A DNA stretch of 64,000 bases. Source: Candidatus Aenigmatarchaeota archaeon (GTDB taxonomy: Archaea > Aenigmatarchaeota > Aenigmatarchaeia > CG10238-14 > SCSR01). A program made the position numbers and the translations under genes. The stretch covers positions 151,424 to 215,423 of the forward strand of contig JACPAE010000002.1 of the NCBI GenBank assembly GCA_016181005.1, read 5' to 3'. This document shows, in pieces, positions 1 through 64,000 of this stretch. The notes under the pieces were generated by a model, which worked only from the letters and a program-made list of their open reading frames with translations, ran no database searches and was not told the origin of the DNA. Each line of letters starts with the position of its first letter. Position 1 is the stretch's first letter.

Positions 1-720
1 CTTTTCCCTGACTGAATCTGGCGTAGGTGTTTGCGACCTGGCTATTATCACATCGGGCTGCACTCCAAGCCCCATCAGTTGCCTCAAGCCCAGCTGCGCC
101 GCCTTGCTCTTGTACTCGTTAAGCGAGCCCGGCTCTATGACATAAGTGACATTCACGAACATTACATTTTCCTTGCCTTCTTCATATCGCAACTCGCGCA
201 TTGCCTCGACAAAGTAGGCATTCTCCAAGTCTCCTACAGTCCCGCCGACCTCAACAAGAACGACATCTGCATTTGTTTTCATCGCAAGTTGCCTGAGAAA
301 GTTTTTAATTTCGCCGGTTACATGCGGGATGAACTGAACGTCGCGTCCAAGGTATTTTCCCGCTCTCTCCTTGTCAATTATAATTTTGAAAATCTTTCCT
401 CCAGTCAAATAATTGTCTTTCGTCATGTCTCTGTGCAAAGCCCTTTCATAAGAGCCCAAGTCAAGATCGCATTCTGTTCCGTCGTCCAAGACAAAAACTT
501 CGCCATGCCTGAAAGGGTTCATGGTGCCGCTGTCATAATTCAGATAGCCATCGAACTTTACCGGAGACACATTCAAGCCGTGACAGCTTAGCAAAGTTGC
601 CAAAGCACCTGAAAAGGTTCCCTTGCCTACGCCAGACATCACGCTGCCTGTAATTATGACGAACTTGGATTTGCCATATTTGTAGCCGTCTGGAGAAGAA
701 GAAAAATGCTCGTGTTCCAT
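1..720 (-). CDS. pyrG: CTP synthase, N-terminal part (gene runs off the window start)
   Basis: Reverse-strand translation KFVIITGSVMSGVGKGTFSGALATLLSCHGLNVSPVKFDGYLN...DLGSYERALHRD...VEVGGTVGDLE matches the CTP synthase amidoligase domain. An in-frame GTG near 759 is an alternative start. Confidence 0.93.
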   Translation of the reverse strand, partial: MEHEHFSSSPDGYKYGKSKFVIITGSVMSGVGKGTFSGALATLLSCHGLNVSPVKFDGYLNYDSGTMNPFRHGEVFVLDDGTECDLDLGSYERALHRDMTKDNYLTGGKIFKIIIDKERAGKYLGRDVQFIPHVTGEIKNFLRQLAMKTNADVVLVEVGGTVGDLENAYFVEAMRELRYEEGKENVMFVNVTYVIEPGSLNEYKSKAAQLGLRQLMGLGVQPDVIIARSQTPTPDSVREK

Positions 721-835
721 TGCGCCTTCGGCCAATGATTTCTCTTTGGTAGGAGACACAACAGAGTAGTGTTCTGAGATTTATAAAGCTTATTTTGTCT
801 CATGAAATTGAGTTTCTTATCTAACGGATTTAAAA

Positions 836-1105
836 TTGATGTTTCTATTAATTAACATGAGATTGGGAGAAGCCATGAAAATTGATGTCGGGAATATAGT
901 CTATTTAACTAACGTTTATTTTGATACTATGAAAAGAGCAATTGTGGGGGTGGAATTACCAAAGGTATTTACAAAAGGCAAAGCATATGAAATTGAACGT
1001 ATCTCGGAACTCGGAACTAGACCACCAATATTTCATTTTTACCTAACAGACGACAGAGGAGAACAAAGAATGATGCATTATAGGTGGCTAAAAACTAGAG
1101 CGTAA
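836..1105 (+). CDS. hypothetical protein (89 aa)
   Basis: ORF track only; AT-rich start region. Confidence 0.45.
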   Translation: MMFLLINMRLGEAMKIDVGNIVYLTNVYFDTMKRAIVGVELPKVFTKGKAYEIERISELGTRPPIFHFYLTDDRGEQRMMHYRWLKTRA

Positions 1106-1287
1106 TCTAAGGAGATTTTAGGCGAACATAGAGAATTCTTGCAAGAAGGCGGTTATGCTGGGAAAATAACATATAAGCCAGCGAAATCTTCTGAATTCTT
1201 AACAGCTAAAACTTTATCGTTTGCTTCAATAAATCTTTGAAAAAGATTTTGCCCATTGTTTAAATTATTGCAAATAAAATATATAAA

Positions 1288-2430
1288 CTACCTACCGAAA
1301 ACTATCGAGACTACATCCCTATGCTTTAATTTATGGTCGGCGGCCAGCCGCATTTTTGTCCTTGTATCAATGCCTGTAACAAATTTTTCTCCCAGCTGTG
1401 TGTGGACTTTGAATGCAAATTCCTTGACTGTAGCTCCATTAGGTACAAGGAATGCATCGGGCAAAACATTTCCATCCTTATCAGTCAACTTGTTGGCATC
1501 GGCCACAGGATAAACTGCAATATAGTTTAGAACATCGAAGACTGCCTTATTCAAGCATTCCTGCACTCCAGTTGAACCAAATCTGTCCAACACTTCCCTT
1601 TGTATGAATTCCAGCGCTTTTTTCCTTCCTTCGTCCAAGTCGCCAATTACGTGGAAATCGTTACCATGATAATACACCAATTTCTTTTCGTGCGCCTTCT
1701 TTAATGCAACTTCCGATTCTGCACTTGTTGGAATTACTAGCTTGTGAGGTTGTTTCAACTTTTCCAAGTTTTCTTGAGCTGGAGGCAAATCAATTTTGTT
1801 AGCCGCAATGATTATGGGCTTGGACAGTTCCCTTAAGATTTTGGAGAATTTCTCTATGTCATTCAACGAACTTCTTTCAAGTGTTTGGGAAATTTGCTCT
1901 TTCGTAACTTCCAATCCGCTCAACTTTTCATGAAGCAAGTTGATTAAATCTGCTTTGGAAGACGGCAGCTTTAGTTTCTCAAGATTTCTCTTAACCACAT
2001 ACTCAAACCAATAATTTATCTCATCTTCAAGAAATTCTATCTCCTTTCTAGGATCAAAATTTTCTGTAGGCTTTCCCTCTGCGTCCGTAAGCCCGGAAGC
2101 GTCGACAATTTGAATTAAGACTGATGCTTGTCTAATTTCATCAAGAAATTTATTTCCTAGTCCCCTCCCAGCATGTGAACCCGGAATTAATCCGCCTACA
2201 TCAACAAGCTTAACAGGAACGAATCTTTTCCCATCTTTGCAATGCCCATGCTTAGGCTTGCATGTTAAATTGAAATCTTTGCAAACGCAATCGATTGTCG
2301 CATAACCTATTCCTGCGTTGGGTTCTATGGTTGTGAATGGCACTGGTGAAGTTTTTACATCTATCATCGTCGCGGCTTTGAAGAAACTTGATTTCCCTGA
2401 ACTAGGCTTGCCTACCAATCCAATTATCAT
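1288..2430 (-). CDS. YchF/Obg-type GTP-binding protein with C-terminal TGS domain
   Basis: GLVGKPSSGKSSFFKA (P-loop), VKLVDVGGLIPGSHAGRGLGNKFLDEIRQA, NKID motif, TGS-like C-terminus. Confidence 0.92.
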   Translation of the reverse strand: MIIGLVGKPSSGKSSFFKAATMIDVKTSPVPFTTIEPNAGIGYATIDCVCKDFNLTCKPKHGHCKDGKRFVPVKLVDVGGLIPGSHAGRGLGNKFLDEIRQASVLIQIVDASGLTDAEGKPTENFDPRKEIEFLEDEINYWFEYVVKRNLEKLKLPSSKADLINLLHEKLSGLEVTKEQISQTLERSSLNDIEKFSKILRELSKPIIIAANKIDLPPAQENLEKLKQPHKLVIPTSAESEVALKKAHEKKLVYYHGNDFHVIGDLDEGRKKALEFIQREVLDRFGSTGVQECLNKAVFDVLNYIAVYPVADANKLTDKDGNVLPDAFLVPNGATVKEFAFKVHTQLGEKFVTGIDTRTKMRLAADHKLKHRDVVSIVFGR

Positions 2431-2453
2431 AAATAAACTAAGGTGTTAAAGAA

Positions 2454-2732
2454 TTAACTTTTAGCTATCATGTAGATTTCCCTTAGCATCCTTTCCATGT
2501 TCTGTATCCTCTGGTCCAACGCCTGATATTCGAGCTTTATGCTCTCCACCTGAGCCATCATCATGTCTATCTTCGCCTTTAGGTTCTCCATCGAAGTATC
2601 AATCGCTTTCGGCTGCATGGCTTGTGCCGGCAAAGTTTCCTGTGGCAATTGCTCTTCCTTTTCCTTGCGCCTTCCGAAAATCAGCCTGAATGGAAAAACT
2701 ATTATGTTTCCTACGATGCCTAATATGCCCAT
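2454..2732 (-). CDS. small protein with N-terminal hydrophobic segment and coiled coil
   Basis: MGILGIVGNIIVFPFRLIFG followed by a heptad-like region. Confidence 0.6.
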   Translation of the reverse strand: MGILGIVGNIIVFPFRLIFGRRKEKEEQLPQETLPAQAMQPKAIDTSMENLKAKIDMMMAQVESIKLEYQALDQRIQNMERMLREIYMIAKS

Positions 2733-2736
2733 TAAA

Positions 2737-3252
2737 TCACCTTGCCACTACCTCTGGCGATATTCCCAACGCCTTTCGTATCTCCCCTGACAAATCTCCT
2801 GCTTTAATCCTGCATTCCTGCAGTAAGTTCCGCCTTACATCATTGTACAAAGTCCTGAAATAAAGCCAGCGCAGGGACTTGTAAATCCCGCTTTTCTGGA
2901 TTATTGTGTTGCTTGGGGACTCTGTCCTTAGAATGCCTCTGATGATAATCGAGACTTCCCCTTCCTTGTTCGGATCCGTCGGCTGCTTGCCCTGCATTAT
3001 CAGCTCGGAATAGATCTTTGACCAGTTGTCGTAAGTTTTCCTTATGACAAACCTGGAAAAAAACGGTATAGGTTCGGATGTTATGTCCCATCTGAATTCC
3101 CTTTCCCACACGTCCTTTCCTCTGATGTCCCATATGGCCCTAAGCAGCTGAGGCACCACGCTGTAAAGCCTGAAAGGGTTGGGGCCTCTGTAGTCTATTC
3201 TTATCTGCCTGTCCGGCACCAGGCAATCGTCCTCTAAAATCCAACTGGCCAT
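2737..3252 (-). CDS. conserved hypothetical protein, paralogue of the adjacent 175-aa protein
   Basis: Shares YxGPNPxRxY ... EREFRWD ... RTExPxxTxxQxSxxY with the 3257-3784 product. Confidence 0.75.
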   Translation of the reverse strand: MASWILEDDCLVPDRQIRIDYRGPNPFRLYSVVPQLLRAIWDIRGKDVWEREFRWDITSEPIPFFSRFVIRKTYDNWSKIYSELIMQGKQPTDPNKEGEVSIIIRGILRTESPSNTIIQKSGIYKSLRWLYFRTLYNDVRRNLLQECRIKAGDLSGEIRKALGISPEVVAR

Positions 3253-3256
3253 TAAA

Positions 3257-3784
3257 TCACGTTTGCGGTAGGAGATTGAAGAACTGCTTCAGCTCGTCGC
3301 CGAATTGCAGCAGAAGCCCCCTGCATTCTTCAACATACTTTTTCCTTATGCCCTGATAAATCAGCTTGTGGTACATTGTCCGGAACATCTCGTATAGCAG
3401 GCTTCTCTGCCAGACAGTATCTTGAGGGTACTCTGTCCTTATCTTCCCTTCAAAGCTGATCTTTACCGAGCCTTCCTTGCCGAACTCCTTGCTCGGGTGC
3501 GCGGTGCCGTCAATAATTACTGTGATGTCCTGGAAAGTGAACGTGTCCAAGTCCTTGATTGTCTCGAACCTGACATGGAAGCTTTCCCCCCCAGCCACCC
3601 TGTCCCATCTGAATTCCCTTTCCTGGATTTCCTTTTCTGTTATGCCGAACAAGGTTGTGAATATCTTGCGGATGTATTCGTAGGTACGCTGCGGATTCGG
3701 GCCTGTGTACTCTAGAGTGGCCACCGGCCTTGGTATCAGGCAATAGTCATGAATCAATATTCTTGCTCTGGCGAATACTGGCAA
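3257..3784 (-). CDS. conserved hypothetical protein, paralogue of the adjacent 171-aa protein
   Basis: Shared motifs with the 2737-3252 product. Confidence 0.75.
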   Translation of the reverse strand: MPVFARARILIHDYCLIPRPVATLEYTGPNPQRTYEYIRKIFTTLFGITEKEIQEREFRWDRVAGGESFHVRFETIKDLDTFTFQDITVIIDGTAHPSKEFGKEGSVKISFEGKIRTEYPQDTVWQRSLLYEMFRTMYHKLIYQGIRKKYVEECRGLLLQFGDELKQFFNLLPQT

Positions 3785-4012
3785 ACAATCACTAATAAGA
3801 TATGTAAATTTAAAAGTATAAAGTATATTATGGTGCTTTCGGAGCTTGCCGGCTGGGGTCTTATTGTCTTGGGTCTGTTCTTCATAATAGCGTTTCCCGG
3901 CATCCAGTCAGGCTTTGGGAGGGGCTACATGCCAGACGAGTTTGCGAATATGATAATTCTGATTGGCTTGATTCTCCTTGGTGTGGGAATCTTCTTGGTA
4001 GTTAAAACTTAA
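3749..4012 (+). CDS. small membrane protein (likely starts downstream of the listed ATG, near 3830)
   Basis: Two hydrophobic segments (GWGLIVLGLFFIIAFPGI; MIILIGLILLGVGIFLVV). The listed start overlaps the divergent gene. Confidence 0.55.
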   Translation: MNQYSCSGEYWQTITNKICKFKSIKYIMVLSELAGWGLIVLGLFFIIAFPGIQSGFGRGYMPDEFANMIILIGLILLGVGIFLVVKT

Positions 4013-4036
4013 TCTGGAGAAAAACGAAATAGTATT

Positions 4037-5800
4037 ATGTCGAATGTTGTCAAAACGGAGATTTACAACGAAGAGCCGGGCATGGGCTTGAACGCCAACC
4101 CGTTCGAAGGCGAGATGTATATTGATCTTACAGGCCCTATGGGCTCTATGAGCGGCTTGTACTACGGGCTTATTTTCCAGCTGCGTAAAGTCGGCTTTGA
4201 GACTCTTAAGATAGAAGAATGGATACAAGTTCCTCCGGTATTCAAGCAGTACTACGATTTGACCATACACCAGAAGGAGCAGCTTGAAGCGCAGATAAAG
4301 GCCGGCCTAGGGCAGATTGCCACAGCCATTCATGACTATGACCTGATTTCGCACGACCTGAGAAAGTACAGGGAATACATGGATTACTTTACAAAAATCG
4401 AGAAGGGAAAGAAGATGATGATGTCTAAAAAGAAGCTGGAGAAGGACGAGGGAGAGCAGATGGCCAAGGAGGGTACGCAACTGCTGAGATCGGTTTTTGT
4501 CGACCAAGTTGACGCGCATACCGGAGAAGGCATTGCCATCAGGACAATCACTCCCAGATGGCCCACAATAATTGTCGACTTTATGAGGTTGGACGACAAG
4601 GATACAGACCCGAAGAAGATTGCACAAAGGCATGGTTTCACAGAAGCCGAGGGCGCTGTGCTTTCGACCAAGAACAAGCTTTTCATGGAATGGAGGGACA
4701 GGCTGTTCAAACCCACTCTGCAGGAAAGGTTCCAGAATGTCAGAAGGCTTGTGGAGATGAGAAGGGCTTCTGTAAGGCAGTATACGGAAATGATCAAACC
4801 TACGATAGCAAGGTATAGGATGATTGATGATGCGCTTCGAACTCCTAGTGCTAGAGGTTTTCATACAAGATTTCTTTTTCCGCCTGGCTCGCAGGCTTAC
4901 TCACTTGACATGACGAGAATTTGGGCATTCCTTCCGTTCGCACCTGCAGAAAAATACAAGGTAACACGGGATTTTTTTGACACTGTGACCCTGTCTGAGG
5001 CAGGATTCAACAAAAGAGACATAGAGATTCTTGCAAAAAATGGCGTGGATGTCAAAGAAACTCTACCGGCTTTGCCGGTTGAAAGGTCTATAGACGATAT
5101 TGTCAGAAGATATATGCCAAACGTGCAGAAAACTTATAATGTGGAAATATCGATACATGACGTGTACCTGGCTCGACAGCGGTTGTCGAACATCTACAGG
5201 ACAAAGGCCATGCAAATGATTGGCGGTGTGCCGCGAAGGGAGAGTTTGCCAACAATGGCAGGTGGCTCCTGGCCGTTCAGCCCTTACTTCGTCTTCCTGG
5301 ACATACCTTTCCTGAGAAATGTCATCAGGCTTCCTAACGGCACAGAACTGGAGGATATGATGGTTGACACCATAACAGTGCAGACAAGGAGCCAGAATGT
5401 CATGATCGTGACCATACTGGAAATGATTGCAAAGGAAAAGGAGCTGGAGAACTACATCAAACAGCTTTTAGGAGAGTTTGGGGGGCCGGATTTGAATCTG
5501 AAGAGCATCGAGGAACTTGTAAAGGAGGAGTATCCGGAAATGTTCGGCGGCGAGGAAAAAAAGGAGCGGAAAGAGGGGAAAGATTTGCTGGAGCCAGTTA
5601 AAAAAGTTCAACATGCTTTAGGCGACGTATTAAGCTCTTTAGGATTAAAGTTTGACGTTTTGCGGGCACGCGGACCCTACGAGTTTGCGATGGACGACAG
5701 GATTGCAGAGATGTTCCAAGTCGAGTCGATGGTTCAAGGCTATCTTTATGTTTTGCGGTATCTTCAGCAAGGCGTAAAAGTTCCTGGTATAAGGATTTAG
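4037..5800 (+). CDS. large protein of unknown function (587 aa)
   Basis: Long ORF, adjacent to and co-directional with the 608-aa ORF. Confidence 0.85.
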   Translation: MSNVVKTEIYNEEPGMGLNANPFEGEMYIDLTGPMGSMSGLYYGLIFQLRKVGFETLKIEEWIQVPPVFKQYYDLTIHQKEQLEAQIKAGLGQIATAIHDYDLISHDLRKYREYMDYFTKIEKGKKMMMSKKKLEKDEGEQMAKEGTQLLRSVFVDQVDAHTGEGIAIRTITPRWPTIIVDFMRLDDKDTDPKKIAQRHGFTEAEGAVLSTKNKLFMEWRDRLFKPTLQERFQNVRRLVEMRRASVRQYTEMIKPTIARYRMIDDALRTPSARGFHTRFLFPPGSQAYSLDMTRIWAFLPFAPAEKYKVTRDFFDTVTLSEAGFNKRDIEILAKNGVDVKETLPALPVERSIDDIVRRYMPNVQKTYNVEISIHDVYLARQRLSNIYRTKAMQMIGGVPRRESLPTMAGGSWPFSPYFVFLDIPFLRNVIRLPNGTELEDMMVDTITVQTRSQNVMIVTILEMIAKEKELENYIKQLLGEFGGPDLNLKSIEELVKEEYPEMFGGEEKKERKEGKDLLEPVKKVQHALGDVLSSLGLKFDVLRARGPYEFAMDDRIAEMFQVESMVQGYLYVLRYLQQGVKVPGIRI

Positions 5801-5801
5801 T

Positions 5802-7628
5802 ATGGTATATCATCTTACAGTTTCAAGCGGCTTGGGAAGCATAGGAAGGGATCCCAACTTGATGGGTCTTGGGAAGAAGATTCCGTCTATTCTTACTTAC
5901 GGAGTTAATGTCGTGCAGGCGGACATGGAGACTTTTACATCCGCCGAATTGTTCGAGCCTGAGGTCGAGAACCTTGTGAAAAGGTTTGTAGATGATTTGG
6001 GCATTAAATGGGTTATGCACGGGGAGATAGGGCAGACTGTAGCTTTCGAAACAGCATTGCAGCAAGTTTGGAGGCAGGCACACAGGAGATTGCACCAGTA
6101 CATGGACGCGATGTATGACAAGTTTGGCAAGCCGAAGAACATGAGCAAGTATCTGCCTGGTTATATTGACTTTCACATTTCAAACATGATGTCGATTGGA
6201 TATTTTGCCGAGAGGTATCGATTGGCTGGAATTCCTATGCTGGATTTCAAGGGAAGAAATTCTTGGATAGATTTGTTAAATGAAACTCCAGAATTGAAAG
6301 ACTGGTTTAGAAACGAAGGTATGTTATATTTGGTTTACGGTCGTGAGATACCTGTTGTAGTAACTAGCGTCGACCAAATCAGAAATAGGGCATCACAGGA
6401 AGTTTTGATGAGGAAAATTGAGGAGCTAAGTGCCAGGCCTGAAGTTCGCGAAAGAGTTGTAAGAGATTATATTCAAAGGTATGGTCGGCCGCCGGATGAA
6501 AGAAACATGAGGGATGCGATTGGTAATTTACCGGAAGCCCAACCGACAGACGAGGAAATAAAAACTCAAGTTTATGACGAATGGTCTGGAGCGACTGCAA
6601 CTAGATACGTCAGAGGAGCGATTACTGACGAGGAAATCGCTTATGTGCTTATAGCAAAATATCTAGAGTTCAAAAAAAATGATCCTAAGGAGCCCCTGTG
6701 GAAGATGTACTTTCAGGATAGGTCAATGAAGGATCTGGAAGAAAAATGGGCGCCTAAAAAACTTGTGAATACTGTTACCGGTGAAATTTATCTTGATCCA
6801 GAAATTGTTGCTATGGTTGCAAGCAGATATGTGCTTGGGCATTTTGAAGCTGACCCGCTGAAGGAGTATACAGCTGAGATGATAAAGAAGAATCCGGGAA
6901 GGGAAGGAGATTCCTTCTATGAAAAGAGTGCGATTGACAAGCTGAAAATCATAAAGGTGCAGTTGGTTTTCGAAAACCCTGAATTAAGCGAAGGGCAGAT
7001 AGAAGGCCTGCAGAGAATCATACGTGCGGAGCACATGTATTATTTTGCCAAGGCGGCTGAACAAGTATTCAAAACAGACCTGCTAAAGATTCTGATAGAT
7101 CTCAATCACTGGCTGCATAATGCGATAGATCCGGCAAAAGAATTTGAGCAGATGAAGAAAGGAGGGCATGATTTTGGAAAGTATGTGAGGGCCGTTCACA
7201 TTTACGAGCCGTTGCCCATACACCACCATAACCCGTTTGAGATCCCTTCAGACCAGCAGTTCAAGATATACAAATGGCTTTTTCAACTCAGAGGACTGGG
7301 GTTCAAAGAAGGCTATCTTGTTTTCGAACGCGGCGGCGGCCAGAATCCTTTTGAAATAACCAGGACCGCCGTGCTTGCATTAAGGCAGATAATCGAGAAC
7401 TTGGATAAAGGAATTGACCCACAGAAGCTGCCGATATCTTTCTACGGCATCTCGCCAGAAGGAATCCTGTCCGAGCAGAGGCAGAGGGTTATTATGGTCG
7501 AGCATGCAAGGGATCCTTTGCAGGGGCTGATTATCGCACCTGAAGAGCAACATACTGCACTGGGCAAGGAAGCCCTGGCAAAGCCGGGTATGACGCCTGA
7601 AAAGTGGAAGAAGGAAGAGCTGAGATGA
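5802..7628 (+). CDS. large protein of unknown function, possibly TIM-barrel (xylose isomerase/AP endonuclease 2-like)
   Basis: Long ORF. ILTYGVNVVQADMETF, GIKWVMHGEIGQT and YVRAVHIYEPLPIHHHNPF resemble TIM-barrel strand/ligand motifs; fold assignment is inference. Confidence 0.8.
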   Translation: MVYHLTVSSGLGSIGRDPNLMGLGKKIPSILTYGVNVVQADMETFTSAELFEPEVENLVKRFVDDLGIKWVMHGEIGQTVAFETALQQVWRQAHRRLHQYMDAMYDKFGKPKNMSKYLPGYIDFHISNMMSIGYFAERYRLAGIPMLDFKGRNSWIDLLNETPELKDWFRNEGMLYLVYGREIPVVVTSVDQIRNRASQEVLMRKIEELSARPEVRERVVRDYIQRYGRPPDERNMRDAIGNLPEAQPTDEEIKTQVYDEWSGATATRYVRGAITDEEIAYVLIAKYLEFKKNDPKEPLWKMYFQDRSMKDLEEKWAPKKLVNTVTGEIYLDPEIVAMVASRYVLGHFEADPLKEYTAEMIKKNPGREGDSFYEKSAIDKLKIIKVQLVFENPELSEGQIEGLQRIIRAEHMYYFAKAAEQVFKTDLLKILIDLNHWLHNAIDPAKEFEQMKKGGHDFGKYVRAVHIYEPLPIHHHNPFEIPSDQQFKIYKWLFQLRGLGFKEGYLVFERGGGQNPFEITRTAVLALRQIIENLDKGIDPQKLPISFYGISPEGILSEQRQRVIMVEHARDPLQGLIIAPEEQHTALGKEALAKPGMTPEKWKKEELR

Positions 7629-7803
7629 TCTGACCCTATTCTATCTCGTACTTCTCAAACAGCCTGTCTATAAGTTCTGTGATTGTATCCTGTAAAGCCG
7701 TTTTATCAAATCCTATGATAAGCGTATAATTATAAAAGATTTCTATAGTTTACCACTTCCAAGTGACAGTAACCTTTATATACAACCAAGTTAAGAGATA
7801 TTT

Positions 7804-8661
7804 ATGTCTTTCGACAGGTTGGAACAGGAGCTGGAAGACGTGGAGCTTGCCAAAAAGCAGGCGCAGCAAAAACCTCACCCGGCGTTGGCGGACCAAAAGG
7901 AAGTTATAGAAAAGGTTGTCAATTACACGAACGCCATCAGGAAGCAGTACGGGGAATTGATCAAGTCTGTTCTTATTTTCGGCTCTGTCGTCAAGGGCAC
8001 GACGGTTAAAGGCTCTGATGTTGACGTCTGGATAATAGTAGATGACACGGCAACAAAAGCCAGTGACGACCTCAACAGGGTTATAGACCATCTTTATTTG
8101 ATAGCAAGCGAAACAAAGGACCTGCACATACAAGTGCACACTCTGACAGAATTCTGGCAGTCGATTAGAATTGGTTCACCCGAGTTTTCCAACTTTTTGA
8201 GATACGGGCTGACAATTTACGACACAGGCTTTATGAAGCCCATACAGAGAATGCTTCAGATGGGGTTGATTCCTCCCAGCGACGAGACGGTGAGCTTGAA
8301 GACACGTGCAGCAAGCACTAGGTACAAGAAGATAAAGCTTGACATCAAAGCGATGGTTTTCGAGCTGAGATACACTGCTTTGGATATTGTCCAGGCGGTT
8401 GTCATGTACCACTACAAGGAAACCCCTGACTACAAGAAGGCTCCGGAATTTCTGGAAAGGATGGTCAAGGAAAAGAAGCTGGAGCCGGAATATGTCGACA
8501 AGTTTATAGAGCTTGACAAGCTCTGGAAGGACATAGACCATGGCGATATAAAGGAAGTTGCGACCCAGCACTTGGAGCATGCATTGCAACTGGCGAAAGC
8601 TATAATTGACAGGATGAAGAAGTTATTGCCAAGAGATTTTGTCGGCGAAGAGAGCATGTGA
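7804..8661 (+). CDS. nucleotidyltransferase-domain protein
   Basis: VLIFGSVVKGTTVKGSDVDVWIIVDD (GS...DVD). TATA-like CTTTATATAC about 25 nt upstream of the ATG. Confidence 0.85.
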   Translation: MSFDRLEQELEDVELAKKQAQQKPHPALADQKEVIEKVVNYTNAIRKQYGELIKSVLIFGSVVKGTTVKGSDVDVWIIVDDTATKASDDLNRVIDHLYLIASETKDLHIQVHTLTEFWQSIRIGSPEFSNFLRYGLTIYDTGFMKPIQRMLQMGLIPPSDETVSLKTRAASTRYKKIKLDIKAMVFELRYTALDIVQAVVMYHYKETPDYKKAPEFLERMVKEKKLEPEYVDKFIELDKLWKDIDHGDIKEVATQHLEHALQLAKAIIDRMKKLLPRDFVGEESM

Positions 8662-9911
8662 GTTCAATGGAAAGAGAAAAAGCTAGGCCAGAAGCTCCCA
8701 ACGTCCAAATTCCGGACACGGCGCCGAAACTGGAGACAAAGGAACAGAGAATTGAGACTGTAAAGAAGTATGCAAAAAAAGTGCTGGAAAAGTACGGACA
8801 GTACATTAAGGCTATTGTAATGATGGGTTCTGTTGTAAGGGAAGAGTTCAAGCCGAAAAGCGATATTGACGTTTTCATTGTTGTTGACGACGCGACTTTC
8901 AACCTGACTAACGAGATGCTTGACAAGATGGATGCCGACCTGTTCAAGATGGTAAACGAGATACCGGAAGTTTGGATAGACGTGAAGAACGAGTTGGGCA
9001 AGGATGAGAAAATTTGCCTGCTCTCGATACAGCCTGTGTACACTCTGACAGAATTCTGGGATTATGCAAGAGTTGCTCATCCGATAATTTACAATTTCAT
9101 CAAGGAAGGTGTCCCTGTTTATGACACAGGATTCTTCACGCCGATTAAAAGGCTGTTGGACATGGGGAAGATCCCTGCTACAAGGGAGGCTATAGAAAGC
9201 TACATGGAAGGCGCACCGAAGAAGTTGAACAGGGCAAAGACTGTAAAGCTGCTGATGCTTGCAGAAGATTGCTATTATGCAATGCTTAATGCCTCGCAAG
9301 CCGTGCTGATGTTTATGGGTTTGTCTCCGCCGGTTCCAAGCAAGGCATATGACGAACTAACAACGCATCTGGTAAAGCCTGGCATTCTAGACAAGCAGTA
9401 TGCTGAATGGCTGAAGGAGATTATTGAGATTAGAAAGAAGATAGAGCACAAGGAATTGATGGACGTCTCTGGTGCTTTTGTCGACGAGTGGATAGACAAG
9501 GCTGAGAAATTTGTTGACAAGATGTTTGGCCTGTTGAATGCACTGGAGGTCAGGAAGAAGGAGAAGGTTCTTGAGAGGACGCATGAAGTGATGTACAAGG
9601 CCGCAATTACTGCATTGAAGAGCTTGAAGAAGATGCCAGAGAACACAAGGGAGGAGGAAGTTTTGAGATCTGTCGGAGATTTGACGAAAGCTTTCAGGAA
9701 AGAATTTATTGACTCCAAGCTATTGGAAACCTATTATGCCGACGTGTGGGATAGAATTGAGAAAATGAAGGCACTGCACGACGAGAAGAAGATAATGGAG
9801 ATTCCAGACAGGGATGTTTATGAGATGAGGGAGCATGTGAGGAAGCTCATCAGGGACTTGGCTAAAGTTTTGAAAGACAAGGGCTTTGCACAAGAAGACA
9901 AGATGGAATAA
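8658..9911 (+). CDS. nucleotidyltransferase-domain protein, paralogue of the upstream gene with a C-terminal extension
   Basis: IVMMGSVVREEFKPKSDIDVFIVVDD; shares VYTLTEFWD...GVPVYDTGF with the upstream protein. Confidence 0.85.
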   Translation: MSSMEREKARPEAPNVQIPDTAPKLETKEQRIETVKKYAKKVLEKYGQYIKAIVMMGSVVREEFKPKSDIDVFIVVDDATFNLTNEMLDKMDADLFKMVNEIPEVWIDVKNELGKDEKICLLSIQPVYTLTEFWDYARVAHPIIYNFIKEGVPVYDTGFFTPIKRLLDMGKIPATREAIESYMEGAPKKLNRAKTVKLLMLAEDCYYAMLNASQAVLMFMGLSPPVPSKAYDELTTHLVKPGILDKQYAEWLKEIIEIRKKIEHKELMDVSGAFVDEWIDKAEKFVDKMFGLLNALEVRKKEKVLERTHEVMYKAAITALKSLKKMPENTREEEVLRSVGDLTKAFRKEFIDSKLLETYYADVWDRIEKMKALHDEKKIMEIPDRDVYEMREHVRKLIRDLAKVLKDKGFAQEDKME

Positions 9912-9944
9912 ATTTAATAACAACAATTACGGAATAGATAACTT

Positions 9945-10742
9945 ATGCCAATCAAGTTCGGTTTGCTTACGAATCCTCAGATAAACATAATTCAGGAAAT
10001 AAAGACGATAAAGGACATTGGAGTTGACTACGTCGAGGTTGGTATAGAATGGCCAGGAGGTTCTACTGATTTCATCATCGAAAACAAGGACATTATCATT
10101 AATCTTCTTGGGCAGTTCAAGCATCCTCCTGTAGGGCACACCGCATGGTGGATTGACCTGGGAAATATTTACGAAATTGTAAGGAAAAGCTGGGTTGAGG
10201 AGGCAAAAAGGGCTGTGGATGCCGCAAAAGCACTCAAGCTAACGACTGTGAACTTCCATTTCTATTCTTCCAGGATAACCGAGACCTACAAAGACTATCA
10301 CAAGGAAATGCTGGACAACATAGTAAAGAGCTTGAAGGAAGTAGTGACTTACGCGAAGAAATACAAGATAACTGTGATGTATGAGAATGCGCCTTTGAAA
10401 AAGGAGGTTGTGGGCATAAAGGAATACAAGTATGTTATCGACAAGGTTCCTGGCTTGAAGGTCCATCTTGACATCGGGCATGCTTTTGTGGAGAATGGAA
10501 TGAAGGGCATCAAATCCTATTTAGCCACCTTTGGAAGCAAATTGCACCACATCCATATTCATGACAATAGCGGTGAAGGCGATGAGCATCTGCCGCTGGG
10601 TGACGGTGGCATTAACTTCAGGCAAGTGGCAAGGTGGCTGAAAGAAATCAAGTACGACAGAACTCTAACGTTTGAAGTCTTTACAAGCAAGCAAGATGCA
10701 AAAGAGTCTATACTGCGCTTCAAGGAATTGCTACCTAAATAG
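9945..10742 (+). CDS. sugar phosphate isomerase/epimerase (xylose isomerase-like TIM barrel)
   Basis: VDYVEVGIEWPGG, VNFHFYSS, VMYENAP, LKVHLDIGHAF, HIHIHDNSGEGDEHLPLGDGGI. Confidence 0.88.
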   Translation: MPIKFGLLTNPQINIIQEIKTIKDIGVDYVEVGIEWPGGSTDFIIENKDIIINLLGQFKHPPVGHTAWWIDLGNIYEIVRKSWVEEAKRAVDAAKALKLTTVNFHFYSSRITETYKDYHKEMLDNIVKSLKEVVTYAKKYKITVMYENAPLKKEVVGIKEYKYVIDKVPGLKVHLDIGHAFVENGMKGIKSYLATFGSKLHHIHIHDNSGEGDEHLPLGDGGINFRQVARWLKEIKYDRTLTFEVFTSKQDAKESILRFKELLPK

Positions 10743-11030
10743 GTACACGACACCTTTCTGGGCCAGGAAAATTATTGAGACCATGTTTAATATAGAATTA
10801 GAAAACATTCCTGTTACTGGAAAAATAAGATATATGCCAGATATTGCATCCAGAATGCTAAGAGGATTTCTTTTGAACAATGCAAAGGAAATGCCTTTAA
10901 TTACGAAATACGCAACAGCAAACAAAGAGGCTGAACTCGGCAACAAACTAAAATACAAATGAAGAATAATAATCGAAACTGCAATCAGCTGCGCTATTCC
11001 TGTTATTTTGTGTTCGACGCCCATGTTCAT
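10731..11030 (-). CDS. small integral membrane protein
   Basis: Several hydrophobic segments; 4-nt overlap with the upstream adenosyltransferase gene. Confidence 0.65.
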   Translation of the reverse strand: MNMGVEHKITGIAQLIAVSIIILHLYFSLLPSSASLFAVAYFVIKGISFALFKRNPLSILDAISGIYLIFPVTGMFSNSILNMVSIIFLAQKGVVYLFR

Positions 11031-11563
11031 CTAGATATCCATTCTTTTTCTTTTACATTCTCGGATTTATTTGCATGTCTGGCGAGGGTGAACAATAAAT
11101 CAGACAACCTGTTAACATAAGGAATTATATTTTCGTCTAGTTGTTTTTGTTTTGACAACGAAACTATGCTGCGCTCCGCCCTTCTGCAGATTGTCCTTGC
11201 AACTTGAAGCAATGAAGCAGTCTGGCTTCCGCCAGGCAAAATGAAATGCCTTAATTCTTGCAAATCTTTTTCAAATTTCTGAATATTTTCTTCGAGGAAT
11301 TTTATATTATCTTTTGTTAACTGTGGTAATCTTGAATTCTCGGTAGAAGCTAATTGCGAGCCAAGAACAAACAAGTCTTCTTGGATTTTTTCCAAAAGTG
11401 AATCAATTTCTTCGTGTTTGTTAACTGCGCGGATTAATCCGACATAAGAGTTAAGTTCGTCCACATCTCCATAAGCTTGGACTTGGCATTCATCTTTACT
11501 GACTTTCTTGCCGCCGAATAAGGAAGTTTCGCCTTTGTCGCCTTGGCCTATGTTTGGCTTCAT
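11027..11563 (-). CDS. ATP:cob(I)alamin adenosyltransferase, PduO-type
   Basis: GDKGETSLFGG, VDELNSYVGL, LPGGSQTASLLQVARTICRRAER, YVNRLSDLLFTLAR. Confidence 0.93.
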   Translation of the reverse strand: MKPNIGQGDKGETSLFGGKKVSKDECQVQAYGDVDELNSYVGLIRAVNKHEEIDSLLEKIQEDLFVLGSQLASTENSRLPQLTKDNIKFLEENIQKFEKDLQELRHFILPGGSQTASLLQVARTICRRAERSIVSLSKQKQLDENIIPYVNRLSDLLFTLARHANKSENVKEKEWISR

Positions 11564-11659
11564 AAAAATGAATGTTATTGTTAAAATAATAAGGTTAAGA
11601 AGGTTCTGTATTTAAAATTAACTTTGAGATTAATATTTTGAATTGTAAGTAAAATATAT

Positions 11660-12598
11660 TTAATCTTCTTTGGCTTTCTTTTCTAACTCGTCTTCAAGGC
11701 CCAATTTCTTCACCAATTCAGTGTAGCGGTTACGGATGGTCACTTCCGTGATATTGGTAGTGTCGGCAACTTCCCTCTGCGTCCTCTTCTCGCCAATCAA
11801 AACGCATGCAATGTAAATAGATGCAGCCGCAACGCCAGTCGGTCCTTTGCCTGAAGTTATCTCATGCTTCTTGGCTTTCTTCAAAATCTCTATGGCCTTT
11901 GCCTGGACCCTGTCGCTCAAACCGAGCATTGAACAGAATCTCGGAACATATGTTACTGGATCTGCAGGCAATATCCTGATGTTCAATTCCCTTGAAATAT
12001 AACGATAAGTCCTTCCTATTTCCCTCTTCTCCTCTCCAGACGATTCTGCAATCTCGTCCAAGGTTCTCGGGCTGCCGAACTCCCTTGATACTGCATACGT
12101 CAAAGCCGCAATAACAGATTCTATGCTCCTTCCCCTGACAAGGCCTTTGTTGACAGCCTGCTCGTAATAACGGGCTATTCTTTCGTGGACGCTTCTTGAA
12201 AGGTTCAAAAATGAGACGATTCTCTGCAGTTCAGACAAGGCAAAAGAAAGATTTCTGTCCTTGGACTTTATCAGTCTCTTGTGCCACTTGGTCAATCTGT
12301 AATACTGTGCCCTTTTCTTCGTCGGAACCTTGTAAAGCTCCCCGACACCCTTGCCTATCTCAGTTGTCATTCCCTTGTCATGCTTGGTGAATGTCAACGG
12401 AGCACCTGTTCTCGCCCTTCTTGACATCTGCTCCGTGTCGAAAGCCCTCCATTCCTGGCCTGTGTCGATCATTTCCTCTTCCATCACAAGACCGCACTTG
12501 TTGCACACAAGCTCGCCTCTTGTCAGGTCTTCCACAAAACTAGTGCTACCGCATTCCGGGCATGCTTTTCCTGCTCTTGCGGGTTTTGTCTTTTGCAT
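11660..12598 (-). CDS. tfb: transcription initiation factor IIB (TFB)
   Basis: N-terminal zinc ribbon CPECGSTSFVEDLTRGELVCNKCGLV and two cyclin-like repeats. Confidence 0.96.
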   Translation of the reverse strand: MQKTKPARAGKACPECGSTSFVEDLTRGELVCNKCGLVMEEEMIDTGQEWRAFDTEQMSRRARTGAPLTFTKHDKGMTTEIGKGVGELYKVPTKKRAQYYRLTKWHKRLIKSKDRNLSFALSELQRIVSFLNLSRSVHERIARYYEQAVNKGLVRGRSIESVIAALTYAVSREFGSPRTLDEIAESSGEEKREIGRTYRYISRELNIRILPADPVTYVPRFCSMLGLSDRVQAKAIEILKKAKKHEITSGKGPTGVAAASIYIACVLIGEKRTQREVADTTNITEVTIRNRYTELVKKLGLEDELEKKAKED

Positions 12599-12656
12599 TA
12601 TTTATCACTTTTAAGTGAAGTCAAATGAGCTATCTTATCTATTAATAGCAAACTAT

Positions 12657-13163
12657 TTAAATCTTTTGGTTTTCGATTAATTTGGACTTTTCTGGGCTTA
12701 AATATATGCTTTCCTTTGGCCTTCTTGCCAGCTTCCCGCCGCAGTTAGGACAAGTATTTTTGCTGTCGGCAAATTTCCTGCAGTTATTGCAGTAGCTTGC
12801 CCACTTGACGGATTTGGTTATCTTGTTGACGACGGAGAGATAAGCCACCCCCAGCTTTTGCGCCACATTCTGTATATTATAATCGTCGGAGACCACCACA
12901 AGGTTGTACTCTTTTGCAAGCGCAAGAACCTTGAAGTCTGTACCGGACATTTTCTCCGCATCCCCAGTATTGGCTGCGGCCTCCTTGACCTGCTTTACAG
13001 CCTCTTTCCCGGGCTCGAGCACGCTCAATTTGATTCCCGCCAGCTTTGCAACACTTATCCTGTCCTTCACCTCTTCTACGACTTCGCTGACCGTGAATAT
13101 CTCCTCGAACATCCGGAAATCATTTAGGTAAATTATCGCGCTTGTGTCCAGAACAGCTTTCAT
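12657..13163 (-). CDS. nob1: Nob1-type rRNA endonuclease (PIN domain plus zinc ribbon)
   Basis: MKAVLDTSAIIYLND, VVVSDDYNIQNVAQKLGV, CNNCRKFADSKNTCPNCGGKL. Confidence 0.9.
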   Translation of the reverse strand: MKAVLDTSAIIYLNDFRMFEEIFTVSEVVEEVKDRISVAKLAGIKLSVLEPGKEAVKQVKEAAANTGDAEKMSGTDFKVLALAKEYNLVVVSDDYNIQNVAQKLGVAYLSVVNKITKSVKWASYCNNCRKFADSKNTCPNCGGKLARRPKESIYLSPEKSKLIENQKI

Positions 13164-13208
13164 GCAAAACACTTGGAATTTATATTAATTTAACTCCAAA
13201 TAGTGGAT

Positions 13209-13415
13209 ATGGTTAAGGACTTTCCCCTGCTCCCGCTGGAGAAGATAGCGCGAGAGGCAGGAGCCGAAAGGGTTTCCCGTTCTGCATTGCTTACGCTGAA
13301 GGAAGTGTTGCTGGAAGAATCCGAGGACATCTCCAGAAAGGCCGTAAAGTTCACAGAGCATGCAAAGAGGACGACTGTCAAAAGAGAGGACATAATTCTG
13401 GCCAGCAGAAGGTAA
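13209..13415 (+). CDS. archaeal histone
   Basis: LLPLEKIAREAGAERVSRSALLTLKEVLLEESEDISRKAVKFTEHAKRTTVKREDIILA histone fold; upstream TATA-like element. Confidence 0.95.
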   Translation: MVKDFPLLPLEKIAREAGAERVSRSALLTLKEVLLEESEDISRKAVKFTEHAKRTTVKREDIILASRR

Positions 13416-13422
13416 GACAAGG

Positions 13423-14082
13423 ATGAGGCCGTCGCTTTCTTTAATCCTCAACATTCTGTTGCGTTTGCTTATAGTCTATTTCCTTGTCGAGGTAATGCTA
13501 TTTCCTGAAGACCCGAGATTTGCCGGTAAGGCCATACCGCTGAGGAACCTCATAATCGTCGGAGGCCTGAGCCTGCTGTTTCCGCTGCTTTATTTCCTGG
13601 GCAAGAAAAGAAAGAGCTATCCTTATTTGGCTGATTTTATCTACCTCTCGATTTACATCTTCGATATGGCCGGCAACTCTTTAAACCTTTATGACACTGT
13701 CTGGTACTATGACATAATCGCCCATTTCTACGGCACAGGAGCCTTTGCCGCAGTAGCTTACCTTGTTATATTGGGGCGGCAAAAGTTTGGTGCAATCAAG
13801 CTTTCTGGATTCGAAATTCTGCTGTTTGCCGTAGGTATTGCAACAATTATCCACGTCGGACTTGAGCTGCAGGAATATTATACTGATGTCTTCTTCGGAA
13901 CTCACAATGTTGTTGGCAAGACCAATGACGTCCAAGGAATGGCAGACACTGGGCATGACCTTGTCGCCGGATTTCTGGGTTCATTTGTTTACATCTGGGC
14001 TGTAAACCTGCTTTTTGCACTAAACTCGCGCTACAAGAATGAAACTTTGGAATCGCTTGGAACAATTTTCACGCGCGGTTAA
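13423..14082 (+). CDS. integral membrane protein, DUF2238-like
   Basis: Multiple TM segments; YDTVWYYDIIAHFYGTGAFAAVAY, VQGMADTGHDLVAGFLGS. Confidence 0.75.
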   Translation: MRPSLSLILNILLRLLIVYFLVEVMLFPEDPRFAGKAIPLRNLIIVGGLSLLFPLLYFLGKKRKSYPYLADFIYLSIYIFDMAGNSLNLYDTVWYYDIIAHFYGTGAFAAVAYLVILGRQKFGAIKLSGFEILLFAVGIATIIHVGLELQEYYTDVFFGTHNVVGKTNDVQGMADTGHDLVAGFLGSFVYIWAVNLLFALNSRYKNETLESLGTIFTRG

Positions 14083-14114
14083 CTATAAATAAAAACAAGT
14101 GGAAATAAGTTAAA

Positions 14115-14507
14115 ATGGCTGAGACAAGTAGGGCTGCATTGAAGGATTTGAAGCCGGGAAGTTTTGTAGTTATAGACGATGCACCTTGCAGGGTGGAGAA
14201 AGTGCAGGTAAGTACAAGTGGCAAGCACGGCGCAAGCAAGGTCAGGATAGAAGCAATCGGTCTTATGGACAACAGGAGAAGGAGCATGCTTGGTCCTTCT
14301 AGCGACGAAATTGTTGTCCCGATAATTCTAAGGAAGCAGGCGCAGGTGCTTGCCGTTACTGGCGGCAAGGCGCAGCTGATGGATATGGAGAATTATGAAA
14401 CGCTTGAGCTGGATATACCTGAAGAGGTTAAGGACAAGGTAGTTCCAGGGACGGATATCATATATTATGACGTGCTAGGAATTAAAACGCTGAAGCAATT
14501 GAAATAG
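14115..14507 (+). CDS. eif5A: translation initiation factor 5A (aIF5A)
   Basis: LKPGSFVVIDDAPCRVEKVQVSTSGKHGASKVRIEAIGLMD hypusine-loop signature. Confidence 0.96.
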   Translation: MAETSRAALKDLKPGSFVVIDDAPCRVEKVQVSTSGKHGASKVRIEAIGLMDNRRRSMLGPSSDEIVVPIILRKQAQVLAVTGGKAQLMDMENYETLELDIPEEVKDKVVPGTDIIYYDVLGIKTLKQLK

Positions 14508-14866
14508 AGTTTCTGATAACTGGAGATTTTTGCATAAAACTGCAAATAATTGTTTGAAATAAAATAGTTTCCACTATCCACAGGATCAGGCTGTTTATCA
14601 AAGTCCGTCAATCTTAGGCGATTAGTAAGAGCCGGCTGAACACCTCGGTCGAAACCTTGGTGCTTACACCGCTCTCCTATCAAAGCCATCGTCTATGGCA
14701 GCCTTCGTCCAACCACCGGCATTGCTGCCAGCAGTCGGATCGGTTGTCTATTTTTCCGGATGGTTTCCTCCTTAGATGCCTTCAGGAGTTATCCATGTAT
14801 GGCTTAGCTGCCCGGCAATGCTGTTAACAACCGGTACACCAGAGGCCACGGAAGGATGTTCCTTTT

Positions 14867-15492
14867 ACGTGCGTTCACGCCGAAAGAAAATTAACTTTCT
14901 TGTTAAATTTTATTGAATTAGAAGGTTCTATTGTTTTCCAGAATTTTTCGACATTTCTTTTTGTAAAGATTATTAATCGGAATATGTAACTTTTATCATT
15001 TTTGTATGGACCGTAAATTTTTGATTTTATTTCTAGTTTATCTAGAACTTCTTTGACATTCTCAAGGACTTTAGAATCCTTTTGATGCATTATTACTCTA
15101 AAGTCTTGTTTTTTGTTTTTGCTTATATACAATTGACCTTCTGCCTCGAAGAAACCCCTAACGAAAGATATACTACTATCCCCATTTTCGAACTTTACTT
15201 CGTTTAATGGTTGTAATAGTATTTCTAAAGTTTCTTTTGGAATTTCATTTTTTCTAACATAAATCCAAAGCATGTATATTCCGTCACTCGTTTGAATGAT
15301 TTTAGGTTCTTTATTTGTTATCTGCTTGATTACAGGTGCAATAAATCTCCTTAACCAAACGTCATCTTTTTGCCTTACGACAATTCTAATTGTTCCCTTT
15401 CCATCGTATACATGTCCATCTGCTAGAACTCCTTTAAGGTAAGCTATATTGTTCATACCTTACCTATTGTTAATTTTCGACGTAAATACATT
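14867..15492 (-). other. archaeal rRNA intron in the 23S sarcin-ricin loop
   Basis: Exons read AAGTACGA|...|AAGGAACA versus conserved AGTACGAGAGGAAC. Intron ends pair (ACGUCGA/UCGGCGU and AAAUUAA/UUAAUUU). Encodes a LAGLIDADG ORF. Confidence 0.85.
14875..15456 (-). CDS. LAGLIDADG homing endonuclease (intron-encoded)
   Basis: YLKGVLADGHVYDG and FVRGFFEAEGQLYIS are two LAGLIDADG-like motifs. Confidence 0.88.
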   Translation of the reverse strand: MNNIAYLKGVLADGHVYDGKGTIRIVVRQKDDVWLRRFIAPVIKQITNKEPKIIQTSDGIYMLWIYVRKNEIPKETLEILLQPLNEVKFENGDSSISFVRGFFEAEGQLYISKNKKQDFRVIMHQKDSKVLENVKEVLDKLEIKSKIYGPYKNDKSYIFRLIIFTKRNVEKFWKTIEPSNSIKFNKKVNFLSA

Positions 15493-15859
15493 TCGTACTT
15501 AACCTTCCTTCCGGTCAGACACCCAACACCTCCTGTAGATTGCGACCGAACTGTCTCACAACGTTCTGAACCCAGCTAGCGTCCCCCTTTAACTAGTGGA
15601 CACCTATACCCTTGGCTGCTGCTGCACAGCCAGGAGGGGGGGAGCCGACAACGACGCACCAACACGCCAGGTCAATTTACTCGCAATTAGAGTGAGCAAA
15701 CGTCGACCTTGAATGCAGTGAGCTTTCACTGGCTACGAGCCCATTATCCCCGAGGTAGCTTTTCTCATACCACCGGCACCCATTAATGGACACCGATGTA
15801 TCGTTAACCCACGCTTTCGCGTTTGGATTCCCTGCTTTGCGGAATCCAATCAGGCTTCC

Positions 15860-16035
15860 TTTTGCGTTTATACTCTATTCCGGATAACCAGTCAGAGTAA
15901 TTTACCTACATCCGATTTCTGTCGGGTAATGCGAACTGATTAAATTTGCGGCTCATCAGCTACCTCGCTTATCATGAAATCAAAACCGAAGTTTACAATC
16001 ACCGCCGCACAAATGCAGTGCGCATTATGACCCGG
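15860..16035 (-). other. possible insertion/expansion in the 23S helix 79 region
   Basis: About 140 extra nt between TCATCCGGGTCATAA and TTATCCGGAATAGAGTATAAACGCAAAAGGAAGCC relative to typical archaeal 23S. CCGG/AUAA ends pair. Confidence 0.5.
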
Positions 16036-16264
16036 ATGAGGAAACCTTAGGAGGCCCTTGATCCTTTATCAAGGGCGTACCGCCCCAGCCGAACTGCCCA
16101 TCTGATGGTGTCCTCTTACGAGTAAGCAGTACAGTTTTGAAAGGGTAGTGTTACATTTTCCTCTCAGCCTTGCCCAGAAGCAAGGCCTAATGACGAGTCC
16201 TACCTACGCTCTGCAACCAAAACCGTACCGCAGCATCAGACTGCAGTAAAGCTCACCGCTGGGG

Positions 16265-16683
16265 TAAGGAAAATTAAAGATTTATTCTCTTTCTCTCCTT
16301 GTAATATCTCCTAGTCCATGCATATGAGTATCCCCTACAAATACATCTGGATCTTGACCATGCCCACGATAAGAACGTGGAGCTAATGCACCTTTGCTTC
16401 CAAGGTATACCTCATAAATCTGCTGCCCAGTCTCACGTAAATTTTCTGCTATTCTTGGATGTCTTTCACTTTTTGAAGGTGGCGTATTTAACCAAAGAAT
16501 ATAACGCCTTATAACACTTCGCTCTTCTGAGCTAAAGTCATACTTTTTTAGTTCTCTCTTAATGTACCATTCTATAGGGCGATGCATATGCACTTTAGAG
16601 CAATTGGTGTTTAAATATATTTTCTTTTCCTTAACCCCATCTACGGGGTCTACGTCTTGGGTTATCAAAATAGATAAATCTAC
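16265..16683 (-). other. 23S rRNA intron near E. coli 2058-2063
   Basis: Interrupts the segment equivalent to GGGGGAAGCGAAGACCC-TGGAGCTTTACTGCAG. AGAUUUAU/AUAAAUCU terminal pairing. Confidence 0.75.
16282..16668 (-). CDS. intron-encoded ORF of unknown function (128 aa), no LAGLIDADG motif seen
   Basis: Fills the intron almost end to end. Confidence 0.6.
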   Translation of the reverse strand: MITQDVDPVDGVKEKKIYLNTNCSKVHMHRPIEWYIKRELKKYDFSSEERSVIRRYILWLNTPPSKSERHPRIAENLRETGQQIYEVYLGSKGALAPRSYRGHGQDPDVFVGDTHMHGLGDITRRERE

Positions 16684-16812
16684 TTACGATAAATTCCCAC
16701 AGGAGGTCTCAGGCCTATTCACCTGAATAGCAATTTCGCTGGGTACCAGTCCAAGACAGTGGAGAAGTCGTTAAGCCATTCAGACGGGTCGTCAATTAAA
16801 CGACAAGGGAAT

Positions 16813-16980
16813 GCGCTATGAGAAGTTCCTATTCTTGCTAGAACAGAAAAATTCTCTTTCATTCCTTAACGTCTTTCTCCAAAGTTTACAGCCGCTAAAG
16901 TTCGCATACATTTTCCAGTGGTTTCTGACTATCGCACCGTCTATAGCATGTAGCATATTTCAAGAAACTTCCCATATTTA
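16813..16980 (-). other. ORF-less 23S rRNA intron near E. coli 1931-1951
   Basis: Conserved AAGTAGCG|...|ATTCCCTTGTCG (cf. GGTAGCGAAATTCCTTGTCG) is split by about 168 nt. Ends pair imperfectly (ATGGGAAGTTTC with GGAACTTCTCAT). Confidence 0.78.
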
Positions 16981-18098
16981 CGCTACTTTACGACGGTCAG
17001 AGTTACCGCCACCGTTTACCGGGGCTTAGTCCCCTTGGAAGGGGCTTTGACACACCGGCACTGGGTAGGCATCAGAGACTGTACTAACCCTTTCGGGCTT
17101 GCAGTCTCAGGCGTTTTTGTTAAACAGTCGCCTCTCCCTTGCTAGTGACACCTGCAGTTCCCCTTTCGGAAAACCACAGGCACTGCTTCTTGCGAACTTA
17201 CGCAGCTAATTTGCCGAGTTCCTTAGACTGGGTTGTCCCAACACACCTTCGTCTTCTCAACGAGTCTACCTGTGACGGTTCTCGGTACGGGCATGAAGGA
17301 TCCTTCCAAGTTCGATTTTCATGGGCTCAAGGAATCGACAAAACTCTGCATACGCAAAGCTATTCCTGCATTCACCTCCTTCTCCTCATTATAAGACTCC
17401 AGAGGCTTCAACAGTTAACTTACGTTTGCCTATCCCAAAGCGTCTCGAACCTGGCTTGCGTTGCCGCGCGTACCTCCATGGTATCGGAATATTAACCGAT
17501 TTCCCTGTCGCGTGCTTAGATTAGCGGCACACTTAGGACCGACTAACTGCCAGCTGACGAACATGGCTGACAAACCCTTAGACTTCAGGTGGCTAAGATT
17601 CTCACTTAGCTATGTTGCTACTGTCAGCAGGATCTTTATTCCTCCACGGTCCACTCCTGCTCACGCAGAAGCTTCTGCCCATGAAGGACACCCCTCTACC
17701 CTCTTTTGCAAGAGCTTAGGTATCGGTAACTGACTTAGTCCCGTCCATTTTCAGCGCATAAATCCTCGGTAGGTAATCTGTTACGAACTTCTTGGCGGAT
17801 GGCTGATTCTAAGCCTACCGTCCTACTGTCTGAGGATTTACACTGCCTTCTACATTTAGTCAGTATTTAAGGACCTTAACCTAAGTCTGGGTTCTTGCCC
17901 TCTCGGATACCGAGCTTACCCCAGCACCCTAACTCCGGCCTTCTACGGCTGCAGGAGATTCGGAGTTTGGCAGAAAAACTGGACCTTTCGATCCTTGGCT
18001 TTCCAATCAGTAACTCTACCCTCCTGCAAGCCTCCAGCCAGGCTGCACCAAGATGCATTTCGAGGGGAACCAGCTATCACTGGGTTCGTTAGGCTTTT

Positions 18099-18421
18099 GG
18101 TGTTCAGAAAGAAGTTATTTAGGTTGTTTAACTAATTCTCTATCTAGCATAGGATCCCAAAGAGCATGCGCAACTAATCTTCCAGGCATTCCTAGCCAAT
18201 ATCTAAAGTTTCGTTCTGTTGTATCTGCTGCTGTATACGGAAAACCTGGAATATCTCTCCACCTTAACGCGTTACTAGCAATTTGATACGCTCTTATGTT
18301 TTCGTAGACTGCAACTGCCGTTGAGGCTATCGCAGCAACTTTAGCCGTATTTCGCAACAAACTTCTGTAATTCATACCTTTATGTTTTGGTAGAATACTA
18401 TTTAAGCTTCTTTCTAAATTT
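18099..18421 (-). other. 23S rRNA intron near E. coli 800
   Basis: TTAGGGGTG|...|AAAAGCCTAACGAACCCAGTGATAGCTGG versus conserved AGGGGTGAAAGGCCAATC. AGAAAGAAG/CTTCTTTCT perfect terminal complementarity. Confidence 0.8.
18115..18375 (-). CDS. intron-encoded small protein with predicted TM segment (86 aa), unknown function
   Basis: Begins just inside the intron. AKVAAIASTAVAVYENIRAYQIA hydrophobic segment; no LAGLIDADG motif. Confidence 0.55.
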   Translation of the reverse strand: MNYRSLLRNTAKVAAIASTAVAVYENIRAYQIASNALRWRDIPGFPYTAADTTERNFRYWLGMPGRLVAHALWDPMLDRELVKQPK

Positions 18422-19615
18422 CACCCCTAACCCCGGATCACCCGAAGGAATTGCAACTCACAACCGGTAGCAGACTTCCACCTACCTTTCGATAGGCTTC
18501 ATCTTATCCAGGGTTAGATCACCCAGTTTCAGGTCATACCCCAGTAACTTTAGGCGCTTTCACACCATGCCCCACACTGCTTGCGCAGCTACGGGCATAT
18601 CGCTTTCGCTTAGGCTTCCCGGCTTAGCCGGTTAACCTCGCTACTGAGGCATACTCCCTGCTCCGTTTTTCGAAACGGACGGCATGATCCTGTAATCTGT
18701 TCTTCGTACTAGCATGAGCGTTCCTTCAGAACAGAACCTTTCGGACCATGCCTGACTATGGCCATTTGGTTTCAAGCTCTTTTCACCGAGCTTTCGCTCT
18801 ACTTTTCAGCTTTATCTCACGATACTACTTTGCTATCGGACTTCAATAGTGTTTAGGGTTGCCGGTTAATGACCGGCAGATTCCTGCTCCATATCCGAGG
18901 AGCAGTACTTAGGATACTTGGAATCTTCTTTCTCTCCTTCTCTTACGTGACTATCACACTTTGACGTGGGGCTTTCCAGCCCACTTCAGATCAGAAAGTT
19001 AAGAAGTGCCCAAGTCCTGCAACTCCACATCCATCCCTGCTTTCGCAGGGTGTTCGGTTTACCCTGTTCTGCTTTCACTCGCCGTTACTGACAGAATCTC
19101 GATTGATTTCTTTTCCTGCGGCTACTAAGATGCTTCAATTCACCGCGTTCCTCTCCCTTTCGGGATTGCCCTTAACGGGCTGCGAATCGCATTAGGTGAC
19201 TCTGGGGTCGAATCCTCCCTGCGGATAACCCAGAATTTGTGCAGCTTGGCACAACCTTCGTCAGCTATTGAAACCTAGCTATCCACCAAATGGCGTAGCA
19301 TTGACAGACCTTATTGACCAACCTGATCCTATGAATAGTGTCATCTTTACGGCCTCTTTTGACAGTTCGCTCTTCATCCTTTTTTCAGAGAATAAACTCT
19401 AATCACTGGCCTTCACCCTTTCCCCCTTAACAGCAGATAAGGAGGTGCACAAACGTAGATTGCCCCTTGTTAAGTTTTTTTTAGAAGATAACGTAAGAAG
19501 CACGTGTAAGTAAAACACTCCTATGCGCTTATTGAGCTGACATAGTATCGCCGAATCTTGTAAGATTTCTTATGGGATTAGACTTTATATAGTTTTTGAT
19601 TTTAATGGCGTCTGA

Positions 19616-19996
19616 CTATACGTCTCTATCCAAAAAGTAATTGTCTATAAAGATTTCATCATCACTCACAGGGGAACCACCTGTTAAAATCACAACTTTA
19701 TTTATTTCCTTGATTTCATTCGTCAATCGTGTTGACAGTCGAGCTAAAGTAGAGTTGTAAGGACGCCTTTTACGTTTACTAGTTTCTTGCACTAGCAAAA
19801 CAAATCCATATGTCCTGTAATCACCTTGCACACCAATAGTTTTTGTTGGCATCAACCTTGCGTTCAAGTTATATTTTCTAAGAACTCTATTGGCTTGTTC
19901 TTCGACTCTTTCTCTAATCGCCAAATAATGAAATGCTTTTTGAAGATGCTCAATTATGTCATGCCTGTATACCAAAGAAGGAACTAGACCTGCCAT
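19616..19996 (-). CDS. standalone protein resembling the C-terminal dimerisation domain of GMP synthase
   Basis: TIGVQGDYRTYGFVLLVQ...LARLSTRLTNEIKEINKVVI matches the GMP synthetase C-domain pattern SVGVxGDxRTYGYxVALR...INEVxxINRVVYD. No PP-loop ATPase domain present. Confidence 0.65.
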   Translation of the reverse strand: MAGLVPSLVYRHDIIEHLQKAFHYLAIRERVEEQANRVLRKYNLNARLMPTKTIGVQGDYRTYGFVLLVQETSKRKRRPYNSTLARLSTRLTNEIKEINKVVILTGGSPVSDDEIFIDNYFLDRDV

Positions 19997-20029
19997 ATGA
20001 TAATATGATTTGGAAAGAATTAAAGTTAG

Positions 20030-20115
20030 TGGACTGGACGGGACTCGAACCCGTGGCCTCATGCTATTCTGATATATGTGCAAAGCACGCGATCTACCAA
20101 CTGATCTACCAGCCC
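20030..20115 (-). tRNA. tRNA-Ala (UGC) with an approximately 13-nt intron at 37/38
   Basis: GGGCTGGTAGATCAGTTGGTAGATCGCGTGCTTTGCA[CATATATCAGAAT]AGCATGAGGCCACGGGTTCGAGTCCCGTCCAGTCCA. Confidence 0.93.
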
Positions 20116-20169
20116 ATTACAAGATATTAACTTGTACTTTATAAGAATAGGAAAACTAATTCAATAAAT

Positions 20170-20949
20170 ATGTCCCTACATCATTTTTCTATATCCTTTT
20201 TAATGTTCTTCTTATTGTTTTCGTCTTTTGCATTTGCACAAGAAGAGGAAAGCTTTGGAACAGAAGCGATTCTACAAGTAATTATATATGTTTTAAGTTT
20301 CGTTGCAATAGTCTATGCATTTAACACAATCGGGATTATTGGTAGTGTTTTAGTTTATATTATATTTGCAATAGTGTTCTTTTCAACCATTTATATTTTG
20401 CATCTCGCTATTAATTTCTTTGGTATAGAACTTGGCGAATTTACACTTGATGTTTGGGCGCATCTTCTGTTTTACAGTGGTATGCTCTTGTTTGCAGGCG
20501 CTTCAAGAAAAATAAGTAAATATAATACCGACCCCATGTTATCCCCCCGAGATATAACAATACTAGGTATTTCAGCTGCATGGTGGGTTGCTCTCATAGC
20601 TCTTATAATTCCTCTAAATCCTTTTGTCAATCTTTATGCTGGAACTTTAATTGATACCAGCGGTGCAATACACTTTATAGCATTTGGCATTGCGCTATAT
20701 GCAGCCGTACAAGTTAATAATATGAAAAAAATCGTTGGAAAACTAATTTCGAATTCTATAATTTATTTCTTGATATCAATAGTTTTTCTGGGTTTAATTC
20801 ATCTATGGGAACTTCTAACAGAAAGTTGGAAAGTAATTTCACTACCTGATACTGTAATAGAATCTACAGAACTTGTACTCTTCACGATTGCTATGATTTC
20901 ATTTATTTTAGCATTTAGATCGATTAAAAAGGCGTACCACAATGAGTAA
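20170..20949 (+). CDS. multi-pass membrane protein with signal-like N-terminus
   Basis: FSISFLMFFLLFSSFAFAQEEE signal-like; multiple TM segments. Confidence 0.75.
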   Translation: MSLHHFSISFLMFFLLFSSFAFAQEEESFGTEAILQVIIYVLSFVAIVYAFNTIGIIGSVLVYIIFAIVFFSTIYILHLAINFFGIELGEFTLDVWAHLLFYSGMLLFAGASRKISKYNTDPMLSPRDITILGISAAWWVALIALIIPLNPFVNLYAGTLIDTSGAIHFIAFGIALYAAVQVNNMKKIVGKLISNSIIYFLISIVFLGLIHLWELLTESWKVISLPDTVIESTELVLFTIAMISFILAFRSIKKAYHNE

Positions 20950-21487
20950 TCATATGCCTTCTGCTAACCTAATGAATGAAGTACGCCAATCGCAAATTAT
21001 GATTGCAGTTGTTTCTAGGGAATCGTACAATCAGCAAACTCTTGATTTAGCAAAAATGGTTGCGGACAGATTTACGAAAATTTGCTATGTTACAATAAAT
21101 AGGTCGTATTCCAATTTAGTTAAAGAATTTCAAAATTCGAAAATTGATGTTGATAAATTTGTTTTTATTGACGCGACACCTGGTGATGGAAAGAAGACTG
21201 CACCGAAGGATAAATGCATTTTTATACGTGCCCCTAACGATATACTTCAACTAAGCATAGGCTTTGCACAACAGTTAGATAAAGTTGGATTTGAGTGCGC
21301 TATTTTTGATTCGTTAGATGCCATTGAAATTTATGCGAATCCCAAAAACATAATAAAACTAGTTCATACGATGATAAACAAAGTTCGAGGAACAGACATC
21401 AAAATGATTTTTATAACAAGTGAAAAAGATTCTGAAATAATGAAAGAGTTGTATATGTTTATCGATAAGATTGTAGCTTTAACTTAG
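20942..21487 (+). CDS. protein of unknown function, possibly RecA-superfamily-like without a Walker A motif
   Basis: Overlaps the upstream ORF by 8 nt; alternating alpha/beta pattern (IMIAVVSRES, ICYVTINRSY, KFVFIDATPGDGK, KMIFITSEKD). Confidence 0.7.
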   Translation: MSNHMPSANLMNEVRQSQIMIAVVSRESYNQQTLDLAKMVADRFTKICYVTINRSYSNLVKEFQNSKIDVDKFVFIDATPGDGKKTAPKDKCIFIRAPNDILQLSIGFAQQLDKVGFECAIFDSLDAIEIYANPKNIIKLVHTMINKVRGTDIKMIFITSEKDSEIMKELYMFIDKIVALT

Positions 21488-21781
21488 TGAATGCATTAAT
21501 ATCAACTTTTAAATCAAAACTCTATTATAGCCGGGGATACACAGCAAAAACAACTAATAAAGCTCTTTCAATATCGAAACTACAGAAGTCACACACAACA
21601 ACCATCACTTCACTAAATCTACAATAAGATTCTGATAAGATAAAGTCATTGGAGGTTCAATTCCTTAGACACTTAGAAAAAGTTCTGTTAACAGGTAAAG
21701 TCAATCTTTTGATGCCTCGAGGGTTAGACTCGCTCTTGCACAACTTGGATCTTTAGGAGGTGATCCAGCCGCACGTTCCCG

Positions 21782-21916
21782 ATACCGGATCGAATTGAGC
21801 ATGTTGATTTTGGATGGCTATAATCAATTCACCTCCAACTCATCACAACTCAGAGTCAAGCCTTGTTTTCATACTATAGCCGATTAGGTTTCAATTTCTA
21901 ATCGCTCTTTCGATCT
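21782..21916 (-). other. ORF-less insertion (about 135 nt) in 16S helix 45
   Basis: AAGGTAGCCGTA|AGATCGAAAG...AATTCGATCCGGTATC|GGGAACGTGCGGCTGGATCA. GAUCGAA/UUCGAUC terminal pairing. Confidence 0.75.
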
Positions 21917-22020
21917 TACGGCTACCTTGTGGCGACTTAGCCCCTCTCGCGAACCCTCAACTCGACCTACCCTTGCGGGCGGGCCTCGATGAGAACTCAC
22001 TCGATTGGCTTGACGGGCGG

Positions 22021-22058
22021 TTTACACTTGACTAGTAGAATTTCTTCCCTATATCAAT
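22021..22058 (-). other. micro-insertion (about 37 nt) near 16S position 1391
   Basis: CTTGCACAC|ATTGATATAGGGAAGAAATTCTACTAGTCAAGTGTAA|ACCGCCCGTCAAG. UUGAU/GUCAA terminal pairing. Confidence 0.85.
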
Positions 22059-22424
22059 GTGTGCAAGGAGCAGGGACCTATTCGGCGAACGAATTCACGA
22101 CAGAAAGATGGTTCTTCAGGTGTCCAACCCTCAAAATCATCAGCACCTTCCTATCTTGGTGACGTTCGCCTACTAGCGATTCCGGCTTCATGCGGATGAG
22201 TTACAATCCGCAATTCGAACTGAGCATGCTTTTAGGGGATTTGCTTCTCCTTTCGGAGTTGCATCCCATTGTGGCATGCATTGTAGGTCGCGTGTAGCCC
22301 AGGAGGTCCGCGCCATACAGACCTACCGTCGCCCATTCCTTCCTCTGGTTTATCACCAGCGGTCTCGTATAAGTGCTTGCTTTCCGGAGAAAGCAGTGGC
22401 AACATACGATATGGGTCTCGCTCG

Positions 22425-22503
22425 GTAGTTATGAGGAAATTGAGTTTACAACTTACCCCATTTTAACCGACTTAACGGCACGTCTTTACCGCTGTGCATA
22501 TCG
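22425..22503 (-). other. insertion (about 79 nt) near 16S position 1092-1097
   Basis: GTTATGTCATGATG|CGATATGC...ATAACTAC|CGAGCGAGACCC versus conserved GTTAAGTCAGGCAACGAGCGAGACCC. Confidence 0.75.
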
Positions 22504-22534
22504 CATCATGACATAACACAGTCACGATACGAGC

Positions 22535-23365
22535 TTTATCGTTCGATCAATTCCCTAAGTAAAAATACTTTTTGTTGTTTTTTCTCATCTTTGAGAAATA
22601 ACTTGCTAAGAATTTTAACAGCAGAATTAAATGATATTTTAAGATCGTATGCATTTCTGTTCTTATAAGTTGATATCCATCCGCTAATGTTGAATTTCTT
22701 CAATAATGAAAAATCTTTTCTTGCTTCTTCAAGACTACCGTAGGTTATTTTTATTGGACTTGTCCTATATTTAACTGCGTACAACATTAATGTTCCATCG
22801 GCATCTATACGACCAGAAAGATACGCAAGTAACTCATTTTCTCTTTGAATTAAGGTTTCTCGATCCTGTTCTAAATTTTCTAGAATTCTTCGAATTAAAC
22901 CTGAATTTATTTTAACTCTTGATGCATCACCATTGTTAATGGAAACTTTCTTCAACATCTTTCTTTCTTTTACGATTCGCTCAAGGAACTTCATAAATTC
23001 ATCCAACAGTTTTTCATTTGTGTTTGTGATGCCAACTGAATTTCCAAACCAATATTTATCACCACACCAAAGCCCAAGGTTATAGAAGAATTTTTCATCA
23101 ATTTGTAAGAATCTTGTCACATTAACCGAATTTTCGAACTGATTCCTAACATTTGATTTTAGTGAATTTTTCTCAACTGAGACGTACTTATTAATGTACT
23201 CCTTCGGTAATACTAGTTTTAAATCCAATTTTTGGACTGTGCTTTCGATTTCCATTTTCACTCACTTGTTAACTGAAATAATGTGAAGCTGGGTATATCT
23301 GGTTTTAGTCTTGTGATATGAAATAGAAATCAAGATATACCCAACTATTTAGAAACTGAGTCGAA
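22535..23365 (-). other. 16S rRNA intron in the 1060s (near known site 1068)
   Basis: GCATGGCCATCGTCA|...|AGCTCGTATCGTGAC; encodes a LAGLIDADG ORF. Confidence 0.9.
22536..23261 (-). CDS. LAGLIDADG homing endonuclease (16S intron-encoded)
   Basis: LLAYLSGRIDADGTLML motif plus an upstream degenerate FFYNLGLWCGDKYW motif. Confidence 0.9.
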   Translation of the reverse strand: MKMEIESTVQKLDLKLVLPKEYINKYVSVEKNSLKSNVRNQFENSVNVTRFLQIDEKFFYNLGLWCGDKYWFGNSVGITNTNEKLLDEFMKFLERIVKERKMLKKVSINNGDASRVKINSGLIRRILENLEQDRETLIQRENELLAYLSGRIDADGTLMLYAVKYRTSPIKITYGSLEEARKDFSLLKKFNISGWISTYKNRNAYDLKISFNSAVKILSKLFLKDEKKQQKVFLLRELIER

Positions 23366-23502
23366 TGACGATGGCCATGCAGCAGCTCTCGGCTTGTTAG
23401 GTAAGACCTTCAGCCTGACCTTCATCCTGCCGTCGCCCCTGGTGAGATGCCCGGCGTTGAATCCAATTGAACCGCAACCTCCACCGCTTGTGTGCTCCCC
23501 CG

Positions 23503-23534
23503 CTTGAACTAGAGCCAGAACTAACTGAACCCTA
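23503..23534 (-). other. micro-insertion (32 nt) near 16S position 920-924
   Basis: CTTAAGGGAATTGA|TAGGGTTCAGTTAGTTCTGGCTCTAGTTCAAG|CGGGGGAGCAC. Confidence 0.88.
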
Positions 23535-23548
23535 TCAATTCCCTTAAG

Positions 23549-23588
23549 TAAAGTGTGGGTAACACACGATACCAATCCTGCTAACCCA
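23549..23588 (-). other. micro-insertion (40 nt) near 16S position 908
   Basis: GGGTGAAA|TGGGTTAGCAGGATTGGTATCGTGTGTTACCCACACTTTA|CTTAAGGGAATTGA. Confidence 0.88.
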
Positions 23589-23974
23589 TTTCACCCTTGC
23601 GAGTATACTCCCCAGGTGGCCCACTTAACACCTACGCTCCGGCACCGCAATCTCCCAAGAAGATTGCAGCACCAAGTGGGCATCGTTTACTGCTAGGACT
23701 AACGGGGTATCTAATCCCGGTCGCTCCCCTAGCCTTCGTCCCTCACCGTCAGACAAGTTCCAGACAGACGCCTTCGCCACCGGTGGTCCCTCTAGGATTA
23801 ACGGATTTAACCCCTACCCTAGAAGTACCTCTGTCCTCTCCCTCTCTCAAGCCTGCCAGTATTCCCCGCAAGCCTGACAGTTTACTGCCAGATTTCACAG
23901 GGAACTTAACAAGCCGGCTACGGACGCTTTAGACCCAATAATAGTGACCATCACTTGAGCCTCGGGTATTACCG

Positions 23975-24002
23975 TGTACCGTGCTACCTTTGCGTATAGC
24001 AT
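23975..24002 (-). other. micro-insertion (about 27 nt) in the 16S 530 loop
   Basis: GTGCCAGCCGCC|ATGCTATACGCAAAGGTAGCACGGTACA|CGGTAATACC; UGCUA/UAGCA hairpin inside. Confidence 0.88.
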
Positions 24003-24636
24003 GGCGGCTGGCACCCGTATTGCCCGGCCCTTATTCTCCGTCCTGTTTTCAGACGGCAAAAGTTTCTGCAATGCAGAAACACTCCAAGTCCCCTTTTCGC
24101 CCGTTAAGGCATTGAAAAGTTTTCTCTCCTGCTGCGTTCCGTAGAACCTGGATTCATGTCTCAGAATCCATCTTAGGGCTCCTACTTCCATAGCCCTCAC
24201 TCGTTATAGGTTTGATAGTTCGTTACACTATCAACAGCCTGATGAGCCGCAGTCCCATCCTTAGCCGCAAAAGCTTTCGTTCTAGCCACATTCCAGTAAG
24301 CTAGAACTATGGCGTATTAGCCGCACTTTCGCACGTTTATTCGCCCGCTAAGGGCAGGTTGACTACGTGTTATGAAGCAATTCAGGTCGGGTCTTACCCG
24401 ATCCCTTCGCATGGATTAGTAGAACTCGGATAGCAATGGTCTCTGGCGGGATCAGCCAGAATTGGCGGTCTAACCCTCTAAGGTTTCATCATAATTGACC
24501 TTACCTGCAACGCTACTGCAGAATAGCTGTTGAACCACGAACTAGAATTAACTTTTTCATTCATTGTCAGTCGACGTAGTCAAAGTTAAACGCCTTTAGC
24601 TCGTGAGACTAAACAGATTATATGACAAGGAGGTAT

Positions 24637-24945
24637 TTAAAGATTTTCTGGGTCAAGAGAAAGAGCATATTCTCTACCCTCTTCTGTAAGGGAATAGCGG
24701 GAGGTGTATGAATGCTTTAAAGTTTCAGCAGTGACTAAACCTGCCTCATTAAGCTCTTTAAAATAAGAAGAAAGAGAAGTACCTGGAAGGAATCTTCCCT
24801 TGAATACGTTTTCTACTATTATACTAAGATTTCTATGTGTTCCTTCCTCTGGTTCACTGTTTCTCAGCAATGTGTACAAAATAACATTTTTGGCTTTTTG
24901 TGCAACTGCCGGACTTTTCCAAAATTCGTACAAGTCTGTTGTCAT
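24637..24945 (-). CDS. winged-helix protein (PadR/ArsR-like)
   Basis: SLSSYFKELNEAGLVTAETLKHSYTSRYSLTEEGREYAL wHTH pattern. The longer listed ORF overlaps tRNA-His, so the start at 24945 is preferred. Confidence 0.7.
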   Translation of the reverse strand: MTTDLYEFWKSPAVAQKAKNVILYTLLRNSEPEEGTHRNLSIIVENVFKGRFLPGTSLSSYFKELNEAGLVTAETLKHSYTSRYSLTEEGREYALSLDPENL

Positions 24946-25004
24946 ACTTTTAATAGAGGAGGGTAAAACATTTAAAGTTTTAATGACGCGGGAAATAAAA
25001 GGTA

Positions 25005-25077
25005 GGTCCAGGTGCGGGAATCGAACCCGCGCCCCGAGGACCACAACCTCGTACTCTACCATTAAGCCAACCCGGAC
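25005..25077 (-). tRNA. tRNA-His (GUG)
   Basis: GTCCGGGTTGGCTTAATGGTAGAGTACGAGGTTGTGGTCCTCGGGGCGCGGGTTCGATTCCCGCACCTGGACC. Confidence 0.93.
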
Positions 25078-25084
25078 ATTCTGA

Positions 25085-25207
25085 TGCTGGTGGAGGGAAT
25101 TGAACCCTCGACCTCTGCGAATCATGTCATCTTTTCATCAAAGCTCATTTGACTTTATGAGCACAGCATAGGCTCTTTCGATGTTCTAACCACTGAACTA
25201 CACCAGC
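25085..25207 (-). tRNA. tRNA with CAU anticodon (Met or Ile2), apparently with two introns
   Basis: GCTGGTG/CACCAGC acceptor, GTTC/GAAC D-stem, CTGTG[CTCATA..A]CGCAG anticodon stem. About 15 nt extra at the 26/27 junction and about 35 nt extra at 37/38. Confidence 0.75.
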
Positions 25208-25256
25208 TTCATTAATTAAATAAGCATTTCGAATTAATTTAAATGGAAGTGTATTT

Positions 25257-26246
25257 ATGCACTTGATAATTTTCGGCCCGCACGGCTCTGGCAAAGGCAC
25301 GCAGGCGGAGAAGATATCCCAGCACTATGGTATAGTACGTGTCACCACCGGCGACATATTCAGGGAGAATATAGGAAAAGGCACCCTGCTTGGGAAACGA
25401 GCAAAGAAGTACATGGAATCGAACGTTTACGTCCCGGACCAGGTAACTAATGGCATGGTTAAAGAGAGGCTTCAGAGAGCTGATTGTAAAAATGGATTCA
25501 TATTGGACGGCTATCCACGAACTCTTAACCAGGTAAAGTTTCTTGATAAACTTCTCGGAAAATTGAAAGTTAAATTAGATGCTGTTGTCAATTTGCAAGT
25601 TGGTGAAGATGAAGTTGTGAAGAGATTGTTGAAGAGGGCAAGGAACACTGACGATACCGAAGAAGGAATTAGAAAGCGTGCTAAGGAGTATGAGATAAAG
25701 GCAAAGCCAGTTTTAAACTATTACAAGAAAAAAAGCAAGGTGGTTGATGTGAACGGTGGGCAAACTATAGATAAAGTTTTTCAAGACATTAAAACAATAT
25801 TAGACAAGGTGCAAAAGATAGAAAGAACGCTTGTTATTGTAAAGCCGGATGGTGTGAAAAGGAAACTTACTGACGAGATTGTTAGAAGGTACGAAGCCGC
25901 TGGCTTGAAGGTTGTGGCGATGAAGAAGGTAGAGGCATCCTCTTCAATGTTAAGCTTGCACTATTCAGCACATGTAAAAAAGCCTTTTTACAAGGGGCTT
26001 GTAAAGTTCATGACGGAAGGGCCAGTTGCGGCGATGATAGTTGAAGGTGAAAATGCAGTTGCACGAGTAAGGGAGATTACAGGGGTCACTGACCCAAGTA
26101 GGGCGCAGAAAGGAACCATACGCGGGGATCTTGGAGACGACTCTACAGAAAGGGCGGACAAGGAAGGCAGGGCAATAAGGAATCTGGTGCATGCGTCGGG
26201 GAGTAAAGAGGAAGCCGAAAAAGAAATCAAACTTTGGTTTGGATAG
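25257..26246 (+). CDS. adenylate kinase-nucleoside diphosphate kinase fusion
   Basis: N-half: IIFGPHGSGKGTQAEKI...GDIFRENI...GFILDGYPRT. C-half: RTLVIVKPDGVKRKL...GLKVVAMKKV...FMTEGPVAAMIVEGENAVARVREITGVTDP...TIRGDLG...RNLVHASGS. Confidence 0.93.
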   Translation: MHLIIFGPHGSGKGTQAEKISQHYGIVRVTTGDIFRENIGKGTLLGKRAKKYMESNVYVPDQVTNGMVKERLQRADCKNGFILDGYPRTLNQVKFLDKLLGKLKVKLDAVVNLQVGEDEVVKRLLKRARNTDDTEEGIRKRAKEYEIKAKPVLNYYKKKSKVVDVNGGQTIDKVFQDIKTILDKVQKIERTLVIVKPDGVKRKLTDEIVRRYEAAGLKVVAMKKVEASSSMLSLHYSAHVKKPFYKGLVKFMTEGPVAAMIVEGENAVARVREITGVTDPSRAQKGTIRGDLGDDSTERADKEGRAIRNLVHASGSKEEAEKEIKLWFG

Positions 26247-26250
26247 GAAT

Positions 26251-26736
26251 ATGTATCAACCTGTTATAAGAGCTGCGAGAATTTCTGAGGTCGATTTACT
26301 ACACGAACTAATAAGAAGTGAAAGCTTTAGACCTGTAGGAGACGATTGGAAAGGATTTTTATTATACATACCCAAACCGCAACTGAAGAGCTATGTGGAA
26401 GGCGGCAGATTCTTGGTTTTAGACCAAGATAACGAAGCTGTTGGGTGTGTTTTTCCTGATGAATATGATGACATCATGGAGCTCAGGTCTCTTGTGGTCA
26501 TACCAAAATACAGAAACAATGGTTTTGCGGAATATCTTATAGATGCTGTAAAGCAAATCGCAAGAGACAAGGGTTATTCTGAAGTGTATACCCTTACGAG
26601 AACTCCGCGTGTTTTTGAGAAGTATGGATTTGTTCTGGCAGAAGACAGACCTCTGCAAAAGGTTGTGAAGGACTGTTTGTCCTGCCCAAGATATGAGAAC
26701 TGTGACGAAATAACAATGATGGCTAGATTAAAGTAA
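26251..26736 (+). CDS. GNAT-family N-acetyltransferase with C-terminal Cys motif
   Basis: LRSLVVIPKYRNNGFAEYLIDAVKQIARDKGYSEVYTLT GNAT core; DCLSCPRYENCDE tail. Confidence 0.85.
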   Translation: MYQPVIRAARISEVDLLHELIRSESFRPVGDDWKGFLLYIPKPQLKSYVEGGRFLVLDQDNEAVGCVFPDEYDDIMELRSLVVIPKYRNNGFAEYLIDAVKQIARDKGYSEVYTLTRTPRVFEKYGFVLAEDRPLQKVVKDCLSCPRYENCDEITMMARLK

Positions 26737-26763
26737 ATAATTGACAAATACAAAAGAATTGAT

Positions 26764-28458
26764 ATGTTCGAGAGGGAAATTTTAAAGCTTTTGAAAACTG
26801 CAGGTGTGCATGCAACAGAAGATGTTTTAGAAACGTCGCCGAAAGATGAATTTGGAGATTTGTCGTTTCCATGCTTCAATCTCGCCAAAGAGCGAAAAAT
26901 GAATCCTGCGGAAATCGCAAAAGATATTGCATCCAAAATTAAAATTCCTGGAAATTACAACATAGAGAAAGTGGAAGTTGTAGGAGCCTACGTAAACTTT
27001 TTTTACAATTATTCAAAGTTGTCTAAATTGGTTTTGACGGATGTTCTAAAGAAGAAAGCCGAGTTCGGGAAAAGTGGGAATAGGAAGGGAAAGATATTAG
27101 TGGAATTTGCGCATCCGAACACTCATAAACTGTTTCACATAGGGCATTTGAGAAACATCACGACTGGAGAATCCTTATCAAGAATTATGGAGTTTAACGG
27201 GTTCGATGTCATAAGGGCAAACTACCAGGGAGATGTCGGGCTTCACATTGCAAAATGTCTGTGGGGAATAAAAAAAACTGGCATTAAGAAGTTTGCATCC
27301 CTTGGTGAGAAAATAACCTTCTTGGGCAAGGCTTATGCAACAGGAAGCAAGGCATTCGAGGAAGATGCTACGGCTAAGAACGAAATTGTTGAATTAAACA
27401 AGCAAATATACAAAGGAGACCGAACTGTACTGAAACTTTGGAAAGAAACCAGAAAATGGAGTTTGGATTATTTCGACGGAATATACAAAAGAGTAAATAC
27501 AAGGTTCGACAGGCTTTATTTCGAGTCGGAAGTTGCGGCAAAGGGATTGGCGATTGCCAAAAAGGCTTTGAAGAAAGGCATACTGACAAAAAGCGAAGGC
27601 GCTATCATTTTTGATGGCGAGAAACATGGGCTTGATAAGAGGGTGTTTATAAACCAAATAGGGTTTCCGACTTACGAGGCGAAGGAACTAGGGCTTGCTG
27701 AGCTGGAGTTCTCGGAGTTTGGGAATATCAGAAAGGCCATACACGTTGTCGGACCTGAGCAGTCCAGCTTCTTTAAAGTGATGTTCAAGGTAGAGGAATT
27801 GCTGAACCCAAAGAAGTTCAAGGGCAAGCAGCAGCATCTCGCATACGGCTGGGTAAGATTGAAAGAAGGGAAGATGTCGTCCAGGCTAGGAAATGTCGTA
27901 GAAGGCGAGCACCTATTGAATGAATTGAAAAGAATCGTGTTGGAAAATTATCTTAACAAGCAGGATTATCCAAGCGGGAAAAAGATGAGGATAGCAGAAA
28001 AGATAGCTGTTGGTGCCGCCAAATATTTCTTCTTGAGATTTGACATACCGTCAGAAATATCTTTTGATCTGAGCCAAGCGGCGTCGATAGAAGGGAACAC
28101 AGGTCCTTACATACAATATGCTTATACCAGATGCGCGAGCATTGTCAGGAAAGCTGGGAAATGGAAGCCAAACCATGGCAATGATGAGATGGAGCTGGAG
28201 GAAAAAAGAATAGTAAAGCTATTATCAGGTTTTCCAAGAATTGCCAGCCAAGCAGCAGATGATATGAAACCAAATTATATTTGCAATTATGTATACGAGC
28301 TGGCAACTGCCTTGAACAACTTTTATGAAAAACATAGAGTCATAGACGTGAAAAATATCAACCTGAGAAATTTCAGGCTGACTTTAATCAAATCTGCCCA
28401 GACGGTATTGGGAAACTGTTTGGAACTGTTGGGAATAGAAACTGTTGAAAGAATGTGA
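26764..28458 (+). CDS. argS: arginyl-tRNA synthetase
   Basis: VEFAHPNTHKLFHIGHLRN (HIGH motif), QLAYGWVRLKEGKMSSR, C-terminal anticodon-binding domain. Confidence 0.95.
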   Translation: MFEREILKLLKTAGVHATEDVLETSPKDEFGDLSFPCFNLAKERKMNPAEIAKDIASKIKIPGNYNIEKVEVVGAYVNFFYNYSKLSKLVLTDVLKKKAEFGKSGNRKGKILVEFAHPNTHKLFHIGHLRNITTGESLSRIMEFNGFDVIRANYQGDVGLHIAKCLWGIKKTGIKKFASLGEKITFLGKAYATGSKAFEEDATAKNEIVELNKQIYKGDRTVLKLWKETRKWSLDYFDGIYKRVNTRFDRLYFESEVAAKGLAIAKKALKKGILTKSEGAIIFDGEKHGLDKRVFINQIGFPTYEAKELGLAELEFSEFGNIRKAIHVVGPEQSSFFKVMFKVEELLNPKKFKGKQQHLAYGWVRLKEGKMSSRLGNVVEGEHLLNELKRIVLENYLNKQDYPSGKKMRIAEKIAVGAAKYFFLRFDIPSEISFDLSQAASIEGNTGPYIQYAYTRCASIVRKAGKWKPNHGNDEMELEEKRIVKLLSGFPRIASQAADDMKPNYICNYVYELATALNNFYEKHRVIDVKNINLRNFRLTLIKSAQTVLGNCLELLGIETVERM

Positions 28459-28459
28459 A

Positions 28460-29884
28460 TTACTCTTTTACGAAATGCTTTAGACTTTTCGAGACTTTCT
28501 TTTCTTTCTGGTTCAGTGAATGTATCGCCATCCCGTACGCGTCCATGACAGCCTCTCTGAATGCCTCTACAAGTGTAGGATGGGGATGAAGAGTGTTTAT
28601 AACATCGTCCGCTTTCAAGTATTTCAACGCAAGTATCGCCTCGCCTATCATATCTGAAGCGCGCTCATTGATCATGTGAACCCCCAGAAACTTTTTGGTC
28701 TTCTTGTCTATTATGACCTTTACCAAACCGTACGAATCCCCAAGTGTCATCGCACGGCCGCTGGCCTTGAAGTAGAATTTGCCAACCTTAACATCATGCT
28801 TCTTCCTCGCGTCGTCCTCTGTCATGCCTATTCGCGCTATTTCGGGTATCGCATAAATGCAGTAGGGCACCAGCCGACCTTTCATGGAGGAATTAAATCC
28901 CATTGTGTTCTCTGCCGCAACAATTCCGTTTTCAATAGCCTCATGTGCAACTCTCCCGCCGGCAACATCTCCAACAGCATAAACGCCCTTAACAGAGGTC
29001 TCCATCTTGTCATTTACCATAACCTTACCGAACTCGTCAGTCTTGACGCCTACAGTTTCAAGCCCAATATTTTGGGTGTTCGGCCTTCTGCCGGTTGAAA
29101 CAAGGACCTTGCTGCTTTCGATAGTCTTGCCGTTAGAAAGCTTTACCCTGACTTTGCCTTCGTCGCTTATTTCAGCCACTTTTGCATTAGTCAATATTTT
29201 GACCCCCTTATCTTTCAATATTTTTTCTACTCTTGATGAAATGTCCCTGTCTTCAAAAGACAACAGCCTGTCAAGCATCTCAACAATCGTCACATCAGCG
29301 CCGAATTGGGAAAATATGCATGCGAACTCTACACCCTCCGGCCCGCCGCCGACAATCAAAATATCCTTCGGTATTTCTGCGGTCGAGAGAAATTCTTCGC
29401 TAGTGAAAATATTCTTGCTTCCCGAAAAAATTTTCGGCTTGGTGCCAGTGCTGCCGGTCGCAATGATTATATTCTTGCACTTTAACGTTTCTTCGAACTT
29501 GTCTCCCTTGTAAACAGAAACCTCGTGCCTTGACTTTATCCTGCCCACACCACTAAAAATTTTGACCCCATTCGATTTCAATAGTGTTTCCACCCCTTTC
29601 ATCAGCTTGTTCAGAAGCATGTTTCTGCTTTCCATCATCTGCTTCTGATCAACTCCTTCGCTTGTCATCCTTATTCCGAACTGTCTTGCTAACGGGATGT
29701 TCGACTGTATCTCCGCAAGTTTTATCATCGTCTTGCTAGGGATGCAGCCATAGTTATTGCATATGCCGCCCAACCTGTCCCTTTCAATCAATGCAACTTT
29801 TCCGCCTAACTGCGCAGCCCGAATAGCGGCAACGTATCCCCCTGGGCCTCCTCCTATGACTACGACATTGAACTCTTCCGTCAT
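28460..29884 (-). CDS. lpdA: dihydrolipoyl dehydrogenase
   Basis: GGGPGGYVAAIRAAQLGGKVALIERDRLGGICNNYGCIPSK; HPHPTLVEAF C-terminal motif. Confidence 0.93.
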   Translation of the reverse strand: MTEEFNVVVIGGGPGGYVAAIRAAQLGGKVALIERDRLGGICNNYGCIPSKTMIKLAEIQSNIPLARQFGIRMTSEGVDQKQMMESRNMLLNKLMKGVETLLKSNGVKIFSGVGRIKSRHEVSVYKGDKFEETLKCKNIIIATGSTGTKPKIFSGSKNIFTSEEFLSTAEIPKDILIVGGGPEGVEFACIFSQFGADVTIVEMLDRLLSFEDRDISSRVEKILKDKGVKILTNAKVAEISDEGKVRVKLSNGKTIESSKVLVSTGRRPNTQNIGLETVGVKTDEFGKVMVNDKMETSVKGVYAVGDVAGGRVAHEAIENGIVAAENTMGFNSSMKGRLVPYCIYAIPEIARIGMTEDDARKKHDVKVGKFYFKASGRAMTLGDSYGLVKVIIDKKTKKFLGVHMINERASDMIGEAILALKYLKADDVINTLHPHPTLVEAFREAVMDAYGMAIHSLNQKEKKVSKSLKHFVKE

Positions 29885-31173
29885 TTGCTAATTGCCTCTT
29901 TTACGAAACTAATTTCTCCTGCAAGATTAGAATCGAATTTTGATTCACTTAAAAATTTACTTCCGTCCAAGGTCAACGGTTTGACGTTTTCTTTTGCGAC
30001 AAACCCAGGCGATGTCCAAGAGAACGGTCCCATCATAATTCCAGGGTATATCGATGTCTTGATTCCTGTTTTTGTATAGTCTCCCATAACAACTCCAAAC
30101 TTTCTCCTGCCTGTGTCAACCATTTGGCCTTTTACATTCAGTCTTATTGACTTGTTGTCGTGCCTTAAATTTGCGATTATGGTGCCTGCTGCAAGGTTGC
30201 AGTTGTCGCCGATTACAGAATCGCCCACGTATGATAGATGTTCTATTTTCGTGTTGTCCCCTATAATAGTGTTCTTTACCTCAACCGCATTTCCTATCCT
30301 GCATCCATTGCCTATGACAGAATTAACCCTTATGAAACAATTCGGCCCTATTGTGCAGTTGCTGCCAATTATGACAGGGCCTTCTATATAGGCACCAGAC
30401 TTGATAATGGTGTTTTTACCCACACTGACAGAACCTTTCATCATGACATTTTTTTCGGCAGCTGGGACGTTTGAGACGATTTCTTTCATCAGCATTTCAT
30501 TAGCGATTAGGAGATCCCATGGATAACCTATTGGCACCCACTTGCCAGCAATCACACATTTCACAGGATGCTTCCCGCACATCTTAAAGACCGCATCAGT
30601 GACCTCGAACTCATCCCGCGGGGATTTCTTCACATCTTCCAAAAAGTTGAAAATATCTTTGTTCATTACATAAAGTCCAGTGTTAGTTAACTTTGAATCG
30701 GGATTTTTAGGTTTTTCAATTATATTTTTTACAAATCCTTTCTCAACTTCAACTGAAGCAAAATTTTCCGGATTTTCCTTTTCATTTGCCAATAGACAGA
30801 GGCCACTCTTTAAACACTTCTTGATGTCGTCGCTATGGTAAATGTCATCTCCGCACATTACAAGGAATGTTTCGTCCTTTATCATGTCCTTCGCTTGCAG
30901 TAACGCATGACCCGTGCCCATTCGCTGCTCCTGCGAGACGAATTTTAAATTCATTCCAAATGAATTGTTCTTGAGGAAATTTTTTATCTTGTCCTGCAAA
31001 TAACCTACAACCAGTATCACGTCTCTAATTCCACTCTTTTTTAATTGTTCAAGATTATGCTGCAATATTGTTTTGCCGGCAACTTGCAACAGAGGTTTTG
31101 GCTTTGTATAAGTCAATGGGCGCATTCGAGTACTATCGCCCGCCAATAGCATTACAGCTTTCATTCGATTCAC
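29881..31173 (-). CDS. sugar-1-phosphate nucleotidyltransferase with left-handed beta-helix (GlmU-like)
   Basis: MKAVMLLAGDSTRMRPLTYTKPKPLLQVAGKTIL and hexapeptide repeats in the C-half. Confidence 0.92.
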   Translation of the reverse strand: MNRMKAVMLLAGDSTRMRPLTYTKPKPLLQVAGKTILQHNLEQLKKSGIRDVILVVGYLQDKIKNFLKNNSFGMNLKFVSQEQRMGTGHALLQAKDMIKDETFLVMCGDDIYHSDDIKKCLKSGLCLLANEKENPENFASVEVEKGFVKNIIEKPKNPDSKLTNTGLYVMNKDIFNFLEDVKKSPRDEFEVTDAVFKMCGKHPVKCVIAGKWVPIGYPWDLLIANEMLMKEIVSNVPAAEKNVMMKGSVSVGKNTIIKSGAYIEGPVIIGSNCTIGPNCFIRVNSVIGNGCRIGNAVEVKNTIIGDNTKIEHLSYVGDSVIGDNCNLAAGTIIANLRHDNKSIRLNVKGQMVDTGRRKFGVVMGDYTKTGIKTSIYPGIMMGPFSWTSPGFVAKENVKPLTLDGSKFLSESKFDSNLAGEISFVKEAISK

Positions 31174-32723
31174 CTGATGAGCTTCATTAATGAAGCCGCA
31201 AGCTTTTCAGAGTCGTGAGTCAGCAAACCCAATTCTCCCCACTTGAATTCTTTCCTTTCATTCAGGAAGTTGCCCTCGATTAATCCAATGGAATTTAATT
31301 TTTCTTTATCAACCTGTACCATGCTTGCACCTAATTTCGTAAAATGTTCCAAAACTGTTTCATCTGGATGAGCTGTATTTACTATGACATAATTAAGAAC
31401 ATGTCCCTTAAGATATTTTTCCAGCGCGTCAACGTGTTTTGAAACAGTAAAATCATCTGTCACATAAGGTTGCGTCATCACGTTGCAGATAAAAACCTTC
31501 TTTGCCATGCTTTGCTTGATAGCCTCAGGCACCCCAGCGACAAGAAGATTAGGTATCACGCTTGTATACAAGCCTCCTGGACCAAAAACAATCACGTCTG
31601 CATTCTCTATCTCCTCCACAGCCTCCGGCAAAGCCTTTACACCTTCAGACGGTTTCAGGAAAACTTCGGCTATAGGTGATTTGACTTTGTTCTCGTTCCT
31701 TATCTGTGCCTCGCCCTGAATTACAATGCCGTTCTCGTATTTTGCACATATGTCTGTGTTGACGCCTGTGACTGGGAACACCTTGCCCCTTATCTTCAGT
31801 ATTTTACCGGCCTGTTTAATCGCCTCTTCGAAAGAATTGAATAATTTAGTAAACGACAGCAGCAAAAGATTTCCGATGCTTGTGCCTTCAAGATACCCGT
31901 CCAAAAATCTGTAATCGAACGCGTTCTTCAGAGTTTCGTCCGCATTCGACAAAGCAACCAAGCAATTTCTTATATCGCCGGGCGGCAGAATCCCATAATC
32001 CTTCCTCAGCATCCCAGAGTTTCTCCCGTTGTCCATCACAGTTACTATGGCAGTGATGTTAACATCATATTTCCTTAATCCTTTTATCAGGATGGGGAGA
32101 CCTGTGCCTCCCCCAATCAAAACAACATTTGGCCATGCGTTCACGCTGAGGTTCAATAGCTCCCTCTTGCACTGTGCAAGACTCTCGAAAGTTATTACAT
32201 GAAAGCCCAGCTTTGAAGCGGCTTCCGTGTTCCTAATCTTGTCGTCTATTAACAGAGAGTTTTCTGGAGGTATGCTGAAGTGCTTTATAACTTCAAGATA
32301 TGATTCGTGCCACGGCTTTTTGATGCCGCGCTCGAACGACCAGAAGGTAGCGTCGAATAACTTGTCAAGCTCGTATTTCTGTATCAGATAGTCGGCCCAC
32401 TCCTTGGTAAAGTTGGAAAGTATTGCAAGCTTGTATCTGGGCCTTAGGCTCTTAACAATTTCCAGCATGCCGGGGATTGGCACGAGCTCCTCCCTTACAA
32501 GGGATTTCAGTTGCTCTACAGAATATTTCGTGCCGGTTCTCTTTATGAATTCCTCGAAGAGTTTTTCCTCAGAGATTTTACCCAGCTGCAAGTCTTTTCT
32601 CAAGTCGGAATGGTCTACACTTCTGAACTCCTGCTCGTCTATGTCCAATCGCTTGGACACGCCGTGCCACGAGTTTACTAGCACGTCTTCAAGATCGAAT
32701 ATTATAAGCTTGATAGACATCAT
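31170..32723 (-). CDS. HAD hydrolase fused to a YvcK/CofD-like domain
   Basis: N-half: IIFDLEDVLVNS...ILSNFTKEW...LLIDDKIRN. C-half: NVVLIGGGTGLPILIKGLRKYDVNITAIVTVMDNGRNSGMLRKDYGILPPGDIRNCLVALS. Confidence 0.92.
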   Translation of the reverse strand: MMSIKLIIFDLEDVLVNSWHGVSKRLDIDEQEFRSVDHSDLRKDLQLGKISEEKLFEEFIKRTGTKYSVEQLKSLVREELVPIPGMLEIVKSLRPRYKLAILSNFTKEWADYLIQKYELDKLFDATFWSFERGIKKPWHESYLEVIKHFSIPPENSLLIDDKIRNTEAASKLGFHVITFESLAQCKRELLNLSVNAWPNVVLIGGGTGLPILIKGLRKYDVNITAIVTVMDNGRNSGMLRKDYGILPPGDIRNCLVALSNADETLKNAFDYRFLDGYLEGTSIGNLLLLSFTKLFNSFEEAIKQAGKILKIRGKVFPVTGVNTDICAKYENGIVIQGEAQIRNENKVKSPIAEVFLKPSEGVKALPEAVEEIENADVIVFGPGGLYTSVIPNLLVAGVPEAIKQSMAKKVFICNVMTQPYVTDDFTVSKHVDALEKYLKGHVLNYVIVNTAHPDETVLEHFTKLGASMVQVDKEKLNSIGLIEGNFLNERKEFKWGELGLLTHDSEKLAASLMKLIR

Positions 32724-34489
32724 TTCACCGTTACGCTCTTCGCGAGATTCCTTGGATGATCCGGATCCAAACCTCTCAACACAGCTAATTGGTATGCGAG
32801 TATTTGAATGGGAATTATCTGGACTATAGGATTTTCGTTATTTGCCTCGGGCACTTTCAACCAAAAGTCGAATACTTCGTTGTTCGTTGGTGAAACTCCT
32901 ATTATGTAACCGCCACGGCTCTTGATTTCGTTCGCGTTTGAAAGAATCTCTTTCTCTGTCTCCTCCGAAACAAACACGATGCACGGCGTCCCGTCCTCCA
33001 CAAGAGCTATTGGGCCATGCTTCAATTCTCCGCCCGCAAAAGCTTCTGCATGTATGTAGGATACTTCCTTGATTTTAAGCGCAGCCTCCAATGCAGTCGT
33101 ATACTCGAGGCCTCTGCCAATAAGGAAAATGTGTTCCTTGTTTTTCAGCTTTTCAGCGAGCTCCTTTATCTTTTCCTTGACAGTTGCCGAAGTCAAATGG
33201 TAAATCACATTCCACAAATAATTCAGCCTTTTCTTCCCTTCTTCCAATTTTCCCGAAAGTGCGTATGCCAACAGCGTGAAAAGAGCAAGCTGTGATGTGT
33301 AGCTCTTTGTCGCAAGCACGCATATCTCCGGCCCCGCATTCAAATTCAAGAACGAGTCTGAAGTCCTGGTGAGAGACGAACCTACGACGTTTACAATTGA
33401 CAGTATCTTGCAGCCTCTCGCCTTGGCATATTTTACAGCCTCCAAGACATCGGCGGTCTCGCCGCTTTGGGATACTGCAACAACCAATGTTTTTGGCGTG
33501 AGGAAATGCTCGTAGTGTGGGAACTCGGACGCCAATACAACGTTGACATGCATTTTGTTCAGCTTGGATAAAATGTAGCTTGCTGCAAGGCATGCATGAT
33601 AGGAAGTTCCTGACGCTATGAGGAATATCCCGTGCGCATTCCTGATGCTGTGCACAACTCCGTCTACAACTTCTTTGGTCTGTTGGACTGCCTTCTGCAC
33701 TGTCTCCACCTGCTCGGAGATTTCCTTGAGCATGAAATGATTGAACTCTCCCTTCTCGGCTTGCCTGATGTCCCAATCTACAGTGTCGACCTTCCTGTTA
33801 ACATCACCGCCTTCCAAGAGGCTGAAAACTTTCATGCCGGTGTCGGTTAACAATGCCACATCGCTGTCATGCATGTAGACAACATTTTTGGTGTGCTCAA
33901 GAAATGCCGGAATGTCACTTGCTGCAAAATAGCTCCCATCAGCTACGCCTATGACAAGAGGCGATCCCTTGCGTGCTGCTACTATCTTTCTTTCATTCTT
34001 GTGGAGTGCTAGGATAGCGTAACTGCCTTCAAGCGACCTTAGCGCAGAAAGTGTTGAGTCATGGAAATTCTTCCCCCTTTTCATTATCTCCTCTATCAGA
34101 TGCGGTATCACTTCCGTATCCGTCTGGCTTTTGAACTTGTGGCCGTTGCTCACAAGATTCTTCTTCAGCTCCTGGTAGTTTTCTATAATGCCATTATGAA
34201 CAACTGCTATCTTTCCTTCGCAGTCTGTGTGCGGATGCGCATTCTCTTTTGTAACGCCGCCGTGTGTGGCCCATCTTGTATGCGCAATGCCTAATGTTCC
34301 AGGCAGGTCGGAGAAGTTGAGCCGTGTATTAATCTCGTCCACTTTTCCTACATCCTTCTTCATATGGAACTCCTTGTCCAGAGTGACAATACCAGCGGAA
34401 TCATACCCTCTATATTCAAGCCTTTTCAGCCCGTTGAACAAGATTGGGGTTGCATTCTTTGTTCCTATATAGCCAATTATCCCGCACAT
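32720..34489 (-). CDS. glmS: glutamine-fructose-6-phosphate aminotransferase
   Basis: MCGIIGYIGTKNATPILFNGLKRLEYRGYDSAGI; SIS domains; ends HPRNLAKSVTVK. Confidence 0.97.
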   Translation of the reverse strand: MCGIIGYIGTKNATPILFNGLKRLEYRGYDSAGIVTLDKEFHMKKDVGKVDEINTRLNFSDLPGTLGIAHTRWATHGGVTKENAHPHTDCEGKIAVVHNGIIENYQELKKNLVSNGHKFKSQTDTEVIPHLIEEIMKRGKNFHDSTLSALRSLEGSYAILALHKNERKIVAARKGSPLVIGVADGSYFAASDIPAFLEHTKNVVYMHDSDVALLTDTGMKVFSLLEGGDVNRKVDTVDWDIRQAEKGEFNHFMLKEISEQVETVQKAVQQTKEVVDGVVHSIRNAHGIFLIASGTSYHACLAASYILSKLNKMHVNVVLASEFPHYEHFLTPKTLVVAVSQSGETADVLEAVKYAKARGCKILSIVNVVGSSLTRTSDSFLNLNAGPEICVLATKSYTSQLALFTLLAYALSGKLEEGKKRLNYLWNVIYHLTSATVKEKIKELAEKLKNKEHIFLIGRGLEYTTALEAALKIKEVSYIHAEAFAGGELKHGPIALVEDGTPCIVFVSEETEKEILSNANEIKSRGGYIIGVSPTNNEVFDFWLKVPEANNENPIVQIIPIQILAYQLAVLRGLDPDHPRNLAKSVTVK

Positions 34490-34544
34490 GGAAAAACCAA
34501 CACATCGCTCTTAATCACTTGCACAAACAAATTTTAAATACGTG

Positions 34545-34603
34545 GGGGACAGGGAATGTGAAAATGCGAGGAACCATTCACCCATTGGACATTCCCTCAT
34601 CCT
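34545..34603. other. intergenic inverted repeat AGGGAATGT ... ACATTCCCT
   Basis: Perfect 9-bp arms between divergent glmS and regulator genes. Confidence 0.5.
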
Positions 34604-34742
34604 AAGAAAATAATTCTCATGAGGCCATATAAATCGAGCCTAAAAACATTGTTTACAAATGGTGCTCGCGGCTGCAAAAAAAGGTTTAAAAGGCCTTAAC
34701 CACTAAAGAAAGATTTATAAAGGTAAAAATATGGTTATAGAT

Positions 34743-35660
34743 ATGTCGTACGTTGTAGAGGAGCATCCGGAAGGCCAGATGATTCGCAGAACTACCATCA
34801 TGAAGCCAGCTACCTTTAACGCATTGAACAGCGAGCTTGCTGTGAAAATTCTCGAGGAGCTTGGAAAGAAGTCACAGTGCGCCATGGACATTGCAAGGAA
34901 GTTGAAGCAGCACGAGCAGAAGATTTACTATCACATCAGGAGGCTGGAGAAGGCCAACATTGTGAAGCTTCTCAGGCGCGAGGAGCGCGTAGGCGGGCTG
35001 GCAAAGATTTACGAGGTAACGCATCCCTACATATCGATGAAGCTTTACGAGGGCGAGCATATTGCTGATGTAAAGAGCAGACCGAAGGAGATCGAATTTT
35101 TCAAGTCCTTCATAAAGAACGGCAAGTTCGACGGGTTGATTGTTGTAGGTTCGCCAGACCCGCATGGAAAGTATGGCGCTCAGGCTTCTGACGGTAGCGC
35201 TGCCATAGACTTGGCCTTGCTTCTGGGCAGTTTCCTGCAGAAAGTCTCGCCTAATTACAAACTCGACACCGAAGTCAGGGAGAACGACTTGAGGAACAAC
35301 CTGATTATTGTAGGCGGGCCAAAAGCGAACATTCTGATAGACAGGATAAACATAAATTTGCCGATTTATTTCGATACAAAGAATGAGTTTAATATTGTTT
35401 CCAGTTTCACCAAGTCTGTATACAGCGAGGACAACGTCGGGATTATTGTAAAGATGAAGAGCCCGTTCGCAAAGGACAAGGAGATTATTCTTCTTTCTGG
35501 AAAAAGGTTCAAGGGTACCAAGTCTGCCATTTTAGGACTGATGAAGTATTTGAAAAGGATAGAGGACGGGAACAGGTTTGATGAAGGAATAGCAAGGGTT
35601 GTTCACGGCATTGACATAGATTCTGACGGAACTATTGACGATGTGGAGTTTCTGGAATAG
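34743..35660 (+). CDS. winged-helix regulator with C-terminal S-layer-like domain
   Basis: LNSELAVKILEELGKKSQCAMDIARKLKQHEQKIYYHIRRLEKANIV wHTH; NLIIVGGPKANILIDRIN...HGIDIDSDGTIDDVEFLE. TATA-like TTTATAAAG about 27 nt upstream of this ATG. Confidence 0.82.
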   Translation: MSYVVEEHPEGQMIRRTTIMKPATFNALNSELAVKILEELGKKSQCAMDIARKLKQHEQKIYYHIRRLEKANIVKLLRREERVGGLAKIYEVTHPYISMKLYEGEHIADVKSRPKEIEFFKSFIKNGKFDGLIVVGSPDPHGKYGAQASDGSAAIDLALLLGSFLQKVSPNYKLDTEVRENDLRNNLIIVGGPKANILIDRININLPIYFDTKNEFNIVSSFTKSVYSEDNVGIIVKMKSPFAKDKEIILLSGKRFKGTKSAILGLMKYLKRIEDGNRFDEGIARVVHGIDIDSDGTIDDVEFLE

Positions 35661-35708
35661 ATTCCTGATAATACGGCTTATAGTAACCAAAGGCGAGCAA
35701 CGTAAGAA

Positions 35709-37130
35709 TCACTGAGGTTTGGAAATTCTTTTCCTCAAAAATATTAAAATGACAGCTATAACTATCACCACTAATATAACCAATATCCAAGAGCTGTTTT
35801 GCGGCAGAATTTCGGCAATGCCGGAAGGTTTTTCTTCTGTCGTCTGTTCTGTTGTCGGCTGTTCAACCTCACCAGACTTAACCTCGCCACTTATTGCAAA
35901 AATTGAGAGCCCTGAAAACTCGGCTTCATAATAAACATTCTCACTGTCGCTACTGCTTCTAGTTGTTGACAGTTTTTCCCATCTGTCAGTAGAGTCCAAA
36001 TATCTCTGCAGTGTTATCATCGCCTCGTCAATATGATTTTCCTCAATCCACGATTTTTCCACCTTAAAATTGATCTTGGTTTTGTTTATATCAGCATTTG
36101 TGATGTTCGCTTTGGTTATTTCAACATAATGGTAGACCTTGCCGGAAGCTTCGTTTACAACTGAGGCAGGCACAGCATTCAGTTTCGACACAATGATCTG
36201 TATATTATTCACAGAATTTTTAACAGTTATCTCAACTCTGCCAATTGCGATGTCCTGTGTTTTGTTTATGGTGACATTGGCCATCTTCCCTGCGGCTATC
36301 GATGGGATTGTTATTGTTGCCTTTCCACGCTCTACAGTCACTGTTGTTTTATCTGTTGTAGATGCACCTCCACCACCGCTTCCAGCACTCCCACCAGTTC
36401 CGCCGGTGCCGCTAGTGCCTGTTACAGTAATTGCCTTTGACGGTGAAGCAGTACCGCCGACATCAGAAACTACGTTAACCGTTACAGTGCATGTTCCAGA
36501 CGAGGAGGACGCTGTTAATTTCCAGTTGGTGGGGGATTTACTGGTACCCTTTGTAACATTTCCCAGACTTTGCTGTGCCGGCACTGTACTTGTATCTATT
36601 TCACATTGTCCAGACCTGCTGATTGTAGCCCTTGCATTTACCACATCATTACCAGACGGTGCTGTTACGGTCGTGCCGACATAAAAGGTTGCGCTTGTCG
36701 ATACAGAAGAATCCGCGGTTATAGAAGCTGTCAAAGATGAACTTTGGGACGCCACATTGATGCCAGATGCCGACCCGGATCCTGAAGTGCCCCCTTGTGA
36801 TGTTGAGGTGGCCGTCAAGCTCAAATCACTCCCTGTGGAAGTCGGTTTGATTATGCACGTTGAAGCCTGGGAAGCCCCAGCCCCCAAACTTGGTAATGAA
36901 GTGCATGCCGTAACTACAGAAAACCAGGATGGGCTGCTTGAAAGTTCTGTGACTATATTGGTTTCCGTGGAGCTTCCCGCTGTATTGGTGACAGTTACCG
37001 TCACTGTTGCCTGCTCATTTTCGGTTAATGATTTGGATACATCGACACTGGCTGTAAGTGCAGCGAAAGATATATTTATCAGATAAACAAAAAACACGAT
37101 CCCGGATAATATCATCATTTTTGATTTCAT
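35709..37130 (-). CDS. secreted/surface protein with PGF-pre-PGF-like domain and C-terminal TM anchor
   Basis: Signal peptide, Ser/Thr-rich region, VNNIQIIVSKLNAVPASV..., WILVILVVIVIAVILIFLRKRISK tail. Confidence 0.82.
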   Translation of the reverse strand: MKSKMMILSGIVFFVYLINISFAALTASVDVSKSLTENEQATVTVTVTNTAGSSTETNIVTELSSSPSWFSVVTACTSLPSLGAGASQASTCIIKPTSTGSDLSLTATSTSQGGTSGSGSASGINVASQSSSLTASITADSSVSTSATFYVGTTVTAPSGNDVVNARATISRSGQCEIDTSTVPAQQSLGNVTKGTSKSPTNWKLTASSSSGTCTVTVNVVSDVGGTASPSKAITVTGTSGTGGTGGSAGSGGGGASTTDKTTVTVERGKATITIPSIAAGKMANVTINKTQDIAIGRVEITVKNSVNNIQIIVSKLNAVPASVVNEASGKVYHYVEITKANITNADINKTKINFKVEKSWIEENHIDEAMITLQRYLDSTDRWEKLSTTRSSSDSENVYYEAEFSGLSIFAISGEVKSGEVEQPTTEQTTEEKPSGIAEILPQNSSWILVILVVIVIAVILIFLRKRISKPQ

Positions 37131-40100
37131 GCATTCACCCAGAATCCAAACTGCCTGTTAAGCACAGCTGTTTCGTCCGTGGTCTCCAAACGTGCAGTTA
37201 CTACATACCAACCACTCGCCCAACCACCGGTTCTTGTTATGTTCAAGTGTGCTGCTCCATCAGACTTGCTTGTAGCAATAGGAGCTGTCCATCCAGTGAC
37301 ACTAGAATAGCTACATGGATAGCTGTCGCATGACTGCTTTTCAATCGAGGTCGCTGTCACATTAACGCTCGACACATTATCATAGGCCCACCAATCAGTT
37401 TTGCTGGAGTTATACTTGAAAGTGGAGACAAGCAAACTTATCTCTTCAGAACTGGTATTGTATTTATAATAGATGCTAGTACCAGGCAATACCGGCTGTG
37501 CGTAAGCAAGAAGCACACTCCTTATATCAAACCATATCCATGCTGTCTGCACAATTGCCGAATTGTTGGAATCTATCACTTTTATCTGTCCAGAGTACCC
37601 TCCGCTAGAACTCCAGTTACCGCTTGCATTCAAATTGATGGTGGCACTGCCCTTGAATGACTGTCCTGTAGCATTGCTTGACAACTGCTCGCCTATCCTA
37701 TATAGGATGTTAGTATTATTTTCATAATTGTAAAATGTTATGTTGATGTCACTAATGTTGAAATATTGGTTAGCACCCGAACTGATCTTAAATACGACAC
37801 TCTCGTTTTTGAGGTATGAATACTTGGGTTGGCTTACTGTCAGGTCGAATGCTTTCATGTCGAAACTAATCCAAACCTGCTGGGATTCTCCACCACTAGT
37901 GACGGTGACATACCCACTGCAGTAGCCCGACGTCCACCTGTTGCTTCCTGATGGGGAAATCATAATCAAGTTGTCTCCCGAGCTAAGAGATGTTGAGTTT
38001 GCGGACAATGATCCGCCAGATATGCTGTAATAAGTCGGACTTGGCCAATAGCCACATGTCATAGTGACATCGCTCAGAGTGGCGGAAGTGCTGGTACCTA
38101 TTCTCAATGTCACATTCTCGCTCATGGTGTACTGCCATTTCGGTACTTTGACAGACAGTTTGAATGACGATATCCTGAACCATACGTTGGTAGTTACGCT
38201 TACGGTCGAGGTGTTCGCTGTCAGTTCAGCTGTGTAATAGCCTCCGGAAAGCGTGCTGGCGGGGTCGATGGTCACTATGCCCTTGCCACTGTTTGATGTA
38301 GTTAGCGTTGATGCATTGGCACTCCACCCGCCGACTGCACTGTAGGGCCAGGAGTCGCTTTTCAACAGTTTCGTGACAGTAGCTGTCACATCAGACCCGC
38401 CATAGCTATTGGAGTCGAAGTTGCACCACCATGTCTCGCTGTCGCAGACTGCTACGTTAAATGATATATTTTCAGAATTGCTGAACTCCCATTGCCAGTT
38501 CTTTGTTCTCGCCGCAAAAGTAAAGTCCTTTATCTGGAAGGATGTCCATCCTGTCTGGTTGTTGCCATTGGCGTCTGTTAGGGTTGTTTCAAGGCTGTAC
38601 CAGATGCCCGACGTCAAGGTTCCCAACGGCGTCACATTCACGGTAGTCACGCTTGATATGGTTGGATTAGGGTTTGTAGTCGAATTAGGTGACCACACGA
38701 TTGGAATGGATTTAGTTAGATATGTTGCAGGGTCCCAATAGCCGAGCTTCATGCTTGTGATGTTGACTGGCACAAATGTCAAGGACACGTTGTAGGAAGA
38801 AGAACTCAACCAGTTGGGCCTGTTAGTTGCACTCACATTTATTGAAATATTCTGGCCGGAGGAGTAGGTGTATGTGGTCTGTCTCGTATTATTTGCTTTA
38901 ACTGTTTGTATGTTGGCAAAAAAGCTTCTGACCTCAAACCAGTAAGATCCCGTTTCTTTTCCTTGGGGACCATCAACGCTTATTGAGGCGGCATAATATC
39001 CGGTCTCCCAGCTATTGTTGCTACTGCCTCCTCGTGGAACAAGGGTTAGGTTAACGTGTCCAACTGTTGCATTTATGTACATTGTAGACGTATTCTGGCC
39101 ATTTGCACTATTGTTCGACATGACTATGGCGTATTTGCTTGTAGCATATTCCTTTTGATTCCGATCGTACTTTAGAAGCTTTACAGATACGTTTATCGTT
39201 TCATTAACCCTTTCATTTGAGGGGCACGCCTGCCAGGAGCATGCCCATTTGGTGGAATTCGTGTAAGTTACATCCACATCGATGCTGACATTATCCGTCG
39301 ATCCACGATACCAAGAATCGTAATAGTTGCTGGAAAGAGACCGCACATAAACATTGTATGCCTTTATGTTAAACCATCCCTCGCCCACATCGCCCACTCC
39401 GGATGTGGTATTGACTTTTACCCTAATCATATAATAACCTGTGTCGAATGATGCGGAGGGCGTGATGTTGAGAGTGAATCTGCCATTTGCAGGCGCAGTG
39501 CTGTTTTTGCAGCTCCATGAATATTTATCAGTACTCACAGTTTTTGGCGGCCAGAACCACTCGGCGCCGTTTCCCTGATAGAACACGCCCACAACTGTAC
39601 AATTGTCGCCCGTTCCCTGGTTCTGCCCGTAGTAATACCATGTACCTGTTGAATTGTATGCGCTGACGTCGAAGCTCATGTTCTCGTTTGGAGAGAAATA
39701 CCATTTCCACTGGTTGTTCACCTGTTTCGGCCATATATTTACCCATAGGCTCTTGACTTGGAATATGCCAAAACCTTTGTCAGTGTTGTTGTTTTTGTCT
39801 CTAAGCTCCAATTCAACTATATAAGTCCCGCCGTCCCAACCCCCAGAAGGCTTTACAAGCCTGAGCACCACTTTCCCGTCGGAATCAGTGTTATTTGTAG
39901 GCAAGTTTCCTACCTTATTTGTCAAATCTTCCCCGCTTAGAGAATTCAATATCTTTTTCACTGTTACTGCGATATTTGCAGTGTTGTTTCCTGATGTGGA
40001 TTCGCCGCTTGCTGTGGTCTTGTATTCGGCATAACAGTCGTGAAGCCCATACATGTTGGAAAAACTGCCACTGCCATTCCCGGCTGCATTTGTGTCATCT

Positions 40101-41803
40101 GTTGTATTGCCTGCGAGAGAATCTATAATTCCAATGTCCTTCGCCTCAGTTACCCTCACCGTCAGGTTTGCGTCATCGTTTGAGCTGACAAACCACCTAT
40201 AATTTTCTAATTGGGCGCATGCAGAATACAATTTCACTAAAAATTGTGTTTCGGCCGCAAATTCGTTGTTCGCCAGTGTCTTGATGAAATACAAACCTGC
40301 ACTTCCCGGTGAAGAGAATTCCACCAGACCAGCTTTGTTTCCCTTGTAATCAATGAGGGATGAGTTGAAGGTAATCGATGATGTTATATCAACACCAGCA
40401 CCCGTTTTAACCGAAGCTACAGTTATGTTGCTGACGTTTACAGGTAATGTTGAATTTGACAGGGTAGTTATGATTCGTACTGTCTGCTTGTTTCCAACAA
40501 AGGCATTTTTGAAGTTGTAATTCTGGTCTACGGGAGTCGAAGTCGCCAGAGTATTTATAACCTTCATGTCAAGAATGATCTGAGACTGGTTCAGTCCTAC
40601 CTTTACGTAATACAGCTTTGTAGTGTTTTTGGCATTGAAAGTAAATGTCCTCACACCGGTTGTAGTATCAACTACTGTTGAATTGCTTAGGCTGCTGATA
40701 TTTCTAAAAGACGAATCCAGAAGTGTAAGTTCGAATACCTCGTCAAGGTTAGTTGTCTTGATTACCTCCCCAGTACTGACATTCAACACCTTGACCCTGA
40801 CATTTACAACCTCGTTTGGGAAAAATGTATTTGTCAACGTGGTATTTCTTTCCAAGGAACCCACCAGCTCATATTTGCCGACCTCAACAGGAAGAGTAAC
40901 GGATTTGGATGATGACGTAACCGTAACCTTCACGTTATGCACGCCTATTGAGGTAGTTAGGAAAGACGTGTTTATTTTATTTCCGGAAAAAGTGTAAGAT
41001 GTGCTATTCTGCGTCCCATCGGGGTATGTGATCTGGACTGAAATTGCCTCACTGCCGGTATATCGAGTTTTGTTGCTGTCAAAAAGGTCCATATAAACAA
41101 AGACAGTATCGCCTGTAGAAAATCTCGACTTTATATTGCCATTCAAGTCACCTGTATATGTAACCAGGTCAAAACTGCTGACGTCGATGATTTTTGTTGC
41201 AACCCAATCGTTTACTACAATCCTGTAACTACCCAATGCTGATGGAGCCGTGAAAGTTCCCTGATACTCGCCTGCTGAATTTGTCACACTAGAACTCGAG
41301 CTTACAACTGTGTCATTAGACGAATGTAAAAATTTGACTGTCACATTTTCGTTTGCCGTCCCTATATTGTTGATGTCCGTCGCTCTAACCGTGAAGTTTA
41401 TTTTCTCGCCTGGAGAATAGCTTGGTTTGTCTGTACTTATGACAATACTGTTAGCCTTCAAGATTTTCACGATAGATGTGCTCTCATAATATGTGTTGTT
41501 GAATGTAAAGTTTGCTTTAACCAAATACTCTCCACTGCTCGGAACTGTTGCGTTCAATTGAACTGTAACGTTGGTAGAATTGGGTGTGATGGATGTGTAG
41601 TTGAAAAGATAGCCGGTAGAATTAACCAAGTAGACTGTGACATTCGAGGTAAGATTTTGGTCTGCGGCTAGCGTGTAGTTTATTGTTTCATTGATTGTAT
41701 ATTTGAATTCATCGGATGTGCCTGACGATGAAAACGCGTAAACATTCTGGGCTACCAGAATCAATGCGAATAGTGAAAATAAAACAGCTTTGAAGTCCCC
41801 CAC
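37127..41803 (-). CDS. giant secreted surface protein (about 1558 aa from a GTG start)
   Basis: Signal peptide VGDFKAVLFSLFALILVAQNVYAF; many Asn/Ser/Thr-rich beta-sandwich-like repeats (W-F-x-I-K/RS pattern); dense N-x-S/T sequons. Confidence 0.85.
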   Translation of the reverse strand: MGDFKAVLFSLFALILVAQNVYAFSSSGTSDEFKYTINETINYTLAADQNLTSNVTVYLVNSTGYLFNYTSITPNSTNVTVQLNATVPSSGEYLVKANFTFNNTYYESTSIVKILKANSIVISTDKPSYSPGEKINFTVRATDINNIGTANENVTVKFLHSSNDTVVSSSSSVTNSAGEYQGTFTAPSALGSYRIVVNDWVATKIIDVSSFDLVTYTGDLNGNIKSRFSTGDTVFVYMDLFDSNKTRYTGSEAISVQITYPDGTQNSTSYTFSGNKINTSFLTTSIGVHNVKVTVTSSSKSVTLPVEVGKYELVGSLERNTTLTNTFFPNEVVNVRVKVLNVSTGEVIKTTNLDEVFELTLLDSSFRNISSLSNSTVVDTTTGVRTFTFNAKNTTKLYYVKVGLNQSQIILDMKVINTLATSTPVDQNYNFKNAFVGNKQTVRIITTLSNSTLPVNVSNITVASVKTGAGVDITSSITFNSSLIDYKGNKAGLVEFSSPGSAGLYFIKTLANNEFAAETQFLVKLYSACAQLENYRWFVSSNDDANLTVRVTEAKDIGIIDSLAGNTTDDTNAAGNGSGSFSNMYGLHDCYAEYKTTASGESTSGNNTANIAVTVKKILNSLSGEDLTNKVGNLPTNNTDSDGKVVLRLVKPSGGWDGGTYIVELELRDKNNNTDKGFGIFQVKSLWVNIWPKQVNNQWKWYFSPNENMSFDVSAYNSTGTWYYYGQNQGTGDNCTVVGVFYQGNGAEWFWPPKTVSTDKYSWSCKNSTAPANGRFTLNITPSASFDTGYYMIRVKVNTTSGVGDVGEGWFNIKAYNVYVRSLSSNYYDSWYRGSTDNVSIDVDVTYTNSTKWACSWQACPSNERVNETINVSVKLLKYDRNQKEYATSKYAIVMSNNSANGQNTSTMYINATVGHVNLTLVPRGGSSNNSWETGYYAASISVDGPQGKETGSYWFEVRSFFANIQTVKANNTRQTTYTYSSGQNISINVSATNRPNWLSSSSYNVSLTFVPVNITSMKLGYWDPATYLTKSIPIVWSPNSTTNPNPTISSVTTVNVTPLGTLTSGIWYSLETTLTDANGNNQTGWTSFQIKDFTFAARTKNWQWEFSNSENISFNVAVCDSETWWCNFDSNSYGGSDVTATVTKLLKSDSWPYSAVGGWSANASTLTTSNSGKGIVTIDPASTLSGGYYTAELTANTSTVSVTTNVWFRISSFKLSVKVPKWQYTMSENVTLRIGTSTSATLSDVTMTCGYWPSPTYYSISGGSLSANSTSLSSGDNLIMISPSGSNRWTSGYCSGYVTVTSGGESQQVWISFDMKAFDLTVSQPKYSYLKNESVVFKISSGANQYFNISDINITFYNYENNTNILYRIGEQLSSNATGQSFKGSATINLNASGNWSSSGGYSGQIKVIDSNNSAIVQTAWIWFDIRSVLLAYAQPVLPGTSIYYKYNTSSEEISLLVSTFKYNSSKTDWWAYDNVSSVNVTATSIEKQSCDSYPCSYSSVTGWTAPIATSKSDGAAHLNITRTGGWASGWYVVTARLETTDETAVLNRQFGFWVNA

Positions 41804-41943
41804 CGATATCTTTATAAGATTTAGATTTCCCGCTATAAATAACTTGCTAGACTTGGCTTTGCACCTAAAATAGTTATTATCTCCTAGCTTTGCAGATTTC
41901 GGACTTTTTTGGAAACAAATATAAATGAAAATCCTAATGTTAA

Positions 41944-42750
41944 TTGCGTGCGAACATGAGAAATAAATTTCCAGAACATTATGCTGAAACATTTGATTTT
42001 GAATGGAGAAAGTTCCAAAAACTGCAAATAGATTCGTATAAACAATTAGGGTCGATCAGTGAAAGGCAGATGAAATCAAATCTGGGGTTGACTGAAAGCG
42101 ACATTAAAGGGAAAAAAGTTCTCGATGTCGGATGCGGGACGGGAAGGTTAATTGAAATATGCTTGAAATGGGGGGCAAAGGAAGTGGTAGGCGTGGATAT
42201 GATTGACCCGACATTTGCCAAACGGCATTTTAAAGATAATAAAAATGTCAGGATATATCAAGCAGATTTGAATCACCTGCCGTTCAAAGAGAAGTTTGAT
42301 GTCATATTCAGCTTGGGTGTCTTGCACCATACACCCGATACCAAGAAATCCTTTGAGAATTTGCTGCCTTATCTAGACGGGGGGGGGATTATTTCTATAT
42401 GGCTGTATGAAAAAAGAGCAATCAGATACCTGTTCAGCGAGATGTGGAGAAAACTGACGACAAGATTGCCGGAAGAGACAGTATACAAAATAGCACTTGC
42501 GACTGATCCTATATTATATCCAATTTACAGGATACCGCTACTAGGCATATTTTTGAGATGGGTGTTTCCAAAGAACATGAATAAGGTCAAAGACCAAAGA
42601 ATATGGGGTTTTCTTGATTGGTATACGCCAAAATACCAGTGGAAGCACAGCCGAGATGAGGTAAGGGGATGGTTTCAAGAAAATAATTTGAAGGTTGTAT
42701 GGATTGCTGATAAAATTCCAGTAGGGGTTAAAGGGATAAAAGAGATTTGA
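41944..42750 (+). CDS. class I SAM-dependent methyltransferase
   Basis: KKVLDVGCGTGRLIEICLKWGAKEVVGVDM ... FDVIFSLGVLHHTPD. Confidence 0.9.
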   Translation: MRANMRNKFPEHYAETFDFEWRKFQKLQIDSYKQLGSISERQMKSNLGLTESDIKGKKVLDVGCGTGRLIEICLKWGAKEVVGVDMIDPTFAKRHFKDNKNVRIYQADLNHLPFKEKFDVIFSLGVLHHTPDTKKSFENLLPYLDGGGIISIWLYEKRAIRYLFSEMWRKLTTRLPEETVYKIALATDPILYPIYRIPLLGIFLRWVFPKNMNKVKDQRIWGFLDWYTPKYQWKHSRDEVRGWFQENNLKVVWIADKIPVGVKGIKEI

Positions 42751-42807
42751 ACATGTTAGAAGAGCTTTTATAAAATTACAAAACCAATTTCCACAATTAT
42801 TCAAAGT

Positions 42808-43065
42808 TTAAAATTCGCCAGGATGCTCCTTAACCCAGCTCTCTATAGCTTTCTTAATTTCAACTGATGCATGCTCCCCGCTAGGAAGCTTTCTTTTGAT
42901 CGTCATGGGGATTACATTTTCCTTGAACTCAATCCTGGCTATTTTCGATGCTTCGGTATTCTCTGCTTTTACTAGAACTGGCGCTCCCAGTGAAACTTGC
43001 AACGAACGCGCGCCCAGTAATCGAGCAACCTCAAACCTAGTCAATCTATCCTTCGGCCAGATCAA
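42808..43065 (-). CDS. rpoK: RNA polymerase subunit K (Rpb6-like)
   Basis: LTRFEVARLLGARSLQVSLGAPVLV ... ARIEFKENVIPMTIKRKLPSGE. Confidence 0.93.
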   Translation of the reverse strand: MIWPKDRLTRFEVARLLGARSLQVSLGAPVLVKAENTEASKIARIEFKENVIPMTIKRKLPSGEHASVEIKKAIESWVKEHPGEF

Positions 43066-43114
43066 AAATTCACCTTTTAGCAGAATAGTTATTGAATATT
43101 CGAGTTTAAGATTC

Positions 43115-43318
43115 TTACGGTTTGAACGCGCTGACTTCCTTCAGCAAGTCTACGTGGCCAAGGAACAGCTGCCTGCAGCAATAGCGCTTCAACCCCAACT
43201 GGTCCATAACATTGCCTGCGTCTTCGCCTGCTGTAGTTCTTTTCTTATAGTCTTCCCATAGGTGGCCGACAGGCTTGTTGCATGTGAAACAACGGACAGG
43301 TATTATAATTTTTATCAC
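43115..43318 (-). CDS. rpoN: RNA polymerase subunit N (Rpb10-like)
   Basis: MIKIIIPVRCFTCNKPVGHLWEDYKKR...LDQLGLKRYCCRQLFLGHVDLL pattern. Confidence 0.95.
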   Translation of the reverse strand: MIKIIIPVRCFTCNKPVGHLWEDYKKRTTAGEDAGNVMDQLGLKRYCCRQLFLGHVDLLKEVSAFKP

Positions 43319-43498
43319 CGAACTTAATTGATTACGAATTTGGGGTATTTAAAACTTTAAGCAGATGTGGTGTATCTTGATTTAGTGCTTTTAAAATCTT
43401 TCTGAAAGTTTCATATTCAACACATTTATTTATATACATTACAGTATTAGAATATTATAAACATTTCTAAAACAGAAAGTATATATTCTGAAATATAT

Positions 43499-43927
43499 TT
43501 AACGCTTACTGCGTTGTTTGTGCCTACGAGAACCACGTTTGCTTGCTCCTCTTCCGCTCGAATGGTGTGGCTCGTTCCTTCTTGGATCGTAAACAAGCAA
43601 GTTCCTGTCATAATGAAGATATTTTTCCCGCAGACCTTTGCTTCGGGAATAATCAACCAGACCTTTTGCGATAGCCATTCTTACGGCTTCCGCCTGGCCG
43701 ACAATACCGCCGCTCTTTACATTAACATCGATGTCGACATCCTTTGACACGCTGTCCGCCAGTACAAGCGGCTCCTTTATCCACAGCCTCAGGACCTCGT
43801 TCCCCCATAGGCTCAAAGGCTTTGAATTAATTCTGACTATGCCTTTGCCCGATTTTACCACGGCTCTTGCAACCGCAAGTCTTCTTTTGCCGATGCTTTG
43901 GGCGGATTTCTCCTTCTTTGCTACCAT
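43499..43927 (-). CDS. rps9: ribosomal protein S9 (uS9)
   Basis: GKRRLAVARAVVKSGKG...YDPRRNEPHHSSGRGASKRGSRRHKQRSKR. Confidence 0.96.
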   Translation of the reverse strand: MVAKKEKSAQSIGKRRLAVARAVVKSGKGIVRINSKPLSLWGNEVLRLWIKEPLVLADSVSKDVDIDVNVKSGGIVGQAEAVRMAIAKGLVDYSRSKGLREKYLHYDRNLLVYDPRRNEPHHSSGRGASKRGSRRHKQRSKR

Positions 43928-44343
43928 CTTTTCTTAGCACCTATGTTGGTTGACAAATCGCCAAGAGTTATATAAGTTGTCCTCAGTTTGCTCGCGTCCG
44001 CTGCCTGTATCTTCTCCCTGGGATTTTCCTTAAATTCTTCAGGCACGCTTATATAAACTTTCAGATTCTTGAACGCGTTCCTTCCCCTTGCCTGATGCCA
44101 CGGCAACATCCCTCGCACAACCCTCCTGAAAATCTCGTTCGGATATTTTGGAAAGAAAGGACCGTGGAACGGATCTCCTCTCTTTACCCTTTCATCATAA
44201 TGACTGATCTTCTGCTTCGGCCTTCCGGACATGACAGCCTTTTCCGCATTCACGACTATCACTTGCTCGCCCTTCAGCAGCTCCTTGGCTATCCTTGACG
44301 ACATCCTTCCAACTATCTGGTTTTCCGCATCGTAGACTTTCAT
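43921..44343 (-). CDS. rpl13: ribosomal protein L13 (uL13)
   Basis: DAENQIVGRMSSRIAKELLKGEQVIVVNAEKAVMSG...FRRVVRGMLPWHQARGRNAFKNLKVY. Confidence 0.96.
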   Translation of the reverse strand: MKVYDAENQIVGRMSSRIAKELLKGEQVIVVNAEKAVMSGRPKQKISHYDERVKRGDPFHGPFFPKYPNEIFRRVVRGMLPWHQARGRNAFKNLKVYISVPEEFKENPREKIQAADASKLRTTYITLGDLSTNIGAKKRW

Positions 44344-44347
44344 AATA

Positions 44348-44713
44348 TCACGAAATAATCTTCACATTAGAGCCCTTTGGATTCTTTTCCGCCAAGCTGT
44401 TTATCGTCATGCACTCCCCGCCGTTCTTGCTTATCTTTTCCTTGGCCGCCGAGGAAAACTTCCATGCGGCCACGTTCACCTTTTTGGACAGATTGCCAGC
44501 TGACAGTACGACCCCTGGAACAAGTATCGTGTCGCCGTTGCTCACGTGCAAGTCTATGTCCCTAACGTTCACTTGTATCCTTTTTCTTGTGGGCTTGTCC
44601 AAAGCTTCGGCAACATCTCTCCAGATTGGAGCCTTGTTCTCCAATGATTTTTTCTTCAGAGTTTGGATTAATTGCTTTAGATAAGGGTTGGTAGGACCTG
44701 TTCTTTTGGCCAT
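44348..44713 (-). CDS. rpl18e: ribosomal protein L18e
   Basis: AKRTGPTNPYLKQLIQTLKKKS...APIWRDVAEALDKPTRKR; operon context. Confidence 0.94.
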   Translation of the reverse strand: MAKRTGPTNPYLKQLIQTLKKKSLENKAPIWRDVAEALDKPTRKRIQVNVRDIDLHVSNGDTILVPGVVLSAGNLSKKVNVAAWKFSSAAKEKISKNGGECMTINSLAEKNPKGSNVKIIS

Positions 44714-44777
44714 AAATATCGGAAATTAGTTAGTGATTATAGTTTTTTAAGGTTTAAGGAAAATGAAGATGATGGGC

Positions 44778-44969
44778 CTAGCCCATCTTGCACATCTTGT
44801 CGTGCCACAAGCCGGCTATCAGGAATGTTAGAACTCCTGTTGCCACCCAGTTCCATCCGCCCCATGCTGGATAGAACTCTTGAAGCAAGCCGTAAACGAC
44901 CATGGCTGTTCCTACAGTCAGCGGTACGACGTGCTTGTGATGGCCCATTCCTCCTTTCATTTCTGCCAA
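44778..44969 (-). CDS. small membrane protein (63 aa)
   Basis: Two hydrophobic segments. Confidence 0.6.
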   Translation of the reverse strand: MAEMKGGMGHHKHVVPLTVGTAMVVYGLLQEFYPAWGGWNWVATGVLTFLIAGLWHDKMCKMG

Positions 44970-45010
44970 ATTACCACCTGTAACTAATTGGGGTTTTTAA
45001 AAGATAACTG

Positions 45011-45112
45011 TGCGCCAAGCGGGATTTGAACCCGCATACCAAGCTAATTCCTAGATTTGGGAAGCCTCTACCCATTTTGGTTTGTATCTTAACCAGGTTG
45101 GATCATTGGCGC
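45011..45112 (-). tRNA. tRNA-Gly (CCC), apparently with two introns
   Basis: GCGCCAA/TTGGCGC acceptor, GCGGGTTCAAATCCCGC T-arm, TTCCCA[AATCTAGGAATT]A anticodon loop, and about 16 nt extra (AAACCAAAATGGGTAG) at the 27/28 junction. Confidence 0.7.
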
Positions 45113-45121
45113 ATAATATAA

Positions 45122-45736
45122 TTATGGCTTTCTAACAACTACTAGATTTTCACGGGGTGTTATTCCACGGTAATAGTGTACAATCTCGAATCCAAGTTTT
45201 CTCAAAGCTTCACGACTAATGGGCATTGATTCCAGGGTAAAGTAGTTTATGTAAATTCCTCTTGGCTTGAGAATGCGAACTGCTTCGGCATAAGTTTGAT
45301 TCTGCAAACTGTTGACATAGGAAAGGTTTCTGCCCGAATCAGTTAATGTAGGGTCGCTCCAAAGTTCCGTGGTTAATACACCGTTGAAACTATCAGCTTC
45401 AAACAAGCCTGGCAACTCCTCGACACCTTTTTTATGCGCTTCGAACTCTTCTTTTTCCGGGTCGATGGTTGGGTCGAACCCAACAGCTTCCACCCCATAA
45501 TTTTTTGCCAGCCTCAAAAATCTCGGAGGATAGGTATTAAAAATCTGGTAATTCCCGCCACAACCTATGTCAAGGATTCTTTTCCCATTTAAGCCTCCAA
45601 GTATGTGTGAGAACATGGCTAACCAATAACCGTGATAGTCAGGGTCGTCTCTTATATCCAACTTTCTATATTCTTTTTGTGTGAGGCGCCTAAGTTCCTC
45701 TTGGCCAAGTTCTTGCTCCATAAGATACCAATGCAC
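45122..45736 (-). CDS. class I SAM-dependent methyltransferase
   Basis: GKRILDIGCGGNYQIFNTY...VEAVGFDPTID...ILKPRGIYINYF. Confidence 0.85.
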   Translation of the reverse strand: MHWYLMEQELGQEELRRLTQKEYRKLDIRDDPDYHGYWLAMFSHILGGLNGKRILDIGCGGNYQIFNTYPPRFLRLAKNYGVEAVGFDPTIDPEKEEFEAHKKGVEELPGLFEADSFNGVLTTELWSDPTLTDSGRNLSYVNSLQNQTYAEAVRILKPRGIYINYFTLESMPISREALRKLGFEIVHYYRGITPRENLVVVRKP

Positions 45737-45760
45737 GGAAGACTTTTAAATGGAATAGTG

Positions 45761-45844
45761 CGCTGGGGAAGGGATTTGAACCCTCATGAGCTTGCGCCCG
45801 CCAGTTTTCGAGACTGGAGCTCCACCAGATTGAGCGACCCCAGC
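45761..45844 (-). tRNA. tRNA-Ser (CGA)
   Basis: Class II; CCAGTCTCGAAAACTGG anticodon arm, GCTGGGG/CCCCAGC acceptor, long variable arm. Confidence 0.93.
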
Positions 45845-45879
45845 ATATCTAGAATTAAATCAGCAAGTTAGAAATAGCT

Positions 45880-46569
45880 TTACTTTGACCCTAGTTTGGC
45901 ATCCTCGATTTCCAAGTACCCGCTTGACGTCTTAGTGTCCCACACTTGCCTTGATTTTACAATTTCTATCTTCTTCTTGAATATCGGACCATCGACTACG
46001 AGCGTGTTGTAATAACCGCCTTCTCCTAAAACATCAAAACCAAATTTCTTGCTCAGCTTCTTGAATTCGTCCGCGTTGCTTTTGTTTAGCTTCTTTCCAA
46101 GCCACTCTACACCCAGCCCGTCAGTTGCCACATCTGTCAGCATTATGTCAAAACCTGAACTGACTGTCCTGTCGAACAATTCTTCAGAGGTATAGTTCTG
46201 ATAAGGAACGACTATGCTTATTCCGAATTTAGCTGCAACACGCTTGAGCTCTCTTATCTGAGTTTCCTGCAGGCCAACACCGCCCATCAAGATTGCATCG
46301 ACTTTCAAGTTCCTGAAAGTGTCCTCCAGCTCGTCCGCTTCATCCTTCGCGCCTATCTTCTCAGACTTGATGTGAATCGCGGGTATTCCTAATGCCTCTG
46401 AGGAAAGCCTAGTCCATTCAACCGTGGCGTACTGGTACAAGAACGATTCCGTGCTCTTTGGTTTGACGGAAATCAATGCCTGCACTTCCCAGCCCTGCTC
46501 AAATGCGTAGTTCAATGCCATTGTAGAGTCTTTACCGCCCGAGTACATCACCGCAACTTTCATGACCAT
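45880..46569 (-). CDS. ATP pyrophosphatase, diphthine-ammonia ligase family
   Basis: MKVAVMYSGGKDSTMALNYAFEQGWEVQALIS...DAILMGGVGLQETQ...EGGYYNTLVVDGPIFKKKIEI. Confidence 0.9.
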   Translation of the reverse strand: MVMKVAVMYSGGKDSTMALNYAFEQGWEVQALISVKPKSTESFLYQYATVEWTRLSSEALGIPAIHIKSEKIGAKDEADELEDTFRNLKVDAILMGGVGLQETQIRELKRVAAKFGISIVVPYQNYTSEELFDRTVSSGFDIMLTDVATDGLGVEWLGKKLNKSNADEFKKLSKKFGFDVLGEGGYYNTLVVDGPIFKKKIEIVKSRQVWDTKTSSGYLEIEDAKLGSK

Positions 46570-46600
46570 GCTTTTAACTTACAAGGTTTTAAATCTAACT

Positions 46601-47014
46601 ATGAAAACCTACCAGAAGACAATTGAACTGAAAACAAAGAAGCTACATGATTTTGTCAACATAACAAAGGACGTGGCAGAAGTCGTGAATGAAACAGGAA
46701 TTTCAAACGGCATGGTCTTTGTGAATGCCCCGCATACAACTGTTGGACTGATTCTGCAGGAAAATGACGAAACCATATTTCATGACATGAAGAAGATGTT
46801 CGAAAGGATTCTTCCGCCAGATTCTAATTACAAGCATTCCTCTGAAGGCAAGGATAATGCAATTGCTCACATCACATCAAACCTGCTGGGAACTAGCTTG
46901 GCAATGCCGGTAACCAAAAGGCAGATAGAGCTCGGAAACTGGCAGAATATTTTCCTTGTGGAGCTATTTGAAGGGAGGGTTAGAAAAGTAGTTGTTACGG
47001 TAATTGGTGAGTGA
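46601..47014 (+). CDS. YjbQ/UPF0047 family protein
   Basis: GMVFVNAPHTTVGLILQENDE...HITSNLLGTSLAMPVTKRQIELGNWQNIFLVELFEG. Confidence 0.93.
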   Translation: MKTYQKTIELKTKKLHDFVNITKDVAEVVNETGISNGMVFVNAPHTTVGLILQENDETIFHDMKKMFERILPPDSNYKHSSEGKDNAIAHITSNLLGTSLAMPVTKRQIELGNWQNIFLVELFEGRVRKVVVTVIGE

Positions 47015-48547
47015 TTGGTAGAATTAAAGACAGACGTGGAGCCACGTGAATACCAGAAATCTATTGCAGAAACTGCCAAAGTCGAGAATACTTTGGTTGT
47101 ATTGCCGACAGGAATGGGTAAGACATTGATTTCACTTTTGGTTGCAGTTGACAGGCTGACAAAATACCCTGAGACCAAGATAATGATTCTCTCACCTACA
47201 AGGCCGTTGTCTATCCAGCACAAAAAAACTTTTGAGAATTTTACAGATATTCCAAATGAAGAAATAGTGCTTTTAACAGGCAAAATAAATCCAGAAGACA
47301 GGACCACACTATACAAGAATGCAAGAATCGTAATCGCAACTCCGCAGACAATTGAAAACGATTTGAAGAATGAGAGGGTGAGACTAGACAATTTTTCCCT
47401 GATAGTATTTGACGAATCGCATCGCGCAGTCAAGGACTACGCCTACACTTATGTTGCAAAGGCTTTCAGAATCCAGTCGCATCACTCTTTGATATTGGGG
47501 CTTACTGCATCTCCTGGTGCGAGCAGGGAAAAAATTCGGACGATTTGCGGCAACTTGTTCATAAACAAAGTTGAGATTAGGAGCGAGTATGACAAGGATG
47601 TGGAAAGGCATGTACAGCCGGTCGAAAAGGAGCAAATTTACGTAGAGCTACCGGAAAAATTCAAAAAAATAAAGGTTCTGATGGAGGAGGTTTTGAAGGA
47701 CGACCTTTACTGGCTGAAGGAACATCACTATATCCCAATTTATAAACCTGTGAAAAAATTGCTTCTTGATGCTCAGAGGAGAATAATGGCGCGCTATACT
47801 GCTGGCTCGAAAAATTTTGGCGCGTTCTGGGCGGCCATCAGGCTTGCAAGCGCGATAAAGGTCTTGCATGCGATAGAACTCTTGGAGACTCAGGGAGTTG
47901 CATTCTTTTATGATTTCCTGAAAAAGCTTGAAGGGAGCAGGAAAAAAACGGATGTAAGACTGACGAAGGATCCAAGGTTAAGGGAATCAATGAGGCTTGC
48001 CGAGGAATTGAACAATGAGGGAGTTGAGCATCCTAAGATCGGGAAAATTATAAGCATTGTCAAAGGCTTGTTGGAGGAGAAGCCGGAATCAAAAATAATT
48101 ATATTCGCGAACTTCAGGTCGACAGTCAACAGGCTGCATAAACTGCTGAAGGAGAATGGGACAGCGTCGGAAATCTTGATTGGACAAGCCATTAAGGAAG
48201 GTAAAGGACTGACGCAGCAGCAGCAGGAGAAAATATTGGAGAGGTTCAGGGAAGGAGAATTTCCCGTGCTGCTGGGAACGCAAGTGATAGAAGAGGGCAT
48301 CGACGTGCCGTACATCAACTATGCGATTTTCTACGAGACCGTGCCGAGCGAGATAAGGTCGATACAGAGAAGGGGAAGAGTCGGCAGGCAAGCTGTTGGC
48401 AAAGTCATATTCCTGATAACAAAGGGCACAAGGGACGAGGCATACTACTATACAGCACTTAGAAAAGAAAGGGCGATGAAGAATACATTATACGGAATGA
48501 GGGGGAAGCAAATCAAGAGGAAGCAAAACCTGCTGGACTGGGTGTAG
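47015..48547 (+). CDS. Hef-like superfamily 2 helicase (helicase part only)
   Basis: REYQKSIAETAKVENTLVVLPTGMGKTLI; DESH box; VIEEGIDVP...RRGRVGRQ. Confidence 0.93.
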   Translation: MVELKTDVEPREYQKSIAETAKVENTLVVLPTGMGKTLISLLVAVDRLTKYPETKIMILSPTRPLSIQHKKTFENFTDIPNEEIVLLTGKINPEDRTTLYKNARIVIATPQTIENDLKNERVRLDNFSLIVFDESHRAVKDYAYTYVAKAFRIQSHHSLILGLTASPGASREKIRTICGNLFINKVEIRSEYDKDVERHVQPVEKEQIYVELPEKFKKIKVLMEEVLKDDLYWLKEHHYIPIYKPVKKLLLDAQRRIMARYTAGSKNFGAFWAAIRLASAIKVLHAIELLETQGVAFFYDFLKKLEGSRKKTDVRLTKDPRLRESMRLAEELNNEGVEHPKIGKIISIVKGLLEEKPESKIIIFANFRSTVNRLHKLLKENGTASEILIGQAIKEGKGLTQQQQEKILERFREGEFPVLLGTQVIEEGIDVPYINYAIFYETVPSEIRSIQRRGRVGRQAVGKVIFLITKGTRDEAYYYTALRKERAMKNTLYGMRGKQIKRKQNLLDWV

Positions 48548-48549
48548 AG

Positions 48550-49209
48550 ATGGAGACGCAGAGAATCCTAAAGCCGGCAAACAAGATAGTAATCCTTGCT
48601 GATTACCGGGAAAGGGAAGTTGCTGAGCAGTTGAAAAAGTTGGGCGCTGTTGTGAACGAGCTTAACCTAAAGGTGGGGGATTTTGTTTGCTCAGACAAAA
48701 GGATAGTCGTGGAAAGGAAAACGCACGGCGACTTTGTCTCGTCGATAGTTGACGGGAGGATTTTTGAGCAGATGAGAAACATGAAGGAGAATTATGACAA
48801 GCCGATTGTAATCATTGAAGGACGGTCAAGTAGGGAAATCAGCGACAACGCCTTGAATGCAACAATAGCGTCCCTGATAACTAAATTCAACGCGTCATTT
48901 ATTAGCACCAAAAGCCTTCAAGACACTGCTGCGATGATTTACTGGATTGCCAAGAAGGAGCAGGAAGATGGCACTTATAGTCTGGGATTCAAGCAAGGCA
49001 AGAAACCGAAGGACATTAGGAAGCTTCAAGAATTTATTTTATCCGGCATGCATGGAGTTTCGAATATTTTAGCAAAAAGGTTGCTCGCGCATTTTGGCAA
49101 CATCGAAAATGTAGTCAACGCTCCTGAGAATGAACTCGTGAAGGTGAAGGGTGTGGGGAGGAAACTTGCTAACAACATTAAAAAACTTCTAACGACAAAC
49201 TATAGTTAG
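48550..49209 (+). CDS. XPF/Hef-family ERCC4 nuclease with HhH domain
   Basis: ILADYRERE...VGDFVCSDKRIVVERKTHGDFVSSIVDGR; tandem HhH (LSGMHGVSNILAKRLL; VKGVGRKLANNI). Confidence 0.93.
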   Translation: METQRILKPANKIVILADYREREVAEQLKKLGAVVNELNLKVGDFVCSDKRIVVERKTHGDFVSSIVDGRIFEQMRNMKENYDKPIVIIEGRSSREISDNALNATIASLITKFNASFISTKSLQDTAAMIYWIAKKEQEDGTYSLGFKQGKKPKDIRKLQEFILSGMHGVSNILAKRLLAHFGNIENVVNAPENELVKVKGVGRKLANNIKKLLTTNYS

Positions 49210-49219
49210 TGGTGTTTGC

Positions 49220-49711
49220 CTGAGAACTCCAGTTATCATAGGAATCGACCCGGGGGTGACGGCTGCAATAGCTGTTCTTGATGTCAACGGCAATGTTCTG
49301 AACCTTTACAGCCAAAGGGACATGAAGAGATCGGAGATGATAAGGCACATACTAAAGTTCGGCTCTCCCATAATAGTCTCCACTGATGTAATCACGGCTC
49401 CAAAGTCTGTGGAGAAAATCGCTGCCAGATTTGGATGCATACTATTTTCGCCGGAAAGCCAGCTTAGCTTTGAAAAAAAGAAAAGTCTTGTGAAGGATTA
49501 CCATGGCTTGACCAACAATCATCATGAAATGGACGCGCTGTCCGCCAGCGTAAAGGCGTGGAAACACTACAGGCATTTGTTCGAAAAGATAGACTTGACT
49601 CTGAGGAAATTCGAAAGGGGGGAGCTTTTTATGGACATTATTTCAAAATTGATAAAGGAGAAGAGAGCGAACATAGAAGAAGCTGTAAGGGAGGTAGTGA
49701 ATGAAGGCTAG
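49220..49711 (+). CDS. DUF460-like RuvC/RNase H-fold protein (start codon unclear)
   Basis: PVIIGIDPGVTAAIAVLDVNGNVLNLYSQRD; HHEMDALSASVKAW. GIDPG lies upstream of the listed GTG start. Confidence 0.8.
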   Translation: MRTPVIIGIDPGVTAAIAVLDVNGNVLNLYSQRDMKRSEMIRHILKFGSPIIVSTDVITAPKSVEKIAARFGCILFSPESQLSFEKKKSLVKDYHGLTNNHHEMDALSASVKAWKHYRHLFEKIDLTLRKFERGELFMDIISKLIKEKRANIEEAVREVVNEG

Positions 49712-50237
49712 AAATAGGAGAAAGAAAGTCGAACCTTGGAAAAAAGTCCTGCAGTTTCTTATAGCTTTCAATGCGCTCGCAATACCGCTGTATATTGCGA
49801 TGTACACAGGCTTTGAATTCCAGCCCCTGCAGGAATTCAACTCGCAGATGCTTTACTATACCCTGCAGGCATTAGGCTACAATGTTCAGCTGGACGGCTC
49901 TAGCATACACCTTATTGCAGGGCTCGAGGCGCACAAGATTGATGTCTCGTGGGATTCGACAGGGTGGAAAAGCATGTATGCGGTGGCAGCCTTGATTATA
50001 GCCACGCCCATATCTACAATGGAGAAAAAAGGCAAATTCATCTTGGCAGGGATTGCCGCGATGTTTGTTTTGAACTATTTGAGGATAACCACCACTATTA
50101 TAATTTCTGCGACTTACGGGTTCGGATTTTTTGACGTTGTTCATACGGTGCTGTGGAGGGAGGGACTGATACTGGCCGTTGTTGGCTACTGGTTCTTCTG
50201 GCTCAGAAGAGAAAACTATAAGATAGGGGAAAGATAA
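49701..50237 (+). CDS. exosortase/archaeosortase-family membrane protein
   Basis: DVSWDSTGWKSMYAVAALIIATP (active-site region), NYLRI (Arg), DVVHTVLWREG (His), multiple TM segments. Confidence 0.82.
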   Translation: MKARNRRKKVEPWKKVLQFLIAFNALAIPLYIAMYTGFEFQPLQEFNSQMLYYTLQALGYNVQLDGSSIHLIAGLEAHKIDVSWDSTGWKSMYAVAALIIATPISTMEKKGKFILAGIAAMFVLNYLRITTTIIISATYGFGFFDVVHTVLWREGLILAVVGYWFFWLRRENYKIGER

Positions 50238-50255
50238 AGTAAACTTAGGGAATAA

Positions 50256-51806
50256 ATGCCTGAGAATCAAGATCCTGAGAAGAGTCCTGCAAGCGAAGAT
50301 GTTCTTTACGGGAAAAATGTAGTCGAAGATGACGATCCTGAGGCCGAGGTCGATCCTCCGAAGAGAAATAAAAAGGTCAAGGCACCCAGAGTGGACACAA
50401 CAATGAAGCGTGATATCGCATTTTTGCAGAAAAAGGTTGCCGATATCGAGATTGGAATTTCCGAGATACAGGACAAGGCACAGAAACTTGACGCCACCGA
50501 GCTTGACGGATTGAAGCAGAGACTCGAAGATGTCGAGGACCTGACGATGGTCGAGAATGCTGGTATAATTGAACTGAAGAAGATGCTCGAGGCTTCGCAA
50601 CAGCCAGTTGAAACGAAGGTGCCTGAGGAGCTTACTGCACGCTTGAGTGCCATAGAAGAGAAAATCTCGGCGGCGCCCCAGATGGACACCACGCAAATCG
50701 ACGCGGTCAAGGCTGACTTGGAAAAGTTGAAGGCGGATGTCGAAGGCAAATTATCAGAAGTAAAATCATACGTCCCGAACCTGGACCTGATAACGAACGA
50801 GATAAGGCGGGAAGTTAGCAAGTCTTCCGATTGGATGAGAAGCGAATTAAACTCCCAGATAGAGGAGAAGACGCTTTCTCTTGAAAAGCAGATTGCCAAG
50901 ATGAACGAAAAACTTTCCACCCTGCCTTCGCCAGGCGAGATGCATGCTACCATGGAAAGCATTTCAAACTCCTTCAAATCGTTCAAATCGCTTATAGAGA
51001 CAAAGTTCCAAACGGAGCAAAACAAGATGGAAAGAAGGCTGGCAGTTATCGAAGACAATGTTTCGACTTCAACTGATTTGATAAAGTCTATGGAAGAGTT
51101 CAAGACCGAAATCGACATGAAAAAGGAATCCATCAAGTTTATGGTTGATTCTCTTGAGGAGAAGCTAAAGGGGCCGCTGCCCGAAAAGGCCTTGGAAAAG
51201 CTGATGAAAACCAGAAGCGATTGGAACATTAATGCGGCGAGATTGGATTCGCTGGAAGCCATGGTCAAGACATACACCAAGCAAGTCGAAAGCATGGAGC
51301 CTACTCTTAAGAAGCTGGAGTCGTTTGACAAGGTTGTTGATTTAAGAAACGAAATTGCGCAAAAGTTCGACGAGGTTAGGAAAATGCACGGGTCGGTGGA
51401 AAAGCTTGCAAAAGAACTGAACTCCATGAATGTCCGGAAGGAGCGGGCCACGTTTGAAAGCAAGATTAACGTCGTGAACACAGCCCTTGCTGAAATGGAC
51501 GAAAGGATGCAAGTCAACGACAACGACATGTCGGTCTTTCAGGGAAATCTGATGACTTTTGAAAAGAATTTGAAGGACTTGAGGGAATTGGTTGGGAAGA
51601 GCGAATCTATGCACGGCGCCGAGAATGAGACACCGAAGAGGATAAACGACCTGGAGATTGCTGTCGAAGCCATGAAAACTCCCGGAGCGATTAACGACCA
51701 GATTGGTGAATTGATAAGTAGGCTGGTATTTTTAGAATCGAGACTCGGAGCCATGGAGACTATGATTAGAAGCGGACACGGCTACTCTGCTATAATTATT
51801 GAATAA
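50256..51806 (+). CDS. long coiled-coil protein (516 aa)
   Basis: Extended heptad pattern with repeated IxxLExRLxxME-like segments. Confidence 0.82.
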   Translation: MPENQDPEKSPASEDVLYGKNVVEDDDPEAEVDPPKRNKKVKAPRVDTTMKRDIAFLQKKVADIEIGISEIQDKAQKLDATELDGLKQRLEDVEDLTMVENAGIIELKKMLEASQQPVETKVPEELTARLSAIEEKISAAPQMDTTQIDAVKADLEKLKADVEGKLSEVKSYVPNLDLITNEIRREVSKSSDWMRSELNSQIEEKTLSLEKQIAKMNEKLSTLPSPGEMHATMESISNSFKSFKSLIETKFQTEQNKMERRLAVIEDNVSTSTDLIKSMEEFKTEIDMKKESIKFMVDSLEEKLKGPLPEKALEKLMKTRSDWNINAARLDSLEAMVKTYTKQVESMEPTLKKLESFDKVVDLRNEIAQKFDEVRKMHGSVEKLAKELNSMNVRKERATFESKINVVNTALAEMDERMQVNDNDMSVFQGNLMTFEKNLKDLRELVGKSESMHGAENETPKRINDLEIAVEAMKTPGAINDQIGELISRLVFLESRLGAMETMIRSGHGYSAIIIE

Positions 51807-51830
51807 GAGTTTTTGCGACAAATTAGTTTC

Positions 51831-53897
51831 ATGTCCTATACGCTGATAATAGCGGAAAAGCCTGATGCGGCAAGAAGGATCGCAGAGTCGATTGCGGACA
51901 AGACTCCTAAAGCTGTAGAAAGGAACGGTGTGAAATATTACGAGTTCACTGCCAATGGCAAGCTGCACGTTTGCGTGCCTGCAGCTGGGCACTTGTTTGT
52001 TCTGGACGTGAAAAAGAATTCCGTAAAGGGGTGGGGCTATCCTGCGTTTGAGTACGAGTGGGTGCCTACGTTCAAGAGAAAGGGCACGGAATGGACGGGA
52101 AAATATTTCAGGAACATACAGGCGCTTGTGAAGAATGCAAACGAATTCATTGGCGCCACTGACTTTGACAACGAAGGCGAGGTCCTATTATACAACATCC
52201 TGCGTTTCATATGCAACGTTAACGATGCAAAGAGGATGAAGTTCTCCACGCTCACGAAAGATGAACTTGCCGAGTCTTACAAGAATGCCGAAGGCCATTT
52301 GATGCTGCCGACGGTGGAGGCTGGGCTTACGAGGCATTATCTTGACGCGCTTTGGGGCTTCAACCTTACACGAGCACTCACGCTTTCGTTAAAGGCAGGC
52401 GGCCTAAAGGGGTTTGCAGTTCTTTCGACAGGCCGAGTGCAGGGACCTGCATTGGCGATTCTTTTTGAAAAGGAACTCGAAATTAGGAATTTCAAACCTG
52501 CGCCATTCTGGGAAATCCAGCTGCATGTTGATGCAGACGGCCAGAATGTGATTGCATTCCATGAGAAGGAAAAAATTTGGGAGGTAGAAGAGGCTAAGAG
52601 GATATTCGAAGCTGTGGAAGGAAATGACGCGGTTGTAAAGGGCATGAAGAAAAGGGAATTCAAGCAGATGCCGCCACCTCCTTTCAACACAACAGAATTG
52701 CAGGCCGAGTCCTACGCGCAGTTCGGCTATTCCCCAAGGCAGTCACTGGATATTGCGGAGAGTCTTTATCAGGCGGGCTACATTTCCTATCCCCGATCGT
52801 CGTCGCAGAAACTTCCGCCAGGTGTCGGCTATGAAAAAATAGTGAAGGCCCTTGGAAAGTTGGCGGCGTACAAAAAATTCGCTGGCATGTTGCTGAAGAA
52901 AGGCGGGCTGAAACCTGTAGAGGGCAAGATGGACGACCCTGCACATCCTTCTGTTTATGCAACGCACGAGGTTCCTGACACGAAAAAGCTTAATGCTCAC
53001 CAAAAAAGAATTTACGACTTGGTTGCAAGGAGGACTCTGGCGGCATTCGGCGAGCTGGCCACGCGCGAAACTAGCACAGTAGAGCTGGATGTCAATGGCA
53101 ACAAGTTTTTCATTGTAGGCAAAAGAACTGTGGAGCCTGGATGGACTGATATTTACTCGCCTTACATTTCAAGGGACGAGCTGATTCTGCCTGAACTGAA
53201 GGTTGGGAAGGCGCTGAAGGTAAACAAGGCTGAATTGCTTTCGAAGGAGACTCAACCCCCTGGAAGATATTCGCAGGGATCGCTAGTGAAGGAGCTTGAG
53301 AAGAGGAGCCTCGGTACAAAGGCGACAAGGGCGGAGATACTGCAGACACTTTATGACCGGGGGTACGTGACAGGCAAGAGCATGCAGGTTACAAAATTGG
53401 GCGAGGCTGTTGTAGAAGCATTGGAGGAGCACTCGCCTGAAATTGTGAGCGAGGGATTAACAAGGCACTTTGAGGAGGAGATGGAACAGGTTCATGATGG
53501 AAGGAAGGAAAGGGAGAAGGTTGTCGGGGATGCAAGGGAAGTGCTTGGGAAGGTCTTGGAAGGATTCAGGAAAAACGAGGAGTTTATCGGTAAAAAGCTT
53601 GCCGAAGGCCTGGTTGAGGCAAGGAAGGAGGCTGCGAAAGTGGGCAGGTGCCCCAAGTGCAGGAATTATTTGAAAATTATCAGGGCGAAGACAGGGAACT
53701 TTTTTGTCGGGTGCAGCGGCTATCCTGGCTGCAGGAACATGTATCCTCTGCCGCGCAATTCGAAAATCCAAGCTGTCGACAAGAATTGCGAGACTTGCGG
53801 CACGCCGATGGTTCTGGTAATAAGAAGGTGGAGGAGGCCGTTCAGGATGTGCCTTGATCCCAGCTGCCCCACGAAAGCATCGTGGAAAAAGGGCTAG
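51831..53897 (+). CDS. topA: DNA topoisomerase I (type IA)
   Basis: YTLIIAEKPDAARRIA; ATDFDNEGE; YISYPRSSSQKLP; C-terminal zinc ribbons CPKCRNYL...CETCG. Confidence 0.96.
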   Translation: MSYTLIIAEKPDAARRIAESIADKTPKAVERNGVKYYEFTANGKLHVCVPAAGHLFVLDVKKNSVKGWGYPAFEYEWVPTFKRKGTEWTGKYFRNIQALVKNANEFIGATDFDNEGEVLLYNILRFICNVNDAKRMKFSTLTKDELAESYKNAEGHLMLPTVEAGLTRHYLDALWGFNLTRALTLSLKAGGLKGFAVLSTGRVQGPALAILFEKELEIRNFKPAPFWEIQLHVDADGQNVIAFHEKEKIWEVEEAKRIFEAVEGNDAVVKGMKKREFKQMPPPPFNTTELQAESYAQFGYSPRQSLDIAESLYQAGYISYPRSSSQKLPPGVGYEKIVKALGKLAAYKKFAGMLLKKGGLKPVEGKMDDPAHPSVYATHEVPDTKKLNAHQKRIYDLVARRTLAAFGELATRETSTVELDVNGNKFFIVGKRTVEPGWTDIYSPYISRDELILPELKVGKALKVNKAELLSKETQPPGRYSQGSLVKELEKRSLGTKATRAEILQTLYDRGYVTGKSMQVTKLGEAVVEALEEHSPEIVSEGLTRHFEEEMEQVHDGRKEREKVVGDAREVLGKVLEGFRKNEEFIGKKLAEGLVEARKEAAKVGRCPKCRNYLKIIRAKTGNFFVGCSGYPGCRNMYPLPRNSKIQAVDKNCETCGTPMVLVIRRWRRPFRMCLDPSCPTKASWKKG

Positions 53898-53926
53898 TTT
53901 ATTTATCCCCTTCATCAATATCAATT

Positions 53927-54154
53927 ATGGCAAAAGCCAGGAAGCAGAGCTACAAGCATTTGATTTTGTCGCTGTTTGTAATTGCAGCAGCTCTGGTATT
54001 TGCCCTGATATTTACGATAGTCCTCATACCTGCGATTCTGGCAAGGTTCGGCTATGGGCCTGTGATAATTTTCATCGTGGGCGTGATGGCGACAGTCTCC
54101 TCTATGATGGCTATACTGTTCTATCTCATCCTGAAAGGGGAAATAAAAATCTAG
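53927..54154 (+). CDS. small membrane protein
   Basis: Two TM segments; TATA-like sequence upstream; start MAKARKQSYKHL. Confidence 0.6.
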   Translation: MAKARKQSYKHLILSLFVIAAALVFALIFTIVLIPAILARFGYGPVIIFIVGVMATVSSMMAILFYLILKGEIKI

Positions 54155-54197
54155 CATTTAAATGTATCAAACCATCACTTTTATAAGGAACTTTTAT

Positions 54198-54458
54198 ATG
54201 GCAAAGATTCTGAACTTTGACGAAAAAGCCAAGTTTGCGACAAACGTCACGATAAACTCGATGACGACGCAGAAAGGAACAGAGCTTGTGACTCTGGAGT
54301 TTAATTTTCAAATCCCGTCGCCGCATCCGCTGATTCCGCAGGACAAGGAGCAGACGTTTGTTGTCGTTAGCAGGGTGGCGGTGCCGAAGGAAGTCTATGA
54401 CGAGCACGTCAGGAACTATCTTGCGATAAGGAAGGCTGAGATGGAAAGGGCTCAATAG
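54198..54458 (+). CDS. conserved hypothetical protein (86 aa)
   Basis: MAKILNFDEKAKFATNVTINSMTTQKGTELVTLEF. Confidence 0.6.
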   Translation: MAKILNFDEKAKFATNVTINSMTTQKGTELVTLEFNFQIPSPHPLIPQDKEQTFVVVSRVAVPKEVYDEHVRNYLAIRKAEMERAQ

Positions 54459-54733
54459 TGCCCCAAAGCGTACATTACAAGCCTTGTGAATCCTAATGCA
54501 AGAAGGATTCCTCCGAGCCACGGCACATTCAATGGACCTGGCAAGAGACCATAGCCGTGCAGGAGCCAGATGAATCCCATCGACATAAGAATTATCGGGC
54601 CTGCCCATTTCAGCTCGTGATTTGTTCTTTTCAGCGTTACAGCGGCTCTGGTTCTAGCTTCTTTTGTCGCCATATCTGCAAGCTTCCTGGCCTCCTTTGC
54701 AGCCTTTTGGCCGGTCTTTGTTATCCTTTTCAC
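54452..54733 (-). CDS. small membrane protein
   Basis: Two hydrophobic segments after a basic N-terminus. Confidence 0.6.
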   Translation of the reverse strand: MKRITKTGQKAAKEARKLADMATKEARTRAAVTLKRTNHELKWAGPIILMSMGFIWLLHGYGLLPGPLNVPWLGGILLALGFTRLVMYALGHY

Positions 54734-54852
54734 AATTCACCGTTTCAAGAAATAAATTGAAGGTCAAGCCTAATTAAGCTTTTGCGGCACTGCAAAGCAA
54801 TAAAAAGCATGCATTTCAAATAATTTGAGTGGTAAAAGGGGTGAAAAAGTAA

Positions 54853-54999
54853 ATGGCATTCGGAAGAGACTTCGGGTCAAGGGAAATGCACAAGGCAACT
54901 TGCGCAGACTGCGGCGCTGAAACTACAGTACCGTTCAAGCCCGTTGAAGGAAGACCTGTCTATTGCAGGGACTGCTATCAAAAGCACAGGAAATATTAG
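54853..54999 (+). CDS. 48-aa CxxC-CxxC zinc-binding protein (not in the ORF track)
   Basis: MAFGRDFGSREMHKATCADCGAETTVPFKPVEGRPVYCRDCYQKHRKY. Confidence 0.75.
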   Translation: MAFGRDFGSREMHKATCADCGAETTVPFKPVEGRPVYCRDCYQKHRKY

Positions 55000-55109
55000 A
55001 GCATTACTTTGTTTCTAGTGTTGCTTATGGCTAGTGTTATTGCTATTCTGGCAAACCTTCATCGCTTAAATAAGTTCAAAAATATATTAATTAATGTGAG
55101 AAAGATAAA

Positions 55110-55328
55110 ATGGCTAATTTAAAATTTAATTTTTCAAAATTATTTGAAAGCAAATCTTTAGGATTTCTCTTTCTAGGTATCGTCCTTTATTTGGGGTCAT
55201 CTTATCTCAATGTATTGAAAGGACATTCAGCTAACTTTGGAGTTTATCTTTCAATTTTTATAATACTGATTGCATCGATTTCACAAATTGTGAATTGGTT
55301 TCGCTATTGGCAAAGAAATAAGATTTGA
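55110..55328 (+). CDS. small membrane protein
   Basis: Two hydrophobic segments. Confidence 0.5.
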   Translation: MANLKFNFSKLFESKSLGFLFLGIVLYLGSSYLNVLKGHSANFGVYLSIFIILIASISQIVNWFRYWQRNKI

Positions 55329-55605
55329 GATATGCCATCGATAAAATGCGACAAAAATCAAAATTCAATCAAATCAATAAAGTTTATTGACAGAACCAGG
55401 CAAACAAACATTTATCTACTTAGATAATATAATTCAAGATTGTTTGAAATAAAATGATAATTAGCTCAGTATTACCCCGATTTCTCAAGGCCATACTGAG
55501 GACTTTATAAAATAATATTGTCCATAGCGTATTTAAAGCTTTTTGGATTTTAACAACCGTTTAGGCGACAAAACCTAAGTTTGAGATTTTAGAATTATTA
55601 CCCGA

Positions 55606-55848
55606 TTATGGATAATCAATACAAGATTCTGTGTTATCGTTAGTACATCTTTTAATTCTGTTATACGTCAGTAACCACCCTTTGAAAACCCCGTGTTTTT
55701 CTAGTGATTTTATAGCATAATTTGAACATGATGGGTAGAATCTGCAAATAATCTTATGCTTTTTATTGTATTTTCTACCGAAGTTCCCATGCCAAATCCT
55801 TCTGATAGCTAAAATGGATATACCAACAAATAGGTCATTTCTTCTCAT
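55606..55848 (-). CDS. yidD: YidD-like membrane protein insertion efficiency factor
   Basis: [34 protein letters not shown], YidD core motif. Confidence 0.8.
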
Positions 55849-56134
55849 AAATAATGATTTCTTCTGCATAGTTTCTAGAGCCACAACTCGGACATTTTCT
55901 GAGTTTATCTAACAATTCTTGCTGGGATTCTACATTTCTTTTTGATTGAGTTGCCGCACCTAGATTTCCACCGCACGCAGTACTTGCTTGTACACATGCG
56001 TTAAGTTTTACATTTCCTCCAATTTCTTTCTCTCTAGATACTAGAGAATGCCAAACTTTCTTACATTCTCTACATTTTCTTTTGTATTCTTGAACATATT
56101 TTTTTGAGTCAAGTTTAGCCGATTTTGGAGACAT
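55835..56134 (-). CDS. zinc-ribbon protein
   Basis: [15 protein letters not shown] and CPSCGSRNY Cys pairs. Confidence 0.65.
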
Positions 56135-56372
56135 AACAGATAATTCATTATAGGTAAATTGCCTTTAAATCAGTCTTTATCCGAACAGAATATCTAATAG
56201 GTCTCATCATACGACATTCGTGTAAAAGTCTCTTCATTGCGACAACACCCCCGCACCGGTTCTGGTAAGTTGTTGAGTGGTGTTTATAAGGGGTTTTGAA
56301 TGTTAAATTTTAATTGGTTTATATAAAGAAAATATATCAAATACGAAATGTTAAAATTTGATTGGTGTTTTA

Positions 56373-57116
56373 ATGGAAGATATACCAAAGGTTATTTTTC
56401 ATTCAAATATAGCTCCTAAATCGCCGAATTTTGGTAAATTATCTGATTTTCTCGCTACACGTACAACAAAATCAATATTTAATATAGACCAAGAATTTCT
56501 AAGAATGGTTCATGGGTTTTCTGGTCTTAAACATATTATGGCGCGTGAGAATTTTTTACAACTTGAAAAAGATTATAGAAGATACTTTAGAAACGCTAAA
56601 TTTTTACCAGCTAAAAAGACGTCAGATAATAAAGGTCGTTTGACATTCGACACGCGTACTCTTATACCACTGGTAAAATCATTGGATAATTTCGTTAATG
56701 AACTATATGGCTATTTAGATTTCTTTTCGCGAGAACTAGACATAATTTTCAATCTCAATATAGGTATAAAAAGCGATTTCGAGAAAATCTATAAAGAAAT
56801 AAACAAGATTCATAATAAAGATCAATTAACTAAAGATATAATAAAATTCCATAATTCTAATGAATACAAATATCTACACGGTCTTCGGATCAGGCTAATA
56901 CATTGGTATCCATTAACTTTTAGATCGCATAAAAAACATCTTTTACTTCCCGATAATCCATGGGAACCAATAAATCTTCCAAAATCTGATAACAAAGTAC
57001 GATTTATTCCTAGATCAAAAGAACTTCTTTTTTACACCCTAAACTCAATAGACCACATATGTTATTTAATTGGTAGAAAACTTTTCATTGGTTGGGGTAA
57101 AGAACTAAAACGATAA
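56373..57116 (+). CDS. hypothetical protein (about 247 aa)
   Basis: ORF only; AT-rich region. Confidence 0.6.
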   Translation: MEDIPKVIFHSNIAPKSPNFGKLSDFLATRTTKSIFNIDQEFLRMVHGFSGLKHIMARENFLQLEKDYRRYFRNAKFLPAKKTSDNKGRLTFDTRTLIPLVKSLDNFVNELYGYLDFFSRELDIIFNLNIGIKSDFEKIYKEINKIHNKDQLTKDIIKFHNSNEYKYLHGLRIRLIHWYPLTFRSHKKHLLLPDNPWEPINLPKSDNKVRFIPRSKELLFYTLNSIDHICYLIGRKLFIGWGKELKR

Positions 57117-57127
57117 TTTATAGATTT

Positions 57128-58081
57128 TTAATTAACTTTATTTGTAGGTTCTCCTTTCAGGAAGTTTTCAATATTCCCAACAAAAATTTCCTGCTTTAAT
57201 GCAGTAGCTTCTACAGTCTGGTATCCAATTGGCGGGTAAGGTATGAAGTCTTTATATTGCGAAAGTTGCTTTATTTGTTCTGGTGTCATTTCATCTGTAT
57301 GATCCGCTATGTAAATTAAATCTCCTTTCGCCAAACGTTTCTCCAAAGCGTTAAAATCAACTAACTCGTTAGGAGATAAATTGAGCAAAATTGCACCAGA
57401 TTTCATTTTATTGATAAATGTTTCATTCATAAATCCTTCGGTATCTTTGTTAAGTGCAAGGTGCAATGAAACAAAGTCGCATTCAGAAATAATTTTTTCA
57501 ACTTCTTGGTATATTACGCCTTTAGCTTCAAGTTCAGGTTTTTTGTTTATGGACCAATAAAATACCTCTGCACCTAAGGCTAGAGAAATTTCGGCAACTC
57601 TAGATCCTATCCTTCCTGTACCTATTATGCCAAGCTTCTTTGCTTTAATCTCATAAACGGGAACTCTTGGCACATCGGAATAATTACCTTTTCTTGCAAG
57701 TTGCTTTGCGTACTCTATATCTCTAGTATACTCCAATAGTATTGCAATTGCTAATTCAGCAACAGACTCGGTGGCATATCCTGGTATATTACAAACAGTG
57801 ATATCTTTTGTCGCGGCATATTCATGGTCAACTACACCAAACCCTGTAGCAAGAACTCCTATGAACTTTAGGCTAGGTGCAACATCGATAAGTTCTTTGT
57901 TCACCTTAAATACAAAAGGGTTTATTAGCAAACAGTCAGCGTTAGATATTTGGATTTTTATTTCAGGACTATCTTGTGAGAGCATAACTCGTTGTTCTGT
58001 TAATTTATCAAGTCTTTCCCAGTATTTTGGTTCTAGTTTGTTTTCTGCAATTCCGATAGATAAAATTTTTTGGAATTTCAT
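57128..58081 (-). CDS. D-isomer-specific 2-hydroxyacid dehydrogenase family
   Basis: KLGIIGTGRIGSRVAEISLALGAEVFYW; ATESVAELAIAILLEYTR; VSLHLALNKDTEGFMNE. Confidence 0.92.
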   Translation of the reverse strand: MKFQKILSIGIAENKLEPKYWERLDKLTEQRVMLSQDSPEIKIQISNADCLLINPFVFKVNKELIDVAPSLKFIGVLATGFGVVDHEYAATKDITVCNIPGYATESVAELAIAILLEYTRDIEYAKQLARKGNYSDVPRVPVYEIKAKKLGIIGTGRIGSRVAEISLALGAEVFYWSINKKPELEAKGVIYQEVEKIISECDFVSLHLALNKDTEGFMNETFINKMKSGAILLNLSPNELVDFNALEKRLAKGDLIYIADHTDEMTPEQIKQLSQYKDFIPYPPIGYQTVEATALKQEIFVGNIENFLKGEPTNKVN

Positions 58082-58172
58082 AGTCTAGATTAAGTTATTG
58101 TAGTTTTTAAAATTATCAGCTCTAATTAACTTTTCATTCAACTTCATCAGACCTCATCTGTCTCTTAATGGA

Positions 58173-58493
58173 ATGACTCCTGCAGAGGCTTCCAGAATTA
58201 ACATTCATTTGAATGGCGGTAATAGGTGGCTAGAACTGGTAAAGATAGCAATGGAGTCAAAGCTCGATGGTAACCAAAACAATGGACATACAACTACATC
58301 AGAACCTGAGAAGGATGTAATCTACAAAGTAAGGATATTTGACGAACATGGAAATGAGTTCATAGATCCGAAAAGAGAGCTTGGTATGAGAACTAACTTT
58401 GAGTTTAGAGAAAAGGCTGAGAAATGGGTGGAATTTTATAAGCTATTCCATTCAAAATACAAATTTGTTATCGAAAGAACAATTACATTGTAA
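58173..58493 (+). CDS. hypothetical protein (106 aa)
   Basis: ORF only. Confidence 0.5.
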   Translation: MTPAEASRINIHLNGGNRWLELVKIAMESKLDGNQNNGHTTTSEPEKDVIYKVRIFDEHGNEFIDPKRELGMRTNFEFREKAEKWVEFYKLFHSKYKFVIERTITL

Positions 58494-58548
58494 TACAATA
58501 CACTACAATTCATCGAATATTTAAATACTTTGTAATACATTGTAGTCG
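58483..58548. promoter_or_regulatory. candidate operator repeats upstream of the RHH gene
   Basis: TTGTAATACA occurs twice with flanking ACTACAA/TTGTAGT half-sites in both orientations. Confidence 0.5.
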
Positions 58549-58549
58549 T

Positions 58550-58822
58550 ATGAAGAAAGAAAAAGTAATCTCAATTCGGTTGAATGAGGAAGAATTAAGC
58601 AAGTTATCCGAAATATCTAAGAATGAAGGCGTTAAAAGAAGTAACATAATACAGCGAGCTTTGAAAAACTATATTCAAAGTTATGGAAAAAAACAACCCG
58701 AAACAGGAGAACTTTCTTTGAAAATGGAAGATTTGGAAAGAAAATTCAACAATCTGTTTAACAGAGTTAACATTCTTACTAACCAAATGGACCGTCTTGT
58801 TATAGAAAAGAAACAAAGGTAA
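58550..58822 (+). CDS. ribbon-helix-helix (CopG-like) DNA-binding protein with C-terminal coiled coil
   Basis: VISIRLNEEELSKLSEISKNEGVKRSNIIQRALKNYIQSYG. Confidence 0.85.
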   Translation: MKKEKVISIRLNEEELSKLSEISKNEGVKRSNIIQRALKNYIQSYGKKQPETGELSLKMEDLERKFNNLFNRVNILTNQMDRLVIEKKQR

Positions 58823-58827
58823 GATAG

Positions 58828-60492
58828 ATGGATACAAATGGTACAGAAAACCTTTTAGAAATTGTCAAAAGTCAGAACCCTTGGCATAATGTAGAAAATA
58901 AAGACTGGTTTTTGACGGACGGTTCATTAAGGGAAGTTATGGAAGCGGAAAGAAATGGCCTTTTTGAGCCTCCGAAAGTCCTTTTTTACTTAGAAAAAGC
59001 CTTTTTCGATCCACTGTTTTCAGACACGTCAAAATGGGGAGCCGTTATAATGCTGGGTCCTAGAAGAATAGGGAAAACTTCTACATTGAAGTATATTGTC
59101 AAAAGGTACATAGACGAGGGTATGGACAGAACTACATTCATTTACGTAACACTTGACCAAGACGAACTTTTAATAGAATTGGATAAAAAGAGAGTACTTC
59201 GCGAATTCCTTAGTACAGTTATTGACACATATAAAAAACCTAACAAACCGTTATTCATTATTCTTGATGAAGTTACCTTCTATCGTGGATGGGCTAGAGC
59301 TATTAAAAACCTTGTAGATTCAGGTAAGCTAGGACCAGGTATAGGATTAATTGCAACGGGAAGTTATTCTCTAGATCTAAGCAGTGCAAAAAGAGAACTT
59401 GCAGGCAGATTCGGACCTCTTGGTGAGAGATTAAAAGGAGAAGTTTACTTTTATCCAAGACGTTTTATAGAAGTAGCTGAATCGTTATTAGGCTCTGATT
59501 TTAGAAATTTCGTCAAAAATAATTTTGGATCTTTCGGAAAACGTGCAGGTTTAATAGAGTATCTTGCTGGTCATCAGAAGGAAGTTAATGCCAATAAATA
59601 TGGTTACCATAACATTCTACAGAGTTTATTCAGCAAGTACTACGATGATTTGCATAGTCTGTTTGAGAACATTTATCTTAAAACAGGTGGATACCCACGT
59701 GCAATATACGAGGCTGTAATTAATCAGAGAACGGGTCAAGTTAGTGTTTCCGATGCTAGATATCGAGACGACATTTTTACATTGTTTGTGACAGATTCTA
59801 AAAAATTCGATTTATCAGAAGAAACGTTAAAGAACATTCTATCAAAAATAAATTTACCTTCAATGCGAATATCTTCTGATTATTCAACTTTAAGCTCATT
59901 GAGAAAAGAAGAAACACAAAAATATATTGAATATTTGAAAACTTCAGGATTCACAAATTTTCTTCCCAACATAACTTCTTCAAATGAGATAGATACTAAA
60001 TCACTTTTAGTAACACCACGTGGCAATATTTTAAAGATGGTTATTAATGATCCTGCATCATTTCTATCGATTTATTTAGGTTCAAGAGGTGTAGAAACAT
60101 CTGTATTTAACCAAATAGAAAAGATTCTCGCAGATAAGTCCATAAAAGAGCATCTTTATGAAGCAATAATTCTTTCACATTTACAACATATACCACCAAT
60201 ACAAGTATCTGCGAAAAATATCGGTTACATTTTAGTAGAAGAGAAAAATAATGCAGAATTAGCTGATGGATTCTGCTGGTATATAAATTTTAAAAGTGAG
60301 TTAGTTTTGATAGCTGTCGAATCTAAGCATGCTGATAAACAAATTGATATTAAAAGTATAGAGGAGAAGGCACTAAGACTAAAAGAATTATTTGATGTTA
60401 ATAAATTAATTGTCGTGACAAACCTTAAACAATTAGAGATAAAAGAAAATTATGTGATTATGCCAATAGAAATTTTTCTTGCATTAATGTAG
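58828..60492 (+). CDS. AAA_14-like P-loop ATPase with C-terminal nuclease-like region
   Basis: GAVIMLGPRRIGKTSTLKYIVKRY; FIILDEVTFYRGWARAIKNL; LIATGSYSLDLSSAKRELAGR. Confidence 0.85.
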   Translation: MDTNGTENLLEIVKSQNPWHNVENKDWFLTDGSLREVMEAERNGLFEPPKVLFYLEKAFFDPLFSDTSKWGAVIMLGPRRIGKTSTLKYIVKRYIDEGMDRTTFIYVTLDQDELLIELDKKRVLREFLSTVIDTYKKPNKPLFIILDEVTFYRGWARAIKNLVDSGKLGPGIGLIATGSYSLDLSSAKRELAGRFGPLGERLKGEVYFYPRRFIEVAESLLGSDFRNFVKNNFGSFGKRAGLIEYLAGHQKEVNANKYGYHNILQSLFSKYYDDLHSLFENIYLKTGGYPRAIYEAVINQRTGQVSVSDARYRDDIFTLFVTDSKKFDLSEETLKNILSKINLPSMRISSDYSTLSSLRKEETQKYIEYLKTSGFTNFLPNITSSNEIDTKSLLVTPRGNILKMVINDPASFLSIYLGSRGVETSVFNQIEKILADKSIKEHLYEAIILSHLQHIPPIQVSAKNIGYILVEEKNNAELADGFCWYINFKSELVLIAVESKHADKQIDIKSIEEKALRLKELFDVNKLIVVTNLKQLEIKENYVIMPIEIFLALM

Positions 60493-60501
60493 CTTAATTA
60501 T

Positions 60502-61425
60502 TTATGAGATAAATTTAACATCTGTTAATGTGCTGAACAATCTTTGGAGTGAGTTCAACCATTCTTTAACGTCTTCAGATGTAGTCCATTTATAAACAGT
60601 ATTTTGCAAGTCTTTCACTATTTTGTCTATTTCTTGCGGATTATTTTTTATGAAGTGATATAACTGCTTGTTATTTTTGAAATTGGTTTTCTTCCTCCAT
60701 ATATTCTCAGATTCTGAACTTCTGTTCAGATTTTCTTCATTGACGTTGGTTATATCACCAAAAGAACAAAGTTCGCATTCTAAAAGTATTCTCTTAAAAG
60801 TTTCTTCATTTACAGTAGTAATTATATCAGAACGGAAAATTTTTGATATATTGTTTTCGTTAGATACAAACGAGACATCTGGAGATAAATAAAATGGTAA
60901 AACCAAAAATCGATATTTGTTATTTATGATTTTTTCAAGTTTTCTTATTACTTCATTAGTTAAGTTGCTTCTGAATTTTACAAACGTTTTTCCACCAAAT
61001 ATATTCTTTTCTGATAATTTTTTATCAGCTATTTTTTCTTTCAATAGTATGTCATCAATATCTTGAATCTTTTCAGTCCTTTTTCTTAATAGAATTATGT
61101 AACCAATACTATCTCCAAATAGTCTTTTAACCTTACTTTTAAATCTCAACGTGTTGTGAAATAGATTAGATAATAATATCTCAATGTTCTTTGATTTTTC
61201 TATATTTTCACTCTTATTTTGTAACTCCTTGCTTAAAGAGTTAATCAATCCTAAATAACTTTCGTCTGATTGTTTCTGAACATATTTTTCAAAATGTTTT
61301 CTAAATAATTCAACTTTATCTGACTCTGGAGCAATTCGTAAATAAATATCAACAAATATTTTTAATATCTTTTTAAGAAGTTTTTCTGTAACCCATTCTA
61401 ATAACTTACTTGGAACAAATGACAT
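60502..61425 (-). CDS. hypothetical protein (307 aa)
   Basis: Long AT-rich ORF, convergent with the ATPase gene. Confidence 0.65.
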   Translation of the reverse strand: MSFVPSKLLEWVTEKLLKKILKIFVDIYLRIAPESDKVELFRKHFEKYVQKQSDESYLGLINSLSKELQNKSENIEKSKNIEILLSNLFHNTLRFKSKVKRLFGDSIGYIILLRKRTEKIQDIDDILLKEKIADKKLSEKNIFGGKTFVKFRSNLTNEVIRKLEKIINNKYRFLVLPFYLSPDVSFVSNENNISKIFRSDIITTVNEETFKRILLECELCSFGDITNVNEENLNRSSESENIWRKKTNFKNNKQLYHFIKNNPQEIDKIVKDLQNTVYKWTTSEDVKEWLNSLQRLFSTLTDVKFIS

Positions 61426-61665
61426 TTATTATCATTTTAGTGTAGTGCGTTAAAACTTAAAAAGAAAATTTGTTCTAACCACCAAATTTTAGCAGATTTT
61501 TAATCTACTGCGAAAATAGAGTACGACCATCGGATCTTAACAAATATACTTGTACACTAAAGAACCATCAAAGATTTAACAGTGTCCCCCGCACCAAATC
61601 TTTAAATACTTTATGTTACATTAAATACTAAATTAGGATACAGTAAAACATAAAAGTGTGGGAAA

Positions 61666-64000
<2,335 letters not shown>

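Follow-up and report, generated by a model that had tools for sequence, protein, structure and literature searches.

A tRNA-Gly(CCC) gene with two probable BHB introns in a Candidatus Aenigmatarchaeota genome

The tRNA-Gly(CCC) locus and its canonical intron

The window analysed here, a stretch of 64,000 nucleotides, belongs to a Candidatus Aenigmatarchaeota MAG of 0.74 Mb that is 92% complete (G000, the target genome). Its minus strand carries a tRNA-Gly(CCC) gene, 74 nt long after removal of two introns, with the eL18-uL13-uS9 ribosomal protein operon downstream (Table 1); the uS9 protein is 71-77% identical to those of Candidatus Aenigmatarchaeota groundwater MAGs. An Rfam search found archaeal rRNAs in the same window. 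The SSU gene measures about 2.6 kb against a model of 1.5 kb and the LSU gene about 4.7 kb against a model of 3.0 kb, so that both hold large insertions, probably introns.

Table 1. Features of the tRNA-Gly(CCC) gene and other genes mentioned in the text (window positions unless a locus is named)
Feature	Position	Strand	Sequence or basis
tRNA-Gly(CCC) gene	45112-45011	-	Rfam tRNA match with exactly these ends
Exon 1, positions 1-29	45082..45112	-	GCGCCAATGATCCAACCTGGTTAAGATACAA; D-arm string ATCCAACCTGGTTAAGATAC identical in G004 ortholog
Non-canonical intron 29/30, 16 nt	45066..45081	-	ACCAAAATGGGTAGAG; best of all placements
Exon 2, positions 30-37	45058..45065	-	GCTTCCCA
Anticodon CCC, positions 34-36	45059..45061	-	ARAGORN, spliced sequence
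Canonical intron 37/38, 12 nt	45046..45057	-	AATCTAGGAATT
Exon 3, positions 38-73, CCA not encoded	45011..45045	-	sequence
eL18-uL13-uS9 ribosomal protein operon	43499..44713	-	ORFs named by reading
SSU rRNA gene	21888-24462
LSU rRNA gene	14602-19310
Met CAU tRNA, with guide-like intron (further examples of such introns L029, L010, L013)	25207-25085
tRNA-Gly(GCC) of target genome (L028)	G000:C5:20420-20523
EndA gene	L237:1474-2040	-
rtcB of target genome (L257)	G000:C2:74457-75833	-
rtcB of G004 (L262)	G004:C4
rtcB of G002 (L261/L263)	G002:C2:140925-143642

At 38.3 bits the Rfam match exceeds the gathering score of 29, and a Gly model scores the gene at 63.7 bits, a value that is not independent because the model was built here with the target gene included. 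ARAGORN missed the gene, both unspliced and with the 37/38 intron alone taken out, and called tRNA-Gly(CCC) once both introns were removed. With both removed, our placement script and ARAGORN find a canonical cloverleaf that carries the right anticodon, so that the two introns and the CCC anticodon read in an earlier note on this DNA are borne out. A folding with one intron, which would have spoken against that note, was also considered and rejected: to ARAGORN's silence after removal of the 37/38 intron is added a placement search that gave no competitive one-intron parse.

The 37/38 intron, whose sequence is as the earlier note wrote it, forms a perfect, strict BHB, with a central helix TTCC/GGAA of four pairs out of four and bulges CA^A and TT^A. 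Four central pairs arise with a frequency of 0.004 among shuffled introns at this fixed position. In site, length class and strict BHB this intron is like the canonical 37/38 BHB introns of Archaea, with no difference from them; the known length range of that class is 11-129 nt.

Placement of the upstream intron

We enumerated all placements exhaustively with a purpose-written script that scores cloverleaf and BHB. On this unbenchmarked scorer the combination 29/30 plus 37/38 came first (27.8), the runner-up was a D-loop solution (26.15), and 27/28 fell outside the four best. The exon junctions at 29/30 read GATACAA^ACCAAAATGGGTAGAG^GC. The resulting BHB is of the relaxed form: the central helix ATAC/GTAG has three of four pairs (A24.G mismatch), the bulges are AA^A and AG^G, and the outer (AAG/CUU) and inner (CCA/UGG) helices have 3 bp each. 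H of at least 3 together with an inner helix of at least 3 occurs at 29/30 in 0.0003 of shuffled introns, a frequency that, like the one given for 37/38, holds for fixed positions and is uncorrected for the many placements searched. Splicing at 29/30 yields an all-Watson-Crick anticodon stem, CAAGC/GCTTG, which is also the stem of the target genome's own Gly(UCC), and keeps A29. With the target spliced in this way, position 29 is A in 14/14 Gly tRNAs aligned from the five congeneric genomes (G000-G004, that is, the target and four others) and related genera; the invariance is confined to this set, since some Gly(UCC) tRNAs of the wider order have G29.

The earlier note had put the upstream intron at 27/28 (28/29 gives the same product), with the stem CAGGC/GCTTG, next to the 37/38 intron. 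It observed that removing both leaves a regular cloverleaf with C27-G43, which is true but equally so for 29/30, and hence not diagnostic. Cloverleaf energies do not discriminate either, being nearly equal at -24.5 kcal/mol for 29/30 and -24.2 kcal/mol for 27/28, a difference of 0.3. Other tRNAs of the genus do have 27/28 introns with a 4/4 BHB (C14 of G001, C4 of G002), but in the target gene this placement has just two of four central pairs and no outer helix, and it would replace A29 by G, giving G29.U41 where the other 13 aligned Gly tRNAs have A29. We favour 29/30 because of the BHB motif, the conserved A29-U41 pair and the occurrence of introns at 29/30 in further Gly tRNAs of the genus; the earlier site, two nucleotides away, is therefore unlikely to be the right one. 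The expected mature segment is GATACAAGCTTCCCAAGCTTG under 29/30 splicing and GATACAGGCTTCCC under 27/28 splicing.

Even less probable is an upstream intron within the D loop, either of 14 nt (AGATACAAACCAAA) or in a variant of 16 nt. Such an intron would have all four central pairs (TGGT/ACCA) and a parallel in the 20/21 introns of the G003 and G013 orthologs, but with it removed G27 and G43 are mismatched, the D loop has 12 nt and lacks A21, and the GATAC string is broken. The ortholog of G004 (ATCCAACCTGGTTAAGATACGAGC), picked like the others by synteny with the eL18-uL13-uS9 operon, is telling here. It has a 37/38 intron only, none at 29/30, and the stem CGAGC, and its intron-free D arm equals that of the target in every letter. 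The target exon must then include the whole of GATAC, which eliminates the D-loop placements. One could also ask whether the gene is spliced at all or is a decayed pseudogene, as its being missed by ARAGORN and a C13.A22 mismatch in the mature tRNA might suggest. We consider this the most improbable reading of all, since the same mismatch is found in the G004 ortholog, the acceptor and T arms are intact, the 37/38 BHB is perfect, and no second Gly(CCC) gene was found in the 92%-complete genome.

Our main reading, in which we are confident, is a functional single-copy tRNA-Gly(CCC) gene with two BHB introns, of 16 nt at 29/30 and 12 nt at 37/38. Sequence, pairings and homologs are observed, and the excision of the introns is predicted.

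Introns in related genomes and in other tRNAs

The syntenic Gly(CCC) genes of G001, G002, G008 and G012 have no introns, and the 37/38 intron is shared with G004, G015 and other orthologs. Across related genomes, Gly(CCC) is either intron-free or has one intron, at 37/38, 20/21, 59/60 or some other place within the D loop, a variety of sites that points to rapid gain and loss. The 29/30 intron was found within Gly(CCC) in the target genome alone among the genomes compared, which suggests that it was probably gained recently in the target species. The same script placed 29/30 introns in two Gly(GCC) tRNAs, those of G000 and of G002 (in G002 with a 4/4 central helix and an outer helix of 3), and in the Gly(UCC) of G001 and G002. 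Other tRNAs received introns at 30/31, 20/21, 22/23 and 45/46. For Leu and Ser tRNAs it also gave sites at 44/45 and 47-50, which are artefacts of long variable arms. The tRNA-Gly(GCC) of the target genome has itself two introns, one at 29/30 and one in the variable loop at 45/46.

It had been proposed that the CAU tRNA of the window is interrupted at the same junction as the Gly(CCC) tRNA, hinting at a shared invasion or origin of introns at 27/28. The extra 15 nt of the CAU tRNA fit best at 23/24 (central helix 3/4, outer helix 4), and at the proposed junction the central pairs are only 1-2 of 4. The 23/24 parse is ahead of the next by just 1.0 score unit, and this site is itself tentative. 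The best sites in the two tRNAs are thus different, 23/24 and 29/30, and the similarity between the two introns lies below the shuffled mean (z = -1.1). With neither a common site nor related sequences, a Gly/CAU intron family and a common origin find no support. When compared with every other intron, the target 29/30 intron reaches at most z = 2.6. Some likeness exists elsewhere, in that the G002 Gly(GCC) intron resembles those of G001 C22 and G004 Ile (29/30 and 30/31 introns) with z of about 4-4.5, part of which may reflect common BHB constraints. We rejected general intron transposition as an explanation, given this confounding and the low values of the target intron.

Some long 37/38 introns of the genus have a further feature. 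In 15 tRNA genes of the five genomes (Trp, Met, Leu(CAA), Gln(UUG) and Lys(UUU)), the intron contains a box D'-like CTGA/TTGA with a box C'-like GATGA a short way after it, and a guide segment complementary to the anticodon loop of its own gene. In 12 of the 15, by the script's best match, the base five upstream of box D' (N+5) falls on position 34 of the tRNA that carries the intron; the Leu of G000 becomes a thirteenth case if its box D' is reassigned by eye. In published work the guides for Leu(CAA), Leu(UAA) and Met act in trans, and Trp alone has an intronic one (PMC7994747). By their sequences, these introns look like self-targeting guides for methylation of the wobble base, beyond the known case of Trp.

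Splicing, its enzymes and the place of the gene among archaeal introns

Genes for EndA and RtcB are both present in the target genome. In the pathway we envisage, EndA would cut each bulge between nucleotides 2 and 3, and the exons would then be sealed by RtcB. C31-U33 is needed by both BHBs, in the outer helix of the 29/30 motif and in the outer and central helices of the 37/38 motif, so that they cannot form together and splicing should be stepwise. The 37/38 intron would probably leave first, with the 29/30 BHB then still intact. As long as the 29/30 intron is in place, its last two bases, AG, may replace A28-A29 and pair with U41-U42, bringing the 37/38 outer helix to four pairs, which would allow this early release of the 37/38 intron. 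This mimicry could also be the reason why the 27/28 placement looks regular by eye.

Cleavage of relaxed BHBs has been linked to (alpha-beta)2 or epsilon2 endonucleases (PMC6379350). For the 29/30 placement with its relaxed 3/4 BHB this is a point against, as one EndA gene was found and it is of the alpha type (188 aa, best PDB matches with the Methanopyrus and Methanocaldococcus enzymes). PF01974 has one match in the target and one in each of ten relatives of the same genus or family with any match; in the 73%-complete genome of G004 the search gave none. The target genome may also encode a diverged beta subunit. In the EndA protein the catalytic-His motif HEH is directly preceded by a basic insert, RGVKLKRGPK. 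Most of the family members read share this insert, and the M. jannaschii enzyme lacks it. It is not the ARMAN-specific loop, as the published loop lies elsewhere in the protein, at Y160/K161. A more speculative scenario is that short BHB introns move among neighbouring anticodon-stem sites of different Aenigmatarchaeota tRNAs (29/30 in Gly and others, 30/31 in Ile). Their processing would fall to a homomeric alpha-type EndA in which the conserved basic insert lies next to the catalytic residues. We regard it as possible but rather doubtful; if true, it would be an exception to the published rule by which (alpha-beta)2 or epsilon2 enzymes are required for relaxed or non-canonical introns.

The rtcB gene of the target genome is interrupted as well. 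Its two inserts, one of 32 and one of 31 nt, contain stop codons, and their removal gives a protein like the intact ones of G001 and G003. The 31-nt insert forms a perfect BHB (central helix 4/4, outer helix 4, inner helix 9). The 32-nt insert is found in G004 at the same site, after PDGH, and with the same length, with compensating changes in the hairpin stem. From these motifs, the enzyme that seals BHB exons seems to depend on BHB splicing of its own mRNA. A literature search found no earlier account of BHB introns inside rtcB. In the sister genome G002, rtcB has a long in-frame insert within one frame of 960 aa, which starts after a Cys, ends in HNFVADNFVTGNC and is by appearance an intein.

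The introns of the target gene are of the usual archaeal kind, and the 29/30 site is already known elsewhere. Published non-canonical sites in archaeal tRNAs include 29/30, 20/21, 22/23, 25/26, 30/31 and 45/46, and canonical and non-canonical introns are known to occur together in one gene (PMC4090602). Like the 29/30 introns of Thermoproteales and other groups (PMC4090602), the present one is short (16 nt), is BHB-like in form and shares its gene with a canonical intron; it differs in its host phylum, the Aenigmatarchaeota (DPANN), in its 3/4 central helix and in the single alpha-type EndA gene. Closely spaced introns of which the second forms its BHB only after removal of the first were described with tRNAscan-SE 2.0 (PMC8450103). 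The target gene is similar in the closeness of its introns and in the predicted stepwise formation of the BHBs, and would differ in that the end of one intron mimics an exon to complete the stem of its neighbour.

A literature search, with most subscription journals outside it, found no published survey or other paper on the tRNA introns of Aenigmatarchaeota. The gene is one well-supported case of a tRNA with two introns from a DPANN phylum that has been little described. It also illustrates that automatic tools miss such genes, ARAGORN having found nothing, and that reading by eye misplaces splice sites. The BHB introns of rtcB and the guide-like tRNA introns look more interesting than the target gene itself. 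Finally, the five congeneric genomes are rich in tRNA introns, which sit at many positions, and have a single alpha-type EndA gene wherever one was detected, which makes them a good set in which to study the co-evolution of intron position and endonuclease type.
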